From Alkalinema sp. FACHB-956 (GTDB lineage: Bacteria; Cyanobacteriota; Cyanobacteriia; Leptolyngbyales; Leptolyngbyaceae), in NCBI RefSeq assembly GCF_014697025.1, contig NZ_JACJRC010000014.1:1-64000 (forward strand): a stretch of DNA of 64,000 nucleotides. The letters run 5' to 3'. The position numbers and the translations under genes were made by a program. Under the pieces are notes generated by a model. It worked only from the letters and a program-made list of their open reading frames with translations. It ran no database searches and was not told where the DNA came from. Numbering within the stretch: the stretch's first letter is position 1; each line of letters starts with the position of its first letter. Of the stretch, positions 1-64,000 are shown piece by piece.

Positions 1-2
1 TT

Positions 3-107
3 GAAAAGTGTTGGGCTTGGTTGAAAAGTCGGATTCGTCGCCAGTTAGATCAGTACCCAACTTTGCGCGAGGCCATAGAAGCTGTCCTCCATCAGGCAGC
101 GTCCTAA
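3..107 (+). CDS. IS630-family transposase, C-terminal end (cut by window edge)
   Basis: The first bases encode the last 34 residues of a transposase, reading EKCWAWLKSRIR near the start and LREAIEAVL near the end, then a stop at 105-107. An aromatic-rich W-x-W-L-K-x-x-I-R block followed by an acidic and hydrophobic helix is typical of the C-terminus of IS630/Tc1-mariner type DDE transposases. The catalytic part lies upstream of the window, so whether the gene is intact cannot be judged. The frame has no start codon inside the window. Identification rests on pattern memory of the family only. Confidence 0.65.
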   Translation, partial: EKCWAWLKSRIRRQLDQYPTLREAIEAVLHQAAS

Positions 108-289
108 CTAAACTGGCTACAGCTATATCTTTCCAGTATTTCAGCTTAAATTTCAGAATTGTGGTTTTTACGATCGCTCCCATAATCGCAGTATCAATGT
201 TATTCAAGACTCGGTGCGAACTCATCGATCGAGACTTTTGCAACATTGATCCATTCGTTTTCCCAGCAATCGATCGGTCAAAGTTTCAG

Positions 290-405
290 CAAAAGTGATT
301 GGCTCATTGACCCAGCAACCCGTCCGCGAAAGCAGCGATCGGAGCCATTGAGAGCGATCGTGTATTTTCTTCCTCATCTGTGTGATGCAAAGTTCGATCG
401 ACACA
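290..405 (-). repeat. Relic fragment of a group II intron-like repeat (copy A)
   Basis: This segment shares long blocks with repeats at 23351-23450 and 24930-25040, including the blocks around 'ggctcattgaccca', 'cccgtccgcgaaagcag' and 'tctgtgtgatgcaaa'. Read on the minus strand it encodes SLLSRTGCWVNEP, matching FLLSRTGFWVNEP in the best copy at 24698-25078. Only the middle part of the element is present. The rest of 108-575 holds nothing I recognise. Confidence 0.6.
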
Positions 406-575
406 TCCCACATCCTGAGTAAAATCGAAGCGTCGTGTTGAGACTGAGGGCAACCATATGAATGTCATTGCTCTACAGAGATCGGTTACAGGTTGCAGGG
501 TTGAGATCGAGCAATTGTACCCTAGCTAAAAGTGTTCAGCAAAGCAGGGCTTAGCATAATAGAATGACAATTTGA

Positions 576-657
576 TGCGGATGAAAGGACTTGAACCTTC
601 ACTTCGTGAGAAACCAGAACCTAAATCTGGCGCGTCTACCAATTCCGCCACATCCGC
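576..657 (-). tRNA. tRNA-Leu (anticodon UAG)
   Basis: On the minus strand the sequence folds as a class II tRNA of 82 nt. The 7-bp acceptor stem pairs GCGGATG (from 657) with CATCCGC (to 577), with A as discriminator. The D-arm contains GGTAGACGCG, the anticodon stem CCAGA/TCTGG carries loop TTTAGGT giving anticodon UAG, there is a variable arm, and the T-arm contains GGTTCAAGTCC. UAG reads CUA and related leucine codons. The CCA end is not encoded, which is common in cyanobacteria. Confidence 0.95.
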
Positions 658-739
658 GTGACTTGTACCATCATAGCAAAAAAAATCCCATTGGAGCGAT
701 CGGAGCACAATCTTCCCAACCCCGATCGCTCAAAATTCC

Positions 740-1072
740 TCAGGATAAGCTGTCGGGATGGATCGGCACCAAATTGCCTTCAGTGGTGAGGCCCAACAGA
801 ATTTCCTCGCCCGATCGAATAATTCGGCCTGAAATAGAGCATCTCTCTTCGCGCTCGGCTGTAGCGGTAAAGGTGGCGCGGATGTCAGAACTGGACACAT
901 TCGTAAACAAATCGTTGGAGCGCTGCTGCACATAGTTCCAAAGAATATCCCGGATCAGCGCCTGATAGCCCTGACTGCCCGAAAGGGTTTTAAGTCGTTC
1001 CTTTAGTTCTCGCTCTAGGCGAATGCTCGTGACTTCCATTTCTGTGGTTGGGATGCGGGTTAGTGCTTGCAT
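740..1072 (-). CDS. Conserved small protein with ribbon-helix-helix-like N-terminus
   Basis: A 110-residue protein. Residues 12-50 (EVTSIRLERELKERLKTLSG onward) look like a ribbon-helix-helix fold: a short beta strand with alternating residues, then two helices (KERLKTL and ALIRDILWNYV), as in CopG/Arc-type regulators. Residues 65-110 form a second compact domain with TFTATAEREE and a single cysteine, of unknown role. It could be a small DNA-binding regulator. No toxin partner is adjacent, since its neighbours are tRNA-Leu downstream and a poorly coding spacer upstream. The exact function is not known. Confidence 0.6.
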   Translation of the reverse strand: MQALTRIPTTEMEVTSIRLERELKERLKTLSGSQGYQALIRDILWNYVQQRSNDLFTNVSSSDIRATFTATAEREERCSISGRIIRSGEEILLGLTTEGNLVPIHPDSLS

Positions 1073-1590
1073 GACAGTCTTCCTCCAAAAAAACTAGACA
1101 GGGGTGTATTACGAGTGTAGTATTTTAATTGTAATCTGTCGAAGCCTCATACTACATTTTTGCCATGAATACGCTACGACTGCTGCCCCTGCTAGGATTC
1201 CAAGGTTCGCGAGTGTTTCTCGTCGTCCTAGCAGTGCTGTGGATCGTCGCTTGGCCCGTAATTCTCCCTTTACAGATTGTGTTCCCCGGAATCGGATTGC
1301 ATCAGCTTGTAGATCTACGACATATTGTTTGTAAATCCTCTGTATATCGGATTTTTAACGATCTTCCAGCACGTCTTCACCTTTTACGAGCGAGTTTTCA
1401 GTCTTCCAGTCTCCAACTTAACTACCGAAGCCGCAGGTATGCCGCAACCCTCATAGCCTGCTAACCCTCGAAACCATTGAAAAGCATTGTCGTTTCGTGT
1501 CTCCGCTTCCTAGGGTTTGAAGCGGAGCTTTCTTATCGTCCTCTCTAGTTGTTAATGCCAACCTGACAAAACTTAATAGGTCAGAGGAAA
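1073..1590. other. Spacer with a hairpin, otherwise unassigned
   Basis: About 520 bases between two divergently oriented small genes. An open frame at 1165-1464 begins with a hydrophobic stretch but has no convincing family resemblance and is not called. A terminator-like hairpin lies at 1501-1533. The bases just before 1591 contain 'cagaggaaa', a good ribosome-binding site for the next gene. Confidence 0.4.
1501..1533 (+). terminator. Rho-independent terminator-like hairpin
   Basis: An 8-bp perfect stem, CTCCGCTT (1501-1508) with AAGCGGAG (1520-1527), with an 11-nt loop, followed by the pyrimidine-rich run CTTTCTT. It would end transcripts coming from the left. No confident plus-strand gene precedes it, so it may serve an unrecognised transcript in 1073-1500. 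Confidence 0.5.
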
Positions 1591-1962
1591 ATGCTGAAAA
1601 TTACCTATACGGAAACGGGGGTCTATTTAGAGCGCCTCTATTACACCCTAGAAGAATTGGTCTCCTTGCGTGTGTCTTTGGCGATGCGCCTGGGACAACG
1701 GTTATGTGTCGAACCGGGAACGGCGACCATTCTTTTGCCTCTAAGATATAAAAATGCTCTGAGTGCCCTCGATCGGGAAACGGAGATCGCTTACTGTGTC
1801 TGTGATTCCGAATTTCTGGAAGTGGAACTCCACGGCACTTGGATTGCTCAGGATGTCCAGATTCAAGACGGCGTGTTTATTACAGAAGTCAGCGATCGGG
1901 CGGAATATATTCTGATGAAATTGTGGCGGGATTCGCGGGATTTCCTAGCCTTGCCGCGATGA
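1591..1962 (+). CDS. Small conserved cyanobacterial protein (alr0857-like)
   Basis: A 123-residue soluble protein starting MLKITYTETG, with an aromatic and leucine-rich first half (YLERLYYTLEELV), a central VEPGTATILLP segment and an acidic second half. From memory it resembles a cyanobacteria-restricted family named after Anabaena alr0857, of unknown function. The start is supported by 'agaggaaa' directly upstream. The 3' end overlaps the 3' end of menE on the opposite strand by 74 bases, so both reading frames stay open through 1889-1962. Confidence 0.7.
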   Translation: MLKITYTETGVYLERLYYTLEELVSLRVSLAMRLGQRLCVEPGTATILLPLRYKNALSALDRETEIAYCVCDSEFLEVELHGTWIAQDVQIQDGVFITEVSDRAEYILMKLWRDSRDFLALPR

Positions 1963-3394
1963 GGGAACGTAAAACCGATCGATTAATTTTTCCTTGGGGG
2001 TTGCGAGGCAGTTGGTCTAGGGCAATCCATTTTTTTGGCTGTTTATAGCGACTCAGCTGCTTCGCGATCGCCCCTTGGATGGCTTCTGCCGTGGCTTCCG
2101 GCTGACTGGGAACATACACGGCAACTACGCTTTGGCCCCAAGTGGGATCGTCTATGCCCAAAACGCAAACATCCTGCACCCATGGGGTCGATCGAATCAC
2201 CGCTTCCACTTCGGCAGGGAATACATTTTCGCCCCCGGTAATAATTTTGTCGCTGGCCCGTCCGAGGAGGTGCAAGTAACCTTCGTTATCCAAGTAGCCG
2301 ACATCATCGGGAATGAATTGCTTGAGGTTGCTCGCATCAGAATCGCGCTCGATCGCCCGATCGGGGAAATAACCCACCATGCGCGATCGGGTATGAATCG
2401 CGATCGTGCCCACAGTTCCCGCTGGCACAGGTTCGCCCGTCGGGGCGTGAATCGTGATCTGGGCATGGGGCAAGGGTCGGCCTGCGCCCGTTTTCCCGGC
2501 CAGAAATTCCACTGGTTTCAGAGTCGCCACTTGGGAAGCAGTTTCCGTCATGCCGTAGGTGGGCGCGATCGGCCATTGCCGCGATCGGGCTGCTTGCAGT
2601 AATCCTTCCCAGGCCGGAGCCCCCCCCAGGAGAATCGCCCGCAGCGATCGCAAAAACGCCGGATCGATCTCTGCCTGCATCAACCGTTGCAGTTGCGTCG
2701 GTACAAGGGATAGGAAAAAATCCTCCGGTGCGATCGGGGGAAGCTGGCCAGATTCCAACCATTTCCAATCATGAATACACAGTTGTCCCCCGGTCAGCAG
2801 CGATCGTAAAAACTGCATCAATCCGCTGACGTGATACAGCGGCAAAACGCAAAGGGAATGGATGTGATCGACGCCAAAGTGGGCCTGCATACCCAGCACC
2901 GAGGCCCGCAGGGTTTCCCAAGTGTGGATGGCAAAGCGTAGTTGCCCGGAGGTACCGCCCGTGGGAATCAGGATGGAGCAAGCCCTGTCAGAATTGGGCA
3001 GGGAAACTCTGGGCTGACCTGCGATCAGCGGATCTGAAGGAGCGATTGCCCCAGGCTGGATTGCCAACGGGATTTCTGGCACTTGGCTCCAGACGTGGGT
3101 CGGCTTAACCAAGCGATACAGCTGTTGCCATTCCTGGGTGCGCCAATCGGGATTGCACAGGAAGAGCGCGCTAGGCTGAGAACTGGCGGCAATGAAGCTG
3201 GCCAGAAACCGCAGAGGATCCCGTTCCGCTAAAAAAATCACAGGTTGATCAGTGAGGTTATCTGGTGTTTGATCGCAGACCTGAAGCTGGTCAACTCGTT
3301 CCTGCGCGAATTCCAGAAGTTGTGTCCGATCGACCCCAACCAGCCAGGGGTCGATCGATCGGTACCTCAAAAGATCCAAGGGAGTCATGGTCAC
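1889..3394 (-). CDS. menE: 2-succinylbenzoate-CoA ligase MenE
   Basis: An adenylate-forming ligase of 501 residues that activates o-succinylbenzoate with ATP and CoA in phylloquinone synthesis. Visible motifs are the P-loop TGGTSG (145-150), the core YGMTETAS (280-287), the aspartate in DDVGYLD (363-369), the hinge region GRASDKIITGGENVFP (about 378-393) and the catalytic lysine in NPQGKINR (K469). The acyl-CoA ligase superfamily is certain. The MenE assignment rests on the menC, menA, menF and menD neighbours. The last 20 or so residues form a low-similarity tail that overlaps the convergent gene at 1591-1962. The first or second methionine (MTM) could be the start. Confidence 0.9.
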   Translation of the reverse strand: MTMTPLDLLRYRSIDPWLVGVDRTQLLEFAQERVDQLQVCDQTPDNLTDQPVIFLAERDPLRFLASFIAASSQPSALFLCNPDWRTQEWQQLYRLVKPTHVWSQVPEIPLAIQPGAIAPSDPLIAGQPRVSLPNSDRACSILIPTGGTSGQLRFAIHTWETLRASVLGMQAHFGVDHIHSLCVLPLYHVSGLMQFLRSLLTGGQLCIHDWKWLESGQLPPIAPEDFFLSLVPTQLQRLMQAEIDPAFLRSLRAILLGGAPAWEGLLQAARSRQWPIAPTYGMTETASQVATLKPVEFLAGKTGAGRPLPHAQITIHAPTGEPVPAGTVGTIAIHTRSRMVGYFPDRAIERDSDASNLKQFIPDDVGYLDNEGYLHLLGRASDKIITGGENVFPAEVEAVIRSTPWVQDVCVLGIDDPTWGQSVVAVYVPSQPEATAEAIQGAIAKQLSRYKQPKKWIALDQLPRNPQGKINRSVLRSLIAARLGNPANPATISSEYIPPDR

Positions 3395-3726
3395 AGGTTC
3401 TAATTGCGCGATCGGTATTTTTAAACTCTAACTCGATCGTTCAACGCTCACTTAAACAATTCTAGTATCTTATTTGCGGATATTTTTTAGTGTTCGATCG
3501 AACGATTAATCTAAAAATCCATTTTACACACCAGAATTTTATTACCTATGATTACCATAGCCATTATTCAGATTCAGTAGCGATGTTGATAACAATTTTC
3601 ATTCAGCAATCGATCATATTTACCTGACTTATCAGATCACAAGCAATAAAGAACTGGTTCAAAAACAGTGCACCCAACACTTTAAGCCTGTTAGAATATA
3701 GAACATATAAACTATCATCCTGTTTA
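3395..3726. other. AT-rich spacer between menE and the nuclease-like pseudogene
   Basis: About 330 bases, clearly more AT-rich than the flanking men genes. It must hold the menE promoter on the minus strand, but no canonical elements stand out. No RNA or open frame is supported. Confidence 0.4.
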
Positions 3727-4660
3727 ATGAGTCAACTAAAAAGTCAAAATACCGACTATGACAACCCCTGGAAAACGTTTATTGAATTATATTTCAGGGA
3801 TTTTCTTGGATTCTTCTTTCCCCATATTGAGGCAGACTTGGTCAAAGCGAATTCGGTTTCTTGATAAGGAATTGCAAAAAGTGGTGCGCGATGCAGAAAT
3901 TCCCAAGCGCTATGCCGATAAGCTGGTTGAGGTACATCGCTTGAGCGGCGATAAGGCGATCGTCATTTGTCACATCGAAGTACAAAATGATGGAGAATCT
4001 AATTTTGGTGCAAGAATGTACAGCTACAATTACCGCCTGCGCGATCGTTATAGTTGTCCAGTAGTAAGTTTAGCGATTCTGACGGATGACAGCAGGCAGT
4101 GGCGACCGCATGGCTTTCAGGATGAACTGTGGGGCTGTTCAACTAAATTCCGGTTTCCGATCGTCAAGTTGCTGGATTATGAACAAGATTGGTCAACCCT
4201 GGAGGCGAGTCGCAATCCGTTTGCGGTGGTAACGATGGCACAACTGAAGACTAAGGAGACCCACAATCAGCCGCTGGCGCGAAAAGATTGGCGCTATCGG
4301 CTGACGACGATGCTCTATGAGCAAGGCTATGGTGAGCAGGATATACTGGAATTGCACAACTTCTGGGATTGGTTGATGGACTTGCCTGAAGAGCTAGAAA
4401 GGCAGTTCCAGATTGAGTTGAAAGCTTTTGAAGAGGCGCGGCAGATGAAGTACGTCACAACGATCGAGCGGATGGCTGAAGAGCGGGGTGAGAGATCAAT
4501 TCTCCTCCGCCAACTAAACCGAAAGTTTGGCGCGCTTGACGATCGTACCCTTGATCGCATTAATGTCCTTGCGATCGAACAACTGGAATCCCTCGGTGAA
4601 GCATTGCTGGATTTCGGGTCGATCGAGGATCTGACAACCTGGCTAGATAATCAGGGGTAG
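3727..4660 (+). pseudogene. Rpn/PD-(D/E)XK transposase-like protein, frameshifted (DUF4351-type C-terminus)
   Basis: The gene is broken into two frames. An ATG at 3727 opens a frame giving NPWKTFIELYFRDFLGFF and ends in TGA at 3862-3864. The matching continuation, FLDKELQKVVRDAEIPKRYADKLV, lies in the next frame from about 3850 to 4660. Family members normally read from 'NPWK...LYF' straight into 'FLDKELQ', so a one-base insertion near 3845-3862 is inferred. The downstream part carries a restriction-fold-like strand IVICHIEVQND (E-x-Q) and a C-terminal helical region with LLRQLNRKFGAL, as in DUF4351. The family comprises Rpn-like nucleases linked to recombination. It sits as an extra gene between menE and menC. 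An intact internal ATG at 3758 would give a protein with a wrong N-terminus. A sequencing error cannot be excluded. Confidence 0.75.
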
Positions 4661-4733
4661 GGACGATCTCTGGCCCTATCAATACGGCAAGAAAAGATGT
4701 CCGATCGCAACACTTCCTCGAATTCTCGAATTT

Positions 4734-5639
4734 TCAATTGTCGAACCATTGATCCGTCCCATATCCCAACGCACGGGAAGTGCCACAGTCGATCGCTAGA
4801 TGGATGCCTGCATTACGACCGATCGACGTTTCAAATACCGAGGAAAAAACCGTATCTAGGGAATAGTGCTGGCAAAAGGCTTGCAGCTTAGAAGGAAACC
4901 CCACGATCGCAGGCTTAATCACGTAAATTCCCCGCCAACCGTTGTGATAACAAGTTTGTAATTGTTGTAGGGTCGCGATCGATTCATCCAGGGCAATCGG
5001 CGTTGGATAGGTTTGACTGAGATGTAAAAGCGCATCAAATTGATCGATCGCCAGCGGTTGTTCTAAGTATTCGATCGGGGATTCCGCACAGTGATCTAAC
5101 CATTGGTGAGCCTGATCGATCGTCAAACCCGCGTTGGCATCTAGCCGCAGTTGGACATCAGGGGGAACCTGCCCTAGAAGCTGCTCAAACCACGCCAGTT
5201 CTGTTTCCAGATCCGTCACCCCAATTTTCCATTTGAAGACCCGAAAGCCCTGGTCATAGAGCGATCGCCATGCCCCCAACGCCGCTTCACCCGTGGGCAG
5301 CAATCCAGCCGATGCGATCGCAGTATGCGGAATACTAGACCGCTGCAACAGTGCCGACTCAAACCCAAATTGGCAGGCCGGTAATCGATCGGGAATGGCT
5401 TGAATGGTTGATGTGGAAATTCGGGACGGGAGCGATCGGCAAAATGCCAATGCTTCTTCTAACGTTTCCGACCCAAACCAAGGCAGCGGCGCAATCTCTC
5501 CCAACTGGGCATTCCCATTGGGCGGAATCAGTCGAACAATAATGCCTTCCCGCACCGACCACTCACCATGGCTCGTTTGTAATGGCTGCTTAAACGATCG
5601 ACGGTAGGGCTGAAAATCAAACTGAAACATGGGAGCCAT
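4734..5639 (-). CDS. menC: o-succinylbenzoate synthase MenC
   Basis: An enolase-superfamily enzyme of 301 residues that dehydrates SHCHC to o-succinylbenzoate in phylloquinone synthesis. The full catalytic set is visible: K136 and K138 in FKWKIG, metal ligands D167 (RLDAN), E193 (EYLEQP) and D218 (ALDES), and K242 in VIKPA. Length is normal for the short cyanobacterial and plant-type MenC. It is followed on the same strand by nothing for about 70 bases, then the nuclease pseudogene converges on it. menA lies about 60 bases upstream on the same strand, so menA-menC is probably one transcript. Confidence 0.93.
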   Translation of the reverse strand: MAPMFQFDFQPYRRSFKQPLQTSHGEWSVREGIIVRLIPPNGNAQLGEIAPLPWFGSETLEEALAFCRSLPSRISTSTIQAIPDRLPACQFGFESALLQRSSIPHTAIASAGLLPTGEAALGAWRSLYDQGFRVFKWKIGVTDLETELAWFEQLLGQVPPDVQLRLDANAGLTIDQAHQWLDHCAESPIEYLEQPLAIDQFDALLHLSQTYPTPIALDESIATLQQLQTCYHNGWRGIYVIKPAIVGFPSKLQAFCQHYSLDTVFSSVFETSIGRNAGIHLAIDCGTSRALGYGTDQWFDN

Positions 5640-5700
5640 CGATCAAAGCAACCAAAAATACTGACTAAGCAATGCTGACTATTAAATTATGAAAAATAAA

Positions 5701-6660
5701 CTACAACGAAGGTAGCAAAAATCCTAAGCCAAACAATAACCCACACCAAAAATGCATTTCCACTGCAATCAAACGACAGAAGGTCAAACGCTGGGGTTGA
5801 TTATAATTGTCCAGAATCGTTTTGCAGAGCCGATAGGCCACGGGAATGCTGAGGAAGGATAGCAGCGAACCGATCGGAAATGCCTGGGCAATCACACCAA
5901 TCGCAATCATGGCATAGACACTGCCACAGACCCACTGTAACAACTGCGCCGATCGCTTCGAGCCTAACCGCACCACGGGGGATAATTTCCCGATCGCGGC
6001 ATCATCCTTAACTTGGTTAAAGTGGGAACAAAAGAGGATCACACTCGTAATCACCCCAACCACGATCGACGCGATTAAATTCACCGCCGAAAACGTTTGG
6101 GTTTGACTGTAGTAACTGGCCGACATTGCCAACGGCCCAAAGGCAAAAAAGCAGAGAATCTCCCCCACCCCCTTGTAACTTAAGCGGAAGGGTGGGCCTT
6201 GATAAATGTACCCAATCCCACAGCAAGCCAGGATTAATCCAATCACCGTAAAATCTCGCTGCATCGCCGCGATCGCCGTAATCCCCAACAACCCCAAGGC
6301 CAGAAAAGCGTTAGAAATCCAAAAAATCAACGCCTTGTTGCCAGTGATGTTCACCACTGAATTGAATTTATTGACATCGACCCCCGTATCTGCATCAAAC
6401 ACATCATTGCTGAGATTCTCCCAAGCCAAAATCAGCACCGCAGACAGCAAAAACAGACCAAACACCAACGCATTTAAGTGGCGGGTTTCGGCATAGGCGA
6501 TCGCGGAACCGACCCAAATGGGCATAATCGCCACACTATACATCGGCGGCTTAATTGCAGCCCACCACAATTTGCGGCGACTGAGCGCGGGTGGCATGGC
6601 TTGGGCGCGAGCAGTGGTACGGTCAGAAGTGGTACGGTCAGAAGATTGGGGAGTCATCAA
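5701..6660 (-). CDS. menA: 1,4-dihydroxy-2-naphthoate phytyltransferase MenA
   Basis: A membrane prenyltransferase of the UbiA superfamily, 319 residues, that attaches the phytyl chain to DHNA. The prenyl-diphosphate binding motif NDxxDADTG is visible at 85-93, and about eight or nine hydrophobic segments follow. A second aspartate-rich loop, HFNQVKDDAAIGK, is also present. The N-terminus contains an odd duplication: SDRTTSDRTT is encoded by two copies of a 15-bp unit near 6616-6645. The first of two adjacent methionines is taken as the start. It is divergent from menF and probably cotranscribed with menC. Confidence 0.93.
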   Translation of the reverse strand: MMTPQSSDRTTSDRTTARAQAMPPALSRRKLWWAAIKPPMYSVAIMPIWVGSAIAYAETRHLNALVFGLFLLSAVLILAWENLSNDVFDADTGVDVNKFNSVVNITGNKALIFWISNAFLALGLLGITAIAAMQRDFTVIGLILACCGIGYIYQGPPFRLSYKGVGEILCFFAFGPLAMSASYYSQTQTFSAVNLIASIVVGVITSVILFCSHFNQVKDDAAIGKLSPVVRLGSKRSAQLLQWVCGSVYAMIAIGVIAQAFPIGSLLSFLSIPVAYRLCKTILDNYNQPQRLTFCRLIAVEMHFWCGLLFGLGFLLPSL

Positions 6661-7166
6661 TCTACAAAACAGGGTGTGATTGGATCGACGGCATGGGAGT
6701 ATCGACTGCCTACCAGTTTCTCACCCTGGATTGCGGCGCATTGCAGTGGGTTATAGAAACGTTACAGATCCGCTTGCTAGGGGCAGTAAGGGTTTGCCAG
6801 CAGCCCTAAAGCGCGATCGCCAGTCCCCCGTCGTCGTCTTCAAAAATAGGTGGATCATGCCAAGATCAGGCCCCGATCGCTCCTATGACTGCGGCAAATG
6901 TATCACTGTGTATCATCGGATGTATTTTACGTTGGCGATTTAATAAAGAATTATGTCGAATTGGGGGAGCTATCATCGGCGATCGGGCAGGAGCTGCCCT
7001 TGGAAAACGGGGTTCAGATCGACGCTAACCAGCAAGAATACTCAATAGTCCCGCGATCGCCCTAACCTGGGATCCAAGAAATCCCCTGACAGACCGCCAT
7101 CTCCTATCCTTCCAAAGTCGATTAAGATCAACTTAAGAAAATTTGCCGCTTGAAGCCTGTTTACTC
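6661..7166. promoter_or_regulatory. Divergent promoter region between menA and menF
   Basis: About 500 bases separate the divergent starts of menA and menF. The stretch contains several GATCG-rich HIP1-like motifs and no supported gene. It must hold promoters for both men transcripts. No convincing -35/-10 pair or known operator could be fixed by eye. Confidence 0.4.
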
Positions 7167-8582
7167 ATGCCCGTTAGTCCTTATTCTCTAGACTGCTTCA
7201 AAACGCATCGTGATTTATATAACTTTCTTTTTGCGTGTAAGCAGGCATTTGTCAATACATCTCAAATTCAACTGATTAGTATTTCCTTTTCAATTCCTGA
7301 AGTTGATCCCCTGGCGGTCTTACAAACCTGCGTAAGCCCCCAGGAAAGACACTTTTATTTTGAGAAAAGCGGGCAGCAGCAGGCATTGCTGGCGGTCGGC
7401 TCGGTCATGCAGTTGGAGTTGGAAGGCAGCGATCGCTTCGTCCAATCCCGTGACTTCATTCAGCGACTGTCCCAGCAAATTACCCTGGTGGGCGATGTTG
7501 ATGGGCCATTTGCAGGGGCGCACTTTTTTTGTGGCTTTTCCTTCTTTGCCCAATCCACCGCTGCCGGTACCGCTGGATCGGTGTTGTTGCCCCAGTGGCA
7601 AGTTTCTCGGCTCGGCTCCCAAAGCACGATCGTGGTCAATGTGTTAATCGACCATAGATTTGACCCCCAAAGCCAATCCACCCGGATCTGGCAACAAATT
7701 CAAGCCATCCAAACCGCCACCCTAGACTGCGATCGCTGGGAGAATAATACGATTCAGTCAATCCATGGCGTCAGTTCGCCAGAAATTTTCCAAACTGCTG
7801 TCCAGCAAGCCCTTCAGGAAATTCGCGATCGCAAAATTGCCAAAATTGTCCTAGCCCGTGCCTTTGATGTGGTTGCTGCAACTCCGTTTAACTTGGTTGC
7901 CTCCCTCCACAACCTGCGGCGGCTGTACCAGGACTGCTATATCTTTTCTAGCCACCAGGCCCAGGGGGTATCGGCAGGGCAAACCTTTATCGGGGCCAGT
8001 CCAGAACGCCTAGTGACCATGCAGCAACACCGGCTGGAAACCGATGCCTTAGCCGGTTCAGCCCCGCGTGGTCTCACCGAAGCTGAGGATATTTGTCTAG
8101 CCAACCAGCTACTCTCCAGCGAAAAAGAAACCCACGAGCATCAACTGGTGATCGATTTCATCACCCAGCACATGGGCAACCTGGGCTTGCAGCCTAAAAT
8201 CCTGACACCGCGCCTGCTGCAATTGCCCAATATTCAACACTTACACACCCCGATTACCGCTGAGGTACCTGACGCAGTGCACCTGTTGGATATCTTGGCG
8301 GAGTTGCACCCGACCCCTGCCGTGGCTGGCGTGCCCCGCGAGTTGGCCTGTCGCTACATTCAGCAGTTAGAACCCTTTGAGCGATCGTCCTATGCAGCCC
8401 CGATCGGGTGGGTGGATGCCCAGGGCAACGGGGAATTCGCGGTGGGAATTCGATCGGCCATTTTGCAGGGGCGGCGGGCGCGATTGTTTGCGGGGGCGGG
8501 AATTGTGGAAGGGTCAAATCCCGATCGGGAACTGGTGGAAGTTCAGCTAAAATTGCAGGCTTTGCTGCGGGCACTGACCTAG
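7167..8582 (+). CDS. menF: Isochorismate synthase MenF
   Basis: A chorismate-utilising enzyme of 471 residues that makes isochorismate, the first committed step of phylloquinone synthesis. The C-terminal chorismate-binding domain is complete: KIVLARAFDV, FIGASPERLV, ALAGSAPRG, EKETHEHQLV, HPTPAVAGVP, GWVDAQGNGEF and AGAGIVEGSNP. The N-terminal 150 residues are the variable region of the family. ATG at 7167 (MPVSPYS) is preferred over an upstream TTG at 7143. menD follows after 79 bases on the same strand, and the spacer has a direct repeat of 'gcctagggttgggg', so the two probably form an operon. Confidence 0.92.
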   Translation: MPVSPYSLDCFKTHRDLYNFLFACKQAFVNTSQIQLISISFSIPEVDPLAVLQTCVSPQERHFYFEKSGQQQALLAVGSVMQLELEGSDRFVQSRDFIQRLSQQITLVGDVDGPFAGAHFFCGFSFFAQSTAAGTAGSVLLPQWQVSRLGSQSTIVVNVLIDHRFDPQSQSTRIWQQIQAIQTATLDCDRWENNTIQSIHGVSSPEIFQTAVQQALQEIRDRKIAKIVLARAFDVVAATPFNLVASLHNLRRLYQDCYIFSSHQAQGVSAGQTFIGASPERLVTMQQHRLETDALAGSAPRGLTEAEDICLANQLLSSEKETHEHQLVIDFITQHMGNLGLQPKILTPRLLQLPNIQHLHTPITAEVPDAVHLLDILAELHPTPAVAGVPRELACRYIQQLEPFERSSYAAPIGWVDAQGNGEFAVGIRSAILQGRRARLFAGAGIVEGSNPDRELVEVQLKLQALLRALT

Positions 8583-8661
8583 GCGATGGGTTAAGGTGCT
8601 TGCCTAGGGTTGGGGACTCGCCTAGGGTTGGGGGAACGGTGTAGGGTGGAGGTTGTCGCTT

Positions 8662-10512
8662 ATGGCCTCAATCCCTGTGCTTGACTTGCGGAATCTTGAT
8701 ACTCGGAATCTCAATACGCTGTGGTCGTCGGTTTTGGTGGAAACCCTGGTGCGATGCGGGCTGAGGACGGCGATCGTCTGTCCAGGATCCCGATCGGCTC
8801 CTTTGGCGGTGGCCTTTGCCCAGCATCCCAGCGTGGAGGCCATTCCGGTCTTGGATGAGCGATCGGCCAGCTTTTTTGCCCTGGGCATTGCCAAACGAAC
8901 CCATCGCCCCGTAGCGTTGGTTTGCACGTCCGGCACAGCGGGGGCGAATTTCTATCCAGCGGTGATTGAGGCGCGGGAAAGCCAAGTGCCGCTGCTGGTG
9001 CTGACCGCCGATCGGCCTCCGGAACTGCGGGATTGCAATGCGGGGCAGGCGATCGATCAACAGAAATTATTTGGCTCCTATCCCAACACCGCCTGCGAAT
9101 TGGCCACTCCTGCCTTAGACCTCTTCCTGCTGCAATACCTGCGGCAACGTATGGCCCAGAGCTATTACCAAGCCCAGTATCCGGTTCCGGGGCCAGTCCA
9201 TATTAATGTTCCTCTGCGGGATCCCCTTGCCCCGATCGAACAACCGGAGGCCGCCGCCTTTGCCGAGCAGATTCCCTCGAATTTTTTTGATCACCTAACG
9301 GCTCCAATAACGGCTCCAACAGAACAGCAATTGGGGCAACGATCGGGACAGCGATCGCTCACCGAGGAATTCTATCGAGGAACGAGTTTACTGAATTTAA
9401 CCCCTGAATTGGCGGCTTGGTCTGGCAAACGGGGCGTTATCGTTGCAGGGGTGGCACAGCCGGAACATCCCCAGGTCTACTGTCAGGCGATCGCGCGCTT
9501 GGCGACAAGGTTGGAGTTTCCGGTGCTGGCGGAAGGCTTATCCCCCCTGCGGAATTATGCAAGCTTGAACCCCTATCTCGTTTCCACCTACGACAGCATT
9601 TTGCGCCATCCCGATTGGGCCGATCGCCTGCAACCAGAGGTGGTGCTTCGGGTGGGGGATATGCCAACCAGTAAAGTGCTGCGGGAATGGCTCAGTGTTA
9701 CCCAACCGCAACAGTGGGTGATTGACCCGATCGATCGTTCCCGCGATCCGCTCCACAGCAGGACGATTCCCATCCCGATGACCATTCCAGAATTTGTGAT
9801 GCAGTTAGGATTAGACGAAGCGATCGCAGGGGCGATCGAGCAACAGCCTCTGCTCCACGATCGCGCCTATCTTCAGGATTGGCTGCTTGCCGAACAGCAG
9901 ACGCGATCGGCGATCGACCAAGCCATGGCGCAAATTTCTCCCCTGTTTGAAGGCAAGGTGGCTTGGTGTCTATCGCAAATTCTGCCGCAGGGCACACCGT
10001 TATTCATCGCCAACAGTATGCCCGTGCGGGATGTGGAGTATTTCTGGCAACCCAACGATCGGCAGATTCAACCCTTCGTCAATCGCGGCGCTAACGGCAT
10101 CGATGGGACTTTATCCACTGCATTGGGCGTTGCCCAGGGGAACCAACCCGCCGTAATGCTGACGGGCGATTTATCGCTGTTGCACGATACCAATGGTTTT
10201 CTGTTACGCCAATATTTCCAAGGCCACTTGACGATCGTGGTGGTCAACAACAACGGGGGCGGCATTTTTGGTATGTTGCCGATCGCCCAGTTCGATCCGC
10301 CCTTTGAAGCCTTTTTCGCGACTCCGCAACATATCGACTTTGCCCAGCTTTGCCAGACCTACGGCATTGAGCACGAAACCATTACCGACTGGCACCATCT
10401 AGAGCAACAGCTTAAGGGGCTACCCGATCGGGGCATTCGAGTGCTGGAAGTGCCCTGCGATCGGGCCCAGGATGGGGGATGGCGCAGAACATTACTCAAT
10501 CCCATGGAGTAA
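8662..10512 (+). CDS. menD: SEPHCHC synthase MenD
   Basis: A thiamine-diphosphate enzyme of 616 residues that joins isochorismate and 2-oxoglutarate to give SEPHCHC. Visible signatures are CPGSRSAPLA and DERSASFFALG near the N-terminus, TSGTAGANFYPAV, the TADRPPELRD substrate loop, NRGANGIDG, and the ThDP/metal block LTGDLSLLHDTNG ending in VVNNNGGGIFG. ATG at 8662 is chosen because 'ggtggagg' sits about 9 bases upstream. A TTG at 8653 has no spacing from that site. It is downstream of menF in a likely operon. menB and menH are not in this window. Confidence 0.95.
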   Translation: MASIPVLDLRNLDTRNLNTLWSSVLVETLVRCGLRTAIVCPGSRSAPLAVAFAQHPSVEAIPVLDERSASFFALGIAKRTHRPVALVCTSGTAGANFYPAVIEARESQVPLLVLTADRPPELRDCNAGQAIDQQKLFGSYPNTACELATPALDLFLLQYLRQRMAQSYYQAQYPVPGPVHINVPLRDPLAPIEQPEAAAFAEQIPSNFFDHLTAPITAPTEQQLGQRSGQRSLTEEFYRGTSLLNLTPELAAWSGKRGVIVAGVAQPEHPQVYCQAIARLATRLEFPVLAEGLSPLRNYASLNPYLVSTYDSILRHPDWADRLQPEVVLRVGDMPTSKVLREWLSVTQPQQWVIDPIDRSRDPLHSRTIPIPMTIPEFVMQLGLDEAIAGAIEQQPLLHDRAYLQDWLLAEQQTRSAIDQAMAQISPLFEGKVAWCLSQILPQGTPLFIANSMPVRDVEYFWQPNDRQIQPFVNRGANGIDGTLSTALGVAQGNQPAVMLTGDLSLLHDTNGFLLRQYFQGHLTIVVVNNNGGGIFGMLPIAQFDPPFEAFFATPQHIDFAQLCQTYGIEHETITDWHHLEQQLKGLPDRGIRVLEVPCDRAQDGGWRRTLLNPME

Positions 10513-10524
10513 ACCCACATTACA

Positions 10525-10617
10525 GCCCAGCCACCCAGCCACCCGACTACCCAGCCACCCAGCTATCCGACTACCCAATCACCCAGCCACCCAACCATCC
10601 AATCACCCAACCAACCA
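10525..10617. repeat. Low-complexity CCACCCAG tandem array
   Basis: Directly after menD, about 90 bases are built from degenerate 8-bp units such as CCACCCAG, with variants such as CTATCCGA, CTACCCAA and CCATCCAA. The array is C- and A-rich with almost no G on this strand. It lacks a hairpin, so it is not a conventional terminator. An overlapping open frame is only a by-product of the repeat. The remaining spacer, 10618-10985, must contain the promoter of the next gene, but nothing else is supported. Confidence 0.8.
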
Positions 10618-10985
10618 CGTCAAGGAGGCCGCTCAGAAAGCCGTTCTGGGTAGAGTTCGATCGGGCATACCAAGATCCATCCACTATCCTCCGCAGAACT
10701 TGTGCCAGTTTAGAAACTGCCTAAAATAGGCGGATTTGGGGCTTTTGCCCGGAACTTTTGGAATAGCGGTTTCGACAAAGTAGGTATGCAATCTACACAG
10801 AGTAAAACCAAAGGCAATGAACAGTCAGTGAAATTTATTGAGTCAGTACAGGCAATGCGACGCTGAATGCAATTAGCTCAGTAAAACTGCTGATTTCACC
10901 CGTTTTTCAAGCCATTGGTTCAACCTTCTTCCGTAGAATTGCAGCCCCAAGCATGAATTCTGAATTATTTTCTGAGGATCGAACG

Positions 10986-11507
10986 ATGAAACTCTCTCTA
11001 AAAGCCATTGCCTTTGCTAGTGTGTCCGCTCTGTTGGTCGGCTCCACAGTCGCCGCAAGTTCCGCTTCTGCCCAGCCGGTTCCGTTTAATGGTAGCTACG
11101 TGGGCGCTGGGGTCTCCGGTAGCGTGACGGGCGGGGGGGCTGGCAATGATGGCCCTAACTTTGGTGGAAACGTGCAAGGTCGGTTTGCGGTTCCCAATGC
11201 GCCGGTTTCCGTCCGGGGTACGGTGTTGTTCAATGGCAACAACAGCGCGATTGTGCCGACGCTGACCTATGACTACGCCGTAGCCAAAAATACCAACGTC
11301 TACGCCGGTGCTGGGTATTCCTTTGTGCAAAAAGATGGCACCAATTCCCCCTTGGGGAATCGAGACACCGCCGTTCTGAATGTGGGTGTGGAATCCCAAG
11401 TCGCTAAAGGTGTGGTCGTCTACAGCGATGCTAAATACGGGATTAAGGGCTACGAAAGTGGCAAGCCTTCTGTGGGTCTGAGCGCAGGGGTGGGCCTGCA
11501 ATTCTAA
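10986..11507 (+). CDS. Outer-membrane beta-barrel-like protein with signal peptide
   Basis: A 173-residue exported protein. MKLSLKAIAFASVSALLVG followed by ASSASAQ is a clear Sec signal peptide with a cleavage site near residue 26. The mature part is rich in Gly, Val, Asn and Tyr with alternating strands (SYVGAGVSGSVT, NTNVYAGAGYSFV, VVVYSDAKYGI) and ends with a C-terminal aromatic strand, SAGVGLQF, the signature recognised by the Bam machinery. This fits a small eight-stranded barrel. The exact role is unknown. ATG at 10986 is preferred to 10953 because it places the signal peptide at the N-terminus. A terminator follows at 11590. Confidence 0.8.
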   Translation: MKLSLKAIAFASVSALLVGSTVAASSASAQPVPFNGSYVGAGVSGSVTGGGAGNDGPNFGGNVQGRFAVPNAPVSVRGTVLFNGNNSAIVPTLTYDYAVAKNTNVYAGAGYSFVQKDGTNSPLGNRDTAVLNVGVESQVAKGVVVYSDAKYGIKGYESGKPSVGLSAGVGLQF

Positions 11508-11589
11508 GGCCCGATCGCCCATTCCGTTGATTGATTTCCCCCGATCGCTTCATTAGTTGCACCCATTAACGAAACCCATTAACTCTATT

Positions 11590-11626
11590 GCCGAGATGGA
11601 CATTGTGTCATCTCGGCTTTATGTCT
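11590..11626 (+). terminator. Terminator after the beta-barrel gene
   Basis: A 9-bp perfect stem, GCCGAGATG (11590-11598) with CATCTCGGC (11609-11617), with a 10-nt loop, followed by the T-rich run TTTATGTCTTTT. It lies about 80 bases after the stop of the beta-barrel gene and before pdhB. Confidence 0.8.
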
Positions 11627-11684
11627 TTTCTGTGTGACCATCCTCCTCTAAAATGGAAAGCTGGCTTAAGCGGTAGAGGAAGCA

Positions 11685-12668
11685 ATGGCAGAAACGCTTT
11701 TATTCAACGCACTTCGAGAAGCGATCGACGAAGAAATGGCGCGTGACCCCAGCGTGTTGGTCATGGGCGAGGACGTGGGTCATTACGGCGGATCCTACAA
11801 AGTCACCAAGGATCTCTATGAGAAGTACGGCGAATTGCGCCTTCTTGACACGCCTATTGCAGAAAATAGTTTCACTGGAATGGCCGTCGGTGCAGCCATG
11901 ACCGGGCTGCGTCCCATCATCGAAGGGATGAACATGGGCTTCCTGCTGCTGGCGTTTAACCAAATTTCCAACAACGCTGGGATGCTGCGCTACACCTCCG
12001 GCGGTAACTTCAAAATTCCCATGGTCATCCGGGGGCCTGGTGGGGTGGGTCGGCAGTTGGGGGCAGAGCACTCCCAGCGGCTAGAAACCTACTTCCAAGC
12101 AGTACCAGGGTTGAAAATTGTGGCTTGTTCCACGCCCTATAACGCCAAGGGGTTGCTGAAAGCGGCCATTCGGGATGACAACCCCGTGCTGTTTTTCGAG
12201 CACGTGCTGCTCTACAACTTGAAGGAAGATCTGCCCAGCGGTGAGTACATTTGCCCGTTGAATAAGGCGGAAATCGTGCGTCCCGGTAAGGATGTGACGA
12301 TTCTGACCTATTCCCGGATGCGTTACCACTGCCTGCAAGCGGTGAAGACCCTGGAAAAAGAAGGGTTCGATCCAGAACTGATCGACCTCATTTCCTTGAA
12401 ACCTTTGGACTTTGACACGATCGGGGAATCGATCAAGAAAACCCATCGCGTCGTCATTGTTGAAGAAGGCATGAAAACGGGCGGGATTGCCGCTGAACTG
12501 ATTGCGTCGATCAACGATCGCTTCTTTGATGAACTGGATGCTCCGGTGATTCGCCTTTCTTCTCAGGACATCCCCACGCCCTACAACGGCACTTTGGAAA
12601 ACCTGACGATCGTCCAGCCGCCCCAAATTGTGGAAGCGGTGAAAAAGATTACGGGCAAGCAGTTCTAG
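11685..12668 (+). CDS. pdhB: Pyruvate dehydrogenase E1 component, beta subunit
   Basis: The beta subunit of the ThDP-dependent E1 enzyme, 327 residues, normal length. It contains the typical beta-subunit blocks [27 protein letters not shown], the [16 protein letters not shown] loop, [10 protein letters not shown] and the transketolase C-domain with [12 protein letters not shown] and SQDIPTPYN. Together with the alpha subunit at 52873-53904 it feeds acetyl-CoA production. The two subunits are 40 kb apart here, as is common in cyanobacteria. ATG at 11685 is preceded by 'tagaggaag'. A strong terminator follows, so it is probably monocistronic. Confidence 0.95.
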
Positions 12669-12736
12669 GGACAATTCTAGAATGGCAGCTTTCTAGAAAT
12701 CTTTTTAGAAAGGGGATATTGAATTGATTTCAGTGG

Positions 12737-12768
12737 AGAGGAGCGATCGCCCGATCGCTCCTCTTTTT
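12737..12768 (+). terminator. Strong rho-independent terminator after pdhB
   Basis: A perfect 13-bp stem, AGAGGAGCGATCG (12737-12749) with CGATCGCTCCTCT (12752-12764), with a 2-nt apparent loop (in practice a slightly larger loop with fewer pairs), followed by TTTTT. The stem contains GCGATCG/CGATCGC, that is, HIP1-type sequence has been built into the terminator. Confidence 0.92.
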
Positions 12769-12821
12769 GGTAACACTCGCAACTGCGGGGTATCATAGCG
12801 TTTGTCACAACAGGATTCTGT

Positions 12822-14243
12822 ATGGGAAGGCAACGTTGGTTATTAGGAGTCATTGTGGCGCTCGTGGCAGCGTCGGTCTTTACCTTGACTCAAATCCCCA
12901 TTAAGCTCGGTCTCGACTTGCAAGGGGGATCACAGCTCACAATTCAGGTGAAACCCACGGAAGACATTAAGACCATTGGCGCACGGGAATTGGAAGCCGT
13001 GCAAATGGTCATCGATCGCCGGATTAACGGTCTGGGTGTTTCGGAACCCGTCGTGCAAACTGTGGGTCAGGATCAAGTCCTGGTGCAACTCCCCGGTGTC
13101 ACGGATCCTGAACAGGCAGAACGGGTTCTTGGGGGCACGGCGCAGCTAGAGTTCCGGGAACAACGCCAGGGTACGGAAGGGATCTTCCAAGCGGAATACC
13201 AAAATAATCGGATTCTGCAAACCCAAGTCCAGGAACTGCGCAAAGTTAAAGGCGATCCCAAAGCCTTAGAAGATTTACAAACTCGCCTCAAGGCCAGTAA
13301 TAAAGCCCTTTTAGAATTGTTTGATAAATCGGGAATTGTCGGTAAAAATCTGCAAGATGCCTTTGCGGCATCTCCCCCTGGTGGCAACGTTTGGGTCGTG
13401 GACATCCGGTTTGACACCGAAGGTGGCAACAAATTCGCCGAGATGACCAAACGGCTGGCGGGCACAGGACGTAGTATTGGTATTTTCCTGGATGATGGTC
13501 TGATTAGTGCCCCGATCGTGGGACCAGAACACGCGGCAACGGGGATCACTGGTGGTGGTGCAACGATTACGGGCAACTTTACGGCCCAGTCAGCCCAGGA
13601 ACTCGCGATTCAACTCAAGGGTGGCTCCCTGCCAGTGCCGATCGAAATTGTTGAGAACCGCACCGTCGGCGCAACCCTAGGCCGAGACAGTATTGAGCGC
13701 AGTATCTATGCCGGAGTGGGCGGCCTCCTCTTGGTTTTGGCCTTTATGGTGCTGTACTACCGACTGCCGGGTGCGATCGCAGCGATTTCGCTGATGATTT
13801 ACTCAATTTTGTCGATCGCCGCCTTTGATCTGTTGGGTGTGACCCTCACCTTGCCTGGGATCGCCGGATTCATTCTCAGTATTGGGATGGCCGTAGATGC
13901 CAACGTGCTGATCTTTGAACGCACCCGTGAAGAACTGCGGGCGGGCAAAACCCTGTACCGATCGGTGGAGTCGGGATTCTATCGCGCCTTCTCCAGCATT
14001 CTCGACAGTAACGTCACCACGTTGATCGCCTGCGCTGCGCTCTTTTGGTTGGGTTCCGGTTTGGTCAAAGGGTTTGCCTTAACCCTTGCCCTAGGGGTGG
14101 TCGTGAGTATGTTTACTGCGATTACCTGTAGCCGCACCCTGTTAATGACTGCACTGAATGTACAAGCCTTCCGCAAGCCTTCTTGGTATTGCCCCGGTCT
14201 TACTTCGACAACGAATTCTTCTAAGGTGGAGGCTGCATCATGA
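12822..14243 (+). CDS. secD: Protein translocase subunit SecD
   Basis: A 473-residue inner/thylakoid membrane protein that uses the ion gradient to assist SecYEG-dependent export. It shows the N-terminal anchor followed by [14 protein letters not shown], the periplasmic P1 region, and the C-terminal block of five membrane segments with [15 protein letters not shown], which is the key SecD transmembrane motif. The length is normal for cyanobacteria. secF starts inside its last codon (ATGA overlap at 14240-14243), so translation is coupled. Confidence 0.95.
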
Positions 14244-15223
14244 AGCTTCAGGTCATCAAACAACGCAATCTCTGGTGGGCCATTTCCTCCGCCATAATTT
14301 TAGCGGGGCTGATTTCCATGGTGGTCTCTTGGACCCAGATTGGGGCCCCTCTCCGGCCTAGCTTGGATTTCGTTGGTGGCACCCGGTTGCAATTGGAACT
14401 CGATTGCAGCAAGGTTGATTGCAGCAAGCCGATCGACCTCGACGGTGTGAGATCGGTGCTGAAAGACCAAGGCTTGGGGGGCAGTAGTGTCCAGCAGGTG
14501 GGAGATCAAGGTCAAAATCGCCCCGCCCTCTCTATCCGCACGAATAATCTGAATGTGGATGCGCGGGAAAAGTTATTGAGCGCACTCCAGGAAAAAGTTG
14601 GGGCGTTTAATCCCCAGGGCACCTCGATTGACAGCGTGGGAGCCACCCTCGGACGGCAGATTTTTTCCCAAGGGCTGTTAGCGTTATTGATTTCCTTCGT
14701 TGGGATTACGGTCTATCTCGCATTCCGCTTTCAGTTTGACTATGCCGTATTTGCGATCGTGGCCTTGGTGCACGACGTGCTGGTGACCGTGGGCGCATTC
14801 TCAATTCTGGGCCTCGTGGCGGGGATTGAAGTGGATAGCCTCTTTATTGTGGCGCTGCTCACGATCGTGGGTTTCTCGGTTAATGACACGGTGGTGATCT
14901 ACGATCGCGTGCGGGAAGTGATTCAAGAACATCCCGACAAACATATCAATCAAGTGGTTGATGATGCGGTTAATCAGACCCTAACCCGATCGATCAACAC
15001 CACCCTAACTACCTTGCTCACCCTTTTCGCCATCTTTATCTTTGGCGGTGAAACGCTGAAAAACTTTGCCCTTGCGTTAATCATTGGGTTTGCCATGGGG
15101 GCCTATTCCAGCATCTTTATTGCCAGTAGCCTCTTAGCTCTATGGCGAGAAAAAACAGGTAAAGCCTTCATGGCGGCACCCAGTTTGGACGTAGATGGGA
15201 ATGATGCTGAAGTTGCAAGCTAG
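14240..15223 (+). CDS. secF: Protein translocase subunit SecF
   Basis: A 327-residue partner of SecD. It has an N-terminal membrane anchor, [13 protein letters not shown], a periplasmic part, and the C-terminal membrane block with [15 protein letters not shown] and the [20 protein letters not shown] segment. The periplasmic part contains a small [10 protein letters not shown] insertion with paired cysteines, since SKVDCSK duplicates the preceding DCSK. Its start overlaps the secD stop by four bases. A small two-helix membrane protein follows 16 bases later and probably belongs to the same operon. Confidence 0.95.
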
Positions 15224-15239
15224 TGTCTAAGGACGGGGA

Positions 15240-15653
15240 ATGTCTGAAGATTTTCAGCCAGAGTCTGAGGTTCCTGATTACCTCAAATTTGATTTGGACG
15301 CAGCAGCCGATCGTCTCCATCGATTAACCGTCGTGGGACGTTGGCTGTTTGTTATTTTTCTGTGGCTGACTTTGGGCACTTGGAGCCTGTGGAGTTTGCG
15401 TAAGGCGATCGCACTGATCCAGGACTATTTCACTTGGTCAGCGGTTCGATATGGCCTCATTTTTAACCCGATCGCGGGGATCGGGCTGGTTCTTTGTATT
15501 GCGATGACCCTGAGCGTCCTGATCTGGCAAAGCCGCAATATCCTATGGGGATTGCCCCCGCGCGATCGGGAGCATCTGAAAGCAATGACGATTGCGATCC
15601 GCCGCAAAGGCCGACGACATCCCCTCTGGCGTTGGGTGTTTGGACAGGAGTAA
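15240..15653 (+). CDS. Small membrane protein downstream of secDF
   Basis: A 137-residue protein with two predicted membrane helices, WLFVIFLWLTLGTWSLW (about 36-53) and GIGLVLCIAMTLSVLIW (about 79-96), an acidic N-terminus and a very basic C-terminus (RRKGRRHPLWRWVFG). The topology fits both ends in the cytoplasm. It is 16 bases after secF, in a presumed secD-secF operon. I do not recognise a named family, and a role in export is only suggested by position. Confidence 0.65.
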   Translation: MSEDFQPESEVPDYLKFDLDAAADRLHRLTVVGRWLFVIFLWLTLGTWSLWSLRKAIALIQDYFTWSAVRYGLIFNPIAGIGLVLCIAMTLSVLIWQSRNILWGLPPRDREHLKAMTIAIRRKGRRHPLWRWVFGQE

Positions 15654-15703
15654 CCCGCGATCGAACTCTCCATCCCCTCGGGGGCAAAATCTGACTTGAC
15701 CGC

Positions 15704-15732
15704 AAAAAAATGGTGCAAAGAGTGCACCATTT
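15704..15732 (-). terminator. Terminator between convergent genes
   Basis: A 10-bp stem, AAATGGTGCA (15708-15717) with TGCACCATTT (15723-15732). The run of seven A at 15704-15710 becomes a T-run on the minus strand, so it best serves the transcript of the minus-strand gene at 15878-17017. It may also stop the secDF transcript coming from the other side. Confidence 0.75.
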
Positions 15733-15877
15733 CAATTCACGTTCAATTCACGACGATTTGGATTTGTCTTGATTGGGGTTTGTCTTCCAGGATTGCTTCA
15801 ATCAATAGCCATGTCTTGAACAAGATCCAACAATAGTCATCGTCCAATCCTCTTCATCTCTTGGACAACCTGGAATC

Positions 15878-17017
15878 TTAGCCCCGCTTGCGACTTCCTC
15901 GGCGCGATCGGCTCAGGTCGTACTCCAACGCAGCACCTAAACCGAACAGCACACCGCTAAAGACCCAGGCGACTTCTGGCAAACTACCGCTCTTGTAGTT
16001 AGGATCTACGCTGCTATAGCGGAACCACATATCTGCGACGTACAGCGAAAACGCGGCAAAGGCAATCATGCGCCAAGAGAGTGAGAATCGTCCTCCCCAA
16101 AAAGCCAAGAGCAACGTTGTTGCAATAATCAACAAAAATACATCGGCAATAATGTAGAAACTATTGATCGGTTTCTTAAATTGACCGAGGAATTGTTCCA
16201 CTGTTAAAACCCAAGCCGGAGCGGGGACTTCTTTCTCTGCTTCTTGGCCCGGTGCCGCGTCCGCTGGCTTTGCTTCTGGCGTGCTTGTGGCTTTCGGGCT
16301 GGCAGTGCTGGTAGGAGAACTCGTTGCCGCTGTTTTGGGGGTCGCTTTTTGTGGCTTGGCAGAAACAGTCGGACTAGGCTTGGTTGTGGTGGCCTGTGCC
16401 AAGAGCGGATGCACTGTGCCATCTGAGCTAGCCGGGGCTGTCGCCGCGATCGCCGGTGGCATCTCCCAGAAATGGCTCTGGGTTGCCGCAGCTTCTGCTC
16501 TATCCGCCTTGACACTGACAAGCACACCTGCCGCCACTCCGATCGCCCCGATCGCCACGACAATGAACCACTGTCCTGGATCGAGATTCAGCCGTCGATC
16601 GACCACAGCGGTCACCATGCCATAGCCCAGAGAAATATAGGTGACTAGGTAGAAAATATCCCCTGGGGAAATATCAGCAGTCCGTCCCAGTACGGTTTCC
16701 CAGTAGGTGAATAGAATGCCGCCGATCGCATAGCACAACATGCCAATGCCAATGCCCAACCAAACCTTCCGACCACTTACAACTTGGTTGCTAAAGGCAT
16801 TGCGAAAACACAGCAAGAAGGCCGTTGCAAAGGCTCCAATCTCAAATACCCCAGTACCCACCCCATAGAACCAATACCAAAAGCTATCGGTTTCAGGGGT
16901 GGCATTGACCCCCCTCGGGCCAAACAAGAGGAAAAACATGAGGGCTACAAAGGCCCAGAGCATTTCAAAGAGGAGAATAGCTTGGACAGAAAGTCCACGA
17001 GAGGCTGGCTTATCCAT
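15878..17017 (-). CDS. Multi-pass membrane protein with a long Pro/Ala/Thr-rich loop
   Basis: A 379-residue membrane protein when started at MDKPASRG (17017); a longer reading to 17074 adds 19 unconvincing residues. About five hydrophobic helices lie in the first 180 residues (AILLFEMLWAFVALMFFLLF, FEIGAFATAFLLCF, WLGIGIGMLCYAIGG and others). A disordered linker of about 80 residues rich in Thr, Pro, Ala, Ser and Lys follows, then three helices (FYIIADVFLLIIATTLLLAF and others) and a basic tail, SRSRRGSRKRG. No family is recognised. The low-complexity linker suggests an extracytoplasmic spacer. It is monocistronic by position. Confidence 0.65.
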   Translation of the reverse strand: MDKPASRGLSVQAILLFEMLWAFVALMFFLLFGPRGVNATPETDSFWYWFYGVGTGVFEIGAFATAFLLCFRNAFSNQVVSGRKVWLGIGIGMLCYAIGGILFTYWETVLGRTADISPGDIFYLVTYISLGYGMVTAVVDRRLNLDPGQWFIVVAIGAIGVAAGVLVSVKADRAEAAATQSHFWEMPPAIAATAPASSDGTVHPLLAQATTTKPSPTVSAKPQKATPKTAATSSPTSTASPKATSTPEAKPADAAPGQEAEKEVPAPAWVLTVEQFLGQFKKPINSFYIIADVFLLIIATTLLLAFWGGRFSLSWRMIAFAAFSLYVADMWFRYSSVDPNYKSGSLPEVAWVFSGVLFGLGAALEYDLSRSRRGSRKRG

Positions 17018-17307
17018 AGACTGTTGATGATTTGAGCAATTCCTGACAAAAGTGGTGCAACTGAAGTGGTGCAACTGAGTGCAAGGCTATGTTACAAGGT
17101 GGCGGTGCGATCCAACGACTTTTCTAAATGAATCGTTTTTTTCAGCGATTTTCCCAATCCTGAGAGAGCGAGCCGAGATAACCTTGAGCCTTGCATAAAC
17201 TCCACTCCCTGAAGTGGCAGGGGATAGAGCCCAGGGGCCTCCGTTGCGGGTGATATGCGGGTGGTATGCGAGTGGTACGTGGGTGATATGTGGATGAGTT
17301 ATCGTGC

Positions 17308-17988
17308 TTACTTCCAGAGTGCCCCAGCTTGGGAACTCCCCAGCCAGTCCAAGAAGGCTTTACGCTCTTGGGAGGATAAATCCTGCAAGGAATCTAGAAC
17401 ACTGCGCGTAAATCCAGTATTGCCAAAATAAGACTTGCCCAAGCGATACATCTCCTGCAAAAGCAGCACCATTTGAGATTCTTGCCAAGGGGGAGGTTGC
17501 AAACTGTTCAACGGATCCGCAGTGAGTAGTTGCTGTACAGCATCTGCGGTTTCGGCTTGGGAAAATCGCCCCTTTTGGAAAACCGCCATCACGTCCCGCT
17601 GAAAGGCACTGCCTTGCTTGGTACCCATCAAATCTTCAATATCCAAGTACATGGACTGAAGCATTAATAGGCAAGCTTGTACCAACAAAGGTGAACCCCC
17701 CTCGCCGCTGGAGGAAGATCCCGTCGCAGGAATGTCACTGGTTAGCTGGTCTAAACGAACCTTGCCCCAAATGCTGTAGCGCTCGGGTTCTTCAAGTAAG
17801 ACGCAGGCTTTGCCCTGATTATCAGTTAACTCACGCCATAGGGATCGAGCCTCCTCTTCCTGAGTGGCTTGGAAGACGTTCAGCAATCGGAAAGTCATCC
17901 CTTGATAAGTCAAAATGGGGATCTTTTGATCTTTCCGAGGGTGCTGGACACTTGAGATGTCTACATCCTGCCGTTTCAAAATGAACAT
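17308..17988 (-). CDS. Conserved cyanobacterial protein (Npun_F0813-like)
   Basis: A 226-residue soluble protein beginning MFILKRQDVDISSVQHPRKD. The first 90 residues are a beta-rich domain with LEEPERYSIWGKVRLDQL. After a Ser/Gly linker (GSSSSGEGGS) comes a helical domain rich in Leu, Gln and Met, ending in LDWLGSSQAGALWK. From memory this matches a cyanobacterial family named after Npun_F0813, of unknown function. Its upstream neighbour is the repeat and tRNA-Arg region. Confidence 0.65.
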   Translation of the reverse strand: MFILKRQDVDISSVQHPRKDQKIPILTYQGMTFRLLNVFQATQEEEARSLWRELTDNQGKACVLLEEPERYSIWGKVRLDQLTSDIPATGSSSSGEGGSPLLVQACLLMLQSMYLDIEDLMGTKQGSAFQRDVMAVFQKGRFSQAETADAVQQLLTADPLNSLQPPPWQESQMVLLLQEMYRLGKSYFGNTGFTRSVLDSLQDLSSQERKAFLDWLGSSQAGALWK

Positions 17989-18475
17989 AACGCTGCAAGG
18001 CTAATGCTGATCTTAGGTCAGGGTCGGGCGGCAGTTGCCGAGGCTATTGTGCACAGAAATAGTTGTAGTGTACACACAGCCTTGGGGCAAAAGGGGCAAA
18101 ACTCAAGCACAAAGCAGGAGAGGAAGGGTACTTAGCCCACTGAGGAACCCTATGTCTTCAGGTTTTGGAGGGGTCATCGACAAGCGAATAGAATTCCAAC
18201 CTGAGTTCAACACTAACTTTATATGTCAAAAGGTTCGGGTTGACACAGATAGCCCGAAATTTTGATTGGAGCACAACTTGTCGGCCTGACTAGGATGAAT
18301 GGGAGGCTTGGGGACAAAATTGACCGATCGCTGAGAAAGGATGTCCCTGGGGCACTATCCGAAATTTTCCAGTTTGCACTAAAATTTTAGGGGGTCATGC
18401 AATTCTCCCCTGGTGAAACTCCCACTGTTGGGATATTTACTTGGGCATTCTACTGAAGGTTTGGACGACTTCAAA
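17989..18475. other. Spacer with no supported gene
   Basis: About 490 bases between the Npun_F0813-like gene and the 16-bp repeat array. The open frame at 18035-18265 has no ribosome-binding site and no family features. No RNA fold was recognised. Confidence 0.4.
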
Positions 18476-18616
18476 TCTGAGGCTGTAGTGATCTGAGGCT
18501 GTAGTGATCTGAGGCTGCATTGACATTATTTACAGATTGACATTTCATAGTGTTGATATTTCACAGCATTGACATTTCATAGCATTGACATTTAAAAGTC
18601 TTGATGCTTGACAGTT
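18476..18616 (+). repeat. Two 16-bp-period tandem arrays ending at tRNA-Arg
   Basis: The unit TCTGAGGCTGTAGTGA starts at 18476 and 18492, with a third partial copy at 18508. A different family headed by TTGA then starts at 18520, 18537, 18553, 18569, 18585 and 18601, a 16-bp period (17 once), with core TTGACATTTCATAG. Four of these carry TTGACA, a perfect -35 hexamer. The last unit ends at 18616 and the tRNA starts at 18617. Some units therefore probably contribute the tRNA promoter, although the spacing leaves the exact -10 unclear. Confidence 0.85.
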
Positions 18617-18689
<73 letters not shown>

Positions 18690-18919
18690 TTTCCTACACT
18701 GCTTCCCAGATATTTCCTTGGCTTGAGCTTATGAGCTGAAGGTTTTGTTTGGTGGCTAGCAGAGATCGGATGGCCGAATGAGGAAACATCCTGTCACTAA
18801 AAGTGCACTTGTGAAGAGAATAGAGTTTGACAATAGACCGAGCCGGTTTTAGGGTTAGGGCTGTTTGTCGGGGTTACGCAGTGATGGGTATTGCAGACAT
18901 TAACCAAGATGAGGTGGTC

Positions 18920-19528
18920 ATGGCGGAGTGGATTAAGAGCACGATGGAAGCATTGGGGTATGGTGGCATTGCCCTGCTGATGTTCCTGGAAAACCTGTTT
19001 CCGCCCATCCCATCGGAACTGATTATGCCGTTGGCGGGGTTTACGGCCCACGAAGGTCGCTTGAATTTTCAATATGTGGTGCTGGCTGGGGTGCTGGGTA
19101 CCATGGTGGGTACGCTGCCTTGGTACTACGCGGGCAAGATTTTGGGAGAGCCTCGGCTGCGTGTTCTTGCCGATCGCTATGGCAAGTGGCTGGGAATGTC
19201 CGGTGAAGATATCGATCGGGCCAACCACTGGTTCTATCGCCATGGCAATGTCACGGTTCTCCTCTGCCGCCTGGTACCGGGTGTGCGCACGGTGATTTCC
19301 CTACCTGCGGGGATTAGTGAAATGCCGATCGGATCCTTCATGCTTTACTCAACCGTTGGTACGACGCTTTGGGTGAGTCTGCTGACCTATGCAGGGTATA
19401 TCCTTGGATCCAATTATGAGTTGGTCGATCAGTATTTAGCACCGGTCTCTAAGATTGTTCTAGTGGTTGTACTCCTCGCCTTTGGGGTGTGGCTCTGGCG
19501 CAAGCAGCGTTCAAAAAAGCAACTCTAA
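18920..19528 (+). CDS. DedA family membrane protein
   Basis: A 202-residue DedA/SNARE-associated-type integral membrane protein, a family now linked to lipid scrambling or undecaprenyl-phosphate flipping. Signatures are the N-terminal FLENLFPPIPSELIMPLAGF, a central glycine-rich membrane segment, RHGNVTVLLCRLVPGVRT and SLPAGISEMPIGSF, which hold the conserved arginine and proline positions. Start MAEWIKSTM at 18920 is chosen by family length and 'gatgaggtgg' just upstream. The frame stays open to 18827. It is monocistronic, downstream of tRNA-Arg. Confidence 0.88.
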   Translation: MAEWIKSTMEALGYGGIALLMFLENLFPPIPSELIMPLAGFTAHEGRLNFQYVVLAGVLGTMVGTLPWYYAGKILGEPRLRVLADRYGKWLGMSGEDIDRANHWFYRHGNVTVLLCRLVPGVRTVISLPAGISEMPIGSFMLYSTVGTTLWVSLLTYAGYILGSNYELVDQYLAPVSKIVLVVVLLAFGVWLWRKQRSKKQL

Positions 19529-19773
19529 ACCGCGTTCAATCTATGTTTGAGACGGTGAGTTCATCCTGAAATTGTTCTGAAATTGCTTTGGTTGCCTGTG
19601 GGATCCAGTCGCTCATTGCGGCTAAGCATTTGGGGCCAACGCGAAACTTTTATCAGAAGCATGGGAGAATGGCGATCGTTACTGGCGCGATTGACACCGA
19701 TCGCGTGAACCTTTGCCCCAATGACAGCGGGTATTGGCGTAATAAGGGCGCGATGCCCTCGATCGCTATGGGT

Positions 19774-19845
19774 TAGAGCGACCTGAGCTAGAGCGACCTA
19801 AGCTAGAGCGACCTAAGCTTAGAGCAGCCTGAGCTAGAGCGTCGT
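19774..19845. repeat. 15-bp tandem array before the ABC exporter gene
   Basis: The unit TAGAGCGACCTGAGC and its variants start at 19774, 19789, 19804, 19820 and 19835, four full copies and one partial. The array sits in the spacer between the DedA gene and the ABC exporter, about 70 bases before the exporter start. The rest of the spacer 19529-19912 shows no gene. Confidence 0.85.
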
Positions 19846-19912
19846 CGGCTGATGTCGTCGGCTTGGGTATTGTTTTAGGCCATTACCTAGGGCGAGGGGT
19901 TAGCCTAAAAAG

Positions 19913-21742
19913 GTGAATCAATCCCCAACGATTGCGGCCATTCCGATGGCCTCTGTCATTCCGTCTCGGATTCCAACGTACTTAAGAGCGAAAGGCGAGT
20001 CGCCATTGAAAGCGCGTTCTAACTACCGTTCAAATTACTGGCACCTTCTGCCCTATGTGCGACGCCAGTGGCGGACGATCGGTCAAGCGATGGTCTGCGT
20101 TCTGATTTTTAGTGCCATTTGGCCAATTTTGGCGGCAAAGTCAGAAGTTCTGTTTGACGCGATCGGTCGCGGTAAAGTCAACCAGGTGATTGATCTGGTG
20201 ATTTTTGCCGCGAGTATCTGGGCTGTTCAGAAGGTGGCTCAGTTCGGCATGGATTCCCTGATGGCCAAGGCTGCCCTCGCCGTTTCCTTTGACCTCCGGA
20301 AGGATGCCTTTGCCCATTTGCAATCCCTCAGTCTGAGCTACTTTGAGAAGGCCAAAACGGGGGATTTGAGCTACCGGATGACGGAGGATGTCGATCGCAT
20401 TGGGGAAGTGATCAACAAGCTGTTCCATCAATTTGTCCCTTGTATCCTGCAATTGATTGGGGTGCTGGGGTTCATGATTTATCGCAGTTGGCAACTGACC
20501 CTAGCGACGCTGATTATTGCGCCCTTGATGGCGGTGCTGATTGGCTGGTTTGGTGAACAGATGCGGCAACTGTCCCACCGCAGCCAGCGGCGGGTTTCTG
20601 ACCTGTCCTCCATGCTGGTGGAAAATTTTAGTGGCATTCGCTTGATCCAAGCCTTTGCTGCGGAAAAGTATGCGATCGATCTGTTTGCGGAAGAGGCGGA
20701 ACGGAATCGGCAAGCGAAGTATGTGACGGATAAGTTGCGGGCGATCGAATATCCCGTGGTGGGTTTTTTGCAAGCGTTAGCCTTTTGCTTTTTGTTTTTC
20801 TTGGGGGTTTGGTTGATTTCCCAGGGAACGCTGAAGCCGGAGCAATTTGGTAGCTACTGTGTGGCGGTGTCGATGCTGATTGACCCGATTAATATTCTGG
20901 CTAGCAACTACAACGAATTTAAGCAGGGGGAAGCTTCGGTCGATCGCATCTATGAGTTGATTGCCATCGAGCCGACGGTGATGGAGGATCCGCAGGCGGT
21001 TCCCCTTCCAGAAGTTTCTGGGAAAGTTGAGATTGTCAATGTCAGTTTTGCTTACCAACCCGATCGGCCTGTGCTGCGGGATTTAAGTTTGTTGGCAGAA
21101 CCGGGAGATATGATTGCTCTGGTTGGATCCTCGGGGGCTGGAAAATCGACGTTGGTCAACTTACTGCCTCGGTTTTACGATCCGCAGGATGGCCAAATTC
21201 TGATTGATGGCATGGATATTCGTCGGGTGACGTTGCGCAGTTTGCGGCGGCAGATCGGCATTGTGCCCCAGGAGACGACGCTGTTTTCGGGCACGATCGC
21301 GCAAAATATTGCCTTTGGTCAAACGGAAATTGATTTAGACGCGGTGCAGGAAGCGGCTAAGATTGCCAACGCCCATCAATTTATTATGCAGTTTCCCCAG
21401 GGCTACCACACTTGGGTCGGTGAGCGTGGGGTGAACCTGTCCGGTGGGCAACGGCAACGTATCGCGATCGCGCGGGCGGTTCTGCTCAATCCCAAAATCC
21501 TGATTCTCGATGAAGCGACTTCTGCCCTCGATTCTGAATCGGAAGCGCTGGTGCAGGAAGCCCTGGAACGGATCATGGAAGGACGAACGGTGTTTATCAT
21601 TGCCCACCGTTTAGCGACGGTTCGGAGCAGCGATCGAATTCTGGTGATGGAAAAGGGGCAAATTATCGAGTCAGGCAACCACGAGCAGTTATTAGCTGCC
21701 AATGGTCGTTATGCCGGATTTTATGCCCAACAATTTTCTTGA
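19913..21742 (+). CDS. ABC exporter with fused membrane and ATPase domains (MsbA/lipid type)
   Basis: A half-transporter of 609 residues. The membrane domain (about 50-335) has six helices. The ATPase domain has Walker A GSSGAGKS (405-412), the signature LSGGQ (509-513), Walker B ILILDEATSALD (about 531-540) and the switch histidine in IAHRLAT. The family exports lipids, lipid-linked sugars or peptides; the substrate cannot be told. The GTG start at 19913 gives a 40-residue basic N-terminal extension. ATG at 19946 would also work. It is monocistronic. Confidence 0.88.
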   Translation: MNQSPTIAAIPMASVIPSRIPTYLRAKGESPLKARSNYRSNYWHLLPYVRRQWRTIGQAMVCVLIFSAIWPILAAKSEVLFDAIGRGKVNQVIDLVIFAASIWAVQKVAQFGMDSLMAKAALAVSFDLRKDAFAHLQSLSLSYFEKAKTGDLSYRMTEDVDRIGEVINKLFHQFVPCILQLIGVLGFMIYRSWQLTLATLIIAPLMAVLIGWFGEQMRQLSHRSQRRVSDLSSMLVENFSGIRLIQAFAAEKYAIDLFAEEAERNRQAKYVTDKLRAIEYPVVGFLQALAFCFLFFLGVWLISQGTLKPEQFGSYCVAVSMLIDPINILASNYNEFKQGEASVDRIYELIAIEPTVMEDPQAVPLPEVSGKVEIVNVSFAYQPDRPVLRDLSLLAEPGDMIALVGSSGAGKSTLVNLLPRFYDPQDGQILIDGMDIRRVTLRSLRRQIGIVPQETTLFSGTIAQNIAFGQTEIDLDAVQEAAKIANAHQFIMQFPQGYHTWVGERGVNLSGGQRQRIAIARAVLLNPKILILDEATSALDSESEALVQEALERIMEGRTVFIIAHRLATVRSSDRILVMEKGQIIESGNHEQLLAANGRYAGFYAQQFS

Positions 21743-22102
21743 TGTCAGGTTTGCTGGCTGTACCCAATGCTTTGGGGATGCGGGTATCTAATGATACGCG
21801 ATCGATTTTTGGGATACGGATTGACAGTGCCGATGGTTTATTCGTAGTCTAGTTTCTCAAGGCGACGCCGTGGACATCCTTCTTTCAGTTGGGTTTACGA
21901 TTGACGGTTTGGTATGAAGCACGGGGCCGCTGGGATCCTGAAAATTTAGGGCACTACCTGGGATTGCTGTCACAAGCCCAAGTAGCTATTCCCCCTCGCT
22001 GCGTGAACAGCAAGGAGGCTTGTTGAGAATTTTAACATTCGATCGAGCCACTCTTGTTTGTGATGTCAAACGGGGTGGCTCTAAATTTTTGGGCTTCTTT
22101 AG
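21743..22102. other. Spacer with a short unassigned open stretch
   Basis: About 360 bases. From about 21890 to 22025 a frame without a good start reads WYEARGRWDPENLGHYLG and stops at 22023-22025. It may be the tail of a decayed gene. I do not recognise it. Confidence 0.3.
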
Positions 22103-22146
22103 ATACCCTCATCCCCGACCCTTCTCCCGCAAACAGGAGAAGGGAG
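22103..22146. repeat. Dispersed cyanobacterial hairpin repeat
   Basis: CCCTCATCCCCGACCC followed by CTTCTCC, a 9-nt loop and GGAGAAGGG. A CCCTTCTCC/GGAGAAGGG inverted repeat after 'cctcatccccnaccc' is a widespread interspersed element in cyanobacterial genomes. It lies upstream of the small gene at 22192. Confidence 0.7.
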
Positions 22147-22191
22147 CAAGATTGCAGCAGGGATGATATTCACTACAGGAGAAGCTCAATT

Positions 22192-22410
22192 ATGACGAAA
22201 GGTTCTAGCGATCGGAGCGATCGTTCGGTTCAATCTGAGAAACAACGCTTACAGATCCACTTAATCGGTCACAAGGAGTTCGTGCAGGACACGATTAATC
22301 AATTCCATGCCCATCGGATCGCGGACAGGATTCATTGGAGTCAACCGATGAAGATTGTGCATTCCGACGGGCAATACATCAGTATATTGAGTCGCGAACG
22401 GCTGCGATAA
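22192..22410 (+). CDS. Small basic protein of unknown function
   Basis: A 72-residue protein, start chosen at ATG 22192 because 'acaggagaag' lies 7-8 bases upstream. It contains RLQIHLIGHKEFVQDTI and IADRIHWSQPMKI, and ends SILSRERLR. It is predicted soluble and alpha/beta. It resembles short uncharacterised cyanobacterial proteins but no function is known. It lies 120 bases before xisH and could share its transcript. A longer reading from 22054 runs through the dispersed repeat and is rejected. Confidence 0.6.
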   Translation: MTKGSSDRSDRSVQSEKQRLQIHLIGHKEFVQDTINQFHAHRIADRIHWSQPMKIVHSDGQYISILSRERLR

Positions 22411-22532
22411 CGGCTGAAGCATGAGGAATCCCGCAGGTTCGTTGATGGGAATGGCCTGCGGGGATTGACAAGAAGGGCTAAACCTTCATCGTTAAAATTG
22501 ACAGCGGTAAACAGATTGAGGCAACTTTTGGG

Positions 22533-22946
22533 ATGGCAAAGGACTTATTCCATCACGTGGTCAAAGATGCGCTCATCGCAGAGGGCTGGCAGATCACTCA
22601 CGATCCCTTTCCTGTGGATTATGGTGACGTACAAATGCAAATTGATCTCGGTGCAGAACGCCTCCTTGCCGCCCAGCGTGACACTGAAAAAATTGCCGTA
22701 GAAGTCAAAAGCTTCACCAAACCCTCCGCCATTTCCGAGTTTCATACCGCTGTTGGGCAATATCTCAATTATCGAAGAGCACTGCGATCGCAAGAACCCG
22801 CCCGAATTCTCTATCTGGCCGTTCCGCTCCAAACCTACGATGATTTTTTCCGACTTCGATTCATTCAAGAAGGCGTTCAGGAATACCAACTTCGCTTACT
22901 CATCTATGATGTAGAAGAACGGAGGATCAGCCAATGGATAAAATAG
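22533..22946 (+). CDS. xisH: XisH family protein
   Basis: A 137-residue protein beginning MAKDLFHHVVKDALIAEGW, the hallmark of XisH. A restriction-endonuclease-like core is visible: IDLGAERL, then IAVEVKSF (E-x-K) and FHTAVGQYLNYR. XisH and XisI were first described as factors controlling excision of the fdxN element in Anabaena. Many copies occur in cyanobacteria without that element, where the role is unclear and toxin-antitoxin or nuclease-like function is possible. Here the gene overlaps xisI by 13 bases, so the two are translationally coupled. No recombinase gene is nearby. Confidence 0.9.
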   Translation: MAKDLFHHVVKDALIAEGWQITHDPFPVDYGDVQMQIDLGAERLLAAQRDTEKIAVEVKSFTKPSAISEFHTAVGQYLNYRRALRSQEPARILYLAVPLQTYDDFFRLRFIQEGVQEYQLRLLIYDVEERRISQWIK

Positions 22947-23269
22947 CAAAGTACCGACAAATCGTACAAAGCATCCTACTTGCCCATAGTCAAATCCAAC
23001 CGGCCTATGGTGAGATTGAAATGGAGGTGTTATTTGATCAAGACCGCGATCGCTACCAAGTTCTGCGAGCCGGGTGGCTCCAGAAAAAGCGCGTGTATGG
23101 TGTTTTGATTCACATTGATCTGAAGGGTGAAAAAATTTGGATTCAATATGATGGCACAGAAGTTGGGGTGGCCAACGAGCTGATGGAACAAGGGATTCCC
23201 AAAACAGACATTGTGTTAGCCTACCATTCTCCCTTCATCCGCCAATACGATGGCTTTGCTGTTAGCTAG
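22934..23269 (+). CDS. xisI: XisI family protein
   Basis: A 111-residue partner of XisH, starting MDKIAKYRQIVQSIL, with the typical XisI features YGEIEMEVLFDQDRDRYQVL, GWLQKKRVYGVLIHIDLK and the C-terminal IVLAYHSPFIRQYDGFAV. It is soluble. It begins within the last 13 bases of xisH. The pair forms the left edge of the accessory region, which continues with relic intron repeats. Confidence 0.92.
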   Translation: MDKIAKYRQIVQSILLAHSQIQPAYGEIEMEVLFDQDRDRYQVLRAGWLQKKRVYGVLIHIDLKGEKIWIQYDGTEVGVANELMEQGIPKTDIVLAYHSPFIRQYDGFAVS

Positions 23270-23343
23270 ACGACCCATCACAATAAACCTCACCCTTCAG
23301 CCCATCTTCAGCCATCTCCAACAGAAACTTACTGACCTGTATG

Positions 23344-23460
23344 ACGATCGTGGTAATTGAGAGCGATCGTGTATTTTCTCCCTCATTTGTGTGATGCAAA
23401 ATTCGATCTGCTTTTCAGATTGTTTCGTGGGCAGTCGTTTTTCGGTAAAAATCTAGAAAG
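23344..23460 (-). repeat. Relic fragment of the group II intron-like repeat (copy B)
   Basis: It shares 'gagagcgatcgt', 'tgtgtgatgcaaaattc' and 'ttttcagattgtttcgtggg' with copy C (24698-25078). Only the 5'-most preserved part (as read on the minus strand) is present. It lies between xisI and the unknown membrane protein. Confidence 0.6.
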
Positions 23461-23638
23461 ACTTTGTCATTAGCCTAACCGATCGTTGCACCTGACTGGC
23501 AATGCTACAGTGGTTTTAGCAAAATCAACTCGCAGCAAATGAACTTTGCGTTATACTACATTCAACTTTCCGTAAAGTCACAGCTTAGTTAGTTGAGATA
23601 CGTTAGACTTTATACAAAGTCCTGACCGTATATCTACT

Positions 23639-24667
23639 ATGACTGACCCTCAATCATTGGAAACTGGAAGTATTGTTCCAAACTCAACGGAAGCGATTGC
23701 ATCTAGATCTCTTGATGACTTTAAAGCTCTTTTTTATTTGTACAACGCGAAACCTGATACAGAGATTCGCCTGCTAAAGGGTGGGAAAATAGTAGAGCTT
23801 TCAGATATTAGAAGTCTTGAAGAACAAGTAGCAGCTAAACTTGGAAATCATGAAACTCTCGGGCAGACTGTATCAATAACTTTCAAGCTGTCTAATAAAA
23901 AGATTAAAGAGTTTTCTACTTGGGCTGAATTTGAACGAGCGCAGTGGAATACAGTGAATGACAAAGTTCAAGCACTTAATCTTAGTTGGAATATTCTTAT
24001 TCAGTTACCACAATATAAATCTCCACAACCTCACTCAATGAAGGTAAGAATTGGAAATGCAATACCACCTAAAGATATAATTCAACTAATCTTTACTAGT
24101 GATGACATTTCAGAGGTAATGGAGGCAGAATCTCCTGGTGTTTGCAAAGTTGACTTTATAAATAATATAGTTGCAAATGAATTGCTTTTTATTGTAGATG
24201 AGTGGTACAAAGGGTTGAAAAAAGCACCTGAACCTATTGCTGCTCAGAAATTTTTAAAGAAATATGGAAAAGATGCAAGTCAATTTATTCGACTTCTTTT
24301 TCCACCCCTTTTGTTATTTATCACATGTAGTTACACAGGATACATATATCCCATCATTGGCATTGGTCAAGAGCTTTCAATTAATGCTTTACAAACGGTT
24401 TTAGCGTTTTTGTTGACTATCTTCACGATTGGAGTTTTTCTAGGTAGTAGCATTGAAAAATCAATTGACAGGTTGATCGATAAGCTTGAAGTCTATCCAA
24501 ATTTTTTAATTACTAAAGGTGATCAAAATGCTGTGGAAGATTTCGAACGCAATAATAATAAGCTAACCAATCAAATTTTCAGTAGAGTAGCTTGGATATT
24601 GTTTAGTATTCCCGTATCTTCTGGCATAAAGTTTTTAATTGCCTACTTCAATCCTTTAAAGCATTAA
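23639..24667 (+). CDS. Unknown protein with cytoplasmic N-domain and C-terminal membrane helices
   Basis: A 342-residue protein with no recognised family. Residues 1-200 are soluble and mixed alpha/beta (LLKGGKIVELSDIRSLEEQVAAKL, TVSITFKLSNKKIKEFSTW). Three hydrophobic segments follow: LLFPPLLLFITCSYTGYIYPIIGIG (about 219-243), ALQTVLAFLLTIFTIGVFLG (250-269) and a final pair-like stretch, AWILFSIPVSSGIKFLIAYF (318-337). Codon and base use is markedly AT-richer than in the neighbouring housekeeping genes, which suggests recent transfer. It is flanked by relic intron repeats. A soluble sensor part joined to C-terminal helices is a layout seen in defence effectors, but that is inference. Confidence 0.7.
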   Translation: MTDPQSLETGSIVPNSTEAIASRSLDDFKALFYLYNAKPDTEIRLLKGGKIVELSDIRSLEEQVAAKLGNHETLGQTVSITFKLSNKKIKEFSTWAEFERAQWNTVNDKVQALNLSWNILIQLPQYKSPQPHSMKVRIGNAIPPKDIIQLIFTSDDISEVMEAESPGVCKVDFINNIVANELLFIVDEWYKGLKKAPEPIAAQKFLKKYGKDASQFIRLLFPPLLLFITCSYTGYIYPIIGIGQELSINALQTVLAFLLTIFTIGVFLGSSIEKSIDRLIDKLEVYPNFLITKGDQNAVEDFERNNNKLTNQIFSRVAWILFSIPVSSGIKFLIAYFNPLKH

Positions 24668-24697
24668 TACAGCCATCATTAATAAGTGAGATGTTGA

Positions 24698-25078
24698 TCA
24701 GGAGGGAATTTAACCCTCCCCTCCCATACTACCTGCCATGTAGGTTCGCAATGGGCAGATCAGGTCGCCGCGCAAACAACACTGCTGACTGAAGCGTAAC
24801 CTTGGGCTTGCTTCCAAAGTTGCTTAATTGAGAGCAATCCCTGTTTCTTCCAACCATTCATGGGTCATGCCCGTTTGCGTTGCCAACGTCTTTGACAAGC
24901 GCCAATAGCCTTTACGACTAATGCCCATCAAAAAAGTAACTGGCTCATTGACCCAGAAACCCGTCCGCGAAAGCAGAAATAGTGGCAGTTGAGAGCGATC
25001 GTATAGTTTCTCACCCATCTGTGTGATGCAAAATTCTATTGACTTTTCAGATTGTTTCGTGGGTAGTCGTTTGTGATA
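24698..25078 (-). mobile_element. 3' relic of a group II intron, best copy (copy C)
   Basis: On the minus strand the segment encodes GISRKGYWRLSKTLATQTGM and THEWLEETG, then, after a one-base frameshift, LSIKQLWKQAQGYA. This is the C-terminal end of a group II intron reverse transcriptase/maturase. It is followed by G-rich sequence at 24698-24780 ('atgggaggggagggtt' on the minus strand), like the 3' ends of such introns. No RT catalytic domain (YADD box) remains, so the copy is dead. The same sequence recurs at 25868 and 26878 in the same orientation. Confidence 0.75.
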
Positions 25079-25152
25079 TGGAAATCCATCTGGTCATAAC
25101 AGTCACGATCGCTCATACTGAGTGATAGCCCCTTTGAGAATAGGAGCCGTCT

Positions 25153-25383
25153 ATGTTATCGCAAGAACTGAAGGCACAGGTCTTTAAGCTGCCTCCCAGC
25201 GATCGCCTTGCACTGATCTCTGCCATCATCGAATCCCTACAAAATACTCCCGTGACCCAGTCTGACCGCTCTAGTGCAATTCGACGAATGAGGGGCTTAT
25301 TAAAAACAGACCAACCCGCCCCAACCGATGAAGAAGTAGCAGCGATGCTGGAAGAGCGACGGGTGGAGAAGTATCTTCAGTGA
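25153..25383 (+). CDS. Antitoxin of a VapC-type toxin-antitoxin pair
   Basis: A 76-residue protein, MLSQELKAQVFKLPPSDRLALISAIIESL onward. A helix-rich N-terminus of the type LKxxVxxLPxxDRLALIxAI is common in small antitoxins encoded before PIN-domain toxins in cyanobacteria. The C-terminal part (PTDEEVAAMLEERRVEKYL) is acidic then basic, as expected for a toxin-wrapping tail. The toxin starts within its stop codon (GTGA overlap). 'gaataggagc' upstream is a good ribosome-binding site. Confidence 0.8.
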   Translation: MLSQELKAQVFKLPPSDRLALISAIIESLQNTPVTQSDRSSAIRRMRGLLKTDQPAPTDEEVAAMLEERRVEKYLQ

Positions 25384-25808
25384 GAGTCTTAATTGATACC
25401 AATATCGTTCTAGATTTTCTGCTGCAACGAGAGCCTTTTTTCCAAGATGCAGAACTGCTATTTCAGGCGATCGATGTGGAGGAAGTTGTTGCCTACGTGA
25501 CAGCGACAACTTTAACGGATATTTTCTATATCTCACGTAGGCATACCCAGAGTATTGAGCAAGCGCGGCAAGCAGTCTCAGAAACACTCGCTGCCATGAT
25601 GATCTGTCCGGTTGATCGAGTTGTTCTGGAATCAGCTTTGAACTCTGGTTTACCTGATTTTGAAGATGCTGTTCAAATTTTTAGCGCAGTTGCTCAAGGA
25701 TTAGAAGCGATTGTGACCCGTGATGCTCAAGGTTTTTTGAGTTCACCTATACCCGTATTATCCATTCAAGATTTGTTGCAGCAAGTCAGACAGCAAAATG
25801 GTGGTTAG
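25380..25808 (+). CDS. PIN-domain ribonuclease toxin (VapC family)
   Basis: A 142-residue PIN-domain protein. The acidic metal-binding residues are visible: D6 in LIDTNIVLDFLL, the conserved position in LPDFEDAVQ (D93, D96), and D115 in IVTRDAQGF. Such toxins cleave RNA when released from the antitoxin. The GTG start at 25380 overlaps the antitoxin stop by four bases, so the pair is coupled. It lies between two relic intron copies (C and D). Confidence 0.88.
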   Translation: MRVLIDTNIVLDFLLQREPFFQDAELLFQAIDVEEVVAYVTATTLTDIFYISRRHTQSIEQARQAVSETLAAMMICPVDRVVLESALNSGLPDFEDAVQIFSAVAQGLEAIVTRDAQGFLSSPIPVLSIQDLLQQVRQQNGG

Positions 25809-25867
25809 GTTGGTTGGGACGCATAGATTGAGATCGTATTGTTAGCTTGTCGCAAACGCTGTCCAGT

Positions 25868-26183
25868 CGGGTCGAAGAGGGGAATTTAACCCTCCCCTAC
25901 CACACCATCTGCCGTGCGGGTTTGCAACAGGCAGATCAGGTCACCGCGCAAACCACACTGATAACTTAAGCGTAACCTTGGGGTTTCTTCCAAAGTTGCT
26001 TAATTGAGAGCAATCCCTATTTCTTCAACCATTCATGGGTCATTCCCGCTTGCGTTGCCAACGTCTTTGACAAGCGCCAATAGCCTTTACGACTAGTGCC
26101 CGTCAAAAAAGTAACTGGCTCATTAACCCAGGAACCCGTCCGCGAAAGCAGAAATAGTGGCAGTTGAGAGCGATCGTGAAGGC
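25868..26183 (-). mobile_element. 3' relic of a group II intron (copy D)
   Basis: Most of copy C recurs here with many substitutions, from the G-rich end ('gggaatttaaccctcccct', about 25875) through the maturase tail to 'gagagcgatcgt' (26167-26178), where similarity stops. Orientation is the same as for the other copies. Small deletions break the reading frame. Confidence 0.72.
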
Positions 26184-26258
26184 TCTCACTCAGGTGAACT
26201 TTGCGTTAGACCGATTTGCGGTATGAATTAAGCAGCCCCAAATTGCTGAGTTAGAACC

Positions 26259-26291
26259 AAAAAGGGTTCAAGCAGAAATGCTTGAACCCTT
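26259..26291 (-). terminator. Terminator of the RNA-binding protein gene
   Basis: A 13-bp stem, AAGGGTTCAAGCA (26262-26274) with TGCTTGAACCCTT (26279-26291), and a GAAA/TTTC tetraloop. On the minus strand it runs into TTTTT (complement of 26259-26263). It lies about 50 bases after the stop of the minus-strand RNA-binding protein gene. Confidence 0.92.
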
Positions 26292-26340
26292 GTCGTTCGG
26301 TCTGACCTCTACAGCCAGACTACTACCTCAGCTTCGATAT

Positions 26341-26649
26341 TTAGTAGCCACGAGAGAAGCTGTTACCGCTTCTACGATTGCCACCAAATGAGCCGCCGCC
26401 GCGATCTTCACGAGGCTTAGCTTTATTCACTTTCAAATCACGACCCATCCACTCCGCACCGTCTAGTGCTTCAATGGCAACCGTTTCCTCGGAATCCGCA
26501 CTCATTTCTACGAAACCGAAACCACGCATACGACCAGTTTCACGATCGACGGGAAGCTGAACTCGCTTGACGGATCCATACTCTGCAAATACAGAAGTCA
26601 GATCGGCATCAGTAACGTCATAGGACAGGTTGCCTACATAAATTGACAT
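26341..26649 (-). CDS. RRM-type RNA-binding protein with glycine-rich tail
   Basis: A 102-residue protein of the cyanobacterial Rbp family. It has a single RRM with RNP2 IYVGNLSY (residues 3-10) and RNP1 RGFGFVEM (about 43-50), then a basic and Gly/Ser/Arg-rich tail (GGGSFGGNRRSG to SFSRGY). Family members bind single-stranded RNA. Several are cold-induced, and others are reported to aid mRNA localisation near thylakoids. A long leader and a strong terminator frame it as a monocistronic unit. It sits between relic intron copies. Confidence 0.93.
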   Translation of the reverse strand: MSIYVGNLSYDVTDADLTSVFAEYGSVKRVQLPVDRETGRMRGFGFVEMSADSEETVAIEALDGAEWMGRDLKVNKAKPREDRGGGSFGGNRRSGNSFSRGY

Positions 26650-26877
26650 AGCTTGTCTCCAAAAATTGAAGGATATGTAGAGTAAATTTTCGGAGAGAAG
26701 TCTGTCAAAGGAAAAACTCGAAAACTTGTTAATACTAGGAACAAATGCTGCTAACCGATGTTTGTGCTCTAGAAACTAGAATAGCACGTTCGGGAAGCTT
26801 CTAGGGATTTTGAAGTTGTTAAGATTAACAAAAAATTAGGGAGTATTTATACTTATTATTGCCTGGTAGTCTAATCG
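26650..26877 (-). promoter_or_regulatory. Leader and promoter region of the RNA-binding protein gene
   Basis: About 230 AT-rich bases upstream of the rbp start, with runs such as 'taacaaaaaattaggg'. Cold-regulated rbp genes in cyanobacteria typically have long 5' leaders that act in regulation. The ribosome-binding region on the minus strand reads GGAGACAAGCT just before ATG. No -10 or -35 could be fixed. Confidence 0.5.
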
Positions 26878-27118
26878 GGCCGAGGAGAGAATTTAACCCT
26901 CCCCTCCCACACCACCCATCGTGCGGGTCCGCAATGGACAGATCAGGTCGCCGCGCAAACAACACTGCTGACTGAAGCGTAACCTTGGGCTTGCTTCCAA
27001 AGTTACTTAATTGAGGGCAATTCCTGTTTCTTCAACCATGCATGGGTCATTCCCGTTTGCATTGCCAACCTCTTTGACAAGCGCCAATAGCCTTTACAAT
27101 TAATGCCTGTCACGATCT
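26878..27118 (-). mobile_element. 3' relic of a group II intron (copy E)
   Basis: It resembles copy C from the G-rich 3' end (26885-26910) through the maturase tail, including 'gcaaacaacactgctgactg' (26957-26976). Similarity stops near 27105, where other sequence begins. It is the most truncated of the three long copies. The next 250 bases, to 27374, hold no gene, but 'acgggtaggggagggt' near 27270 echoes the G-rich end. Confidence 0.7.
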
Positions 27119-27374
27119 CATGACGATTACTTGTCCCCAGTTTGAATAGATTAGTAATGCGTGTCCATGGCTACGGCAGGCTTCGCCAACGGTCTGCGCT
27201 ACCGCTTCTGGTGTTTCACCAGGGCACACCAATAGACCCTTTTGAACGTTCTGCAACAGTGGATAGAGGGAACGGGTAGGGGAGGGTAAAAGAATCAGGG
27301 ATGTTATTTCTTATTAAGTCCCTAAGCATTTAGTGGAATAGAATTAATCCACGAGTTGACGAAATTGATCACTG

Positions 27375-28370
27375 ATGACATATCCTTTGCAGCCCCAATT
27401 TACTGAAGTTCTCACCCTGATTCAATCGGCTCAGCAAAAAGTTCTTGCCACCACAAACCAGGAGTTGATCAAACTTTATTGGAGCATCGGAAAATATATC
27501 AGCGATCGCATGACCGCATCCGAATGGGGACAAAAAACGATCGAACAACTTGCAGCGTTCATTCAAGCTCAAGAACCTGGTATCAAAGGCTTTGAAAAAC
27601 GCAACCTGTATAGAATGCGCCAGTTTTACGAAACTTATCCCGATTCTGAAATTGTGTCAGCACTGCTGACACAATTAAGCTGGACTCATCACACCATCCT
27701 CATATCTCGTTGTAAAACTCAAGACGAACGCCTTTTCTATCTCGAACTAGCTGCTACTGAACGCTACAGTACCCGTGAACTAGATCGCCAAATCAGCAGT
27801 GGCATCTTCGAGCGCACTCGCCTTGCTGATGCTAAACTTCCCCAAACAAGCCATCCTAGACCGCTTACTGGAGTCTTTCGCGATAGCTACGTCCTCGACT
27901 TTCTCAATCTGCCGCCTAATCATTCTGAAAACGACCTGAAAACTGCTCTTGTCGCCTGCTTGAGAGATTTTATCCTAGAACTCGGTCGGGACTTTACTTT
28001 CTTAGGACAGGAATATCGTCTACAAGTTGGCAACAGTGACTTCTTTATCGATTTGCTCTTTTTCCATCGAGAACTCCAGAGCCTGGTTGCCTTTGAACTC
28101 AAAGTCGATAAATTTCAACCCGAATACCTTGGTCAGATTGAATTCTATCTCGAAGCGCTCGATCGTGATGTTAAAAAACCTCACGAGAATCCGAGCATTG
28201 GTGTTCTGCTCTGTCGCGATAAAGACAACGAAGTGGTTGAATATGCACTCAGCCGCTCAATTAGTCCTACTGTTGTCGCTGAATACGAAATCAAACTGAT
28301 CCCGAAAGACGTTTTACGCAGGAAATTGAACGAGTTCTATGAATTACTGGCAGGCAGAGAGGCGTTGTAA
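27375..28370 (+). CDS. DUF1016/YhcG-type PD-(D/E)XK nuclease
   Basis: A 331-residue protein with the two-domain layout of the YhcG family. The N-terminal helical DUF1016 domain shows KLYWSIGKYIS, KGFEKRNLYRMRQFY and LSWTHHTILI. The C-terminal restriction-fold nuclease has D226 in DFFIDLLFFH and E241-x-K243 in VAFELK, a complete D...E-x-K core. Length is normal. Such proteins often sit in restriction or defence islands. No methylase or restriction subunit is adjacent, and the AIPR-like gene follows about 480 bases later. Codon use is AT-richer than in core genes, which suggests transfer. Confidence 0.9.
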   Translation: MTYPLQPQFTEVLTLIQSAQQKVLATTNQELIKLYWSIGKYISDRMTASEWGQKTIEQLAAFIQAQEPGIKGFEKRNLYRMRQFYETYPDSEIVSALLTQLSWTHHTILISRCKTQDERLFYLELAATERYSTRELDRQISSGIFERTRLADAKLPQTSHPRPLTGVFRDSYVLDFLNLPPNHSENDLKTALVACLRDFILELGRDFTFLGQEYRLQVGNSDFFIDLLFFHRELQSLVAFELKVDKFQPEYLGQIEFYLEALDRDVKKPHENPSIGVLLCRDKDNEVVEYALSRSISPTVVAEYEIKLIPKDVLRRKLNEFYELLAGREAL

Positions 28371-28852
28371 TTTTTAAGGTGAGTTGGTTTCGATTGCGGA
28401 GTGGTCGATCGCAGTTGTAAAGATCTTCATTGCGGCACGGTCTAACCAGGTGGCACGGTCTACCGGTCGTTGGAACGACGAACAGAGTCTTCTCATTGCG
28501 TTTCTAGCTCATTCGTCGCCGCTGAACTTGGTCGTTAAAACCTGGAGGCACACTCTTCAAGCACAGTGTCTACTGCTTTTCGGTAATTTTCAACAGTGGT
28601 GGCCGGAGAATTGTTCAGACACCCTGAATGACTGATCCCTAGGTCTGAGAATGCTCTCCCTAGCTTGGCGACCTGTATTCGCAATAAATATATATTTTAA
28701 GTCTCTAGGTAACCCTCAACTTCTTTACGGGGAAATAGCCATTCAAGGATCTGCAGGTTGCCATTTCAAAATTTTGTGTTACCTTAGTGCACAGGTTCCG
28801 TTGAACCATATTTACTGTTCAGTTGAACAAATAAACAAAGGAAAGCTAAATC
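28371..28852. other. Spacer between the DUF1016 nuclease and the AIPR gene
   Basis: About 480 bases without a supported gene. A short direct repeat ('tggcacggtcta' type) lies near 28434-28462. The ribosome-binding site 'aaaggaaagc' precedes the AIPR start. Confidence 0.4.
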
Positions 28853-30043
28853 ATGACAGAGAAGAAAGTTCAATTCTTTGCTAAGTCTGCCTGTCGCGTT
28901 TTTCAGGACAGCGATGATAATAGGCAGCTTTGGTCTTTGACTGTAGCGGTCAAAGATTTGCCACAAGGTTTTCCATATGGGCCGAATGCCAGGAATGCTG
29001 ATCTGGCTGCCAAGCCTGCCAAGGCTATGCTCGGAACTCTAAGGTCAGAACCTCAGCAGTTTATCTATTACAACAATGGCATCATGCTAGTTGTTGGATC
29101 CCTTCGAGCGAGACGAGTTGAAGGTGGAGATTTTGAAGTTCGAATTAAGTACATAGAGTCAAACGAGGAAACGGAAGATTTTCTTGGTCATGGTGTTCTC
29201 AATGGAGGACATACTTACAAGGCTTTGATGCACGCTCTTTACGGGCAACACAAACGGGGAGAGCGTTACCCAGAGATTCACCAAGCTTATGTTCAAGTCA
29301 CAGTAGCAGTTGGTGTTGACGAGGAGAGTGTCGCAAGTATTAGCCGTGCCAGAAATCTCTCTAAAGCAGTACCAGATTATGCGTTGAAAAATCTTGAACG
29401 TGATTGGCAAAAGATAGAAAGGTATTTGCCTTCAAGTTATCGCAGCAATGTAATTTTCAAGCCTAATGAGTTTGAGGAAAATCCAGACGAGGCTCCAAAA
29501 TACACGGTTGTTGATCTTGTTCAAAGGTTAGCTCTTCTCAACAATGACTTATTCGATTTTAGAAAGGATAGTCATCCTGTAACTGCTTACACAGGAAAAG
29601 GTTCTCTTGTTAGTAAGTGGAATGACAAAAACTACGAGCATGTGCTTCCTCTGCTGCCTGACATCCTGTGGTTAGAGGAGAAAGTCATGGAAGCTCATGA
29701 AAACCTTAACGGATATAGCAGCAGTGGCAAGAAGATTGTGATTACAAAAGTCAGTGGATGCAGTAATCAGCCTTCTACTTTGATTACGGGTCGAACTTTC
29801 AATCTCACAGTTGCGCCTCCATTTGTCATGCCTGTTTTAGCAGCTTTCCGCCTTCTTATTAAAGATGGTCAGTGGATAAAACCTAAAGAGGAATTATGGG
29901 ATCAGTATGGAGTGATGCTAGTCGAAAGGCTGTGGGATAACTACAAAATGGAAGGACGCTCAAGCGCAGCATCCTTTGGTCGTTCGAAGAGTACTTGGAA
30001 TGCTCTAACTAATACAATTGCTATGCAATTTGTTCAAATCTAA
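28853..30043 (+). CDS. AIPR-like (abortive infection phage resistance) protein
   Basis: A 396-residue protein with the core signatures of the AIPR family: QQFIYYNNGIMLVVGS (about 68-83) and GVLNGGHTYKAL (114-125), where family members read 'F..NNGIT' and 'IVNGxxT'. The family is linked to phage abortive infection. Its mechanism is poorly known. It is AT-rich compared with core genes and is preceded by a good ribosome-binding site ('aaaggaaagc'). It ends in a hairpin at 30082-30113 shared with the convergent next gene. It lies next to the DUF1016 nuclease in the accessory region. Confidence 0.82.
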   Translation: MTEKKVQFFAKSACRVFQDSDDNRQLWSLTVAVKDLPQGFPYGPNARNADLAAKPAKAMLGTLRSEPQQFIYYNNGIMLVVGSLRARRVEGGDFEVRIKYIESNEETEDFLGHGVLNGGHTYKALMHALYGQHKRGERYPEIHQAYVQVTVAVGVDEESVASISRARNLSKAVPDYALKNLERDWQKIERYLPSSYRSNVIFKPNEFEENPDEAPKYTVVDLVQRLALLNNDLFDFRKDSHPVTAYTGKGSLVSKWNDKNYEHVLPLLPDILWLEEKVMEAHENLNGYSSSGKKIVITKVSGCSNQPSTLITGRTFNLTVAPPFVMPVLAAFRLLIKDGQWIKPKEELWDQYGVMLVERLWDNYKMEGRSSAASFGRSKSTWNALTNTIAMQFVQI

Positions 30044-30081
30044 CCACGTCTCTCGCAAAGAACTAATGGGTTGATGAAGTA

Positions 30082-30113
30082 GACGGCAGAGGAGTTTATC
30101 AATCCCTGCCGTC
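30082..30113. terminator. Hairpin between convergent genes
   Basis: GACGGCAG (30082-30089) pairs with CTGCCGTC (30106-30113) over a 16-nt loop. It lies between the stops of the AIPR gene and the minus-strand gene at 30121. There is no strong T-run on either side. Confidence 0.5.
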
Positions 30114-30120
30114 GCCTATT

Positions 30121-30528
30121 CTAAGCATCTTCTGAACCGACGATCGGCTTGCGGGAGTGCCACCATTCCCGTTGCTCTGGCGAAAGCTTGACTGAGTACA
30201 GCGTAATCACCATCGGTTTTGTGCGGTGCTCCTGACCCACAATCTCCACACTATAAGACGGGCTACCCTTAGTCGCCATGTCAGGCACGTAGCGCTTGCC
30301 AATACGCCGCCAACTGGGTTCCTTCCCATGCCACTCAATCCGGCAACAGGGATAGGGCAACTGCTCCCGATCGAACAACCGACAACAAGGCCCAATGATG
30401 CGGTAGGTATAGTGACAACCAGGACTCAGCAGAATATGCCCTGACTCTAAGGGATGGGCTTCCGGCTGATGGTAGTCAGGTTGTGACCAAGGCATCCCAG
30501 TATGGCGAGTGGGGTTGGGGAGATTCAC
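30121..30528 (-). CDS. Hypothetical protein with a cysteine motif
   Basis: A 135-residue soluble protein. It contains a cysteine cluster, GPCCRLF and PYPCCRIEW, in a beta-rich central part ([15 protein letters not shown]) and ends with a charged region. The pattern [10 protein letters not shown] suggests a metal- or ligand-binding beta domain. I do not recognise a family. Its start at 30528 overlaps the upstream part of the lipB open frame, so lipB is taken to start later. Confidence 0.55.
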
Positions 30529-30550
30529 GGCAATTCCTCAACAGGTTCCA

Positions 30551-31354
30551 ATGGCAGGTTTGAGAGAATCTGCAACAATTGAGATTCCAGAACTCACGAT
30601 CGCCCAAACAAACGCGATCGCTAGACTCGTAGTTTACAGTGCTTTGTTCAAGTTGGAGACACTATATCTAGTGGTACTTGAGAAAAATTTAGCAGAAAAC
30701 CGTCGATCGTGCCGCCTCTATCAACCCGGATTAGTGCCCTATGCCGAGGCATGGGCATGGCAACAGCAACAGGTGCGCGATCGTAAAGCCCAAATCGATG
30801 CAGGCTTGGATCCTGCAGACAGCCTAATGCTGCTAGAACATCCGCCCGTCTACACCCTGGGGCAAGGATCCGATACAGGGTTTCTCAAATTTGACCCGCA
30901 GACAGCGGAGTATGAACTACATCGCATCGAACGCGGCGGCGAAGTCACCTACCACTGCCCCGGCCAACTGGTGGGATACCCGATTTTGAACCTACAGCAC
31001 TACCGCAAGGACTTGCATTGGTACCTGCGGCAATTGGAAGAAGTGATTATCCAAGTGTTGGGCGAATACGGATTACAGGGCGATCGCGTTCCAGGATTGA
31101 CCGGTGTCTGGGTCGAAGGGGCTAAGGTCGCAGCGATCGGCATCAAAGTCAGCCGCTGGATTACCATGCATGGGTTCGCCTTGAATGTCTGCCCAGATTT
31201 ATCTGGATTTAGCCAAATTGTGCCTTGCGGGATTGCCGATAAACCCGTGGGACGGATGACCGATTGGCTTCCCGGCCTAACGGTTGAGCAAGTGTTACCG
31301 ATCGTCGTACAGAAATTTGCTGAAGTCTTTGAAGTCTCATTCAGTTCGCACTAA
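30551..31354 (+). CDS. lipB: Octanoyltransferase LipB
   Basis: Transfers octanoyl groups from acyl-carrier protein to lipoyl-dependent enzymes, including pyruvate dehydrogenase E2 whose E1 partners lie in this window. Signatures are [11 protein letters not shown], the [17 protein letters not shown] block (family RGGxxTYHGPGQ), the lysine in [18 protein letters not shown] and the catalytic cysteine in IVPCGI. The family core begins at [15 protein letters not shown]. The start is uncertain. ATG 30551 is the first methionine that clears the gene at 30528, but it leaves an unusual N-terminal extension of about 50 residues, and a GTG near 30671 is a credible alternative. Confidence 0.9.
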
Positions 31355-31477
31355 AGTCTTGGTTGCCACAGTCTTGGTGGCCGATCATGATTGCAACTCG
31401 TGATTGCAACGCCACTTCAGCCAAACCCAAAGCTATAATCACCAGAACACCCCCACACCGTCCACACCTCCTCCATC

Positions 31478-32155
31478 ATGGTCACGGTCATCCCCAGCGA
31501 ATCTCCAACCACCCGCGAGCAAGAACGCATCTTGCTCCAAGGCATCACCTGGGAAACCTTTCAGGGTTTAATTCAAGAACTCGAAACCCAGCCCAGCAAA
31601 CGGCTCACCTACAACAACGGAAACCTGGAGATTTGGATGCCGTTACCACCCCACGAACGATACAAGAAATTTTTCGCCCGTTTAGTGGAAGTCCTAACGG
31701 AAGAACAAGAAATTGAAATTTGTAGCTTAGGTTCCTGTACTTGGAGCCGCGCTGACCTTGCTAAAGGTGTTGAAGCTGATGAATGTTACTACATCCAAAA
31801 TGAACCTGCCATTCGCGGACGTATGACCATCGACCTCGCGATGACCTACGGTCGGTCGAAGACCATCGACCCACCCCCTGACCTAGCAATCGAAGTTGAC
31901 ATGATCAGCCTTTCCCTCCCTCGCCTACCCATCTATGGGGCCTTAGGCATCCCCGAAATTTGGCGGTATGACGGTACCCGATCGCAAATTCTGGTGTGGC
32001 AAGCAGGCGAATATCAACCCGTTGACCGATCGATTTGCCTGCCGATCGTGACTCCCACCATACTTGACCATTTCTTGACCCAAGTTTTGACCATGGGAGA
32101 AACCAGTTGGGTGAAATCCATCAGAACCTGGGTGCGGACGACTGGCAAACCGTGA
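31478..32155 (+). CDS. Uma2 family putative endonuclease
   Basis: A 225-residue protein of the Uma2/DUF820 family, a restriction-fold nuclease group greatly expanded in cyanobacteria. It shows LTYNNGNLEIWMP, the conserved DLAIEVDMIS strand (family PDLAIEV) and IPEIWRYDGTRSQILV. ATG at 31478 follows a CA-rich spacer. The biological role of Uma2 proteins is unsettled, and a transposon origin has been proposed. Only loosely linked to its neighbours. Confidence 0.9.
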   Translation: MVTVIPSESPTTREQERILLQGITWETFQGLIQELETQPSKRLTYNNGNLEIWMPLPPHERYKKFFARLVEVLTEEQEIEICSLGSCTWSRADLAKGVEADECYYIQNEPAIRGRMTIDLAMTYGRSKTIDPPPDLAIEVDMISLSLPRLPIYGALGIPEIWRYDGTRSQILVWQAGEYQPVDRSICLPIVTPTILDHFLTQVLTMGETSWVKSIRTWVRTTGKP

Positions 32156-32190
32156 CATAGAAGGTAGCAGCATTTCGATCGTCACCATTC

Positions 32191-32259
32191 CGTTAAGCAT
32201 TGCCCATTAAACATTACCCATTAAACATTACCCATTAAGCATTGCCCGTTAAGCGTTGC
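32191..32259. repeat. 14-bp tandem array overlapping the 3' end of nagA
   Basis: The unit ATTAAACATTACCC, with variants CGTTAAGCATTGCCC and ATTAAGCATTGCCC, repeats about five times. The nagA stop codon (minus strand, 32235-32237) lies inside the array, so the last residues of NagA are encoded by repeat units. Confidence 0.85.
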
Positions 32260-33461
32260 CATTGCAGCAGCCCTTGGTCAGTCTGATGCCACCGCAAAAG
32301 GTGGTGTTGGGACTGGCCGATGTAATCGGTAGATAAGCCTATCGCGTGGCGGGGGGCGGTGGTGGCGAGGGCGATCGCGGTTTCTGGTGGACAAATGCCC
32401 CACTGCACCAAATTGCACGTCCCGTCTAATAATGGCAGGGTTGTTCCCGATAACGTCCCATCGGGTAGCCGTGCGGTGCCTGCGGTGACCTCAATTTGCC
32501 GACTATCCCAGGGATACAAGCCATCGGGTAAACCCAAGGGCGACAGCGCATCACTCACTAAAAATAGTCCTTGATGATCTCCCCTCGCTTGAAGACCATT
32601 GCCCCCCCTCGCCCGTATCAGTAAGTCCAACATTGCCGGTACCACATGCTGGCCATCGGCAATGAAACCACACTGCACCCGATCGTCCACAAGTGCTGCC
32701 CCCAATAATCCCGGTTCCCGATGGTGCAAACTGGGCATGGCATTAAAGGCGTGGGTCACCATAGTAGCACCGTAGTCAAAGGCCGCTTGAGCCTGCTTTG
32801 CCGTCGCTTGGGAATGGCCCAGACTAACGGTCATGTTTAACGATCGCAAATAATCGATCGCACAGTTACTAGCATCCATTTCCGGTGCAAGGGTGATGAT
32901 TTTGACAACGTGGGCGTAATCACCCAGGACTAATTTCACGTTGTCCACGGTGAGGGGCAAAATAAACTCCGCTGGATGGGCTCCTCGCTTGGCCGGATTG
33001 AGAAAGGGGCCTTCCAGGTGCACGCCGATGATTTGGGCTTGGCACGGGGAGCAGTGGGGGCGAGTCATCCAGGCATCGATCGCGGCGAGGGCTTGGTGAA
33101 TTTTATCGATTGAAGTCGTCACGATCGTTGGACAGTAGGCATCGACTCCCTGCTGCCAAAGGAATTGCCCGACTTGCGCTAGAGTATCCAGATTGTCCAG
33201 CGTCAAATCAGGAAATGCGAGCCCCAAAGCCCCATTAATTTGCAGATCAACCCCTCCAAGGGAAATCCAGTCTCCGTCAAAATCGATCAGGTTTTCTACA
33301 CCAAGTCTCTCTTGATCTAATTGCGGCGTGATTGATACGATCGTCCCATTGTGCAAACCCAGTGATTGATAGCCCTGTAAGCCAGGAATCCGTGCGTTCC
33401 AGATTAACGGATCCCATCTTTCACAATTTGCTTCACAATTCGCTTGCACAGGAAGATCCAT
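32235..33461 (-). CDS. nagA: N-acetylglucosamine-6-phosphate deacetylase NagA
   Basis: An amidohydrolase-family enzyme of 408 residues that deacetylates GlcNAc-6-phosphate during amino sugar recycling. Signatures are GVHLEGPFLNPAKRGAH (the metal-binding HLEGPF), MTVSLGHSQA, VTHAFNAMPSLHHREPG, FIADGQHV and LVSDALSP with the catalytic aspartate. The last 15 or so residues are encoded by sequence leading into a 14-bp tandem array, and the stop lies inside it. No nagB or transporter is adjacent. Confidence 0.92.
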   Translation of the reverse strand: MDLPVQANCEANCERWDPLIWNARIPGLQGYQSLGLHNGTIVSITPQLDQERLGVENLIDFDGDWISLGGVDLQINGALGLAFPDLTLDNLDTLAQVGQFLWQQGVDAYCPTIVTTSIDKIHQALAAIDAWMTRPHCSPCQAQIIGVHLEGPFLNPAKRGAHPAEFILPLTVDNVKLVLGDYAHVVKIITLAPEMDASNCAIDYLRSLNMTVSLGHSQATAKQAQAAFDYGATMVTHAFNAMPSLHHREPGLLGAALVDDRVQCGFIADGQHVVPAMLDLLIRARGGNGLQARGDHQGLFLVSDALSPLGLPDGLYPWDSRQIEVTAGTARLPDGTLSGTTLPLLDGTCNLVQWGICPPETAIALATTAPRHAIGLSTDYIGQSQHHLLRWHQTDQGLLQWQRLTGNA

Positions 33462-33946
33462 GCCTATATCCTCTGCGATCGCTTTCTAGCCCCCAATCAT
33501 ACCAATCTCCGGGAAGCCCATTCTGAGTAATTCTGTTATGTGTCATCCCATATGCGCCATCCCAGGATTGATGCGGTAGTGAATTGTCGGCAGTGGCTTC
33601 AATTAGGAAAGTGCTCGTACGCAACCACGCCTCAGACAACGGACTGCGAGGCCGAAAAGCAACAGATTGGCTGATTCGTTACCGTTATTGCTACCATCAC
33701 ATTTTATCTATCACTACCATCAGTATTTGTCAGGGCTAATCCGATATGCTCAGCAACTGTGGGAAACGATCGTATAGTTTTTTATCTATGCAAAACATAC
33801 AAGAGATTCATTGCAATACCTGCATCATCACTATAGAAAAATAGCGAGATCCTTGTTGGAAGCCCATTTCAGTTATCTAAAAATGAAAATTTCTAGACAA
33901 AAAATAATCTTTTTTCTCTCCGAATAGTGAAGAGAGCGATCAAATG
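33462..33946. other. Spacer upstream of the ammonium transporter
   Basis: About 490 bases with no supported gene, AT-rich towards its right end ('aaaaataatcttttttctctc'). It precedes the NtcA-like site. Confidence 0.4.
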
Positions 33947-33960
33947 GTAACTTTTTTTAC
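33947..33960 (+). promoter_or_regulatory. NtcA-like binding site upstream of the ammonium transporter gene
   Basis: A perfect GTA-N8-TAC palindrome core (GTA at 33947-33949, TAC at 33958-33960), the consensus of the cyanobacterial nitrogen regulator NtcA. It lies about 290 bases upstream of the amt start. A weak -10-like TGTCAT follows at 33984, about 23 bases after the site, as expected for NtcA-activated promoters. This implies a long leader of about 260 bases. The site is based on motif and position only. Confidence 0.6.
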
Positions 33961-34252
33961 AGAATTCATCCCTCGAAATTTGGTGTCATCTTCATTATCG
34001 TTTGATAACTTAATCGACTGTGCTATGGCTCAATTGAGCTGAATTAGCGATCTTTATGCCTGACTCGAACCTATCCTGCTGGCATGGGGAGACCAATTTA
34101 ATAATCCTGTTGACTGAGCATGAGCAGGTTAACTAATCATGTTTCATTCTACTGATGTCCTCTGGTACAGTCTGTTCCACGCTAGGCAACAATTTCCACC
34201 CCAGGCTAGTTGTGGCGATTAAGTTCATTGATTTACCGAGGAATGTCTGGTC

Positions 34253-35794
34253 ATGATAGCTAAGAAACAAAAGGAAAGGCCCTTGACTCGGCCATCATCG
34301 CTTCCCCGTTGGATGCAAAAGGTATTGGCTATCCATTGGTTTAAGCGATTGTCGCCGAGCTGGCAAGCTTGTATTCCGTTGGCATTACTGATCGTTGGTC
34401 TGTGGAATGTGGCTTCTGTTGCCAGTGAGCCCCCTACCGTAGAGAGTCTTGCCAAGGACGCTCAAACCATGAAGATCGGTTTGGACACGGCTTGGGTCTT
34501 GATCGCGAGCATGCTCGTGATCTTTATGAATGCAGGATTCGGGATGTTAGAGACCGGATTCTGTCGCCAAAAGAACGCCGTAAACGTTCTTTCTAAGAAC
34601 TTGATTGTTTTTGCGTTGTCCACGATCGCCTTCTGGGTCATAGGCTTTGGGTTGATGTTCAGTGACGGCAACCCATTCATTGGTAGCCCTGTTTTCTTCC
34701 TTTCCGGTGGCACCTTTAGCTCCCTCGATTGGGCAACGATTCCACTGTCTGCGAAGTTCTTCTTCCAGTTGGCTTTTGCAGGAACGGCAGCAACCATCGT
34801 CTCTGGGGCAGTGGCAGAACGCATCAAGTTTGTTGACTTCCTCATCTTTAGCTTGCTCTTGGTTGGAATCGCCTATCCGATCACAGGTCACTGGATTTGG
34901 GGGGGCGGATGGTTAGCCACTCAAGGGTTCTATGACTTTGCAGGTTCCACTGTAGTTCACGCTGTTGGTGGTTGGGCTGCTCTGATGGGTGCGGCCTTCC
35001 TTGGGCCTCGTCTAGGAAAATTCCGAGCGGATGGTAAGCCTAATGCACTACCGGGTCACAATATGAGTATTGCAACCCTAGGTTGCTTAATTCTCTGGTT
35101 GGGCTGGTTTGGCTTTAACCCTGGTTCTACCATGTCTGTTGGTGATGGATCGCTGATTGCTCACATTGCTGTGACCACTAACACAGCAGCTGCTTTTGGG
35201 GGAATTGCATCGACTATTGTCGCTTGGTGGTATTTGGGTAAGCCTGACTTGTCCATGATCATCAACGGTATTCTGGCTGGCTTGGTTGCTGTTACGGCTT
35301 CCTGTGCTTTCGTGAGTATCCCTTCTGCGGCCATCATCGGCACGATCGGTGGTATCCTGGTAGTCTTTGCGGTCGGTTTCTTTGACAAGATTAAAATTGA
35401 TGACCCTGTGGGTGCTGTTTCAGTGCACTTGGTTAATGGTGTCTGGGGAACCTTAGCTGTAGGTTTGTTCAGTGAAGGTGGCATCTTTGGTGCAGGGGAT
35501 GTTGCTCCCAAGGCTGGCTTATTCTTTAATGGCGGAGTTGAACAACTTTGGCTTCAGTTCCTTGGCACTATCTGCGTGGGTGGTATGACGGTTCTTCTCT
35601 CCAGCATCTTCTGGGTTGCGCTGAAAGCAACCTTGGGTATCCGGGTGAAACCTGAAGAAGAAATGGAAGGTTTGGACATTAGCGAACATGGTATGGAAGC
35701 CTATGCTGGTTTCGTCAAGGAAGTTGCAGGGTTGTCCGGTGCGTCTGGCGATACCTCCGGGTATCCCAGTTCCATGGGAACACCGAAATACTAG
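34253..35794 (+). CDS. amt: Ammonium transporter (Amt family)
   Basis: A 513-residue ammonium channel/transporter. A basic N-terminus and a first hydrophobic stretch ([20 protein letters not shown]), probably a cleaved signal, are followed by about 11 membrane helices. Family motifs are [85 protein letters not shown] and [16 protein letters not shown], which contains the conserved pore histidine. The C-terminus is long and cytoplasmic, where PII proteins dock in this family. It is probably under NtcA control (site at 33947) and has its own terminator. Confidence 0.95.
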
Positions 35795-35918
35795 ATGATT
35801 GTCCTAGACCCAGAAGTCAATGCTGTAATTCCTAGGGATTTCCCTTAAGGCAAGTTGCAGGAATTACCTTACTCCTCGGTGTTTCACTCATTCATCTATT
35901 GACAACTTGACTAACAGG

Positions 35919-35947
35919 ACGACCCATCTAGCCATTAGATGGGTCGT
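35919..35947 (+). terminator. Hairpin after the ammonium transporter gene
   Basis: A 12-bp perfect stem, ACGACCCATCTA (35919-35930) with TAGATGGGTCGT (35936-35947), and a 5-nt loop. It is followed by TGTCGT rather than a clean T-run. It is the likely transcript end of amt, about 125 bases past its stop. Confidence 0.65.
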
Positions 35948-36063
35948 TGTCGTATAGAGTGTCTTGTGTATTAAGTGTCTTGTGTATGAATTGTTTCGTG
36001 TCTAGGGGCTGGTGTATGACTTGTTGGGGGGTGATGCGGTCGATCGCAGAGATCAATGGACGA

Positions 36064-36258
36064 TTAAGCAAGAGTGTAGCCTGCGGCCACGATCGCCGAT
36101 CGAAGATCTACCTCAGACGTTTGACTCTCAATTTTCACCAGTTTAGTCACTGGATCAGCCTCAACTTTGGCCTGCGGGTCGATCTCGGTAATCGCTTGGC
36201 TAATGGTGTTAGCACAGGCACTACACATCATGTCGGGAATCGTTAGCTGAATCAGCAT
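36064..36258 (-). CDS. Heavy-metal-associated domain protein (Atx1-like copper chaperone)
   Basis: A 64-residue single HMA domain. The metal-binding motif MMCSACA supplies C12 and C15, and the beta-alpha-beta-beta-alpha-beta pattern is complete (LIQLTIPDM, TISQAITEID, KLVKIES, VDLRSAIVAAGY). In cyanobacteria such proteins pass copper to P-type ATPases. The typical MxCxxC is met as MMCSAC. No ATPase gene is adjacent, so metal and partner are inferred. Confidence 0.88.
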   Translation of the reverse strand: MLIQLTIPDMMCSACANTISQAITEIDPQAKVEADPVTKLVKIESQTSEVDLRSAIVAAGYTLA

Positions 36259-36344
36259 ATTAGTAACCTAGAATTTAGTAGCCTAGAATGATTGCGCAAA
36301 CACAATTATTCTACAAGCTGCAAAGTCTCCCATGACCTGTAACC

Positions 36345-37736
36345 TCAGATGAAAAGCGGATTCCCTGCCATCGTTACGGGCTTGAGATCCTGCACATTCA
36401 CCCACAAAGATTCACCATCACGGGTAATACAGCACAGATCAAGTGATGCATCTCGCCGCATCTGTTCCAACTGTAAAATTGACCAGCCTCCCTGTTCTTG
36501 ATAGATAACAGGATCGCCCACTTGGGGAGTCCAAGCTTCTGGAGTGTTCCGCAGCCCACGATCGAGCCAACGCCACAGAATAACGACACCCTTCTGGAAT
36601 TGTGGCGTTACCCAGTCTACCAACATCGCTAACGCCAAGGTTCCAAGAATCATTCCTGGTAGAGCCTGATAGTATCGACCAACATTATCCCCAACGTAAA
36701 GATGCATAATTCTATCGACAATGAAATTATGGATTAAGTAATAGCTGTAACTATGTTTACCAAGACTTGAGAGAAAGCGATCGCAATTAAAAATCTGCAA
36801 CAAACCACGAAAAATAACCATAGAGATTAGAGACAGACCAATCGCAATGAAAAATTCATCGGTAATCCACCCCGATCGATAAAACTGCCCTACAAAACCA
36901 AGAACATACACTGGAATACCCATCAACAAGGCTTTGCCATTACTCCAGTAAACGGCACCTTTCCCCCGTTGATATTGAATGCCGACGATCATACCGACGA
37001 CAAACGTACTGAGCTTGGCCACAAAAGTCAAAAACGGTTGCCAGCCTGCATCTGCACTAACCATGGCATAGGTTGGATGTCCTTCTAGGACGTAGGTTGC
37101 GAGAACTCGATATCCCAACGTCACTGCAATACTGGCAATCAAGACATTTTTCATACCCCATCGGTGTATGAGATGCCAGAGCAGGGGAAAGACTAGCGCA
37201 AAACTCAAAATCAGCGGCACAAACCACCAAGGGCCATTGGTGGACAGCAGCAAAAGTCCACCATAGTCAAACAGCAAGGGAAACGTGAGCCCCGCAAAAA
37301 TGTGCCAAGGATTGGGAATGTAGCTGTGGGTCAAGCTGCCGATCGCCCAGAGAATGGGATAACCCAGCCAAGCCACCGTCCAAAAGGGCCAGAGAATTCT
37401 CAAAAATCGCTGTCGAATAAAGGAGCCAGGTTCGATCGGCTGGCCCTTGAGCGAAAGCACTAGGCTAAACCCACTGATCAGGACAAATACATCGACAAAC
37501 TGATAGCCAAACCAAATGGGTAGACTCCAGAGCCAGGTAAATGGGCCTGTCCCCAAAGGGGCCACCGCTGCCGTCATTCGTTGCCAGTTGTCTAGTAATC
37601 CCGTCGGCTGAGGCGTGTATGCATACCGGGTTAAGAGCAACTGTGCATGGTAGAGCAAGAGAAATACTGCAGCAAAAATACGGATCCCCTCCAGCCAAGG
37701 AAGCCTACCTTTTCTTTGCAGTCGCGATCGAGTCAT
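36345..37736 (-). CDS. Acyltransferase 3 family membrane protein
   Basis: A 463-residue integral membrane protein with about ten helices, of the family that O-acylates sugars and polysaccharides. The first helix contains the conserved R/H pair: EGIRIFAAVFLLLYHAQLL. DVFVLISGFSLVLSL and YSYYLIHNFIV are further family markers. The C-terminal 75 residues (from about AWTPQVGDPVIY) form a soluble SH3-like extension that the basic family does not need. Acceptor and substrate cannot be inferred. Confidence 0.88.
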   Translation of the reverse strand: MTRSRLQRKGRLPWLEGIRIFAAVFLLLYHAQLLLTRYAYTPQPTGLLDNWQRMTAAVAPLGTGPFTWLWSLPIWFGYQFVDVFVLISGFSLVLSLKGQPIEPGSFIRQRFLRILWPFWTVAWLGYPILWAIGSLTHSYIPNPWHIFAGLTFPLLFDYGGLLLLSTNGPWWFVPLILSFALVFPLLWHLIHRWGMKNVLIASIAVTLGYRVLATYVLEGHPTYAMVSADAGWQPFLTFVAKLSTFVVGMIVGIQYQRGKGAVYWSNGKALLMGIPVYVLGFVGQFYRSGWITDEFFIAIGLSLISMVIFRGLLQIFNCDRFLSSLGKHSYSYYLIHNFIVDRIMHLYVGDNVGRYYQALPGMILGTLALAMLVDWVTPQFQKGVVILWRWLDRGLRNTPEAWTPQVGDPVIYQEQGGWSILQLEQMRRDASLDLCCITRDGESLWVNVQDLKPVTMAGNPLFI

Positions 37737-37805
37737 GCCGTACCCTCAAATACATCATCTAAATAATTGCCAAATCAATATCAATGCTAAATAACTGCAT
37801 AAAAG

Positions 37806-37890
37806 TCAAGCAATGACAAGCCAATGACAAGCCAATGACAAGCCAATGACAAACTTTTGCCAAGCTAATGACAAGCTAACGACAAACTCA
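37806..37890. repeat. 11-bp tandem array CCAATGACAAG
   Basis: Four units of CCAATGACAAG run in series from about 37810, then degenerate to CTAATGACAAG and CTAACGACAAA. The array sits in the 630-base spacer upstream of the acyltransferase (minus) and the small gene at 38368 (plus). The rest of the spacer, 37891-38367, has only implausible open frames. Confidence 0.85.
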
Positions 37891-38367
37891 TGCAGCTGCA
37901 ACAGGGATGCCCCTCCACCAACCCTGCATCGTCCGTTTGCCATCTCCGTTTGCCATCTATATCTCTCACGCTTAAGAAATCACAACAGGACAAAAACAGC
38001 CACCCGAAGTTGTGTCAATTTGAAATCTGGTCAATCTTCAATCAAGTGAATTTACCCTTTCCATTAGACTCCTCTCTGTGGGTTGCCTCCATCCAGGAGG
38101 CCACTTCTCCAGGGAATCGCCCCCTAGGAACCTGTACCTGAACTTTGCGTCAAAGATCGCATTCAGACTTCAGGAAAAAATACCAGAAAGACTGTAGAGA
38201 CTGACAACACCAGAGATACCGACTACACAGGGTGCAAAATCAGTGATTTTACGGACTCGGCAAAGGTGTCTTCCCTGAAGATACCGAATTCCTACAGTAT
38301 TCCTTAATCGCTGAATCGGGTTCAATTTGGTCAGCATCTACAAGGTCGTATACTTCAAGCGCCCATT

Positions 38368-38664
38368 ATGTCTATTCAACTTAATTCTGAAGATCGCCAA
38401 ATCCTCATCCAACAGCGGCTAAAGCGCTTTCGTAAGCAGTTTTTCCATGCGTTGGCCACCTGCCGTTTACAATTCTCGCGCCGCCGGGAATGCCTGGTGA
38501 TTCACTGCCCCGAGCCTTGGATTGTCGATTGCTTGCTGGAAGATGTCGAGGCTTTGGCGGAAGAAGCGCGCATTATCGTCGGAGCACGGGTCATTTCACT
38601 GTATTTCGTAGGTGAAGAAGTTTATCAAGCTAGCACAGAACCCAATGTTCCTCTGGCCAGCTAA
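38368..38664 (+). CDS. Small conserved hypothetical protein
   Basis: A 98-residue protein. It has a strongly basic amphipathic N-terminus (RLKRFRKQFFHALATCRLQFSRRREC), then a compact alpha/beta part with IHCPEPWIVDCLLEDVEALAEEARIIVGARVISLYFVGEEV. Four cysteines are spread along it. It resembles small cyanobacterial proteins of unknown function. It lies 100 bases before thiD on the same strand and may be cotranscribed. Confidence 0.65.
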   Translation: MSIQLNSEDRQILIQQRLKRFRKQFFHALATCRLQFSRRRECLVIHCPEPWIVDCLLEDVEALAEEARIIVGARVISLYFVGEEVYQASTEPNVPLAS

Positions 38665-38764
38665 CCTGAAGACGTGACCCAAGCGATAGAATTAAATCAT
38701 TCCGATCAGACAATTTGTTTGTCTGTGCTTTTCCTGTCCTCTATTGCTTGAGTCTGAATTTTAT

Positions 38765-39595
38765 ATGGCCCCACCAGCTTCCCCCATCCCCCCGATCGTA
38801 CTGACGATCGCAGGCTCTGATAGTGGCGGTGGAGCGGGGATCCAAGCCGACTTAAAGACCTTTGCCTTTCATCGGGTGCACGGAACCAGTGCCCTAACCT
38901 GTGTCACTGCACAGAATACGCTGGGTGTCACGCGGGTTGAAGCATTGCCCCCCGAAGCGGTACTTGCACAGGTGGAAGCCATTATTCAAGATATGACTGT
39001 GCAGGCGGTCAAAACTGGGATGCTGCTGAACCAAGGGATTATGTTGGCAGTGGCGGAACTTGCCCAGGAACTCGCTTTTAAGAATTTAGTCGTCGATCCG
39101 GTCATGGTGTCTCGGGCTGGGGTGCAACTAATTGGGGATGATGCGATCGAAACGCTACGCGATCGCCTTCTACCGCTGGCCACAATCGCCACCCCCAATC
39201 GCTATGAAGCCCAGATTCTCACGGGCATTGCGATCCATGACCTGGCAGGTATGAAAGCCGCAGCCCAGCAGATGCATCAACTGGGGCCAAAGGCAGTTTT
39301 GATCAAAGGCGGTGGCATGACTGGGGCGCTCCGAGGGGTAGATGTCTGGTTTGATGGCACGCGGCTGGAAGTGTTGCAAACGGAGTGCGTAGATACGCCC
39401 CATACCCACGGAACCGGCTGCACGCTCTCAGCGGCGATCGTGGCCAACTTAGCCTTGGGAGACGATTTATTGACGGCGACACTTAAAGCCAAAAACTATG
39501 TGACCCAAGCGCTGGGGTATGCGCTGAATATTGGTCAAGGCCAAGGCCCTGTTGGGCATTTCTTTCCGCTACTTGTGCCGTCAACCGTGCCGTAA
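38765..39595 (+). CDS. thiD: Hydroxymethylpyrimidine/phosphomethylpyrimidine kinase ThiD
   Basis: A 276-residue ribokinase-fold enzyme that phosphorylates HMP and HMP-P in thiamine synthesis. Signatures are TIAGSDSGGGAGIQADLKTF at the N-terminus, KTGMLLNQGI, VVDPVMVSRAG, TPNRYEAQILTG, LIKGGGM and the anion-hole/catalytic block THGTGCTLSAAI. The ATG at 38765 (MAPPASP) fits family length. A TTG 21 bases earlier is unlikely. The DUF2127 protein follows after about 20 bases, so they are probably cotranscribed. Confidence 0.95.
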   Translation: MAPPASPIPPIVLTIAGSDSGGGAGIQADLKTFAFHRVHGTSALTCVTAQNTLGVTRVEALPPEAVLAQVEAIIQDMTVQAVKTGMLLNQGIMLAVAELAQELAFKNLVVDPVMVSRAGVQLIGDDAIETLRDRLLPLATIATPNRYEAQILTGIAIHDLAGMKAAAQQMHQLGPKAVLIKGGGMTGALRGVDVWFDGTRLEVLQTECVDTPHTHGTGCTLSAAIVANLALGDDLLTATLKAKNYVTQALGYALNIGQGQGPVGHFFPLLVPSTVP

Positions 39596-39616
39596 GCCGC
39601 TAGGAGAGGTACCCCC

Positions 39617-40123
39617 TTGTCCCATCAAAGGCCCCTTGGACTAATCGCGATCGTGCTTTACAAAGGGTTTGTCGCAGGTCTGATGTTCGTGACAGCGATC
39701 GCGCTCCTCTTCGCGCTGAAAAATCATGACCAGTTGGCCGAATTTTCGGAAGCCTACCTGCTGGAAAGTAAACACCGGATCCTCAGTGCACTGGTGGATC
39801 ATCTTCTTCATTTGAGTCCAAAAACACTACGACTCAGTGGCTTTGGTGCGTTGGCCTATTCCGGTGTGACGATCGTGGAAGCCGTGGGGCTGTGGTACCG
39901 CAAACTCTGGGCGGAATTATTGGTGATTATTCTAGTCGGCACCAGTGTTCCCTTTGAATTGTATGAACTAGCCCATGGATTTTCTCTCACCAAGTCTCTA
40001 GTACTGGGAGTGAATTTAGCGGTTCTGATCTATCTCATTCAGCAATTTAGAAAACAACGTCTCCAGCACCCTACGAAGTCAGTCAATCGAGATGCTGGGG
40101 ATAAAGATGCTGGGGAGGAATGA
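39617..40123 (+). CDS. DUF2127 family membrane protein
   Basis: A 168-residue membrane protein with four helices (GLIAIVLYKGFVAGLMFVTAIALLFAL and so on). The sequence RPLGLIAIVLYKG near the start and AEAVGLWY-like LWYRKLWAELLVIILV in the middle are typical of DUF2127. The TTG start at 39617 is supported by 'aggagaggt' 6-7 bases upstream. The C-terminal tail is charged and contains a duplicated DAGDKDAGEE. It follows thiD closely. Function unknown. Confidence 0.8.
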   Translation: MSHQRPLGLIAIVLYKGFVAGLMFVTAIALLFALKNHDQLAEFSEAYLLESKHRILSALVDHLLHLSPKTLRLSGFGALAYSGVTIVEAVGLWYRKLWAELLVIILVGTSVPFELYELAHGFSLTKSLVLGVNLAVLIYLIQQFRKQRLQHPTKSVNRDAGDKDAGEE

Positions 40124-40129
40124 GTGATT

Positions 40130-42400
40130 TCATTGAGAATTTCCTGAAGTTGACCTGGAACGATCGCCCGGACTCCCTTGTGCTGCAAGGTAAATCAGGC
40201 GACTTCGCCAAGGCACCGTTTGATGCAGCAGGCGTTCTTTAAACAGTTGGCGAATTTGCTCGATCGCCGTTGCGGATAATTCAGTTTGTAAATATTGCCG
40301 ATATTGGGATAGGGGACTAAACCAGCGATCGAACAGGGCAGGGCTCAGGTAGGTCTGGGTTTCAGACACAGTGACCTCTAGCTGAACTTGGAAACCCATC
40401 GCTTCTAGAAGTTGTTGCACATCCTTTTCATCCCAATTCACCTTGGGATTCTCGGTCTGTTGATAAATCTGCTCCTCAGCCTTGCGCCATTGGTTATAGA
40501 GCTTGGTGGAGAGCCACGCCCGATCGACTAGGTGATAGAGCCGCTGGGCATGGCGGGGTACCGATTCCGCTAACACCAACCGCCCCGTTGGCGCGAGTCT
40601 GGTGGTGATTTCCCCTAAAGCTTCGGCTTTATTAGCCAGATTCATCAAGTAATTGCGCCCGATGATGCGATCGAATTTTAGCGTTGGTGGGAGGGCGTTC
40701 AGACTCAGGCTCAGGGAAACCTGGGGGGATAGGACGATCGGGCGATGCACCTCTGGTAAGGCTTGAGCCTGTTCCAGCAGTGCTTGGGCTGTTTCCGCGT
40801 CCTGGGGCAGCGCATACACGCCCCCTTCGGGTACCTGTCGCACGGCTTCCCAGGTCAGTAAGCCTGTTCCTGCATTTAAATCCAAAATGACGTGGTGCCG
40901 TTGGGCTTGGGCGATCGCAAAGACCCGATCGCGAATTTGTCCCAAGGTTTCCCCCGTTTGGCTGAGGGTGCGTTGCAGCCAGCGATCGAGGGCTGGATCG
41001 GCAGGACTGGTAGACAGAACTTCGATCGACCTTGCTATGGCTCCAGCCACCTCCCCGATCGCTCCGGCTTCCACCATGGCCGCCAGTTGGGCTTCCCGCT
41101 GCCGTGCCACCGTTTCTGCGATGTGGGCTTCGTGGCCCTGGTTGGACGGTTGATAAAATACTTTGCCCTGGAGTCCCGTGGGTAAGTATTGCTGGGCCAC
41201 CCAGTGATCGCGGTAGGCGTGGGGATAGAGATAGCCCGCCCCATGGCCAAAGCCTTCTTTGTCTCGACTGGGATCCCGCAGTGGATTGGGCACGTCCGCT
41301 TCCCGTTCCCGCTCGATCGTCGCCAGGGCATCAAAAAAGCCCATAACGCTATTGGATTTAGGGCAGGTGGCTAAGTACAACGCCGCTTGGGCCAAGGGAT
41401 AACGCCCCTCCGGCAGGCCAATGCGATCGAAGGCAGCAGCACAGGCATTGACCACCACCACCGCATTGGGATCGGCCAGTCCCACATCTTCCCCCGCCAG
41501 AATCAGCATCCGCCGAAAAATAAAGCGGGGATCTTCTCCGGCGTAGACCATTCGAGCCAGCCAGTACATGGCCGCATCCGGATCGGAACCCCGCAGACTT
41601 TTGATAAAGGCGCTGATGGTATCGAAGTGGGCATCGCCTTCTTTGTCGTAGAGCACGGCCCGCCGTTGAATTGACTCCTCCGCGACGGTGAGGGAAATCT
41701 GAATCACGCCCTGATCATTTTTCGGCGTGGTGGAAACCGCGAGTTCCAAGGCATTCAGCAACGCCCGCGCATCGCCATTGGCCACATTAACCCAGTGTTC
41801 CAGCGCCGCTTCCTCCAGGTGAATCGATCGCTGGCCATAGCCCCGATCGGGATCCATTAGCGCGAGGTGCACAATTTGTCGCAGGTCATCGGGTTCCAGG
41901 GTTTTGAGTTGGAAGATGCGCGATCGGCTGACGAGGGCCTTGTTGACTTCAAAGTAGGGGTTTTCCGTGGTTGCTCCGATCAAAATCACGGTGCCATTTT
42001 CCACCCAGGGCAGCAAGGCATCCTGTTGGGACTTGTTGAAGCGGTGCACCTCATCGACAAATAAAATCGTGCGCTGTTGGTACAGTCCTCGGCGTTCCTG
42101 GGCGGTGGCGATCGCGTCGCGGATGGCCTGGACTCCGGCCAGTACAGCATTGATGGCGATGAAGTGGGCTTGGGTGGTGTTGGCAATGATTTGGGCGAGG
42201 GTGGTTTTGCCCGTTCCCGGTGGCCCGTAGAAGATTACAGAGGAGAGTTGATCGGCTTGGATGGCGCGGCGCAGTAGACGACCTTCCCCCAAGATGGCCG
42301 ATTGTCCGACGAATTCATCTAGGTTGCGGGGGCGCATCCGAGCTGCGAGGGGCGCTTCTGCTGCTACAACGGCTTGCCGATGGTGATCAAACAGATCCAT
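40130..42400 (-). CDS. rarA: Replication-associated AAA+ ATPase RarA/MgsA fused to a methyltransferase-like domain
   Basis: A 756-residue fusion. Residues 1-430 are RarA/MgsA, a clamp-loader-like ATPase acting at stalled forks. Walker A is GPPGTGKT (59-66), Walker B/DEAH-like VDEVHRF (115-121), sensor GATTENPYFEVN, then the MgsA C-terminal block with SFIKSLRGSDPDAAMYWLARM and VVVNACAAAFDRIGLPEGR. Residues 500-740 resemble an S-adenosylmethionine methyltransferase with motif I ILDLNAGTGLLTW and motif RLAPTGRLVLAE. This fusion is normal in cyanobacteria. The overlap with the neighbouring convergent DUF2127 gene is nil (7 bases apart). Confidence 0.9.
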   Translation of the reverse strand: MDLFDHHRQAVVAAEAPLAARMRPRNLDEFVGQSAILGEGRLLRRAIQADQLSSVIFYGPPGTGKTTLAQIIANTTQAHFIAINAVLAGVQAIRDAIATAQERRGLYQQRTILFVDEVHRFNKSQQDALLPWVENGTVILIGATTENPYFEVNKALVSRSRIFQLKTLEPDDLRQIVHLALMDPDRGYGQRSIHLEEAALEHWVNVANGDARALLNALELAVSTTPKNDQGVIQISLTVAEESIQRRAVLYDKEGDAHFDTISAFIKSLRGSDPDAAMYWLARMVYAGEDPRFIFRRMLILAGEDVGLADPNAVVVVNACAAAFDRIGLPEGRYPLAQAALYLATCPKSNSVMGFFDALATIEREREADVPNPLRDPSRDKEGFGHGAGYLYPHAYRDHWVAQQYLPTGLQGKVFYQPSNQGHEAHIAETVARQREAQLAAMVEAGAIGEVAGAIARSIEVLSTSPADPALDRWLQRTLSQTGETLGQIRDRVFAIAQAQRHHVILDLNAGTGLLTWEAVRQVPEGGVYALPQDAETAQALLEQAQALPEVHRPIVLSPQVSLSLSLNALPPTLKFDRIIGRNYLMNLANKAEALGEITTRLAPTGRLVLAESVPRHAQRLYHLVDRAWLSTKLYNQWRKAEEQIYQQTENPKVNWDEKDVQQLLEAMGFQVQLEVTVSETQTYLSPALFDRWFSPLSQYRQYLQTELSATAIEQIRQLFKERLLHQTVPWRSRLIYLAAQGSPGDRSRSTSGNSQ

Positions 42401-42429
42401 GGGTAGACGCTAGGGAGACGATCGCGGAG

Positions 42430-43086
42430 TTAGGGCTGTTGCCACTGGCGCAGTAACCAAGCGCTGACTTGGCCATGGTTGGTTTGACGGGATTGGCGAA
42501 ATGCGTCTTCCAACACTGCTATGTCGAGTCCTGCCAGCACTTGGGATTGGCGAATGCGGCGACTGCCTTGGTTTTCTACCGCAAAAGCTAGAACTTGCAC
42601 GTTTTCCACATCAATAATCCAGTACTCAGACACCCCGATCGCTTCGTAGAGCAACCGTTTTTCTCCCTTATCATCCGCTAGGGAGCTGTAAGCCACTTCG
42701 ATCGCGAGGGTCGGGGCTGGATAGCAATCTAAGTCAATGATGGTCGTATCCCAGGGAATCACATTGGCTGGTTCACCGATATAGAAAGACGCATCCGGTT
42801 GAGCTTCGGCGTACCCCGTTTTGCGATAGGTACAGTTGTCATGGCCATCCAGATCAATGCCTTTGATTCCGGCATAAAGCGTGACCGCATGAATAATAAT
42901 TGCGTGATCCCGTGAATGGGGGTTACCAACTGGAGACATCTCTATCCTCATACGCCCATTGTGATAGTAGCCCTTGGCCTTGGGGGCAGACTGCTCGATC
43001 GCCTGTAAGTAATCATTCCAGCCAGCTTGAATCCAACGATCGGATGCCAGAAAACTAGTCGTAGATTGCAGGGCTGAATTCACCAT
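42430..43086 (-). CDS. Uma2 family putative endonuclease
   Basis: A second Uma2/DUF820 protein, 218 residues, about 30 bases upstream of rarA on the same strand. Typical blocks are GYYHNGRMRIEMSPVGNPHSRDH, QPDASFYIG, TLAIEVAYSS and GVSEYWIIDVENVQVLAF. The acidic strand and following residues match the restriction-like core. It is unlike the copy at 31478 in detail (ordering shared, sequence distinct), so they are separate family members. Confidence 0.88.
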   Translation of the reverse strand: MVNSALQSTTSFLASDRWIQAGWNDYLQAIEQSAPKAKGYYHNGRMRIEMSPVGNPHSRDHAIIIHAVTLYAGIKGIDLDGHDNCTYRKTGYAEAQPDASFYIGEPANVIPWDTTIIDLDCYPAPTLAIEVAYSSLADDKGEKRLLYEAIGVSEYWIIDVENVQVLAFAVENQGSRRIRQSQVLAGLDIAVLEDAFRQSRQTNHGQVSAWLLRQWQQP

Positions 43087-43243
43087 AAGGTTACCGATGA
43101 GAGGTTGCCGTAGAGGATAGCGACAAGCTGAAACTAGGAAGCGATGGTTGCCTCTTGTTCTTAATTTTAAGAGAAAATCTTGGGTGGCTTAGGTGTCCGG
43201 TGGATTACCAGAACCTTGGAAAAATCAGAAATCAAGGCTGTGT

Positions 43244-43276
43244 CTCAGGTAGTTTGACATCTCAAGTAGTTTGACA
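43244..43276. repeat. 16-bp direct duplication upstream of yidD
   Basis: CTCAGGTAGTTTGACA and CTCAAGTAGTTTGACA lie one base apart (period 17), each ending in TTGACA, a -35-like hexamer, about 60-80 bases before the yidD start. They may supply the promoter. Confidence 0.6.
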
Positions 43277-43328
43277 AGGGTCTTGCCTGAACTGGGAAAA
43301 CTGATGCAAGGAACACAAGGAAACCACC

Positions 43329-43874
43329 ATGTTCGATGGAACGCCGATCGCTACCACGATCGCTACAAGAATCACTACTCTGCCCAGGAATGCAGCGGCA
43401 GGCTTGATCACGGGCTATCAGCGCTATCTTTCTCCGTATAAGGGATTTTCCTGTGCCCATCGCGTTTTACATCGGGGTGAATCTTGCTCCCAGTACATTA
43501 AGCGCACAATTTTGGAACGGGGGCTGTCCGATGCTTGGCCGATCGCGCGGGAACGGTTGCAAGATTGCCGCCAAGCTTACGAAATATTACGATCGCGCGG
43601 GAACGGTTGCCAAATCGGAGGCCACCATTCCGCTGTTGAAGGGGGAGACGAAGACCCTCGTGCCTGCGGACGATCGCGAAGAAATTGTAATGAACCCTGC
43701 CGTGTGGGCGATTGCGCCTGTGAGGGATTGAGCGGAATTGCCGATTGTGGAAGCTGTGCCGGGGATATCTCCAGTCTGGATTGTGGCAGTGCGGATTGTA
43801 GCGCGATCGATTGCAGCGGTCTCGATTGCGGTGGTGCAGATTGCAGCGGATGCGATATCGGCAGTTGTGGCTAG
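43329..43874 (+). CDS. yidD: Membrane protein insertion efficiency factor YidD with a cysteine-rich tail
   Basis: A 181-residue protein. Residues 25-90 are a YidD/DUF37 core: GYQRYLSPYKGFSCAHR, SCSQYIKRTILERG and RERLQDCRQAYEIL, with the conserved cysteines. YidD assists membrane-protein insertion together with YidC. The family is usually 70-100 residues. Here an extra tail of about 85 residues carries 14 cysteines in D-C-G/S-x repeats (ADCSAIDCSGLDCGGADC). Within the gene a 20-base direct repeat starts at 43541 and 43591 (period 50, read in two frames), so the tail may have arisen by duplication. The tail could bind metal; that is inference. Confidence 0.8.
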   Translation: MFDGTPIATTIATRITTLPRNAAAGLITGYQRYLSPYKGFSCAHRVLHRGESCSQYIKRTILERGLSDAWPIARERLQDCRQAYEILRSRGNGCQIGGHHSAVEGGDEDPRACGRSRRNCNEPCRVGDCACEGLSGIADCGSCAGDISSLDCGSADCSAIDCSGLDCGGADCSGCDIGSCG

Positions 43875-44038
43875 GTTGCAGCCCCCTTCAACGCCCCTAC
43901 AGATTTCCCTATGCAACTCTTCGGCATTCTTCATAAATATGTGTAGTTTCGTATACTAGAATCAATCCAAAAGCTATAAAACGTAACTATACCGATCGGC
44001 AACGGCTAGGGGGATTTCCCGGAACTTTTCCATCGCCT

Positions 44039-45883
44039 ATGTGGTTGAAGAAGGGAACCGAGACTTTCGGCTATCGTTGTTTGGGGTATAGTCTCGCTTC
44101 AACATCCCCCGTTTCTAGAAGAAGCAAGGTAGGGTCGATCGTGGGTCAACTGAGTTCGAAACAGCGTTCGGGTCAGCTACGACGGTATGATGCAGACGCG
44201 ATCGCGCGGATGTATCGCTTCCGCCCCTGGCGCAAGTGGTGGCGTCTGCTGAGGATTGTGCTGACCTTTGTTGGTTTGTTCCTAGGTCTCAAGCTAGATG
44301 AGGCCATGGGCAAAGGCGAAGGCAACCAACAGGAACGCGCTGAGCAACTGCGCAAAATTTTGACAGATCTTGGCCCCACCTACATCAAAGTCGGCCAAGC
44401 CCTCTCCACCCGGCCTGACCTGGTGCGGCAGGACTACTTAGATGAACTGATCAAACTGCAAGACCAGCTTCCCCCGTTCCCCAACGAAATCGCCTTGCAG
44501 ATTATTGAGGAAGAACTCGATCGCGATCCCTATAGCGTCTACAGCGAAATTTCCCCCCACCCCGTCGCCGCCGCTAGTTTGGGTCAGGTCTATCGGGCCA
44601 CGTTGTATACCGGCGAAGAAGTCGCTATCAAAGTACAACGGCCTAACCTCTATCCCCTCCTGACGTTGGATCTCTGCCTGATGCGTTGGGCTGCGCAGAA
44701 ATTTGGGCACTTCCTCCCGCTGAACCTGGGCCATGACTTGACGCTGATTATTGACGAGTTTGGCACCAAGCTGTTTGAGGAAATCGATTACCAAAACGAG
44801 GGCCGCAACGCAGAGAAATTTGCCGCGAACTTCGCAGGCGATCCCGAAGTCAAGGTGCCCAGAATTCACTGGGAATATAGTGGTAAGCGGGTGCTGACCC
44901 TGGAATGGATCCATGGATATAAACTGACTGACCTAGAAGCCGTCCAGCAAGCGGGCTTGGATAGCGACGCCATCATTCGCATTGGCGTGACTGCCGGACT
45001 ACGACAGTTGCTAGAGCACGGGCTATTCCACGCCGATCCCCACCCCGGTAACCTGTTCGCCATGGTCGCGGAACCCGGCACCGACGCTCCGGGGCGCATG
45101 GCCTACATCGACTTCGGCATGATGGATCAGCTGGAACCTTGGATGAAAGAAACCTTGGTTGATGCGGTGGTGCATCTGATTAATAAGGACTACGAAGAAC
45201 TGGCGAAGGACTTTGTCAATCTCGGCTTCCTCACCCCAGACACAGATATTCGCCCGATCGTCCCAGCCTTGGAAGCGGTCTTTGATGATGCGATCGGGGC
45301 CAGCGTCGGCGACTTTAACTTCAAGGCGATTACCGATAAGTTCTCCGACCTAATGTTTGACTATCCTTTCCGGGTGCCCGCCAAATTTGCGTTGATCATT
45401 CGATCGCTCGTCACCCAGGAAGGCTTGGCCCTGACCCTGAACCCCAACTTCAAGATTGTTGAAATTGCCTATCCCTACGTGGCACGGCGCTTACTGACGG
45501 GCGAATCTCCTGCCCTGCGGCGACGGCTGCTGGAAGTGTTATTCAAAGATGGCCGCTTCCAATGGCAACGGTTGGAAAATATGATTGCCATCGCCCGCAG
45601 CGATCGCAAGTTCGATCTGCTGCCCACGGCCCAACTGGGCATCCAGTATCTCGTTTCCGAGGAAGGAGATTTTCTGCGGCGACAAATTGTTATGGCCCTC
45701 ACGGAGGATAACCGCCTGCATACCGAGGAAGTGCAACGGCTCTGGGCCTTGGTGAAGGATGACTTGCAGCCAAATCGCATGCTGACGGAAGCCTGGAAAG
45801 CGATCGTCGATTTTTCCCTCGATCGCACGACGGAAATGTTTCCGGCGTTGGCAACTTTGACGGGGAACCGCAACGGGCGGTAA
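44039..45883 (+). CDS. ABC1/UbiB family atypical kinase
   Basis: A 614-residue AarF/ABC1K protein, a protein-kinase-like family linked to quinone synthesis and plastoglobule functions in phototrophs. Family motifs are KVGQ (117-120, the KxGQ motif), AAAS (177-180, replacing the glycine-rich loop), IKVQRP with K198, EIDYQNEGRNAEKF, HADPHPGN (331-338) and YIDFG (356-360). The ATG at 44039 precedes a 35-residue extension. A GTG at 44141 is an alternative. A small membrane protein follows 35 bases later. Plausible substrates are quinones or lipids, not a protein. Confidence 0.92.
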   Translation: MWLKKGTETFGYRCLGYSLASTSPVSRRSKVGSIVGQLSSKQRSGQLRRYDADAIARMYRFRPWRKWWRLLRIVLTFVGLFLGLKLDEAMGKGEGNQQERAEQLRKILTDLGPTYIKVGQALSTRPDLVRQDYLDELIKLQDQLPPFPNEIALQIIEEELDRDPYSVYSEISPHPVAAASLGQVYRATLYTGEEVAIKVQRPNLYPLLTLDLCLMRWAAQKFGHFLPLNLGHDLTLIIDEFGTKLFEEIDYQNEGRNAEKFAANFAGDPEVKVPRIHWEYSGKRVLTLEWIHGYKLTDLEAVQQAGLDSDAIIRIGVTAGLRQLLEHGLFHADPHPGNLFAMVAEPGTDAPGRMAYIDFGMMDQLEPWMKETLVDAVVHLINKDYEELAKDFVNLGFLTPDTDIRPIVPALEAVFDDAIGASVGDFNFKAITDKFSDLMFDYPFRVPAKFALIIRSLVTQEGLALTLNPNFKIVEIAYPYVARRLLTGESPALRRRLLEVLFKDGRFQWQRLENMIAIARSDRKFDLLPTAQLGIQYLVSEEGDFLRRQIVMALTEDNRLHTEEVQRLWALVKDDLQPNRMLTEAWKAIVDFSLDRTTEMFPALATLTGNRNGR

Positions 45884-45917
45884 TCTTTAAGAAGTTTTAA
45901 GTTGCGCGTTCTGTCCT

Positions 45918-46337
45918 ATGGATTTCGATCAAATTCCGTTAGATCAGCTAGATCAATTACCGCTTTACTATATCCCTCAGGATCCGCCCTATTTCCTGCT
46001 ATTCTGTGGCCTACTGGCAAGTCTGGTGTCCGGTCTAGCGTTTCAGGCAGTCCTTAAGCAAGATTTGGCGGATTGGAAAGCCAATCGTCAGACGCGGAGT
46101 ATCACGAGTTTACAAAGCTTGAATTTGCTAATGCCCTTTTTGGGGATGGCGATCGGGGCCAGCTTTTTCCTGTCCGCTGGGGTAGAAATTTTTGGGTTTC
46201 CTCCGGTGTTGGCCTACGCGATCGCGGTTCCGATGGCATTCTTTATTGGTTGGTTAGTCTGGCGACAGTTGGGTTCGATCCTACGGCAAATTGAAGAGGG
46301 TGGGTCAGCGGCGATCGACTTGGATTCGATTCGATAA
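45918..46337 (+). CDS. Small membrane protein downstream of the ABC1 kinase
   Basis: A 139-residue protein with three or four helices: YFLLFCGLLASLVSGLAFQAVL, LLMPFLGMAIGASFFLSAG and VLAYAIAVPMAFFIGWLVW. An acidic stretch at the N-terminus contains repeated PLDQLDQLP. It follows the ABC1 kinase by 35 bases and ends before a strong terminator, so it is probably in the same operon. No family recognised. Confidence 0.65.
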   Translation: MDFDQIPLDQLDQLPLYYIPQDPPYFLLFCGLLASLVSGLAFQAVLKQDLADWKANRQTRSITSLQSLNLLMPFLGMAIGASFFLSAGVEIFGFPPVLAYAIAVPMAFFIGWLVWRQLGSILRQIEEGGSAAIDLDSIR

Positions 46338-46377
46338 TTGTCCCATTGATAACGTTCTGAGAACTCACGCTTGCAAG

Positions 46378-46408
46378 CTCACCGATGGCTGACTAGGTGA
46401 GTTTTTTT
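46378..46408 (+). terminator. Terminator of the ABC1 kinase operon
   Basis: CTCACC (46378-46383) pairs with GGTGAG (46396-46401) over a 12-nt loop and is followed by a run of seven T. It lies about 40 bases after the small membrane protein gene, facing the convergent TPR gene. Confidence 0.8.
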
Positions 46409-46423
46409 GTGCCTAAATTCCCC

Positions 46424-47320
46424 TTACGGACTGATCGTCTGCAACTGTTGCAAAACCTGTGCTGTTTTATCGGCCCAGGATTGATTCTTTCGTTGCAGAT
46501 ATTGTTCTTTGGCAAATTGTAGAACCTGTTTCGCTTCGGAATATTTTTTCTGCTTGATCAGCGTCAAACCCGCCGCATAGTAGGCCGGGGTGTAATTGGA
46601 ATTCGCCTGGGTGGTTTTCCGAAACGCATCTAGGGCTTCCTCAAATTGCCCCTCGGAATAGAGCAAACTGCCCAGGCTGTACAGGGCTTCCGGATAGGTG
46701 GGGTTGAGTTGAATGGCTTTGCGAAAGGCCGCGATCGCGCCTCGGTTCCAGCGATCGCGCTGATAGGCCAAGCCCAGGTGGTAGTAGGGTTCCGGAGCCT
46801 GGGACGTAAATTCATTGGCTTTTTTGAAGGCTTCGATCGCGCCCGCATTGTCCCCCTGGAGCGCCAGTACCAGACCCAAGTTATAGTGGGCTATGCCCAG
46901 TTTTGGATCAAGTTTGAGAGCTTGCTGAAGATATTCCTTCGCCTGTTTTAAGTTATTTCCTTCCAGCAGAGCCGCCCCCAAATTCGCGTAGGTGGTGGGA
47001 AAGTTGGGATCAGCCACGATCGCGTTATAAAAAGCCGTCGCCGATTCCTGGAGCTTTCCCTGTTGGCGTAGGGCTAACCCCAGGTTGTACTGGGCCGGGA
47101 AAAATTGTGGATTGACTTGCGCTGCCCGCTGAAATTGCCCGACTGCATCGTCAACTTTACCCTGCTGAATCAGTTGTAAGCCTTGACTGACCAGCTCTTC
47201 AGCGGTTTCTGCTGCACGGGTTGGAGCGGAAGTCCCCAGTAGCACGATCGTTGTAGCCAGCATTGTAGCCAGTAACTTAGCCGTTGTAGCCAGCAATCCA
47301 GCAAAGCGAGGGTTAGCCAT
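46424..47320 (-). CDS. Exported TPR-repeat protein
   Basis: A 298-residue protein with a signal peptide (LLATMLATTIVLLGTSAPTRA, cleavage after about residue 36) and about seven TPR units from residue 40 on, with the classic AxxNLGxxLxxxG and ALxLDPxxxxAHYN spacing (for example FPAQYNLGLALRQQGKLQ, TTYANLGAALLEGNN). TPR arrays mediate protein contacts, here in the periplasm. It lies downstream of the TIR-SLOG gene on the same strand, 165 bases apart, so it could be cotranscribed but may be unrelated. Confidence 0.88.
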   Translation of the reverse strand: MANPRFAGLLATTAKLLATMLATTIVLLGTSAPTRAAETAEELVSQGLQLIQQGKVDDAVGQFQRAAQVNPQFFPAQYNLGLALRQQGKLQESATAFYNAIVADPNFPTTYANLGAALLEGNNLKQAKEYLQQALKLDPKLGIAHYNLGLVLALQGDNAGAIEAFKKANEFTSQAPEPYYHLGLAYQRDRWNRGAIAAFRKAIQLNPTYPEALYSLGSLLYSEGQFEEALDAFRKTTQANSNYTPAYYAAGLTLIKQKKYSEAKQVLQFAKEQYLQRKNQSWADKTAQVLQQLQTISP

Positions 47321-47484
47321 AGGAGAGAGTGATTAACAACTCAGCAATTTCAAGCGATCATCAGCCCACAAAGCTGGATCTTGGGTCAAAAATAGCACAT
47401 TCAGTTGAAATATCGAGTTGCAAACTGACGCATGGTGGCCAACCAATTTACTCGATCGGCCCCAGGAAATCCTAGGTAGGAATT

Positions 47485-48687
47485 TTATGGGTACGCAGTC
47501 CCCTTAGCCTCTGCCCCTTTCAGCATCGTTTTAGCGAAAATCACTTCATTCACAATATCCATCACATCGTTAATGACATCCTCAGCCGTCTCAGCCGTAT
47601 TAATATACTGATTCAAGGATTTAAACTTTTGCGGTGAAATCCTGCCCATAGGTTGCTGTTCCCAGGTTTGCAGCATTTCATCAAACACCCGCTTTGCATC
47701 ACCATTGGTACATACGATCGGAATCACAGGCAGCTTTTCCTGCAAAGCATACTGGTAGGTTTCATAGGTTCCTCCCACGCCCCCGATCAGAATCACCAAA
47801 TCCGATCGTCGCAGGCAATCCAACCATTCATTCACCCCCGGCTCCGTGTATTCCACCCGTCCCCCTCGAAAAACGGGCTGCTTGCCCTGGGGCACCATTT
47901 GCGTCAGCTTATCTGTCAGCCGCACTGGGGATTTTGACAGTGTCGCAGCATATTGCTCCGCTACAACATAATCGACCCCTTCCCAACCGCCAGTGATTAA
48001 ATTGTACTGGTGTTCTGCTAGCTTCTGCCCCAGGGTACGGGCGCACCAATTGACTTCATCCGGCAACTGAAAACTGCCTGTCCCAGCTACTAAAATCCTT
48101 TTTTGACTTCTGAGTTTTTGGGAATCTTCGTAAATTTGCTGGGTGAGCTGCTGAATAAAGGTGTCGAAATTTTGCGCCGGATCGATACTCAATTTATCTT
48201 GTACAAAATGGATGAATTCATCCACGTTAGTAGCAATCTCGGCAATTTTCTGAGCGACCTTCCCCAAGGCAGAAGACGATTCAGCCGCGATCGAACCCAT
48301 TAATTGCCCCAGTTGTTCCCCTTGTTGCTGCCAATACTGGATGTAGTCAATCCGGCCTGCCTTGGTGTAGATATTGGCATCGGACAGCACCACCGGAAAA
48401 ATCTTCTGGGCATAGTCCTTATGTTTCATCACTTCGATCGCTTCAAACATGCAATATTCCGATCGCAAGTATTTGTCGCTAATCACTAAAATCACATAAT
48501 TCCCGCGACCAATGTCCTGCATGAACTGTTCAATGCTTTGGCCCAGGGTTAAATGGTTGCGATCGCGAATCAGGTTGTATCCCATCGCAAGCAACGTCTG
48601 ACAAATGCGATCGACTAAAACTTCCCGTTGCTGGCCCAACTCACTTTTGTCATCTTTCCAGGCATAGGAGATATAAATCTGATTCAT
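47485..48687 (-). CDS. Fused TIR-SLOG protein (putative immune sensor/effector)
   Basis: A 400-residue soluble protein. Residues 1-125 are a TIR domain: IYISYAW at 4-10 (the typical FISY box), LTLGQSIEQFMQDIGRGNYVILVISDKYL, and EYCMFEAIEVM, where E82 matches the catalytic glutamate of NAD-cleaving TIRs. Residues 195-335 form a Rossmann-like SLOG/LOG-type domain: ILVAGTGSFQLP (198-209), TGGWEGVD (232-239) and the phosphate loop GGVGGT (302-307). A helical linker (135-195) joins them. TIR enzymes make cyclic ADP-ribose-like signals, and SLOG domains sense such nucleotides (as in Thoeris). Combining both in one chain suggests self-controlled signalling. The C-terminus is helical with no recognised effector. 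Confidence 0.85.
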   Translation of the reverse strand: MNQIYISYAWKDDKSELGQQREVLVDRICQTLLAMGYNLIRDRNHLTLGQSIEQFMQDIGRGNYVILVISDKYLRSEYCMFEAIEVMKHKDYAQKIFPVVLSDANIYTKAGRIDYIQYWQQQGEQLGQLMGSIAAESSSALGKVAQKIAEIATNVDEFIHFVQDKLSIDPAQNFDTFIQQLTQQIYEDSQKLRSQKRILVAGTGSFQLPDEVNWCARTLGQKLAEHQYNLITGGWEGVDYVVAEQYAATLSKSPVRLTDKLTQMVPQGKQPVFRGGRVEYTEPGVNEWLDCLRRSDLVILIGGVGGTYETYQYALQEKLPVIPIVCTNGDAKRVFDEMLQTWEQQPMGRISPQKFKSLNQYINTAETAEDVINDVMDIVNEVIFAKTMLKGAEAKGTAYP

Positions 48688-48763
48688 GGTTTGCGGCTCC
48701 CAGCAAAGTTTGTCAGTGCAAGACTTCCCAACTTTGTATTCCCCATTGCGTTCTCGGAATCCC

Positions 48764-49750
48764 CTAAAAAATCCAGAGCCACACCGGAATCATCAGCAAG
48801 AGGCCGATCGTACTAATCGCAATGCTGCTCGCGGCCAAATCCCGATCCATGTCATACTCCTCCGCCAGAATCAAACTTGCAAAGGCCGACGGCATCCCAG
48901 ACATCAGAACCAAGGCCAGCCGCGCATCACCCGATAATCCCAGGAGGCTAGTCCCGATGCCCACTAACCCTGGCAGTAGGATTATTTTGAGCATGACAGG
49001 CACCAATGCCTTCCGCAAACTGCTCCAGCCTTCCAGTAAGCCTAGGCGAATCCCCATTAACAGAAAGGAAGCTGGAACAACAAATAACAAGGAAGATTGA
49101 CTAAACAATTCGATCGGGGCCGGAAATTCTACCGATCGCGTGGAATAGCCGATCGCAAAGGCCCACAGGGAGGGAACGGTTAACAAATCCCGCAATAACG
49201 TCCAAGGGGAGTGATCGCTGTGAGTCTGGCCGTAATAGCTGGCAATCAGTACCCCAATACCATAGGTTCCAATCAAGTTTTGCGTCAGACTAAAAAAAAC
49301 GGCCCAACTATAATCCTGGGGATTAATAATCGCAGGCAGCAGCCCTAGGCCAACAAACCCCGTATTGCCCAGCATCGCCGCAATGATAAAACTGCCATAT
49401 TCCGCACTGGCAAAGCGCGGTAACTGACTAGCCCACCGTTGCCAAAAGGGCGCATCTTCCGTGACCTTTTCTGGCAATCGCGCCAGGATCTGTAAGGTCA
49501 CCCAAGCCATGAGCAACCCAAAGCCTAGCGTTGCGATCGTAATCACTGGAGCGAGGCCAATATCCCCCGACAGTTTGCTATGGCGAGCCAAATCAAAAAT
49601 CTGCCAGGGCACCCCAAACCAATACAACCCCCGGCCCAGCCAGTGGGATAAATCCTTGGGAAGCCAGCGCCAAATCAGCAGTCCCAGTCCCACCCATAGG
49701 ATGAGCGGAGAGTATGCCTGAACTAATGTATCAATCATGCAACGCGCCAA
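48764..49750 (-). CDS. AEC family transporter (auxin efflux carrier-like)
   Basis: A 328-residue membrane protein with about ten helices in two bundles of five. Family features are the gap-type segments MLGNTGFVGLGLLPAIINPQDY, FVVPASFLLMGIRLGLLEG and LPGLVGIGTSLLGLSGDARLALVLMSGMPSAFASLILAEEYD. The acidic start is missing, as in other bacterial members. It is 76 bases upstream of the TIR-SLOG gene on the same strand. Substrate unknown, probably small organic anions. Confidence 0.88.
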   Translation of the reverse strand: MARCMIDTLVQAYSPLILWVGLGLLIWRWLPKDLSHWLGRGLYWFGVPWQIFDLARHSKLSGDIGLAPVITIATLGFGLLMAWVTLQILARLPEKVTEDAPFWQRWASQLPRFASAEYGSFIIAAMLGNTGFVGLGLLPAIINPQDYSWAVFFSLTQNLIGTYGIGVLIASYYGQTHSDHSPWTLLRDLLTVPSLWAFAIGYSTRSVEFPAPIELFSQSSLLFVVPASFLLMGIRLGLLEGWSSLRKALVPVMLKIILLPGLVGIGTSLLGLSGDARLALVLMSGMPSAFASLILAEEYDMDRDLAASSIAISTIGLLLMIPVWLWIF

Positions 49751-49867
49751 TCATGCCTGTCCATCATACTGACCTTGTGCCCCCACTGATCAACGGCATT
49801 CAACCAGAAGGATCAAACTGGTTGCTATGGAACAATGGGGCGAGATCGCTGCGATCGCAGGCTACAC

Positions 49868-52120
49868 CTACTGCCAATTGGAAATTCGCCATTGATTATC
49901 TTGGCGCACCAACGTATATCTCAATCGCAGGTCATCGGTTTGAGATTCGGCCAATTGATTGTTTTGATAATACTTCCGAAACTCCCGCACGTTGGCGGTC
50001 ACGATCGCAGTATTGGGGTCACTGGCATTCATTTCCACATTTTCGATCTGCACCGCATGCTCATATTCCACATGGGCCGCATCCCGCTGGGCGGCGGCGG
50101 CTTCCCGCTGCCACTCACTTAACTTCGGATCAACCAGCACTTGGCTAAGCTGGTCAGCAGCATAGCCAGGCCCCATCGCAGCTCGCTTGGCTGTGAACCA
50201 CAATTCCAGCAGTTGTTTGGCGGTTTCTGGGGTCAGGTCGCCTTGGACGATGCCAGCAGTTGGACTGGGAGCTGCCGCGATCGACACACTGGGGGTTGGA
50301 GAGGGTGGCGCTTGTACCGTTTGTCGGGATAAACGACTCACCAAGAACCCCAACAGACCCACCCCCACTAACCCGATCGCCCAAGGCAACCAAGCTGGAA
50401 TGCGTTTTTTCCGAGGTTTGGGCTTGCCGATACGACGGGGTTGTCCACCTTCTCCATGAACAGGGACTTCCCGTTTGGCGCGGGGTGGGCGTGGCCCAGA
50501 CCCTCCACCAGTCGCGGCTGGTCGCTCATCCGGATGCGCAGATGTTCGAGGGCGTACCAAGGCGGTTCCACCGGCTGCCATCCCCGCGATCGCCAAGTCC
50601 GAACTACCGATTAACGACTCTTCCTCAGTTTCGAACGACGATCGACCCACCAGACCCGCCGCTGCCCCAGTGCCTACCCCGTTGTGCCCAGGATCCACTG
50701 GGGGATGGAGTCGAGCATTGGGTAACGGCTGCGATCGGGTGGGAACCATGGCAGATGGTGCAGGCGAATGGCCCGCCGCCGGTGCTTTTGCATTCCAGAG
50801 CGGTGCAGGTGCATTGAGGGACTCCCCTTCCGTGGGTAATTCTTCCAAATAGCCCTGCACTTGTCCGTCGGCAAAGTAATCCTTGAGGGAAACTCGCCGA
50901 GTGACTAAATCCCGAAAGTGGGGAAAGACTTCTTCCTGTAACCAGCGTTCTGCGTAGAGACAGAGCCCCGGTAACAAATCCGGTGCCCCTTGGGATTGCT
51001 CCCGGATGAAGGCTAACGGTTCATGTTCTTGACTGAGTTCCAGCACGCGGCTGGCCTCCTCTGTTTGCCCCAATAGGAGAGCACAGACGGCCTGCTCTAA
51101 ATGCACATCCTGTCGCCCACCGAGCTTCATCAGCATATGCTTAGCCCGCCGAATCAACGCAGGTTGATGCTCTGCAAATCCGCGAGCCAGCAAGGCATAC
51201 ACTGCCAGGTAAGTCGCCACGGCGGAGGGGCGTTTGGCTTCTTCTTCAAAGAGTACCTGCTGTTCTTCGGCGGTCAGGTAGTCCCGTAACTGCTGCACAA
51301 ACCGCAAAAAGTCATCAATACTAAGACCGGATTGATCATCCCCGTTTCCATCAATGCCGTTGCGCTCCCGCAACATATCCTGGAGCAGGGTAATCCCTTT
51401 CTTGCGATCGAGATGATTCTCATTGGGCTGCGATAAAAGTTCCAGAATGCGGTAGGGACGGAGTCGGAGCAGGTCGGATTGGATCTCGCCGCGCACACCT
51501 GCAAATAGCCCCTCCCGCAGGAGCAATTCCTGTCCCGTTTCTAGGGCTTCAGCCGCAGTTTCGTACTGCCCCTGTTGCCACTGTTCCCGCCCGAGTTCCA
51601 GGCAAGCCAGGGCGATCGTCAGCACAATATCGGCTAGGGCTACCTTAGGGTCACCAAATTGACCGGTTTTGAGGCTCGCATTACCGCTACTGAGGTAAGG
51701 CCGCCCCACTTTAAGAACCAGTTCGTACTCTCCTAGCTCTTGCAAAATCAAGAGCGCCCCGATCAAATGCTTTTCCGCAATGTCAATGTGGGGGGTGTGG
51801 GTTTCGCTGGCGGTCTCTGGACGGTGAACCGCAGCGCCTTCACTGATTTCTTCAACGGTCAGATTCAAGTCTGGATCGTAGGCAGTAGTGAGAAACCGGG
51901 CATCATAGGCTTGACGCTGGGCCGGATTGGAAAGCACTGCGTACCCTTCATCCAACAGCGCCCGTCGGGCCTCAACGGCTGTTTCTGAATATTCTCGCCG
52001 AGGCAGCTGGAGCGTGCGATCGTGGTGCGCCTGCTTCAACTGTTCAGCGGGAGCTTGGATGGGTAAACCAAGAATCCGATAATAATCGAGCGGAATACGC
52101 ACGTTGACTTTCCCCAGCAT
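49868..52120 (-). CDS. ftn2: Cell division protein ZipN/Ftn2 (ARC6-like)
   Basis: A 750-residue division factor, the cyanobacterial relative of plant ARC6, that tethers FtsZ to the membrane. It starts with a J-domain-like region (IPLDYYRILGLPIQAPAEQL, residues 9-75), without a clear HPD triad. A long helical TPR-like region follows (to about 450), then a Pro/Ala/Gly-rich disordered linker. There is one membrane helix, IPAWLPWAIGLVGVGLLGFLV, near residue 590. The C-terminal periplasmic IMS/DUF4101 domain shows LTPETAKQLLELWFTAKRAAMG and VTANVREFRKYY. Length is normal for the family. It is the largest intact gene in this part and appears monocistronic. Confidence 0.92.
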   Translation of the reverse strand: MLGKVNVRIPLDYYRILGLPIQAPAEQLKQAHHDRTLQLPRREYSETAVEARRALLDEGYAVLSNPAQRQAYDARFLTTAYDPDLNLTVEEISEGAAVHRPETASETHTPHIDIAEKHLIGALLILQELGEYELVLKVGRPYLSSGNASLKTGQFGDPKVALADIVLTIALACLELGREQWQQGQYETAAEALETGQELLLREGLFAGVRGEIQSDLLRLRPYRILELLSQPNENHLDRKKGITLLQDMLRERNGIDGNGDDQSGLSIDDFLRFVQQLRDYLTAEEQQVLFEEEAKRPSAVATYLAVYALLARGFAEHQPALIRRAKHMLMKLGGRQDVHLEQAVCALLLGQTEEASRVLELSQEHEPLAFIREQSQGAPDLLPGLCLYAERWLQEEVFPHFRDLVTRRVSLKDYFADGQVQGYLEELPTEGESLNAPAPLWNAKAPAAGHSPAPSAMVPTRSQPLPNARLHPPVDPGHNGVGTGAAAGLVGRSSFETEEESLIGSSDLAIAGMAAGGTALVRPRTSAHPDERPAATGGGSGPRPPRAKREVPVHGEGGQPRRIGKPKPRKKRIPAWLPWAIGLVGVGLLGFLVSRLSRQTVQAPPSPTPSVSIAAAPSPTAGIVQGDLTPETAKQLLELWFTAKRAAMGPGYAADQLSQVLVDPKLSEWQREAAAAQRDAAHVEYEHAVQIENVEMNASDPNTAIVTANVREFRKYYQNNQLAESQTDDLRLRYTLVRQDNQWRISNWQ

Positions 52121-52650
52121 TAACCAATGAGAGTGAATTATACCTAGGCGAGGATTCTACCCTGCAACTTTTACCTTGCAGCTTTCATATTGCAACTTTT
52201 ACCTTGCAACAATACCGCAACAGAGACGTATCACAGCATACCTAAAGACCTACAGGAAATTACGATCGCGAAACTGCTTTCGAAAACCGAATTTCTGAAT
52301 GATAGGGACTTGATACGGACTGTTGATGTGGACTGTGTAACCGCCGCCCAAGCCAAAAACAGATTAGAGCCATCATACTATTGTGGATGGCGGTTCTGCC
52401 GTTTACTCTAAATATCAGCCTCTCCCGTCATGTTCTAGGCAGAACCTAACGAACAGGGCATCGTCTCATCGGATATCTCAGCAATCTACACCTGACCCAA
52501 GAATCACCCTGATCACTCGGTGATTTACCGGGTAGGCTGTTATTCAGGATACTCAATTTCTGAAGTGATCAACCAACAATTCCCTAGGCATTGGAGTTAC
52601 ATCCTTGGTTGGGGTTCCCGGATGGGGGTACACGACTCACCGTAGATTGT
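52121..52650. other. Spacer left of the pdhA repeat array
   Basis: About 530 bases between ftn2 and the repeat array. The open frame at 52190-52411 lacks a good start and any family similarity and is not called. Inverted repeats of modest size occur but no named RNA is recognised. Confidence 0.35.
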
Positions 52651-52757
52651 CTTCTGCGTGCCTGGAGCTTTTGAGTATCTGGAGCTTCTGAGTCTTCTGC
52701 GCGTCTGGAGCTTACGTATCTGGAGCTTATAGGTATCTGGAGCTTATAAGTATCTGG
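52651..52757. repeat. Tandem array with core TCTGGAGCTT upstream of pdhA
   Basis: The core TATCTGGAGCTTA, with variable 3-8 base inserts, repeats about five or six times (52661, 52678, 52704, 52719, 52735 and a last partial at 52752). It ends about 115 bases before the pdhA start. Its AGCT palindromes could allow hairpins. It probably overlaps the promoter or leader of pdhA. Confidence 0.8.
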
Positions 52758-52872
52758 TTAACGTTGAGTTGCCCCCGAAGCCAGTGTATCCTGTTTGATC
52801 TTAAGCAACTCTGAACGGTATTTTAATTAAGTTACAGCGTGATAGGTCTTGCAGCGAGGATTAAACACACCC

Positions 52873-53904
52873 ATGGTTCAAGATAGAGCATTACCGACAA
52901 TCCCCACAACACCCGCTACCGTCACCCGCGAAGAAGGGCTGATGCTCTACGAAGACATGGTTCTTGGCCGCACCTTTGAAGACAAATGTGCAGAAATGTA
53001 CTATCGCGGCAAAATGTTTGGCTTCGTTCACCTTTATAACGGGCAAGAAGCGGTTTCCACCGGTGTGATTCGGGCGATGCGTCCGGGCGAAGATTATGTG
53101 TGCAGTACCTATCGGGATCACGTCCATGCCCTGAGCTGCGGGGTTCCCGCGCGGGAAGTCATGGCTGAATTGTTTGGTAAGGCAACGGGTTGCAGCAAGG
53201 GGCGTGGCGGTTCCATGCACTTGTTCTCAGCCCAGCATCGGTTGCTCGGTGGTTTTGCCTTCATCGGAGAAGGCATTCCGGTGGCCACGGGGGCCGCGTT
53301 CCAGTCCAAGTATCGCCGGGAAGTCATGGGCGATGCGTCAGCTGATCAAGTGACGGCCTGCTTCTTTGGAGATGGCACCAGCAACAATGGTCAGTTCTTT
53401 GAGTGCCTGAACATGGCAGCTCTCTGGAAACTTCCCATTTTGTTCGTAGTGGAAAATAATAAGTGGGCGATCGGGATGGCCCACGATCGCGCCAGTTCCC
53501 AGACGGAAATCTTCAAGAAAGCCAGTGTCTTTGGTATGGCGGGCTATGAAGTGGATGGCATGGATGTCTTGTCCGTGCGGGCGATCGCCCAGGAAGCGGT
53601 GGCACGGGCACGGGCTGGGGAAGGCCCCACGTTGATCGAATGCCTAACCTATCGTTTCCGGGGACACTCCTTGGCGGATCCAGATGAATTGAGATCGAAG
53701 GAAGAGAAAGATTCCTGGTTCTCCCGTGATCCCATTAAGAAGCTGGCCGCTTACATGATTGAGCAAAATCTGGCGACCCAGCCAGAACTCAAGGACATTG
53801 ATAAGAAGATCCAGGCCCATGTAGAGGATGCAGTAGAGTTTGCCCTCTCTAGCCCCGAACCCGATCCCAGCGAACTCTATAAGTACGTGTTTGCGGAAGA
53901 TTAA
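52873..53904 (+). CDS. pdhA: Pyruvate dehydrogenase E1 component, alpha subunit
   Basis: The alpha subunit of E1, 343 residues. The thiamine-diphosphate motif begins [12 protein letters not shown] and ends ENNKWAIGM. Other blocks are [49 protein letters not shown] and [14 protein letters not shown], the last with the phosphorylation-loop-like arginines. The start MVQDRALP at 52873 is the normal family start; a TTG at 52849 would add eight residues and is unlikely. pdhB is at 11685. A terminator follows at 53940. Confidence 0.95.
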
Positions 53905-53939
53905 AGGGCCTGTGGCTCAATGAACTGTTAAGGGTAGGC

Positions 53940-53964
53940 AAGGGTGGGCGATCGTCCACCCTTT
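53940..53964 (+). terminator. Terminator after pdhA
   Basis: AAGGGTGG (53940-53947) pairs with CCACCCTT (53956-53963), with loop GCGATCGT containing GCGATCG. It is followed by TTGGGTTT, a weak tail. It lies 36 bases after the pdhA stop. Confidence 0.65.
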
Positions 53965-54007
53965 GGGTTTGCGCTAACGGTTATGCGTTAAACGATAGGA
54001 GTCTGTC

Positions 54008-54115
54008 ATGTACGAGATTGGTCTTTCGAGTTGGCAAGATTGGGCCACCACGGGGGTATTTCTAGGAGTGTTGGGTGTCGTGGTGTGGCAAATTTTCACC
54101 CGTAGATCGCTGTAA
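54008..54115 (+). CDS. 35-residue single-helix membrane peptide
   Basis: A short gene encoding MYEIGLSSWQDWATTGVFLG and a further 15 residues, ending TRRSL. The hydrophobic stretch TTGVFLGVLGVVVWQIF would form one membrane helix, with a basic C-terminal end inside by the positive-inside rule. ATG 54008 is preceded by 'gataggagtctgtc', an excellent ribosome-binding site with 6-7 base spacing, which makes translation likely. It lies between pdhA and mazG. Cyanobacteria have many such small membrane proteins attached to photosynthetic or respiratory complexes, but no specific match is claimed. Confidence 0.7.
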   Translation: MYEIGLSSWQDWATTGVFLGVLGVVVWQIFTRRSL

Positions 54116-54128
54116 GGGTCATCTTGCC

Positions 54129-54947
54129 CTACTGCCCGAGCTGTTTCTTGGCTTGTTGCCAGAGGGCTTCCAGTTCTGCCAACGAGTAGCTTTCCAACGA
54201 TCGATCGACGGCCTGTTCCATCTGGCTGAGCCGCTGGATAAAGCGATCGTTCGTTCCCTGAAGCGCTTGCACGGGATCAAGCCCTTGCCAGCGGGCAATT
54301 TGCAAGAGGCTAAACAGCAGATCCCCCAGTTCAGATTCCTGCCGTTCCCGACTCTCGTGTTCGATCGCGTGGCGCAGTTCGTCGAGTTCTTCGTGGAATT
54401 TTTCCCAGACCCCGTCGATCGATTCCCACTCAAACCCCACCTTGGCCGCTTTCTTGGAAATTTTCATCGTGGCCGTCATGGGGGGGAGCGATCGGGCGTA
54501 ACGCTTCATCTTTTGGCTGAGCCGCGTTTCTTCCGGCTTTTCCGTGGCTTTAATGGCCTCCCAGTTACGATGCACCTCCTCGGCGTTCTCCACCGAGACT
54601 TCTCCAAACACGTGGGGATGGCGGCGGATCAGCTTTTCCGTAATCGTAGTGGCGACTAAAGCTAGATCAAATTGCTGATCATCCTTGGCCACTTGGGCTT
54701 GCAAAATCACCTGAAGCAGTAAATCCCCCAATTCATCGGCGATAGCGGTTTGATCCCCAGATTTCAGCGCATCCACCACTTCATAGGCTTCTTCCAAGAC
54801 ATAGGGAATCAGCGTGGTCTGCGTTTGCTCCAAATCCCAGGGACAGCCGCCCTCGGGGTTGCGTAACTGGGCTACGACTTCAATTAGGCGTTGCAGCGCT
54901 TCGAGAATTTGGGTTTGGGTCGCTGGAAAATCGGGTTGAATGGCCAT
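54129..54947 (-). CDS. mazG: Nucleoside triphosphate pyrophosphohydrolase MazG
   Basis: A 272-residue house-cleaning enzyme hydrolysing NTPs or dNTPs to monophosphates. Two MazG repeats are visible. The first has GGCPWDLEQTQTTLIPYVLEEAYEVVDAL with the EExYE metal site, followed by ADELGDLLLQVILQAQVA. The second has WEKFHEELDELRHA and ESELGDLLFSLLQIARW. Both have the ExxExxD pattern, so this is the tandem E. coli-type MazG. Length is normal. It converges on the small gene at 54008. Confidence 0.94.
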   Translation of the reverse strand: MAIQPDFPATQTQILEALQRLIEVVAQLRNPEGGCPWDLEQTQTTLIPYVLEEAYEVVDALKSGDQTAIADELGDLLLQVILQAQVAKDDQQFDLALVATTITEKLIRRHPHVFGEVSVENAEEVHRNWEAIKATEKPEETRLSQKMKRYARSLPPMTATMKISKKAAKVGFEWESIDGVWEKFHEELDELRHAIEHESRERQESELGDLLFSLLQIARWQGLDPVQALQGTNDRFIQRLSQMEQAVDRSLESYSLAELEALWQQAKKQLGQ

Positions 54948-55059
54948 AAAAATTCGGGTGCAACGGAGATAGGTGAGCTAGGGGCGATCGTACCGCGCAA
55001 AATCGCGCCGTTCACCAATGTAGTGGGTTAGGAATGTAGTGGGTTAGGAATGCAGTGGA

Positions 55060-55620
55060 TTAAGACGGTTTGGTCTTTTTTAAACGACGATTGCGCCATC
55101 GCTTCAGCTTCGATCCCACCCAATCGCTGAGGCTATGACTCATGGCTCCTGCTTCCAACCCGACAAAACTCGCTAACCAATATTCTGGATATTGTTGCCA
55201 AGATTGCCCGATCGGTTGCCATGCCTGTTGCCATAGGGGCATGGCAAATGCAAGCCAGTCGCCCTGACCGAGAGAATGCCGCGCGATCGACCATCCCAAA
55301 ATCCCAGAACCCACCACCGTTCCAATCAAAAGGGCTAAGTAGAGTAAGCGTAGGGTGGTTCCGACTAGAAACCCATGGGACAGGATCGATCGATGGTGCA
55401 GGCTCTGGCGATAGGGCAACCAAATCCAGCGTAACCAGCCCCAGCGACGATATTGCTGGGAATGAATATCCAAATCCGGGCCAAACATCAGCCCACTGAA
55501 CAAAAAGCAGCCGGAGGCTACCAAGGCCAGCCCCGCATGATGGGTGATTCCCCAGCCCAGCCCCGCGATCGCAGGCCAACACCACAGGGTAATACTGTCG
55601 TGAGTTTTACCGGAGGGCAT
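55060..55620 (-). CDS. DUF2227 family putative metal-binding membrane protein
   Basis: A 186-residue protein. It starts MPSGKTHDSITLW and contains histidine/aspartate clusters (GKTHD, LMFGPDLDIHSQQY, HHRSILSHG) between about four hydrophobic helices, the signature of DUF2227, proposed to be membrane-bound metal-dependent hydrolases related to YfhO/DUF457-type proteins. The C-terminus is basic. Substrate unknown. It is separated from mazG by about 110 bases on the same strand. Confidence 0.85.
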   Translation of the reverse strand: MPSGKTHDSITLWCWPAIAGLGWGITHHAGLALVASGCFLFSGLMFGPDLDIHSQQYRRWGWLRWIWLPYRQSLHHRSILSHGFLVGTTLRLLYLALLIGTVVGSGILGWSIARHSLGQGDWLAFAMPLWQQAWQPIGQSWQQYPEYWLASFVGLEAGAMSHSLSDWVGSKLKRWRNRRLKKTKPS

Positions 55621-55703
55621 AGGGTTCCAAAAAAAATCTAAAAAACTGTGTTTTCATCTTACCGAATCCAAAAGTTTCTGCTATATTGTTTATCAGTGAG
55701 TTC

Positions 55704-55775
55704 GGGCGATTAACTCAGCGGTAGAGTGTCTGCCTTACAAGCAGAAGGCCGGGGGTTCAAATCCCTCATCGCCCA
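55704..55775 (+). tRNA. tRNA-Val (anticodon UAC)
   Basis: A 72-nt cloverleaf. The acceptor GGGCGAT (55704-55710) pairs with ATCGCCC (55768-55774), with A as discriminator. The D-arm is AACTCAGCGGTAGAGT, the anticodon stem CTGCC/GCAGA-type has loop TTACAA giving UAC, and the T-arm is GGGGGTTCAAATCCCTC. It reads GUA-type valine codons. CCA is not encoded. Confidence 0.95.
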
Positions 55776-55966
55776 TATTTTTATTTCTACCTACTACTTT
55801 CCGATCCTTCTCAGCTTTAAGGTATGCCTTGGCGATTTAGGTATAGCTGCTTGGGATCATTCGTGCGGCTTTCCCTCAAACATCTGTGGGACAACCGTAT
55901 AGCCACGATCGCGAAAAACACGCTAGCTTAAACCCAGGGACTCAATTACGGGCGGAGAATAGCAAG

Positions 55967-56494
55967 ATGATCAAACGGTATGGCAGCCGGGTCGGTCAAG
56001 TAATGGGGTGGCTGATGGCGGCGGGTGGCAGCGCGATCGCGGTGGGAACGTTGGGCGGTATTATTCTGCTGGGAATTTTGCTCGGTGCCATCTTAGGGAT
56101 GTCCAAGACGGTAGCCGTAGCTGTACTTCTGTTGGTTTTTCTCCCTTTGCTAATTTTATTTGGTCTGTTACCCGTTGCGTTGGGTGGAGTGATGCTTTTT
56201 GCCAGCGATCGGGCGAAAAAAGAAGCCATTCGGGATACATTTTTTCAATTATTGAAAGCAAAAAAAGGTCGCATTACGCTTGTGGAATTTGCCCGAGCCG
56301 CCGAGTTGGAACCCTTGGTCGCACGGCAGTACCTCGATCGGTGGGCTAGGGAGTGTAATGCTGATTTCGATGTCACGGAAGCCGGTGAGATCCAGTATGT
56401 GTTTGCCTATGAGTCACCGGTGAGCTTGCCGGGAGGGGATTCGCCGTTTCAGGTCTGGCAAGTCTGGATGAAGGATCGCATCAACCTTTCGTAA
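55967..56494 (+). CDS. Membrane protein with a C-terminal winged-helix-like domain
   Basis: A 175-residue protein when started at MIKRYGSRV (55967), with 'ggcggagaat' upstream; a longer frame to 55886 is rejected. Two adjacent hydrophobic helices are IAVGTLGGIILLGILLGAILG and VAVAVLLLVFLPLLILFGLLPVALGGVMLF. The C-terminal half (KEAIRDTFFQLLKAKKGRITLVEFARAAELEPLVARQYLDRW) looks like a winged-helix-type fold of the cytoplasmic kind. No family is recognised. It follows tRNA-Val. Confidence 0.6.
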   Translation: MIKRYGSRVGQVMGWLMAAGGSAIAVGTLGGIILLGILLGAILGMSKTVAVAVLLLVFLPLLILFGLLPVALGGVMLFASDRAKKEAIRDTFFQLLKAKKGRITLVEFARAAELEPLVARQYLDRWARECNADFDVTEAGEIQYVFAYESPVSLPGGDSPFQVWQVWMKDRINLS

Positions 56495-57233
56495 TCGCTA
56501 TCTTGTCATGGCTCTCCTGTGATGGCTATCCCGTAATGGTTGTTGCAACCCCAGCCGCAGTCATCATCTCATCCCTACACCCATAATCTCCCAACCCACC
56601 AGTGGAATTACCCAAGTTCAATCCGCAAAAATTTCATGTCAATGGTGGGATTGATGAAATTTGGGGCACCTTAGACACAACAGCACCCTCTCAAACCCTC
56701 AACATTTCAATTTTGCGGCGGGATGGTGCTGAATTCCACATCAGGGTGCCTACAATGCTTCTGTTTCTTCACGTCTCTTCAATTCTCAAATCCTCAACTT
56801 TTGCAGTCACTTCAGAGAAATCCTGCTACTATGCATCAACGTGATTCTTGCGGAGTAATCGGTTCATAACCTTACTTGTTGACAGGTTTCGCGTTGCAGG
56901 TGAAAACCTAGCTGGCAGCACTATACTGGCTCCACGAGAACAATTTTATTGCAGGAGAAATCGCTCTAAATAGAGACGCTCCTTCAATAGTTATCTTCTA
57001 CTGTGAAAAGTGAGAAGCAGGAATGGGCGCTTGTTTGATTAAACGATCGGCCAAAATCAATGGGCTGTTAATCAAAGTTCGCCTATGATGAATGCCAATC
57101 AAAAGAGTCAGGCAACAGCAGTTATTTCAATCCTGCACTTAGAGTTCTCCAGCAAAAAGTTCTCCAGCGAAATGTCTACCCAGGAAATAGGACACAGATT
57201 CTGTTCCTGATCGTCTCAAACTGCCGAATTTAG
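56495..57233. other. Spacer of about 740 bases upstream of the LCP gene
   Basis: No supported gene. The open frame at 56602-56844 (GTG start, 80 residues) has no family features. A duplication of 'gttctccagc' with A-rich separators lies at 57137-57168. The promoter of the LCP gene must be here but cannot be fixed. Confidence 0.4.
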
Positions 57234-57269
57234 TTGGCCCTTTTATTGGATTGTGTGGTGAGGAAGCTC

Positions 57270-58658
57270 GTGAAAAGCGTCAAAAAACGTCCTGTTCCTG
57301 CTCGTAGAGTTCCCCCGGGTGCGAAACGACCGGTTCGCAAAACCAACAATAAACGGTTGACTTGGTTGGTGTTTTGTCTGACAGGGGTAGCTATGCTCTC
57401 CGCAATGGCAGGTGCGTTATTGGCGGTTTCGTTGGCCAGTACCCCCCTGATGCAGCGCAAGTTCACTTCCCAGGAAGCTTCCATCTTCAATAAAGGGGAA
57501 ATTGCCAATAGCAGTCTCAAAATGCCAGGGCTGACCCGTCCAGTCAACATTTTGGTTTTAGGGACTAAAGTCCTGACGACTGATGTCCAGGAAGTCCCGG
57601 ATCATCTGAAGAATCTTAAGTACCATGCTTTGGTCAACTCCTTTGAAGGATTGACTGACACTATGCTTTTGGTGCGGTTTAACCCAGAAAACAAGAAAGT
57701 CTCGGTGTTGTCCCTGCCTCGGGATACTAGGGCAGAGATTCCAGGCTATGGGGTGACTAAGCTGAATTCGGCTAACGTCCACGGAGGGCCTGCACTATCC
57801 GCCCGATCGGTCAGTCAACTGTTAGGGGGCGTAGGAATCGATCGTTATGTGACGATCAATGTGCAAGGGGTACAAGCCTTGGTCGATGCCCTCGGTGGAG
57901 TCACGGTACATGTTCCCAAGGACATGAAATACCGAGACGACAGCCAGCACTTGTATATCAACCTGAAAGCGGGTCGGCAACATTTGAACGGGGAGCAGTT
58001 GCTCCAGTTACTACGGTTCCGCTACGATGAATATGGTGATATTGGTCGGATCCAACGCCAGCAAATGGTGATGCGAGCCTTGATGGAACAGGCATTGAAC
58101 CCCGCAACGATTACTCGCCTCCCCAAAATTCTTTCGGTGATTCAGTCCCACATTGATACCAATCTTTCGGTTGAAGAAATTGCTGCCCTTGTGGGATTTG
58201 CAGCGCAGACGAATCGATCTAATACCCAAATGCTGATGCTGCCTGGGGAATTTAGCCATCCTGGAGAATTTGACGCGAGTTATTGGATTCCGACCTATCG
58301 CCGGATTCAGGGCCTGATGGCAAGGCACTTTGACTTTGGCTCCGCTGACGAGATCGATAACAATAGTCCTGAGAATTTGCGGGTTACCATTCAAGACAGT
58401 ACCAAACAGCCTAATACCGCCCAGTCAGTGGTAAAACAGTTGCAAAAGTCGGGGTATGGGGATGTGGGGATTGGTCAACCTTGGAATGAGTCGCTCAGTG
58501 TGACTCGGATTGTGGCCCAGCGGGGAGATAGTCAGCAGGCAGAAGCCATACGCAAAGCGTTAGGATTTGGGGAAGTCCGCATCGAAAATACTGGTGATAT
58601 TGAATCCGATGTAACGATTCAGTTAGGGAAGGATTCCACCCAAGCTTCTAAAAAGTAG
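57270..58658 (+). CDS. LCP family protein (LytR-CpsA-Psr) with LytR C-terminal domain
   Basis: A 462-residue membrane-anchored enzyme that attaches glycopolymers to the cell wall or modifies envelope polymers. It has a basic N-terminus, one membrane helix (LTWLVFCLTGVAMLSAMAGALLAV), then the LCP domain with NILVLGTK, TDTMLLVRFNPENKKVSVLSLPRDTR (the phosphate-binding arginines), TKLNSANVHGG, LGGVTVHVPKDM and LLRFRYDEYGDIGRIQRQQ. The C-terminal 90 residues (NLRVTIQDST to DVTIQLGK) form a LytR_C domain. GTG at 57270 fits with 'gaggaagc' upstream. The longer TTG start at 57234 is less likely. Confidence 0.9.
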   Translation: MKSVKKRPVPARRVPPGAKRPVRKTNNKRLTWLVFCLTGVAMLSAMAGALLAVSLASTPLMQRKFTSQEASIFNKGEIANSSLKMPGLTRPVNILVLGTKVLTTDVQEVPDHLKNLKYHALVNSFEGLTDTMLLVRFNPENKKVSVLSLPRDTRAEIPGYGVTKLNSANVHGGPALSARSVSQLLGGVGIDRYVTINVQGVQALVDALGGVTVHVPKDMKYRDDSQHLYINLKAGRQHLNGEQLLQLLRFRYDEYGDIGRIQRQQMVMRALMEQALNPATITRLPKILSVIQSHIDTNLSVEEIAALVGFAAQTNRSNTQMLMLPGEFSHPGEFDASYWIPTYRRIQGLMARHFDFGSADEIDNNSPENLRVTIQDSTKQPNTAQSVVKQLQKSGYGDVGIGQPWNESLSVTRIVAQRGDSQQAEAIRKALGFGEVRIENTGDIESDVTIQLGKDSTQASKK

Positions 58659-58709
58659 GACAGATGTCTGTATTTAGGCAATATTCAGACGATTGTTCCT
58701 AACGGTCGT

Positions 58710-58755
58710 GGCCAACGGCTGGAGGTGATTCAACGAGTCCAGTCGTTGGCCTTGC
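58710..58755. terminator. Bidirectional terminator between LCP and ftsX genes
   Basis: GGCCAACG (58710-58717) pairs with CGTTGGCC (58744-58751), with an inner CTGGA/TCCAG helix (58719-58723 with 58738-58742). It is followed by TTGCATTTT on the plus strand. It lies between the convergent LCP and ftsX genes. Confidence 0.75.
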
Positions 58756-58804
58756 ATTTTATCGATTTTCGCGAAATACCCTATCCGCCATGCTGGGGGG
58801 ATTG

Positions 58805-59704
58805 TCAAGACCGTAGTCCCAGGTTCCGCACTGCAAGTAAGCTGCCCAGCACCCCGATCGTACTGCCGAATCCCAATAGGATCACGGGGAGGAGCCACAC
58901 TTGCCAGGGCGTATTTTGTAACAACAAACTTTGCAGTAAGTCTCCCTGCTGGACTAAAAACTGAGTCAGCGATCGTTGCAGTCCGTGGATCAAGATCCAA
59001 GCTGTAGCTGCTCCTACCAAGCCGAAGGCAACTCCTTGCAGCATGAAGGGCAAATAAATCCAGGCACGGGTGGCTCCCACAAGACGCATCACTTCAATTT
59101 CCTGTCGCCGTGCAGCAATTACTAAGCGCAGAGTAGTCGTAATCACCGCGATCGCGCTGATGGTTAAAAATCCTGTTACCCCTAAATTGATCCACCCTAA
59201 GCCCCGGTTCAAATCCGCCACCTGTTTGACGGCTTCGCCTGCATACTGCACCGTTTCCACCCCCTTGACCTGCTTCAGGGCGGCGGCAACGGTGGCAACG
59301 GTGGGTGCTGACTTAGCCTGTACCCGTAATTCATCCACTAGAGGATTTCCGGATAACTGTTGAGTCGCCCCTTGCAAATCCGTCATGCCCAACTCTTTGA
59401 CCAGGTCTGCCCAGGCTTGCTCCTTGCCGATCGTCTCGACCTTTGACACGTCAGGCAGTTTCTGGACGATCGGCTGAATATCCTTGGCGGCAATCCCTGT
59501 TTCCAGGAAGGCCGTCACCTCCAGTTGATTGCCAAATTGATTAAGAAACTGTCCGACCTGCCAGCTAGTCTGTAAACTCAGGCCAAAGAGAAACAATAAA
59601 ACGGTAACTGTGCTGATGGCAGCCCAGTTCATCCATCCCCCCCGCCTTAGTCCTAGCCAGGTTTCTCGTAGGATATAGTCCAATTTGGTCAGCGATCGCA
59701 GCAT
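58805..59704 (-). CDS. ftsX: Cell division ABC transporter permease-like FtsX
   Basis: A 299-residue permease from MLRSLTKLDYILRETWLGLRRGG. It has one N-terminal helix (WAAISTVTVLLFLFGLSL), an extracytoplasmic domain with QLEVTAFLETGIAAKDIQPIVQKLPDV and three C-terminal helices, the standard FtsX topology with MRLVGATRAWIYLPFMLQG. In other bacteria FtsEX recruits wall hydrolases at division. The longer frame start at 59764 is rejected. ftsE is not adjacent. The upstream spacer contains two tandem arrays. Confidence 0.92.
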   Translation of the reverse strand: MLRSLTKLDYILRETWLGLRRGGWMNWAAISTVTVLLFLFGLSLQTSWQVGQFLNQFGNQLEVTAFLETGIAAKDIQPIVQKLPDVSKVETIGKEQAWADLVKELGMTDLQGATQQLSGNPLVDELRVQAKSAPTVATVAAALKQVKGVETVQYAGEAVKQVADLNRGLGWINLGVTGFLTISAIAVITTTLRLVIAARRQEIEVMRLVGATRAWIYLPFMLQGVAFGLVGAATAWILIHGLQRSLTQFLVQQGDLLQSLLLQNTPWQVWLLPVILLGFGSTIGVLGSLLAVRNLGLRS

Positions 59705-59781
59705 AGAGATATAGCGGTGAGTAAAACCATGGGGAGATGACAAGTAGCAAGCAGCTTCCCACAAGCAGCTTCATGCAAGCT

Positions 59782-59817
59782 GTAAACAGGTCAGTAAACA
59801 GGTCAGTAAACAGGTCA
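59782..59817. repeat. Three copies of a 12-bp unit upstream of ftsX
   Basis: GTAAACAGGTCA repeats three times perfectly at 59782, 59794 and 59806, and a fourth begins. It lies upstream of ftsX (minus) and about 250 bases before the peptide deformylase gene (plus). Confidence 0.85.
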
Positions 59818-59841
59818 GTCTGGCTGATGGAGCAGGGATTG

Positions 59842-59889
59842 GAACCCATGCTTTTCCTGGACAGCGAACCCATACTTTTCCTGGACAGC
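59842..59889. repeat. 24-bp tandem duplication
   Basis: Two adjacent 24-base copies of GAACCCATGCTTTTCCTGGA-type sequence (59842-59865 and 59866-59889), differing at one base. It lies between the 12-bp array and the peptide deformylase promoter region. The rest of the spacer to 60061 shows no gene. Confidence 0.85.
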
Positions 59890-60061
59890 TACCGCCTGCC
59901 ATTATAGGAAGGTTGATCCAGATTGGTCAGGATTGTAGGCCGATCACTGGTAACGACGCTCAAACACCCGCTAAGATAAAACTAATCCGGATTGAATCCG
60001 ATTTAATTGAATCCGATTGATTGGTGTAAGCAAGATCATTTCTGGGGTAAGTTGACCACCC

Positions 60062-60631
60062 ATGAGTACCACATCCACGATCGCTGTCGAAAAAGTTAAG
60101 CTCAAAAAACCCCCCTTAGAAGTTCACCATTTGGGCGATCGGGTGCTGCGTCAGCCCGCTAAACGAGTCGCTAAGGTGGATGAAGAAGTGCGGGACATTG
60201 CACGCAAGATGCTGCAAACCATGTATAGCGAAAATGGGATTGGCCTTGCAGCGCCCCAAGTAGGCATTCACAAGCAAATCATTGTGGTGGATATTGAACC
60301 CGATGATCCTAAGCAACCTCCGATGGTGCTGATCAACCCCGCAATTAAGCGGGTCAGCCAAGATGTCTGCCGCGAGCAAGAAGGATGCCTGAGCGTTCCC
60401 GGTGTTTACATGGACGTGGATCGGCCTGAAGCGATCGAAGTGACCTTTAAAGATGAGTTTGGTCGATTACAAACTTTGCAAACTGACGGGTTATTGGCAC
60501 GGGTGATCCAGCACGAGATTGACCACTTAAATGGCGTGCTGTTTGTCGATCGCGTTGATAATCAACTAGTTCTGGGCCAAGAGTTAACGAAAAAAGGATT
60601 TTCAGCCAAAGCGGTAAAGCCAGTTGCTTAA
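60062..60631 (+). CDS. def: Peptide deformylase
   Basis: A 189-residue metallo-amidase that removes the N-formyl group from nascent proteins. All three motifs are intact: GIGLAAPQVGI (G-x-G-L-A-A-P-Q), EGCLSVPGV (with the metal cysteine) and QHEIDHLNG (metal histidines and catalytic glutamate). The N-terminal 20 residues (VEKVKLKKPPLEVHHLGD) are slightly longer than in E. coli, normal in cyanobacteria. The start at 60062 is the only good one. Confidence 0.95.
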   Translation: MSTTSTIAVEKVKLKKPPLEVHHLGDRVLRQPAKRVAKVDEEVRDIARKMLQTMYSENGIGLAAPQVGIHKQIIVVDIEPDDPKQPPMVLINPAIKRVSQDVCREQEGCLSVPGVYMDVDRPEAIEVTFKDEFGRLQTLQTDGLLARVIQHEIDHLNGVLFVDRVDNQLVLGQELTKKGFSAKAVKPVA

Positions 60632-60748
60632 GGTAACCGAACAGTGACCGCTTCCTGAAGTGAGTCCCCCATGGTTCAGGGCTGTATTGGCAGTCCTGTC
60701 AGAGTAGTTGTAATTTGTAAAGTGATTTATTTAGAAGCGAGTTTCCCT

Positions 60749-60946
60749 GTGCTAACGCCTAAGAGTGGTCTATTTCTGGCAATTTCCTGTGTTGCGGCGA
60801 TCGCGGCGGTAGGGTGCGTTTTTGAATTGTCTTCTGGGATACCCCAGTGGGGCCAAGCGGCCACGACTGCGATCCTGATTGGCAGTCTTCCTGTCACCGT
60901 AATTGCTTTTCTGGCTGCGGTTAAGGACGCTCGGGCCAATTTCTAA
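60749..60946 (+). CDS. Small two-helix membrane protein
   Basis: A 65-residue protein from the GTG at 60749 (a longer reading starts at 60671). Two hydrophobic helices, LFLAISCVAAIAAVGCVFEL and TAILIGSLPVTVIAFLAAV, flank SSGIPQWGQ. It ends DARANF. The pattern resembles small hypothetical membrane proteins of cyanobacteria. It follows def by about 120 bases and precedes a terminator. Confidence 0.6.
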   Translation: MLTPKSGLFLAISCVAAIAAVGCVFELSSGIPQWGQAATTAILIGSLPVTVIAFLAAVKDARANF

Positions 60947-61053
60947 TGTTTGAGCTCAGTTTATCCAATCCCTCCATTGGATAAAATCAATTGGATAAAA
61001 TTGCTCAATTTCACTCAATTTCATAGGTTTTAATAGGTTCTACCCTAGATTGC

Positions 61054-61084
61054 GCCCAGTTCACCGGAAAGACTGGGCATTTTT
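61054..61084 (+). terminator. Terminator after the small membrane protein gene
   Basis: GCCCAGT (61054-61060) pairs with ACTGGGC (61072-61078), with an 11-nt loop, followed by ATTTTT. It probably ends the transcript of the gene at 60749 and possibly def. Confidence 0.85.
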
Positions 61085-61272
61085 CTCTGATAGTCAGCCG
61101 CAATGGTTGAAGAACGATTCCAGATTAAGGGGAAAGATCCCTCATAAATATGGGAGCAGGAACTTATAAAATGTGTTCAAGACATTTAACCCAAGCTCCC
61201 TATGGTATCCGGTGATGCAGAGCATGTTTTCTCATCATCTTTCCAGTTACCCAGGGCTTTTCTGGAGCACCC

Positions 61273-62679
61273 ATGACTGGCGATGACCATCTCCCACTCC
61301 CATTGCTCAGGCAGATGCATGCCACTGGTGCCCACCAGGAACGCCAACCTCTCTATCCCATTGATTCTGCTGAGTCCATTACGATCGGTCGGGATCCAAG
61401 GTGTCAAATTGTAATTGATTCCTCTCTGTATGGAACCGTCTCGCGGTACCATGCGGAAATTCGGCCCACCGCTGCTGAGCCTGGCGTGGTGCCGAGTTGG
61501 TGGATTTGTGATCTCAACAGTTCCAATGGAACCTATGTCAACGGCCACCGTGTTGTGGGCTGCCAAACTCTACATCCTGGAGATCGCATTATCCTAGGGC
61601 AGCAGGGGCCAGAATTTCGATTTGAATATCCTGCTACTCAACTATCGGAGCCCGTCTCCCATCGAGGATCCGTTCACCCAGCAGCTAATTTGCCCGTTGC
61701 CGCGATCGAAGCTCCGTCCAGTCCCAACTCCGGTGCCTCCCTCAAGAGTAATGCTGTCACGCTAACCCAGCTCTTCCCAATTTTCTCTACAGGGCTAGAA
61801 ATTACTCAAAAAGCCTATGTCTTGCCCGCCTTAGTCACGATCGCAGCGGTTGTCACCCTGTTTGTCACCGTGGGCCGACCCCTGGCCTTCAACTTTGTGT
61901 TGGCCAATTATTTAGCTTTTGCAGCCTATTTTGTCGTCTATCGGCTCTGTGGCAAAACCAAATCCTGGGTGATTTTATTTGGCACGGCTGTATTGACGAT
62001 CGGGATTCTGCGAAGCCCAATTCTGCCATTGTTCACCGTCATTTTCCGGAACATCTTACCGGGACAGGTACCAGCAGCGGGAGAATCCATTGGCTTCTTC
62101 AGTTTGTTAACCCGTATGTTCTTTGGGGCGGGGTTAATGGAAGAGTTGATTAAGGCCCTTCCCCTGATCCTGCTGTGTCTGATTGGCTATCCCCGATCGA
62201 ACAGTTGGCGCGATCGTTTTGGCATTCGAGAACCCTTGGATGGCATTTTGCTGGGGGCGGCCTCGGCGATCGGATTTACGCTCCTTGAAACCCTTGGGCA
62301 ATATGTTCCTGCGATCGTTGAATACACTGCCACGCAAGCCAATGGTGATATCAGTCAGCTTCAAGGGTTACACCTACTGATTCCCCGGCTTTTGGGTTCC
62401 ATTTCTGGCCATGTGGCCTACAGTGGATATCTGGGATATGCGATCGGTCTCAGTATCCTCAAACCCGATCGGGCCTGGTTAACTTTAGGGATTGGGTATC
62501 TCACCGCCGCAGGGCTACATGCGCTATGGAATACCTTGGGAACGGTGAATCCCTTGGGCCTTGTACTGGTGGGTCTACTGTCCTACGCTTGGTTAGGAGC
62601 CGCCATTCTGAAGGCCCGCGCTCTGTCTCCTACCCGTTCAAACAACTTTGCAACTCGTTTAAAAGCACCTTCGGAATAA
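61273..62679 (+). CDS. FHA-domain and PrsW-type membrane protease fusion
   Basis: A 468-residue fusion. Residues 30-118 are a forkhead-associated domain that binds phosphothreonine peptides: GRD (39-41), SRYH (57-60) and NSSNGTYVNG (82-91) are intact. A Ser/Pro linker follows. Residues 185-450 are a PrsW/YpdC-like intramembrane metalloprotease of the CPBP-related type, with E290/E291 and K294 in MEELIKALPL, E339 in TLLETLG, H380 in ISGHVAYSG and H416 in GLHALWN. In Bacillus PrsW cuts an anti-sigma factor. The fusion suggests phospho-dependent recruitment of a substrate. No adjacent sigma factor is seen. Confidence 0.88.
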   Translation: MTGDDHLPLPLLRQMHATGAHQERQPLYPIDSAESITIGRDPRCQIVIDSSLYGTVSRYHAEIRPTAAEPGVVPSWWICDLNSSNGTYVNGHRVVGCQTLHPGDRIILGQQGPEFRFEYPATQLSEPVSHRGSVHPAANLPVAAIEAPSSPNSGASLKSNAVTLTQLFPIFSTGLEITQKAYVLPALVTIAAVVTLFVTVGRPLAFNFVLANYLAFAAYFVVYRLCGKTKSWVILFGTAVLTIGILRSPILPLFTVIFRNILPGQVPAAGESIGFFSLLTRMFFGAGLMEELIKALPLILLCLIGYPRSNSWRDRFGIREPLDGILLGAASAIGFTLLETLGQYVPAIVEYTATQANGDISQLQGLHLLIPRLLGSISGHVAYSGYLGYAIGLSILKPDRAWLTLGIGYLTAAGLHALWNTLGTVNPLGLVLVGLLSYAWLGAAILKARALSPTRSNNFATRLKAPSE

Positions 62680-62787
62680 GAGATCCCGCTGAGTAATATC
62701 TCTTATTCCCAAATCAATTTTTAAGTAGTGGAATGATTCCGCTGAACTGTCCAATGAACTGTCCAATTGGCTGGATGGCTGGATAGC

Positions 62788-62843
62788 TTGGAATTAATCA
62801 GTTGGAATTAATCAGTTGAAATTAATCAGTTGGAGTCAATCAG
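62788..62843. repeat. 14-bp tandem array TTGGAATTAATCAG
   Basis: Four copies start at 62788, 62802, 62816 and 62830, the last two with one and two substitutions. The array is AT-rich, with TTAA and a partial dyad. It is in the spacer between the FHA-PrsW gene and the minus-strand gene at 63046. A separate 12-bp duplication ('aactgtccaatg') lies about 40 bases to the left. Other parts of 62680-63045 show nothing. Confidence 0.85.
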
Positions 62844-63045
62844 TTGCTGATACACGATTCGAGTGACTCGATCGTAGCAACTTACGATGCTGCTGCCATG
62901 CATTGACAGAGATGATGTATTTACGATGACAAATCATCTACGTCCAAGCGAGCCAAGCCTTAAAGACAAGACCTGTAATGAAACCTTGACGATCAAGATT
63001 GTGACAAAGAATTCGGAACTCCGTTGGTCAACAAGCTGGAAATGA

Positions 63046-63693
63046 TTAGTCCTGTTCTTGCTGGGCAAGATTGAGAGCATATTTCGCGATCGCGAGTGTC
63101 AACTTGGCTTGATCAATCTCGGAGAGAGCTTGCCAATCCTGGGGAAAGTCGTACTTGGGTTCTTCGCCACGCATCGCATAGGCAACAGGCCGAGCAAAAA
63201 CGTACAAATCTTCCTCTGACCAAAGGGGGAGACTCGTTTGCACACATTGCACTAGCTGACCTGCAAAATCACTGGAACTGCTAACGAACGCCTCTGCCTG
63301 TTGGGTGATGACCTCTGCCCGTTGAGCGATCGCGACTAGAATGCTTTTAGGCACCATCGCAAACTTACGGGTCAATTTGGCTTGGAGTGAAGTGTCCCAT
63401 AGGTGGTCAAGGGTTGTGAAAAAGGTCTCTGCTCGTTCAGTAATTTCTTGATCGTCCAGCCCATGCAAAAGATGATTGGATTCTATTTCAGCAAAGAATT
63501 CCGGTGATTGGTCTGGATTCCAGGGATAGGCAATTTTATGACTCGGCTCTTCCTGAATGGTAACCTCGACATCCTCAATGGTTTGCTGAACAGAAGTACC
63601 TTCGGACTGAAGCAATAAATTGAGTAAATCTTGCTCAGCTTGAGTGCGAACTTTGCTAATACGAGAATGATTTGCACCGCTTACCATAACCAT
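63046..63693 (-). CDS. Hypothetical protein, acidic and helical
   Basis: A 215-residue soluble protein, probably helical throughout, with acidic and glutamine-rich segments. It contains HKIAYPWNPDQSPEFFAEIE, ITERAETFFTTLDHLWDTS and a closing TLAIAKYALNLAQQEQD. I recognise no family. The pattern AYPWNPxxSPEFFAE may mark a cyanobacterial family. The start is at MVMV, two methionines close together. It is at the right edge, and its context outside the window is unknown. Confidence 0.6.
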   Translation of the reverse strand: MVMVSGANHSRISKVRTQAEQDLLNLLLQSEGTSVQQTIEDVEVTIQEEPSHKIAYPWNPDQSPEFFAEIESNHLLHGLDDQEITERAETFFTTLDHLWDTSLQAKLTRKFAMVPKSILVAIAQRAEVITQQAEAFVSSSSDFAGQLVQCVQTSLPLWSEEDLYVFARPVAYAMRGEEPKYDFPQDWQALSEIDQAKLTLAIAKYALNLAQQEQD

Positions 63694-64000
63694 AACTCCC
63701 TTGTGGACTGCTGGATTGAAATTTGCTACCGATACCTACAGATACCTCGTTACAGATTCCGTAACAACAACCAAATTTTGTTTTCCTTCGTTTTGACCGT
63801 CATTCTACTGGCTCATCCGATCGGATGGTAGCCCGATACAAGCCTCCATTTTCTACGTGTATCTACGGTGATTTACGTAATGTCACGGTCTAATTAGTTG
63901 GCAAATTCCGTGTTTATACTGAGTGTCTTTGCTCTAAATTTGCCTAATTCTAGATTAACCTTGGTCAGTATACCGTTCAGAATCAACGGTTACTAAATCC
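63694..64000. other. Right-edge spacer
   Basis: About 300 bases upstream of the minus-strand gene at 63046. AT-rich. It must hold that gene's promoter. No RNA or gene is supported. Confidence 0.35.

Follow-up and report, generated by a model that had tools for sequence, protein, structure and literature searches.

Putative group IIC-attC intron relics and a possible exchange of attC ends among decayed integron cassettes of Alkalinema sp. FACHB-956

The contig NZ_JACJRC010000014.1 of Alkalinema sp. FACHB-956 (assembly GCF_014697025.1) raises the question of what a series of repeated, intron-like fragments lying among accessory genes represents, and what part these fragments played in shaping their surroundings. 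The window, that is, the whole stretch of 64,000 nucleotides analyzed (C14:1-64000 of the genome), had been read in a preliminary description as containing five dead copies, A to E, of the 3′ end of one group II intron family, which could have driven the recombination that built an accessory island. The features of the locus are collected in Table 1.

Table 1. Features of the window, with coordinates, strand, and remarks
Feature	Coordinates	Strand	Remarks
Piece A	291..402	-	Solo piece of attC-adjacent block; not intron
Left part of multi-copy attC-bearing repeat	21778..22447	+	Small gene MTKGSSDRSDRS... at 22192-22410
XisH and XisI genes	22533..23269	+	PF08814, PF08869; flanked by the left part and the attC block of the repeat
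attC-adjacent block of repeat	23345..23472	+	Contains piece B; not intron
Predicted attC site of repeat family	23473..23556	+	R'' GCCTAAC, R' GTTATAC; somewhat degenerate; inter-copy homology stops at G^TT crossover
342-aa gene	23639..24667	+	No Pfam match; just before tail C
Intron tail C	24700..24929	-	Maturase C-terminus with 1-nt frameshift, chimeric domain V, eroded 3′ end
Domain V of C	24728..24761	-	E/C7-type 5′ arm with D/C33-type 3′ arm; two pairs no longer form
attC-adjacent block fused to tail C	24936..25070	+	Own attC lost
Toxin-antitoxin pair	25153..25808	+	Unstab_antitox below cut-off, PIN_3 toxin; own attC in two other cyanobacteria
GTCCA	25861..25865	+	First five R'' bases of the attC native to the toxin-antitoxin cassette; junction with the intron 25865/25866
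Intron tail D	25866..26109	-	3′ end intact, a single premature stop; domain V 25904-25937
attC-adjacent block fused to tail D	26111..26212	+	Right half only of attC (AGGTGAACTTTGCG^TTAGAC)
Intron tail E	26874..27166	-	Longest maturase part (NLFKLGTSNRHEIVTGINCKGYWRLSK...), premature stop, without attC block; 3′ end GTCTA^ATCGGG

The comparison of repeats within the window places C, D, and E in one 224-nt family, all minus-oriented, with identities to C over the aligned parts of 90% for D and 91% for E; C and D, 1.2 kb apart, are 93% alike over 167 nt. Read along the minus strand, the three tails are 5′-truncated and comprise the maturase C-terminus, then domain V and, last, a G-rich region corresponding to domain VI, in agreement with the shared maturase coding and G-rich 3′ end proposed earlier, and they do lie between accessory genes. 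Tail E lies before no plus-strand gene, which speaks against the reading developed below. The maturase end of tail E reads TRITNLFKLGTSNRHEIVTGINCKGYWRLSKRLAMQTGMTHAWLKKQELPSIK, followed by a stop codon, while the frameshift in tail C is a one-base insertion and the final bases of this tail are missing. When tail C and its neighbor served as the query against all 59 contigs (6.16 Mb) of the genome, 19 places were found, five of which contain an intron tail, namely C, D, E, C33:56936, and C7:49633 (C33 and C7 in the following), the other 14 showing a different repeat only. It is to this attC-bearing repeat that pieces A and B belong, and they must be struck from the list of intron copies: the maturase part of the query starts near position 131, whereas A matches positions 18-129 and B (23347-23428) positions 1-82.

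The preliminary description took the copies to be dead, no RT domain being present, and this assessment stands. PF08388, PF00078, RF00029, and RF02001 each gave 0 matches in the whole genome, and thus no working intron copy was found there. Likewise, a complete element, comprising a reverse transcriptase ORF and D1-D4, had no match in the window or the genome; since these parts are present in relatives, the tails are relics of the family and not working members, C, D, and E being dead remnants of a group II intron. Rfam reported no intron in the window, a result that says little because RF00029 matches only one of the seven related loci presented below (L070) and misses L064, L065, L068, and L069 despite their whole 3′ ends. 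The 53-aa tail of E had no matches in NCBIfam or PDB, and a plasmid search returned three records, with identities of 57%, 51%, and 36%.

The domain V hairpin comprises 12 pairs which, across 11 sequences, are formed in 96.2% of cells, a value as high in none of 500 shuffles. The covariation score was also reached by none of 500 shuffles, with both-side changes at four pairs, and two of the five measures did not rise above shuffles (both-side-change pairs, 40/500; further pair types, 419/500). This hairpin is the lowest-energy fold in C33, C7, and one relative, but not in C, D, or E. In the relatives, C33, and C7, CCGC lies opposite GUGG; the catalytic triad is intact in C33 and C7 and degenerate in C, D, and E, where CCGC has become CTGC or CTGT. 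The tails carry the domain V hairpin of group II introns, with the catalytic triad in the states just given, and the CGC triad, given as a mark of IIC introns in PMC7923331, points to group IIC. The element was to be regarded as something else if the genome had no related intron and the 3′ ends lacked domain V; fuller introns of this kind were found in related genomes, and the 3′ ends contain a domain V.

The tail of E matched 13 of 58 genomes, its own included, and seven loci from six relatives of the same family were examined; no further species of the genus turned up among the relatives searched. The cyanobacterial affiliation of the genome agrees with its relatives in these comparisons and with the presence of XisH and XisI. 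These contain the fuller copies missing from the present genome, with RT and GIIM domains, D1-D4, and domain V. RF02001 and RF01998 match all seven loci, preceding the tail in six of them; the matches in L171 are to a second copy, which no large plus-strand ORF follows. Among the four loci scanned for domains, full RVT_1 and GIIM occur in frames of 447, 447, and 465 aa (L065, L068, and L069, respectively), and a 319-aa frame in L070 contains part of RVT_1; L168 shows a 454-aa ORF, and L064 one of 204 aa. The 5′ exons end in TTGT in six of the seven relatives and in TAGT in the other. In addition, the attC spacer and L-box pairing precede the intron in L166, L168, L169, and L170, with 9 or 10 of 10 pairs and p<=0.01 (300 shuffles per locus), the 5′ exons of L165, L167, and L171 failing this geometry score. 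A strict RYYYA lies before the intron in three of the four tails of the genome considered, the eroded C being left out, and in one of the seven relatives (L170); the bases before the intron are GTCTA in E and GTAGA in C7. According to the available text of PMC7923331, TTGT/T in the attC bottom strand is the main site of IIC-attC introns, and with this site the exon ends and attC geometry of the relatives assign the lineage to group IIC-attC, some members having weaker or decayed targets.

The best evidence for the insertion of an intron into a cassette attC comes from tail D, which starts 57 bases after the toxin-antitoxin pair. This pair is 86% identical to its counterpart in genome G348 and 78% to that in G091. 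The similarity extends across the 3′ flank as far as base 25865 and ends there, and base 25866 of the window is already the terminal base of the intron, in reverse reading. Beyond the stop point, G348 and G091 continue with ACAACCCC...GCAGCGGACGG...GTTAGC or GTTATC, a native attC with R'' GTCCAAC, displaying 10 of 10 L-box pairs in G091 and degenerate in G348, where the scan missed it. Tail D is thus located in GTCCA^AC, the remainder of the native attC being gone, and the insertion site agrees with the TTGT ends of the 5′ exons in pointing to the attC bottom strand. The search with the toxin-antitoxin pair matched 54 of 386 genomes, its own among them. Eleven loci of other genomes were read (L173-L183), of which L173 and L174 match past the stop codon, with an attC found behind the match by the scan in L174 and by eye in L173; in the other nine, the match lies within the gene only, and within 400 bases the scan shows no attC. 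Part of what had been called an accessory island is accordingly a run of decayed cassettes whose native attC sites have been replaced by intron tails. A second case comes from C33, where the broken gene before the tail is 78% identical over 571 nt to a gene in L138, an integrase locus of a Pseudanabaena MAG: the R'' after the L138 gene reads GTCTA^AC and C33 reads GTCTA^intron. The match ends 103 bases before the intron, and the flank of C33 itself is therefore unaligned to L138. For C, no useful homolog was found in the 386 genomes.

On their other side, tails C, D, and C33 are fused to the attC-bearing repeat through one common junction, in which the block (...ACTTTT) and the intron (TTTTGACGGGCAT...) are joined over a T-run; in front of C, D, C33, and E, by contrast, the adjoining 150 bases are dissimilar (best E-value 0.37). 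The tails themselves are mosaic. Tail E is C-like for twelve informative sites and then C7-like for nine, an arrangement with none of 2000 permutations as extreme, this being the strongest of 10 triples with p uncorrected; five of the 10 triples have p above 0.1, and the C/D/E triple gives p of 0.118 (C), 0.094 (D), and 0.016 (E). The clearest sign of mosaicism is the domain V of C, a chimera of two intron types: its 5′ arm reads CCCAT, as in E and C7, and its 3′ arm GCAGG, as in C33. Through these mixed arms, C alone has lost two pairs that covary among the remaining ten sequences. These data support an exchange of attC ends among three cassettes. The simplest account, on which we stand evenly divided, is that the tails recombined and so handed a tail with the attC block already attached to genes marked by the same intron. 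Of the earlier suggestion that the relics drove recombination, the recombination itself finds signs in the mosaics and the chimeric domain V, but the building of an island does not, the effect being narrowed to the attC ends of three cassettes.

The same junction could have arisen by a single deletion that joined tail and block once, the shared copies being due to segmental duplication and gene conversion, with front genes replaced later and no intron-driven exchange. We consider this rather unlikely. The proximity and similarity of C and D agree with it, as does a junction located in a T-run, such as one deletion would give, and gene conversion between near repeats is well known. Nevertheless, the front genes of D and C33 are unrelated, yet both break exactly at the 3′ end of the intron (GTCCA and GTCTA, respectively), the empty sites of D elsewhere display an attC at that very base, and a later replacement of genes is not expected to stop at the end of an intron.

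The repeat next to the tails ends in an integron attC site, as the comparison of its copies indicates. In an alignment of ten copies, spanning 84 nt, 9 or 10 of the ten agree at each of the 11 positions leading up to the crossover (...TTTGCG^TT) and at the two that follow, whereas past this point the third base is shared by eight and the next four by 5, 4, 6, and 3, one copy, C4:130334, being damaged around the crossover. This collapse of conservation at G^TT would fit the crossover point of IntI. The left boundary is diffuse and is not a crossover site, and the repeat is therefore not taken as a whole cassette with two crossover ends, a reading that was dropped. With regard to a possible CALIN, which would have several neighboring attC sites and lack an integrase, one attC within the window is nearly whole (23473) and one is half (26196-26211); C33 has more.

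A first attC scan of the window was no better than shuffles (3 sites versus 1-4). A strict geometry scan was run on 45 loci (425,315 bases), comprising the integrase locus of the genome and 44 loci selected out of 80 for titles that name cyanobacteria, and found 30 sites in 18 of these loci, versus 1 in one shuffle. It found none in the window, where the site of the repeat is degenerate and was missed, but detected the repeat sites at L033, L036, and L037, which have the paired R/L boxes and unpaired bulges of an attC. A looser scan of stretches of the genome, run without a shuffle, gave nine places: (i) the integrase-side site, (ii) three repeat copies, (iii) the canonical-looking L033:163, L039:7750, and L044:4997, and (iv) L033:15226 and L048:18043, which are taken for chance. 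The model R1, built from repeat copies alone, matches the geometry-found attC at L138:125-211 with 34 bits (E 4e-8). Against 46 integrase loci (the 45 and L093), it gave 10 matches with E<=5, two of them below 0.01, and it also matches near the introns of G010, with 34 and 25 bits.

That the repeat is instead the end of an unrelated non-autonomous MITE-like element, close to the tails by chance, is very improbable. Most repeat sites do fold no better than shuffles (z above -1 in six of seven strands), covariation of the attC pairing is absent in pair counts, homology among copies reaches up to about 860 nt, beyond the attC, and the left end is diffuse, as such an element might show. On the other hand, the lowest-energy fold of the copies in L033 and L037 contains both R and L stems in full, together with bulges and an unpaired spacer. 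Judged by eye, the bulges of the repeat are placed like those of the canonical integrase-side attC, and the collapse at G^TT and the attC that the toxin-antitoxin gene of the window has elsewhere also speak against a MITE-like origin, which is largely refuted by the match in L138 and by the empty site of D.

An integron integrase is in fact encoded in the genome (C24:34325-35263; TIGR02249, 453.7 bits versus a cut-off of 265), and its stretch ALARKYTNAPRSWNWQYVFP is presumably the IntI patch. A divergently oriented neighbor belongs to the ANT(2'')-type family (PF10706) and is followed by a canonical attC (C24:33366-33452); this is the one cassette found beside the integrase, the other attC sites being located on many other contigs. 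An integron explains the surroundings of the relics better than the accessory island first proposed, and five intron copies in an ordinary island without an integron is a reading barely to be credited, since, real as tails C, D, and E are, A and B contain no intron sequence and an integrase, attC sites, and an empty site are present.

Very probably, then, the locus is a decayed cassette run in which IIC-attC tails are located in the R'' box of attC sites, and one tail with its attC block was spread by homologous recombination to three unrelated genes. The sequences themselves show the signs of the intron class, the precise place of tail D in a native attC, the disappearance of the rest of that attC, the common junction, and the mosaic tails. 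From these we infer the following order of events: (i) a group IIC-attC intron would insert in the R'' box of cassette attC sites, in the bottom strand and opposite to the cassette genes; (ii) its copies would decay to 5′-truncated tails amid decayed integron cassettes; (iii) one tail and the attC block of a multi-copy cassette would be joined at the T-run; and (iv) homologous recombination between tails, preferred here to duplication as the means by which the junction spread, would hand the tail-plus-attC block to other intron-marked genes, so that the genes before C, before D, and on C33 would end with the common block where their own attC had been. The C, D, and C33 units may, with no lean either way, be fossils of intron-mediated cassette remodeling, a dead tail serving as the homology patch by which one attC block passed to unrelated genes and replaced the native attC. 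The integrase may at some time have moved the resulting units; today, D keeps half of the attC of the block and C none, and these two units are thus not expected to move, while the C33 unit retains its attC.

To our knowledge, the first acquisition of an attC by a gene is an open question about integrons, and group IIC-attC introns were reportedly the subject of studies by Quiroga (2008/2009) and by Leon and Roy (2009). These introns form a known class (PMC4424553, PMC8876359, PMC7923331), of which S.ma.I2, in the available text of PMC8876359, split a gene from its cognate attC. S.ma.I2 and its kin resemble the present lineage in the CGC triad, the bottom-strand attC insertion opposite to the cassette gene, and the TTGT/T site. 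In contrast, the lineage described here is cyanobacterial, is preserved as tails only in this genome, and shows one tail/attC-block junction common to three genes. Also comparable are UHB.F1, H.ha.F1, and H.ha.F2, truncated introns in integrons and CALINs of hypersaline origin (PMC7923331), which are likewise 5′-truncated group II introns among toxin-antitoxin cassettes; UHB.F1 is a IIC intron and the two H.ha copies are IIB, and the available text of PMC7923331 mentions no empty site or shared tail/attC junction for them. In the model of Leon and Roy, as summarized in PMC7923331, a gene acquires an attC through homologous recombination that takes place between copies of the intron. By that summary the process starts at a terminator intron, whereas tail D lies in the own attC of the gene, which points to attC exchange rather than first acquisition. 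Chromosomal integrons are known in cyanobacteria, with intI reported in PMC2426708 and a Cyanobacteria attC model in PMC8352920, in the portions available of each. The present genome is similar in having an integrase plus a cassette and attC sites with R'', L'', L', and R' boxes, and differs in that a single cassette was found next to its integrase, with the remaining attC sites scattered over many other contigs. Among titles and beginnings of abstracts, most subscription papers lying outside this set, no report on intron tails bridging cassettes to a foreign attC was found, nor, among the matches listed, any on IIC-attC introns in cyanobacteria.

If the proposed exchange is true, group IIC-attC introns can exchange the recombination sites of cassettes even after their death. 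Part of this accessory island is a decayed cassette run that Rfam missed on the window. The order of the locus can be read as native R'' box, intron 3′ end, shared junction, and foreign attC, and with such a readable locus the model of Leon and Roy can be put to the test in genomes of related cyanobacteria.

The repeat whose attC-adjacent part (the attC block) is fused to intron tails C and D of the window and to a further tail on contig C33 carries a small multi-copy gene (MAKGSSDRSDREVQ...), with kindred sequences, some of them remnants, on C1, C2, C4, C6, C7, C24, C31, C32 and C33. The copies lie mostly ahead of the attC block and share a strongly conserved upstream leader, and one is located immediately behind the integrase gene, in the opposite orientation to it; a Pfam scan of two copies returned no matches. 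On C33, the attC block and the maturase tail form a single 75-aa open frame (MGEKLHDRSQLPLFLLSRTGFWVNETVTFLTGINRKGYWRLSK...), the equivalent of which is broken in C and D, and this read-through is probably fortuitous.

The integrase locus on C24 would, by description of its parts, constitute a minimal integron, the divergent gene matching the Pfam profile PF10706 with 124.9 bits. The toxin-antitoxin gene preceding tail D recurs on C17 as a fragment 97% identical to the window gene. Within the window, the genes after tail E included, the strict attC geometry scan gave no site.

Coordinates of the features in the genome and in a related genome (G005)
Feature	Location	Composition or context
Small multi-copy gene	window 22192-22410	
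Nuclease and AIPR genes	window 27375-30043	DUF1016/YhcG nuclease; AIPR, abortive infection type; after tail E
Cluster with toxin-antitoxin gene fragment	C17:93207-93835 (L039)	canonical attC, attC block without its attC, and the gene fragment, adjoining one another
Minimal integron (putative)	C24:33366-35266 (L031:13366-15266)	integrase, divergent ANT(2'')-type nucleotidyltransferase gene, one canonical attC
75-aa frame	C33:56887-57295 (L034)	minus strand relative to cassette
Second intron copy	L171:3090-3789 (G005)	D1-D4 matches; maturase tail ~1.1 kb upstream

Among related genomes, the second intron copy in G005 contains no ORF of at least 150 aa on its strand. In G003, the attC in the 5' exon of the intron at locus L165 combines, by eye, one arm resembling that of L170 with one resembling that of L169, and therefore attC arms, too, may be exchanged.
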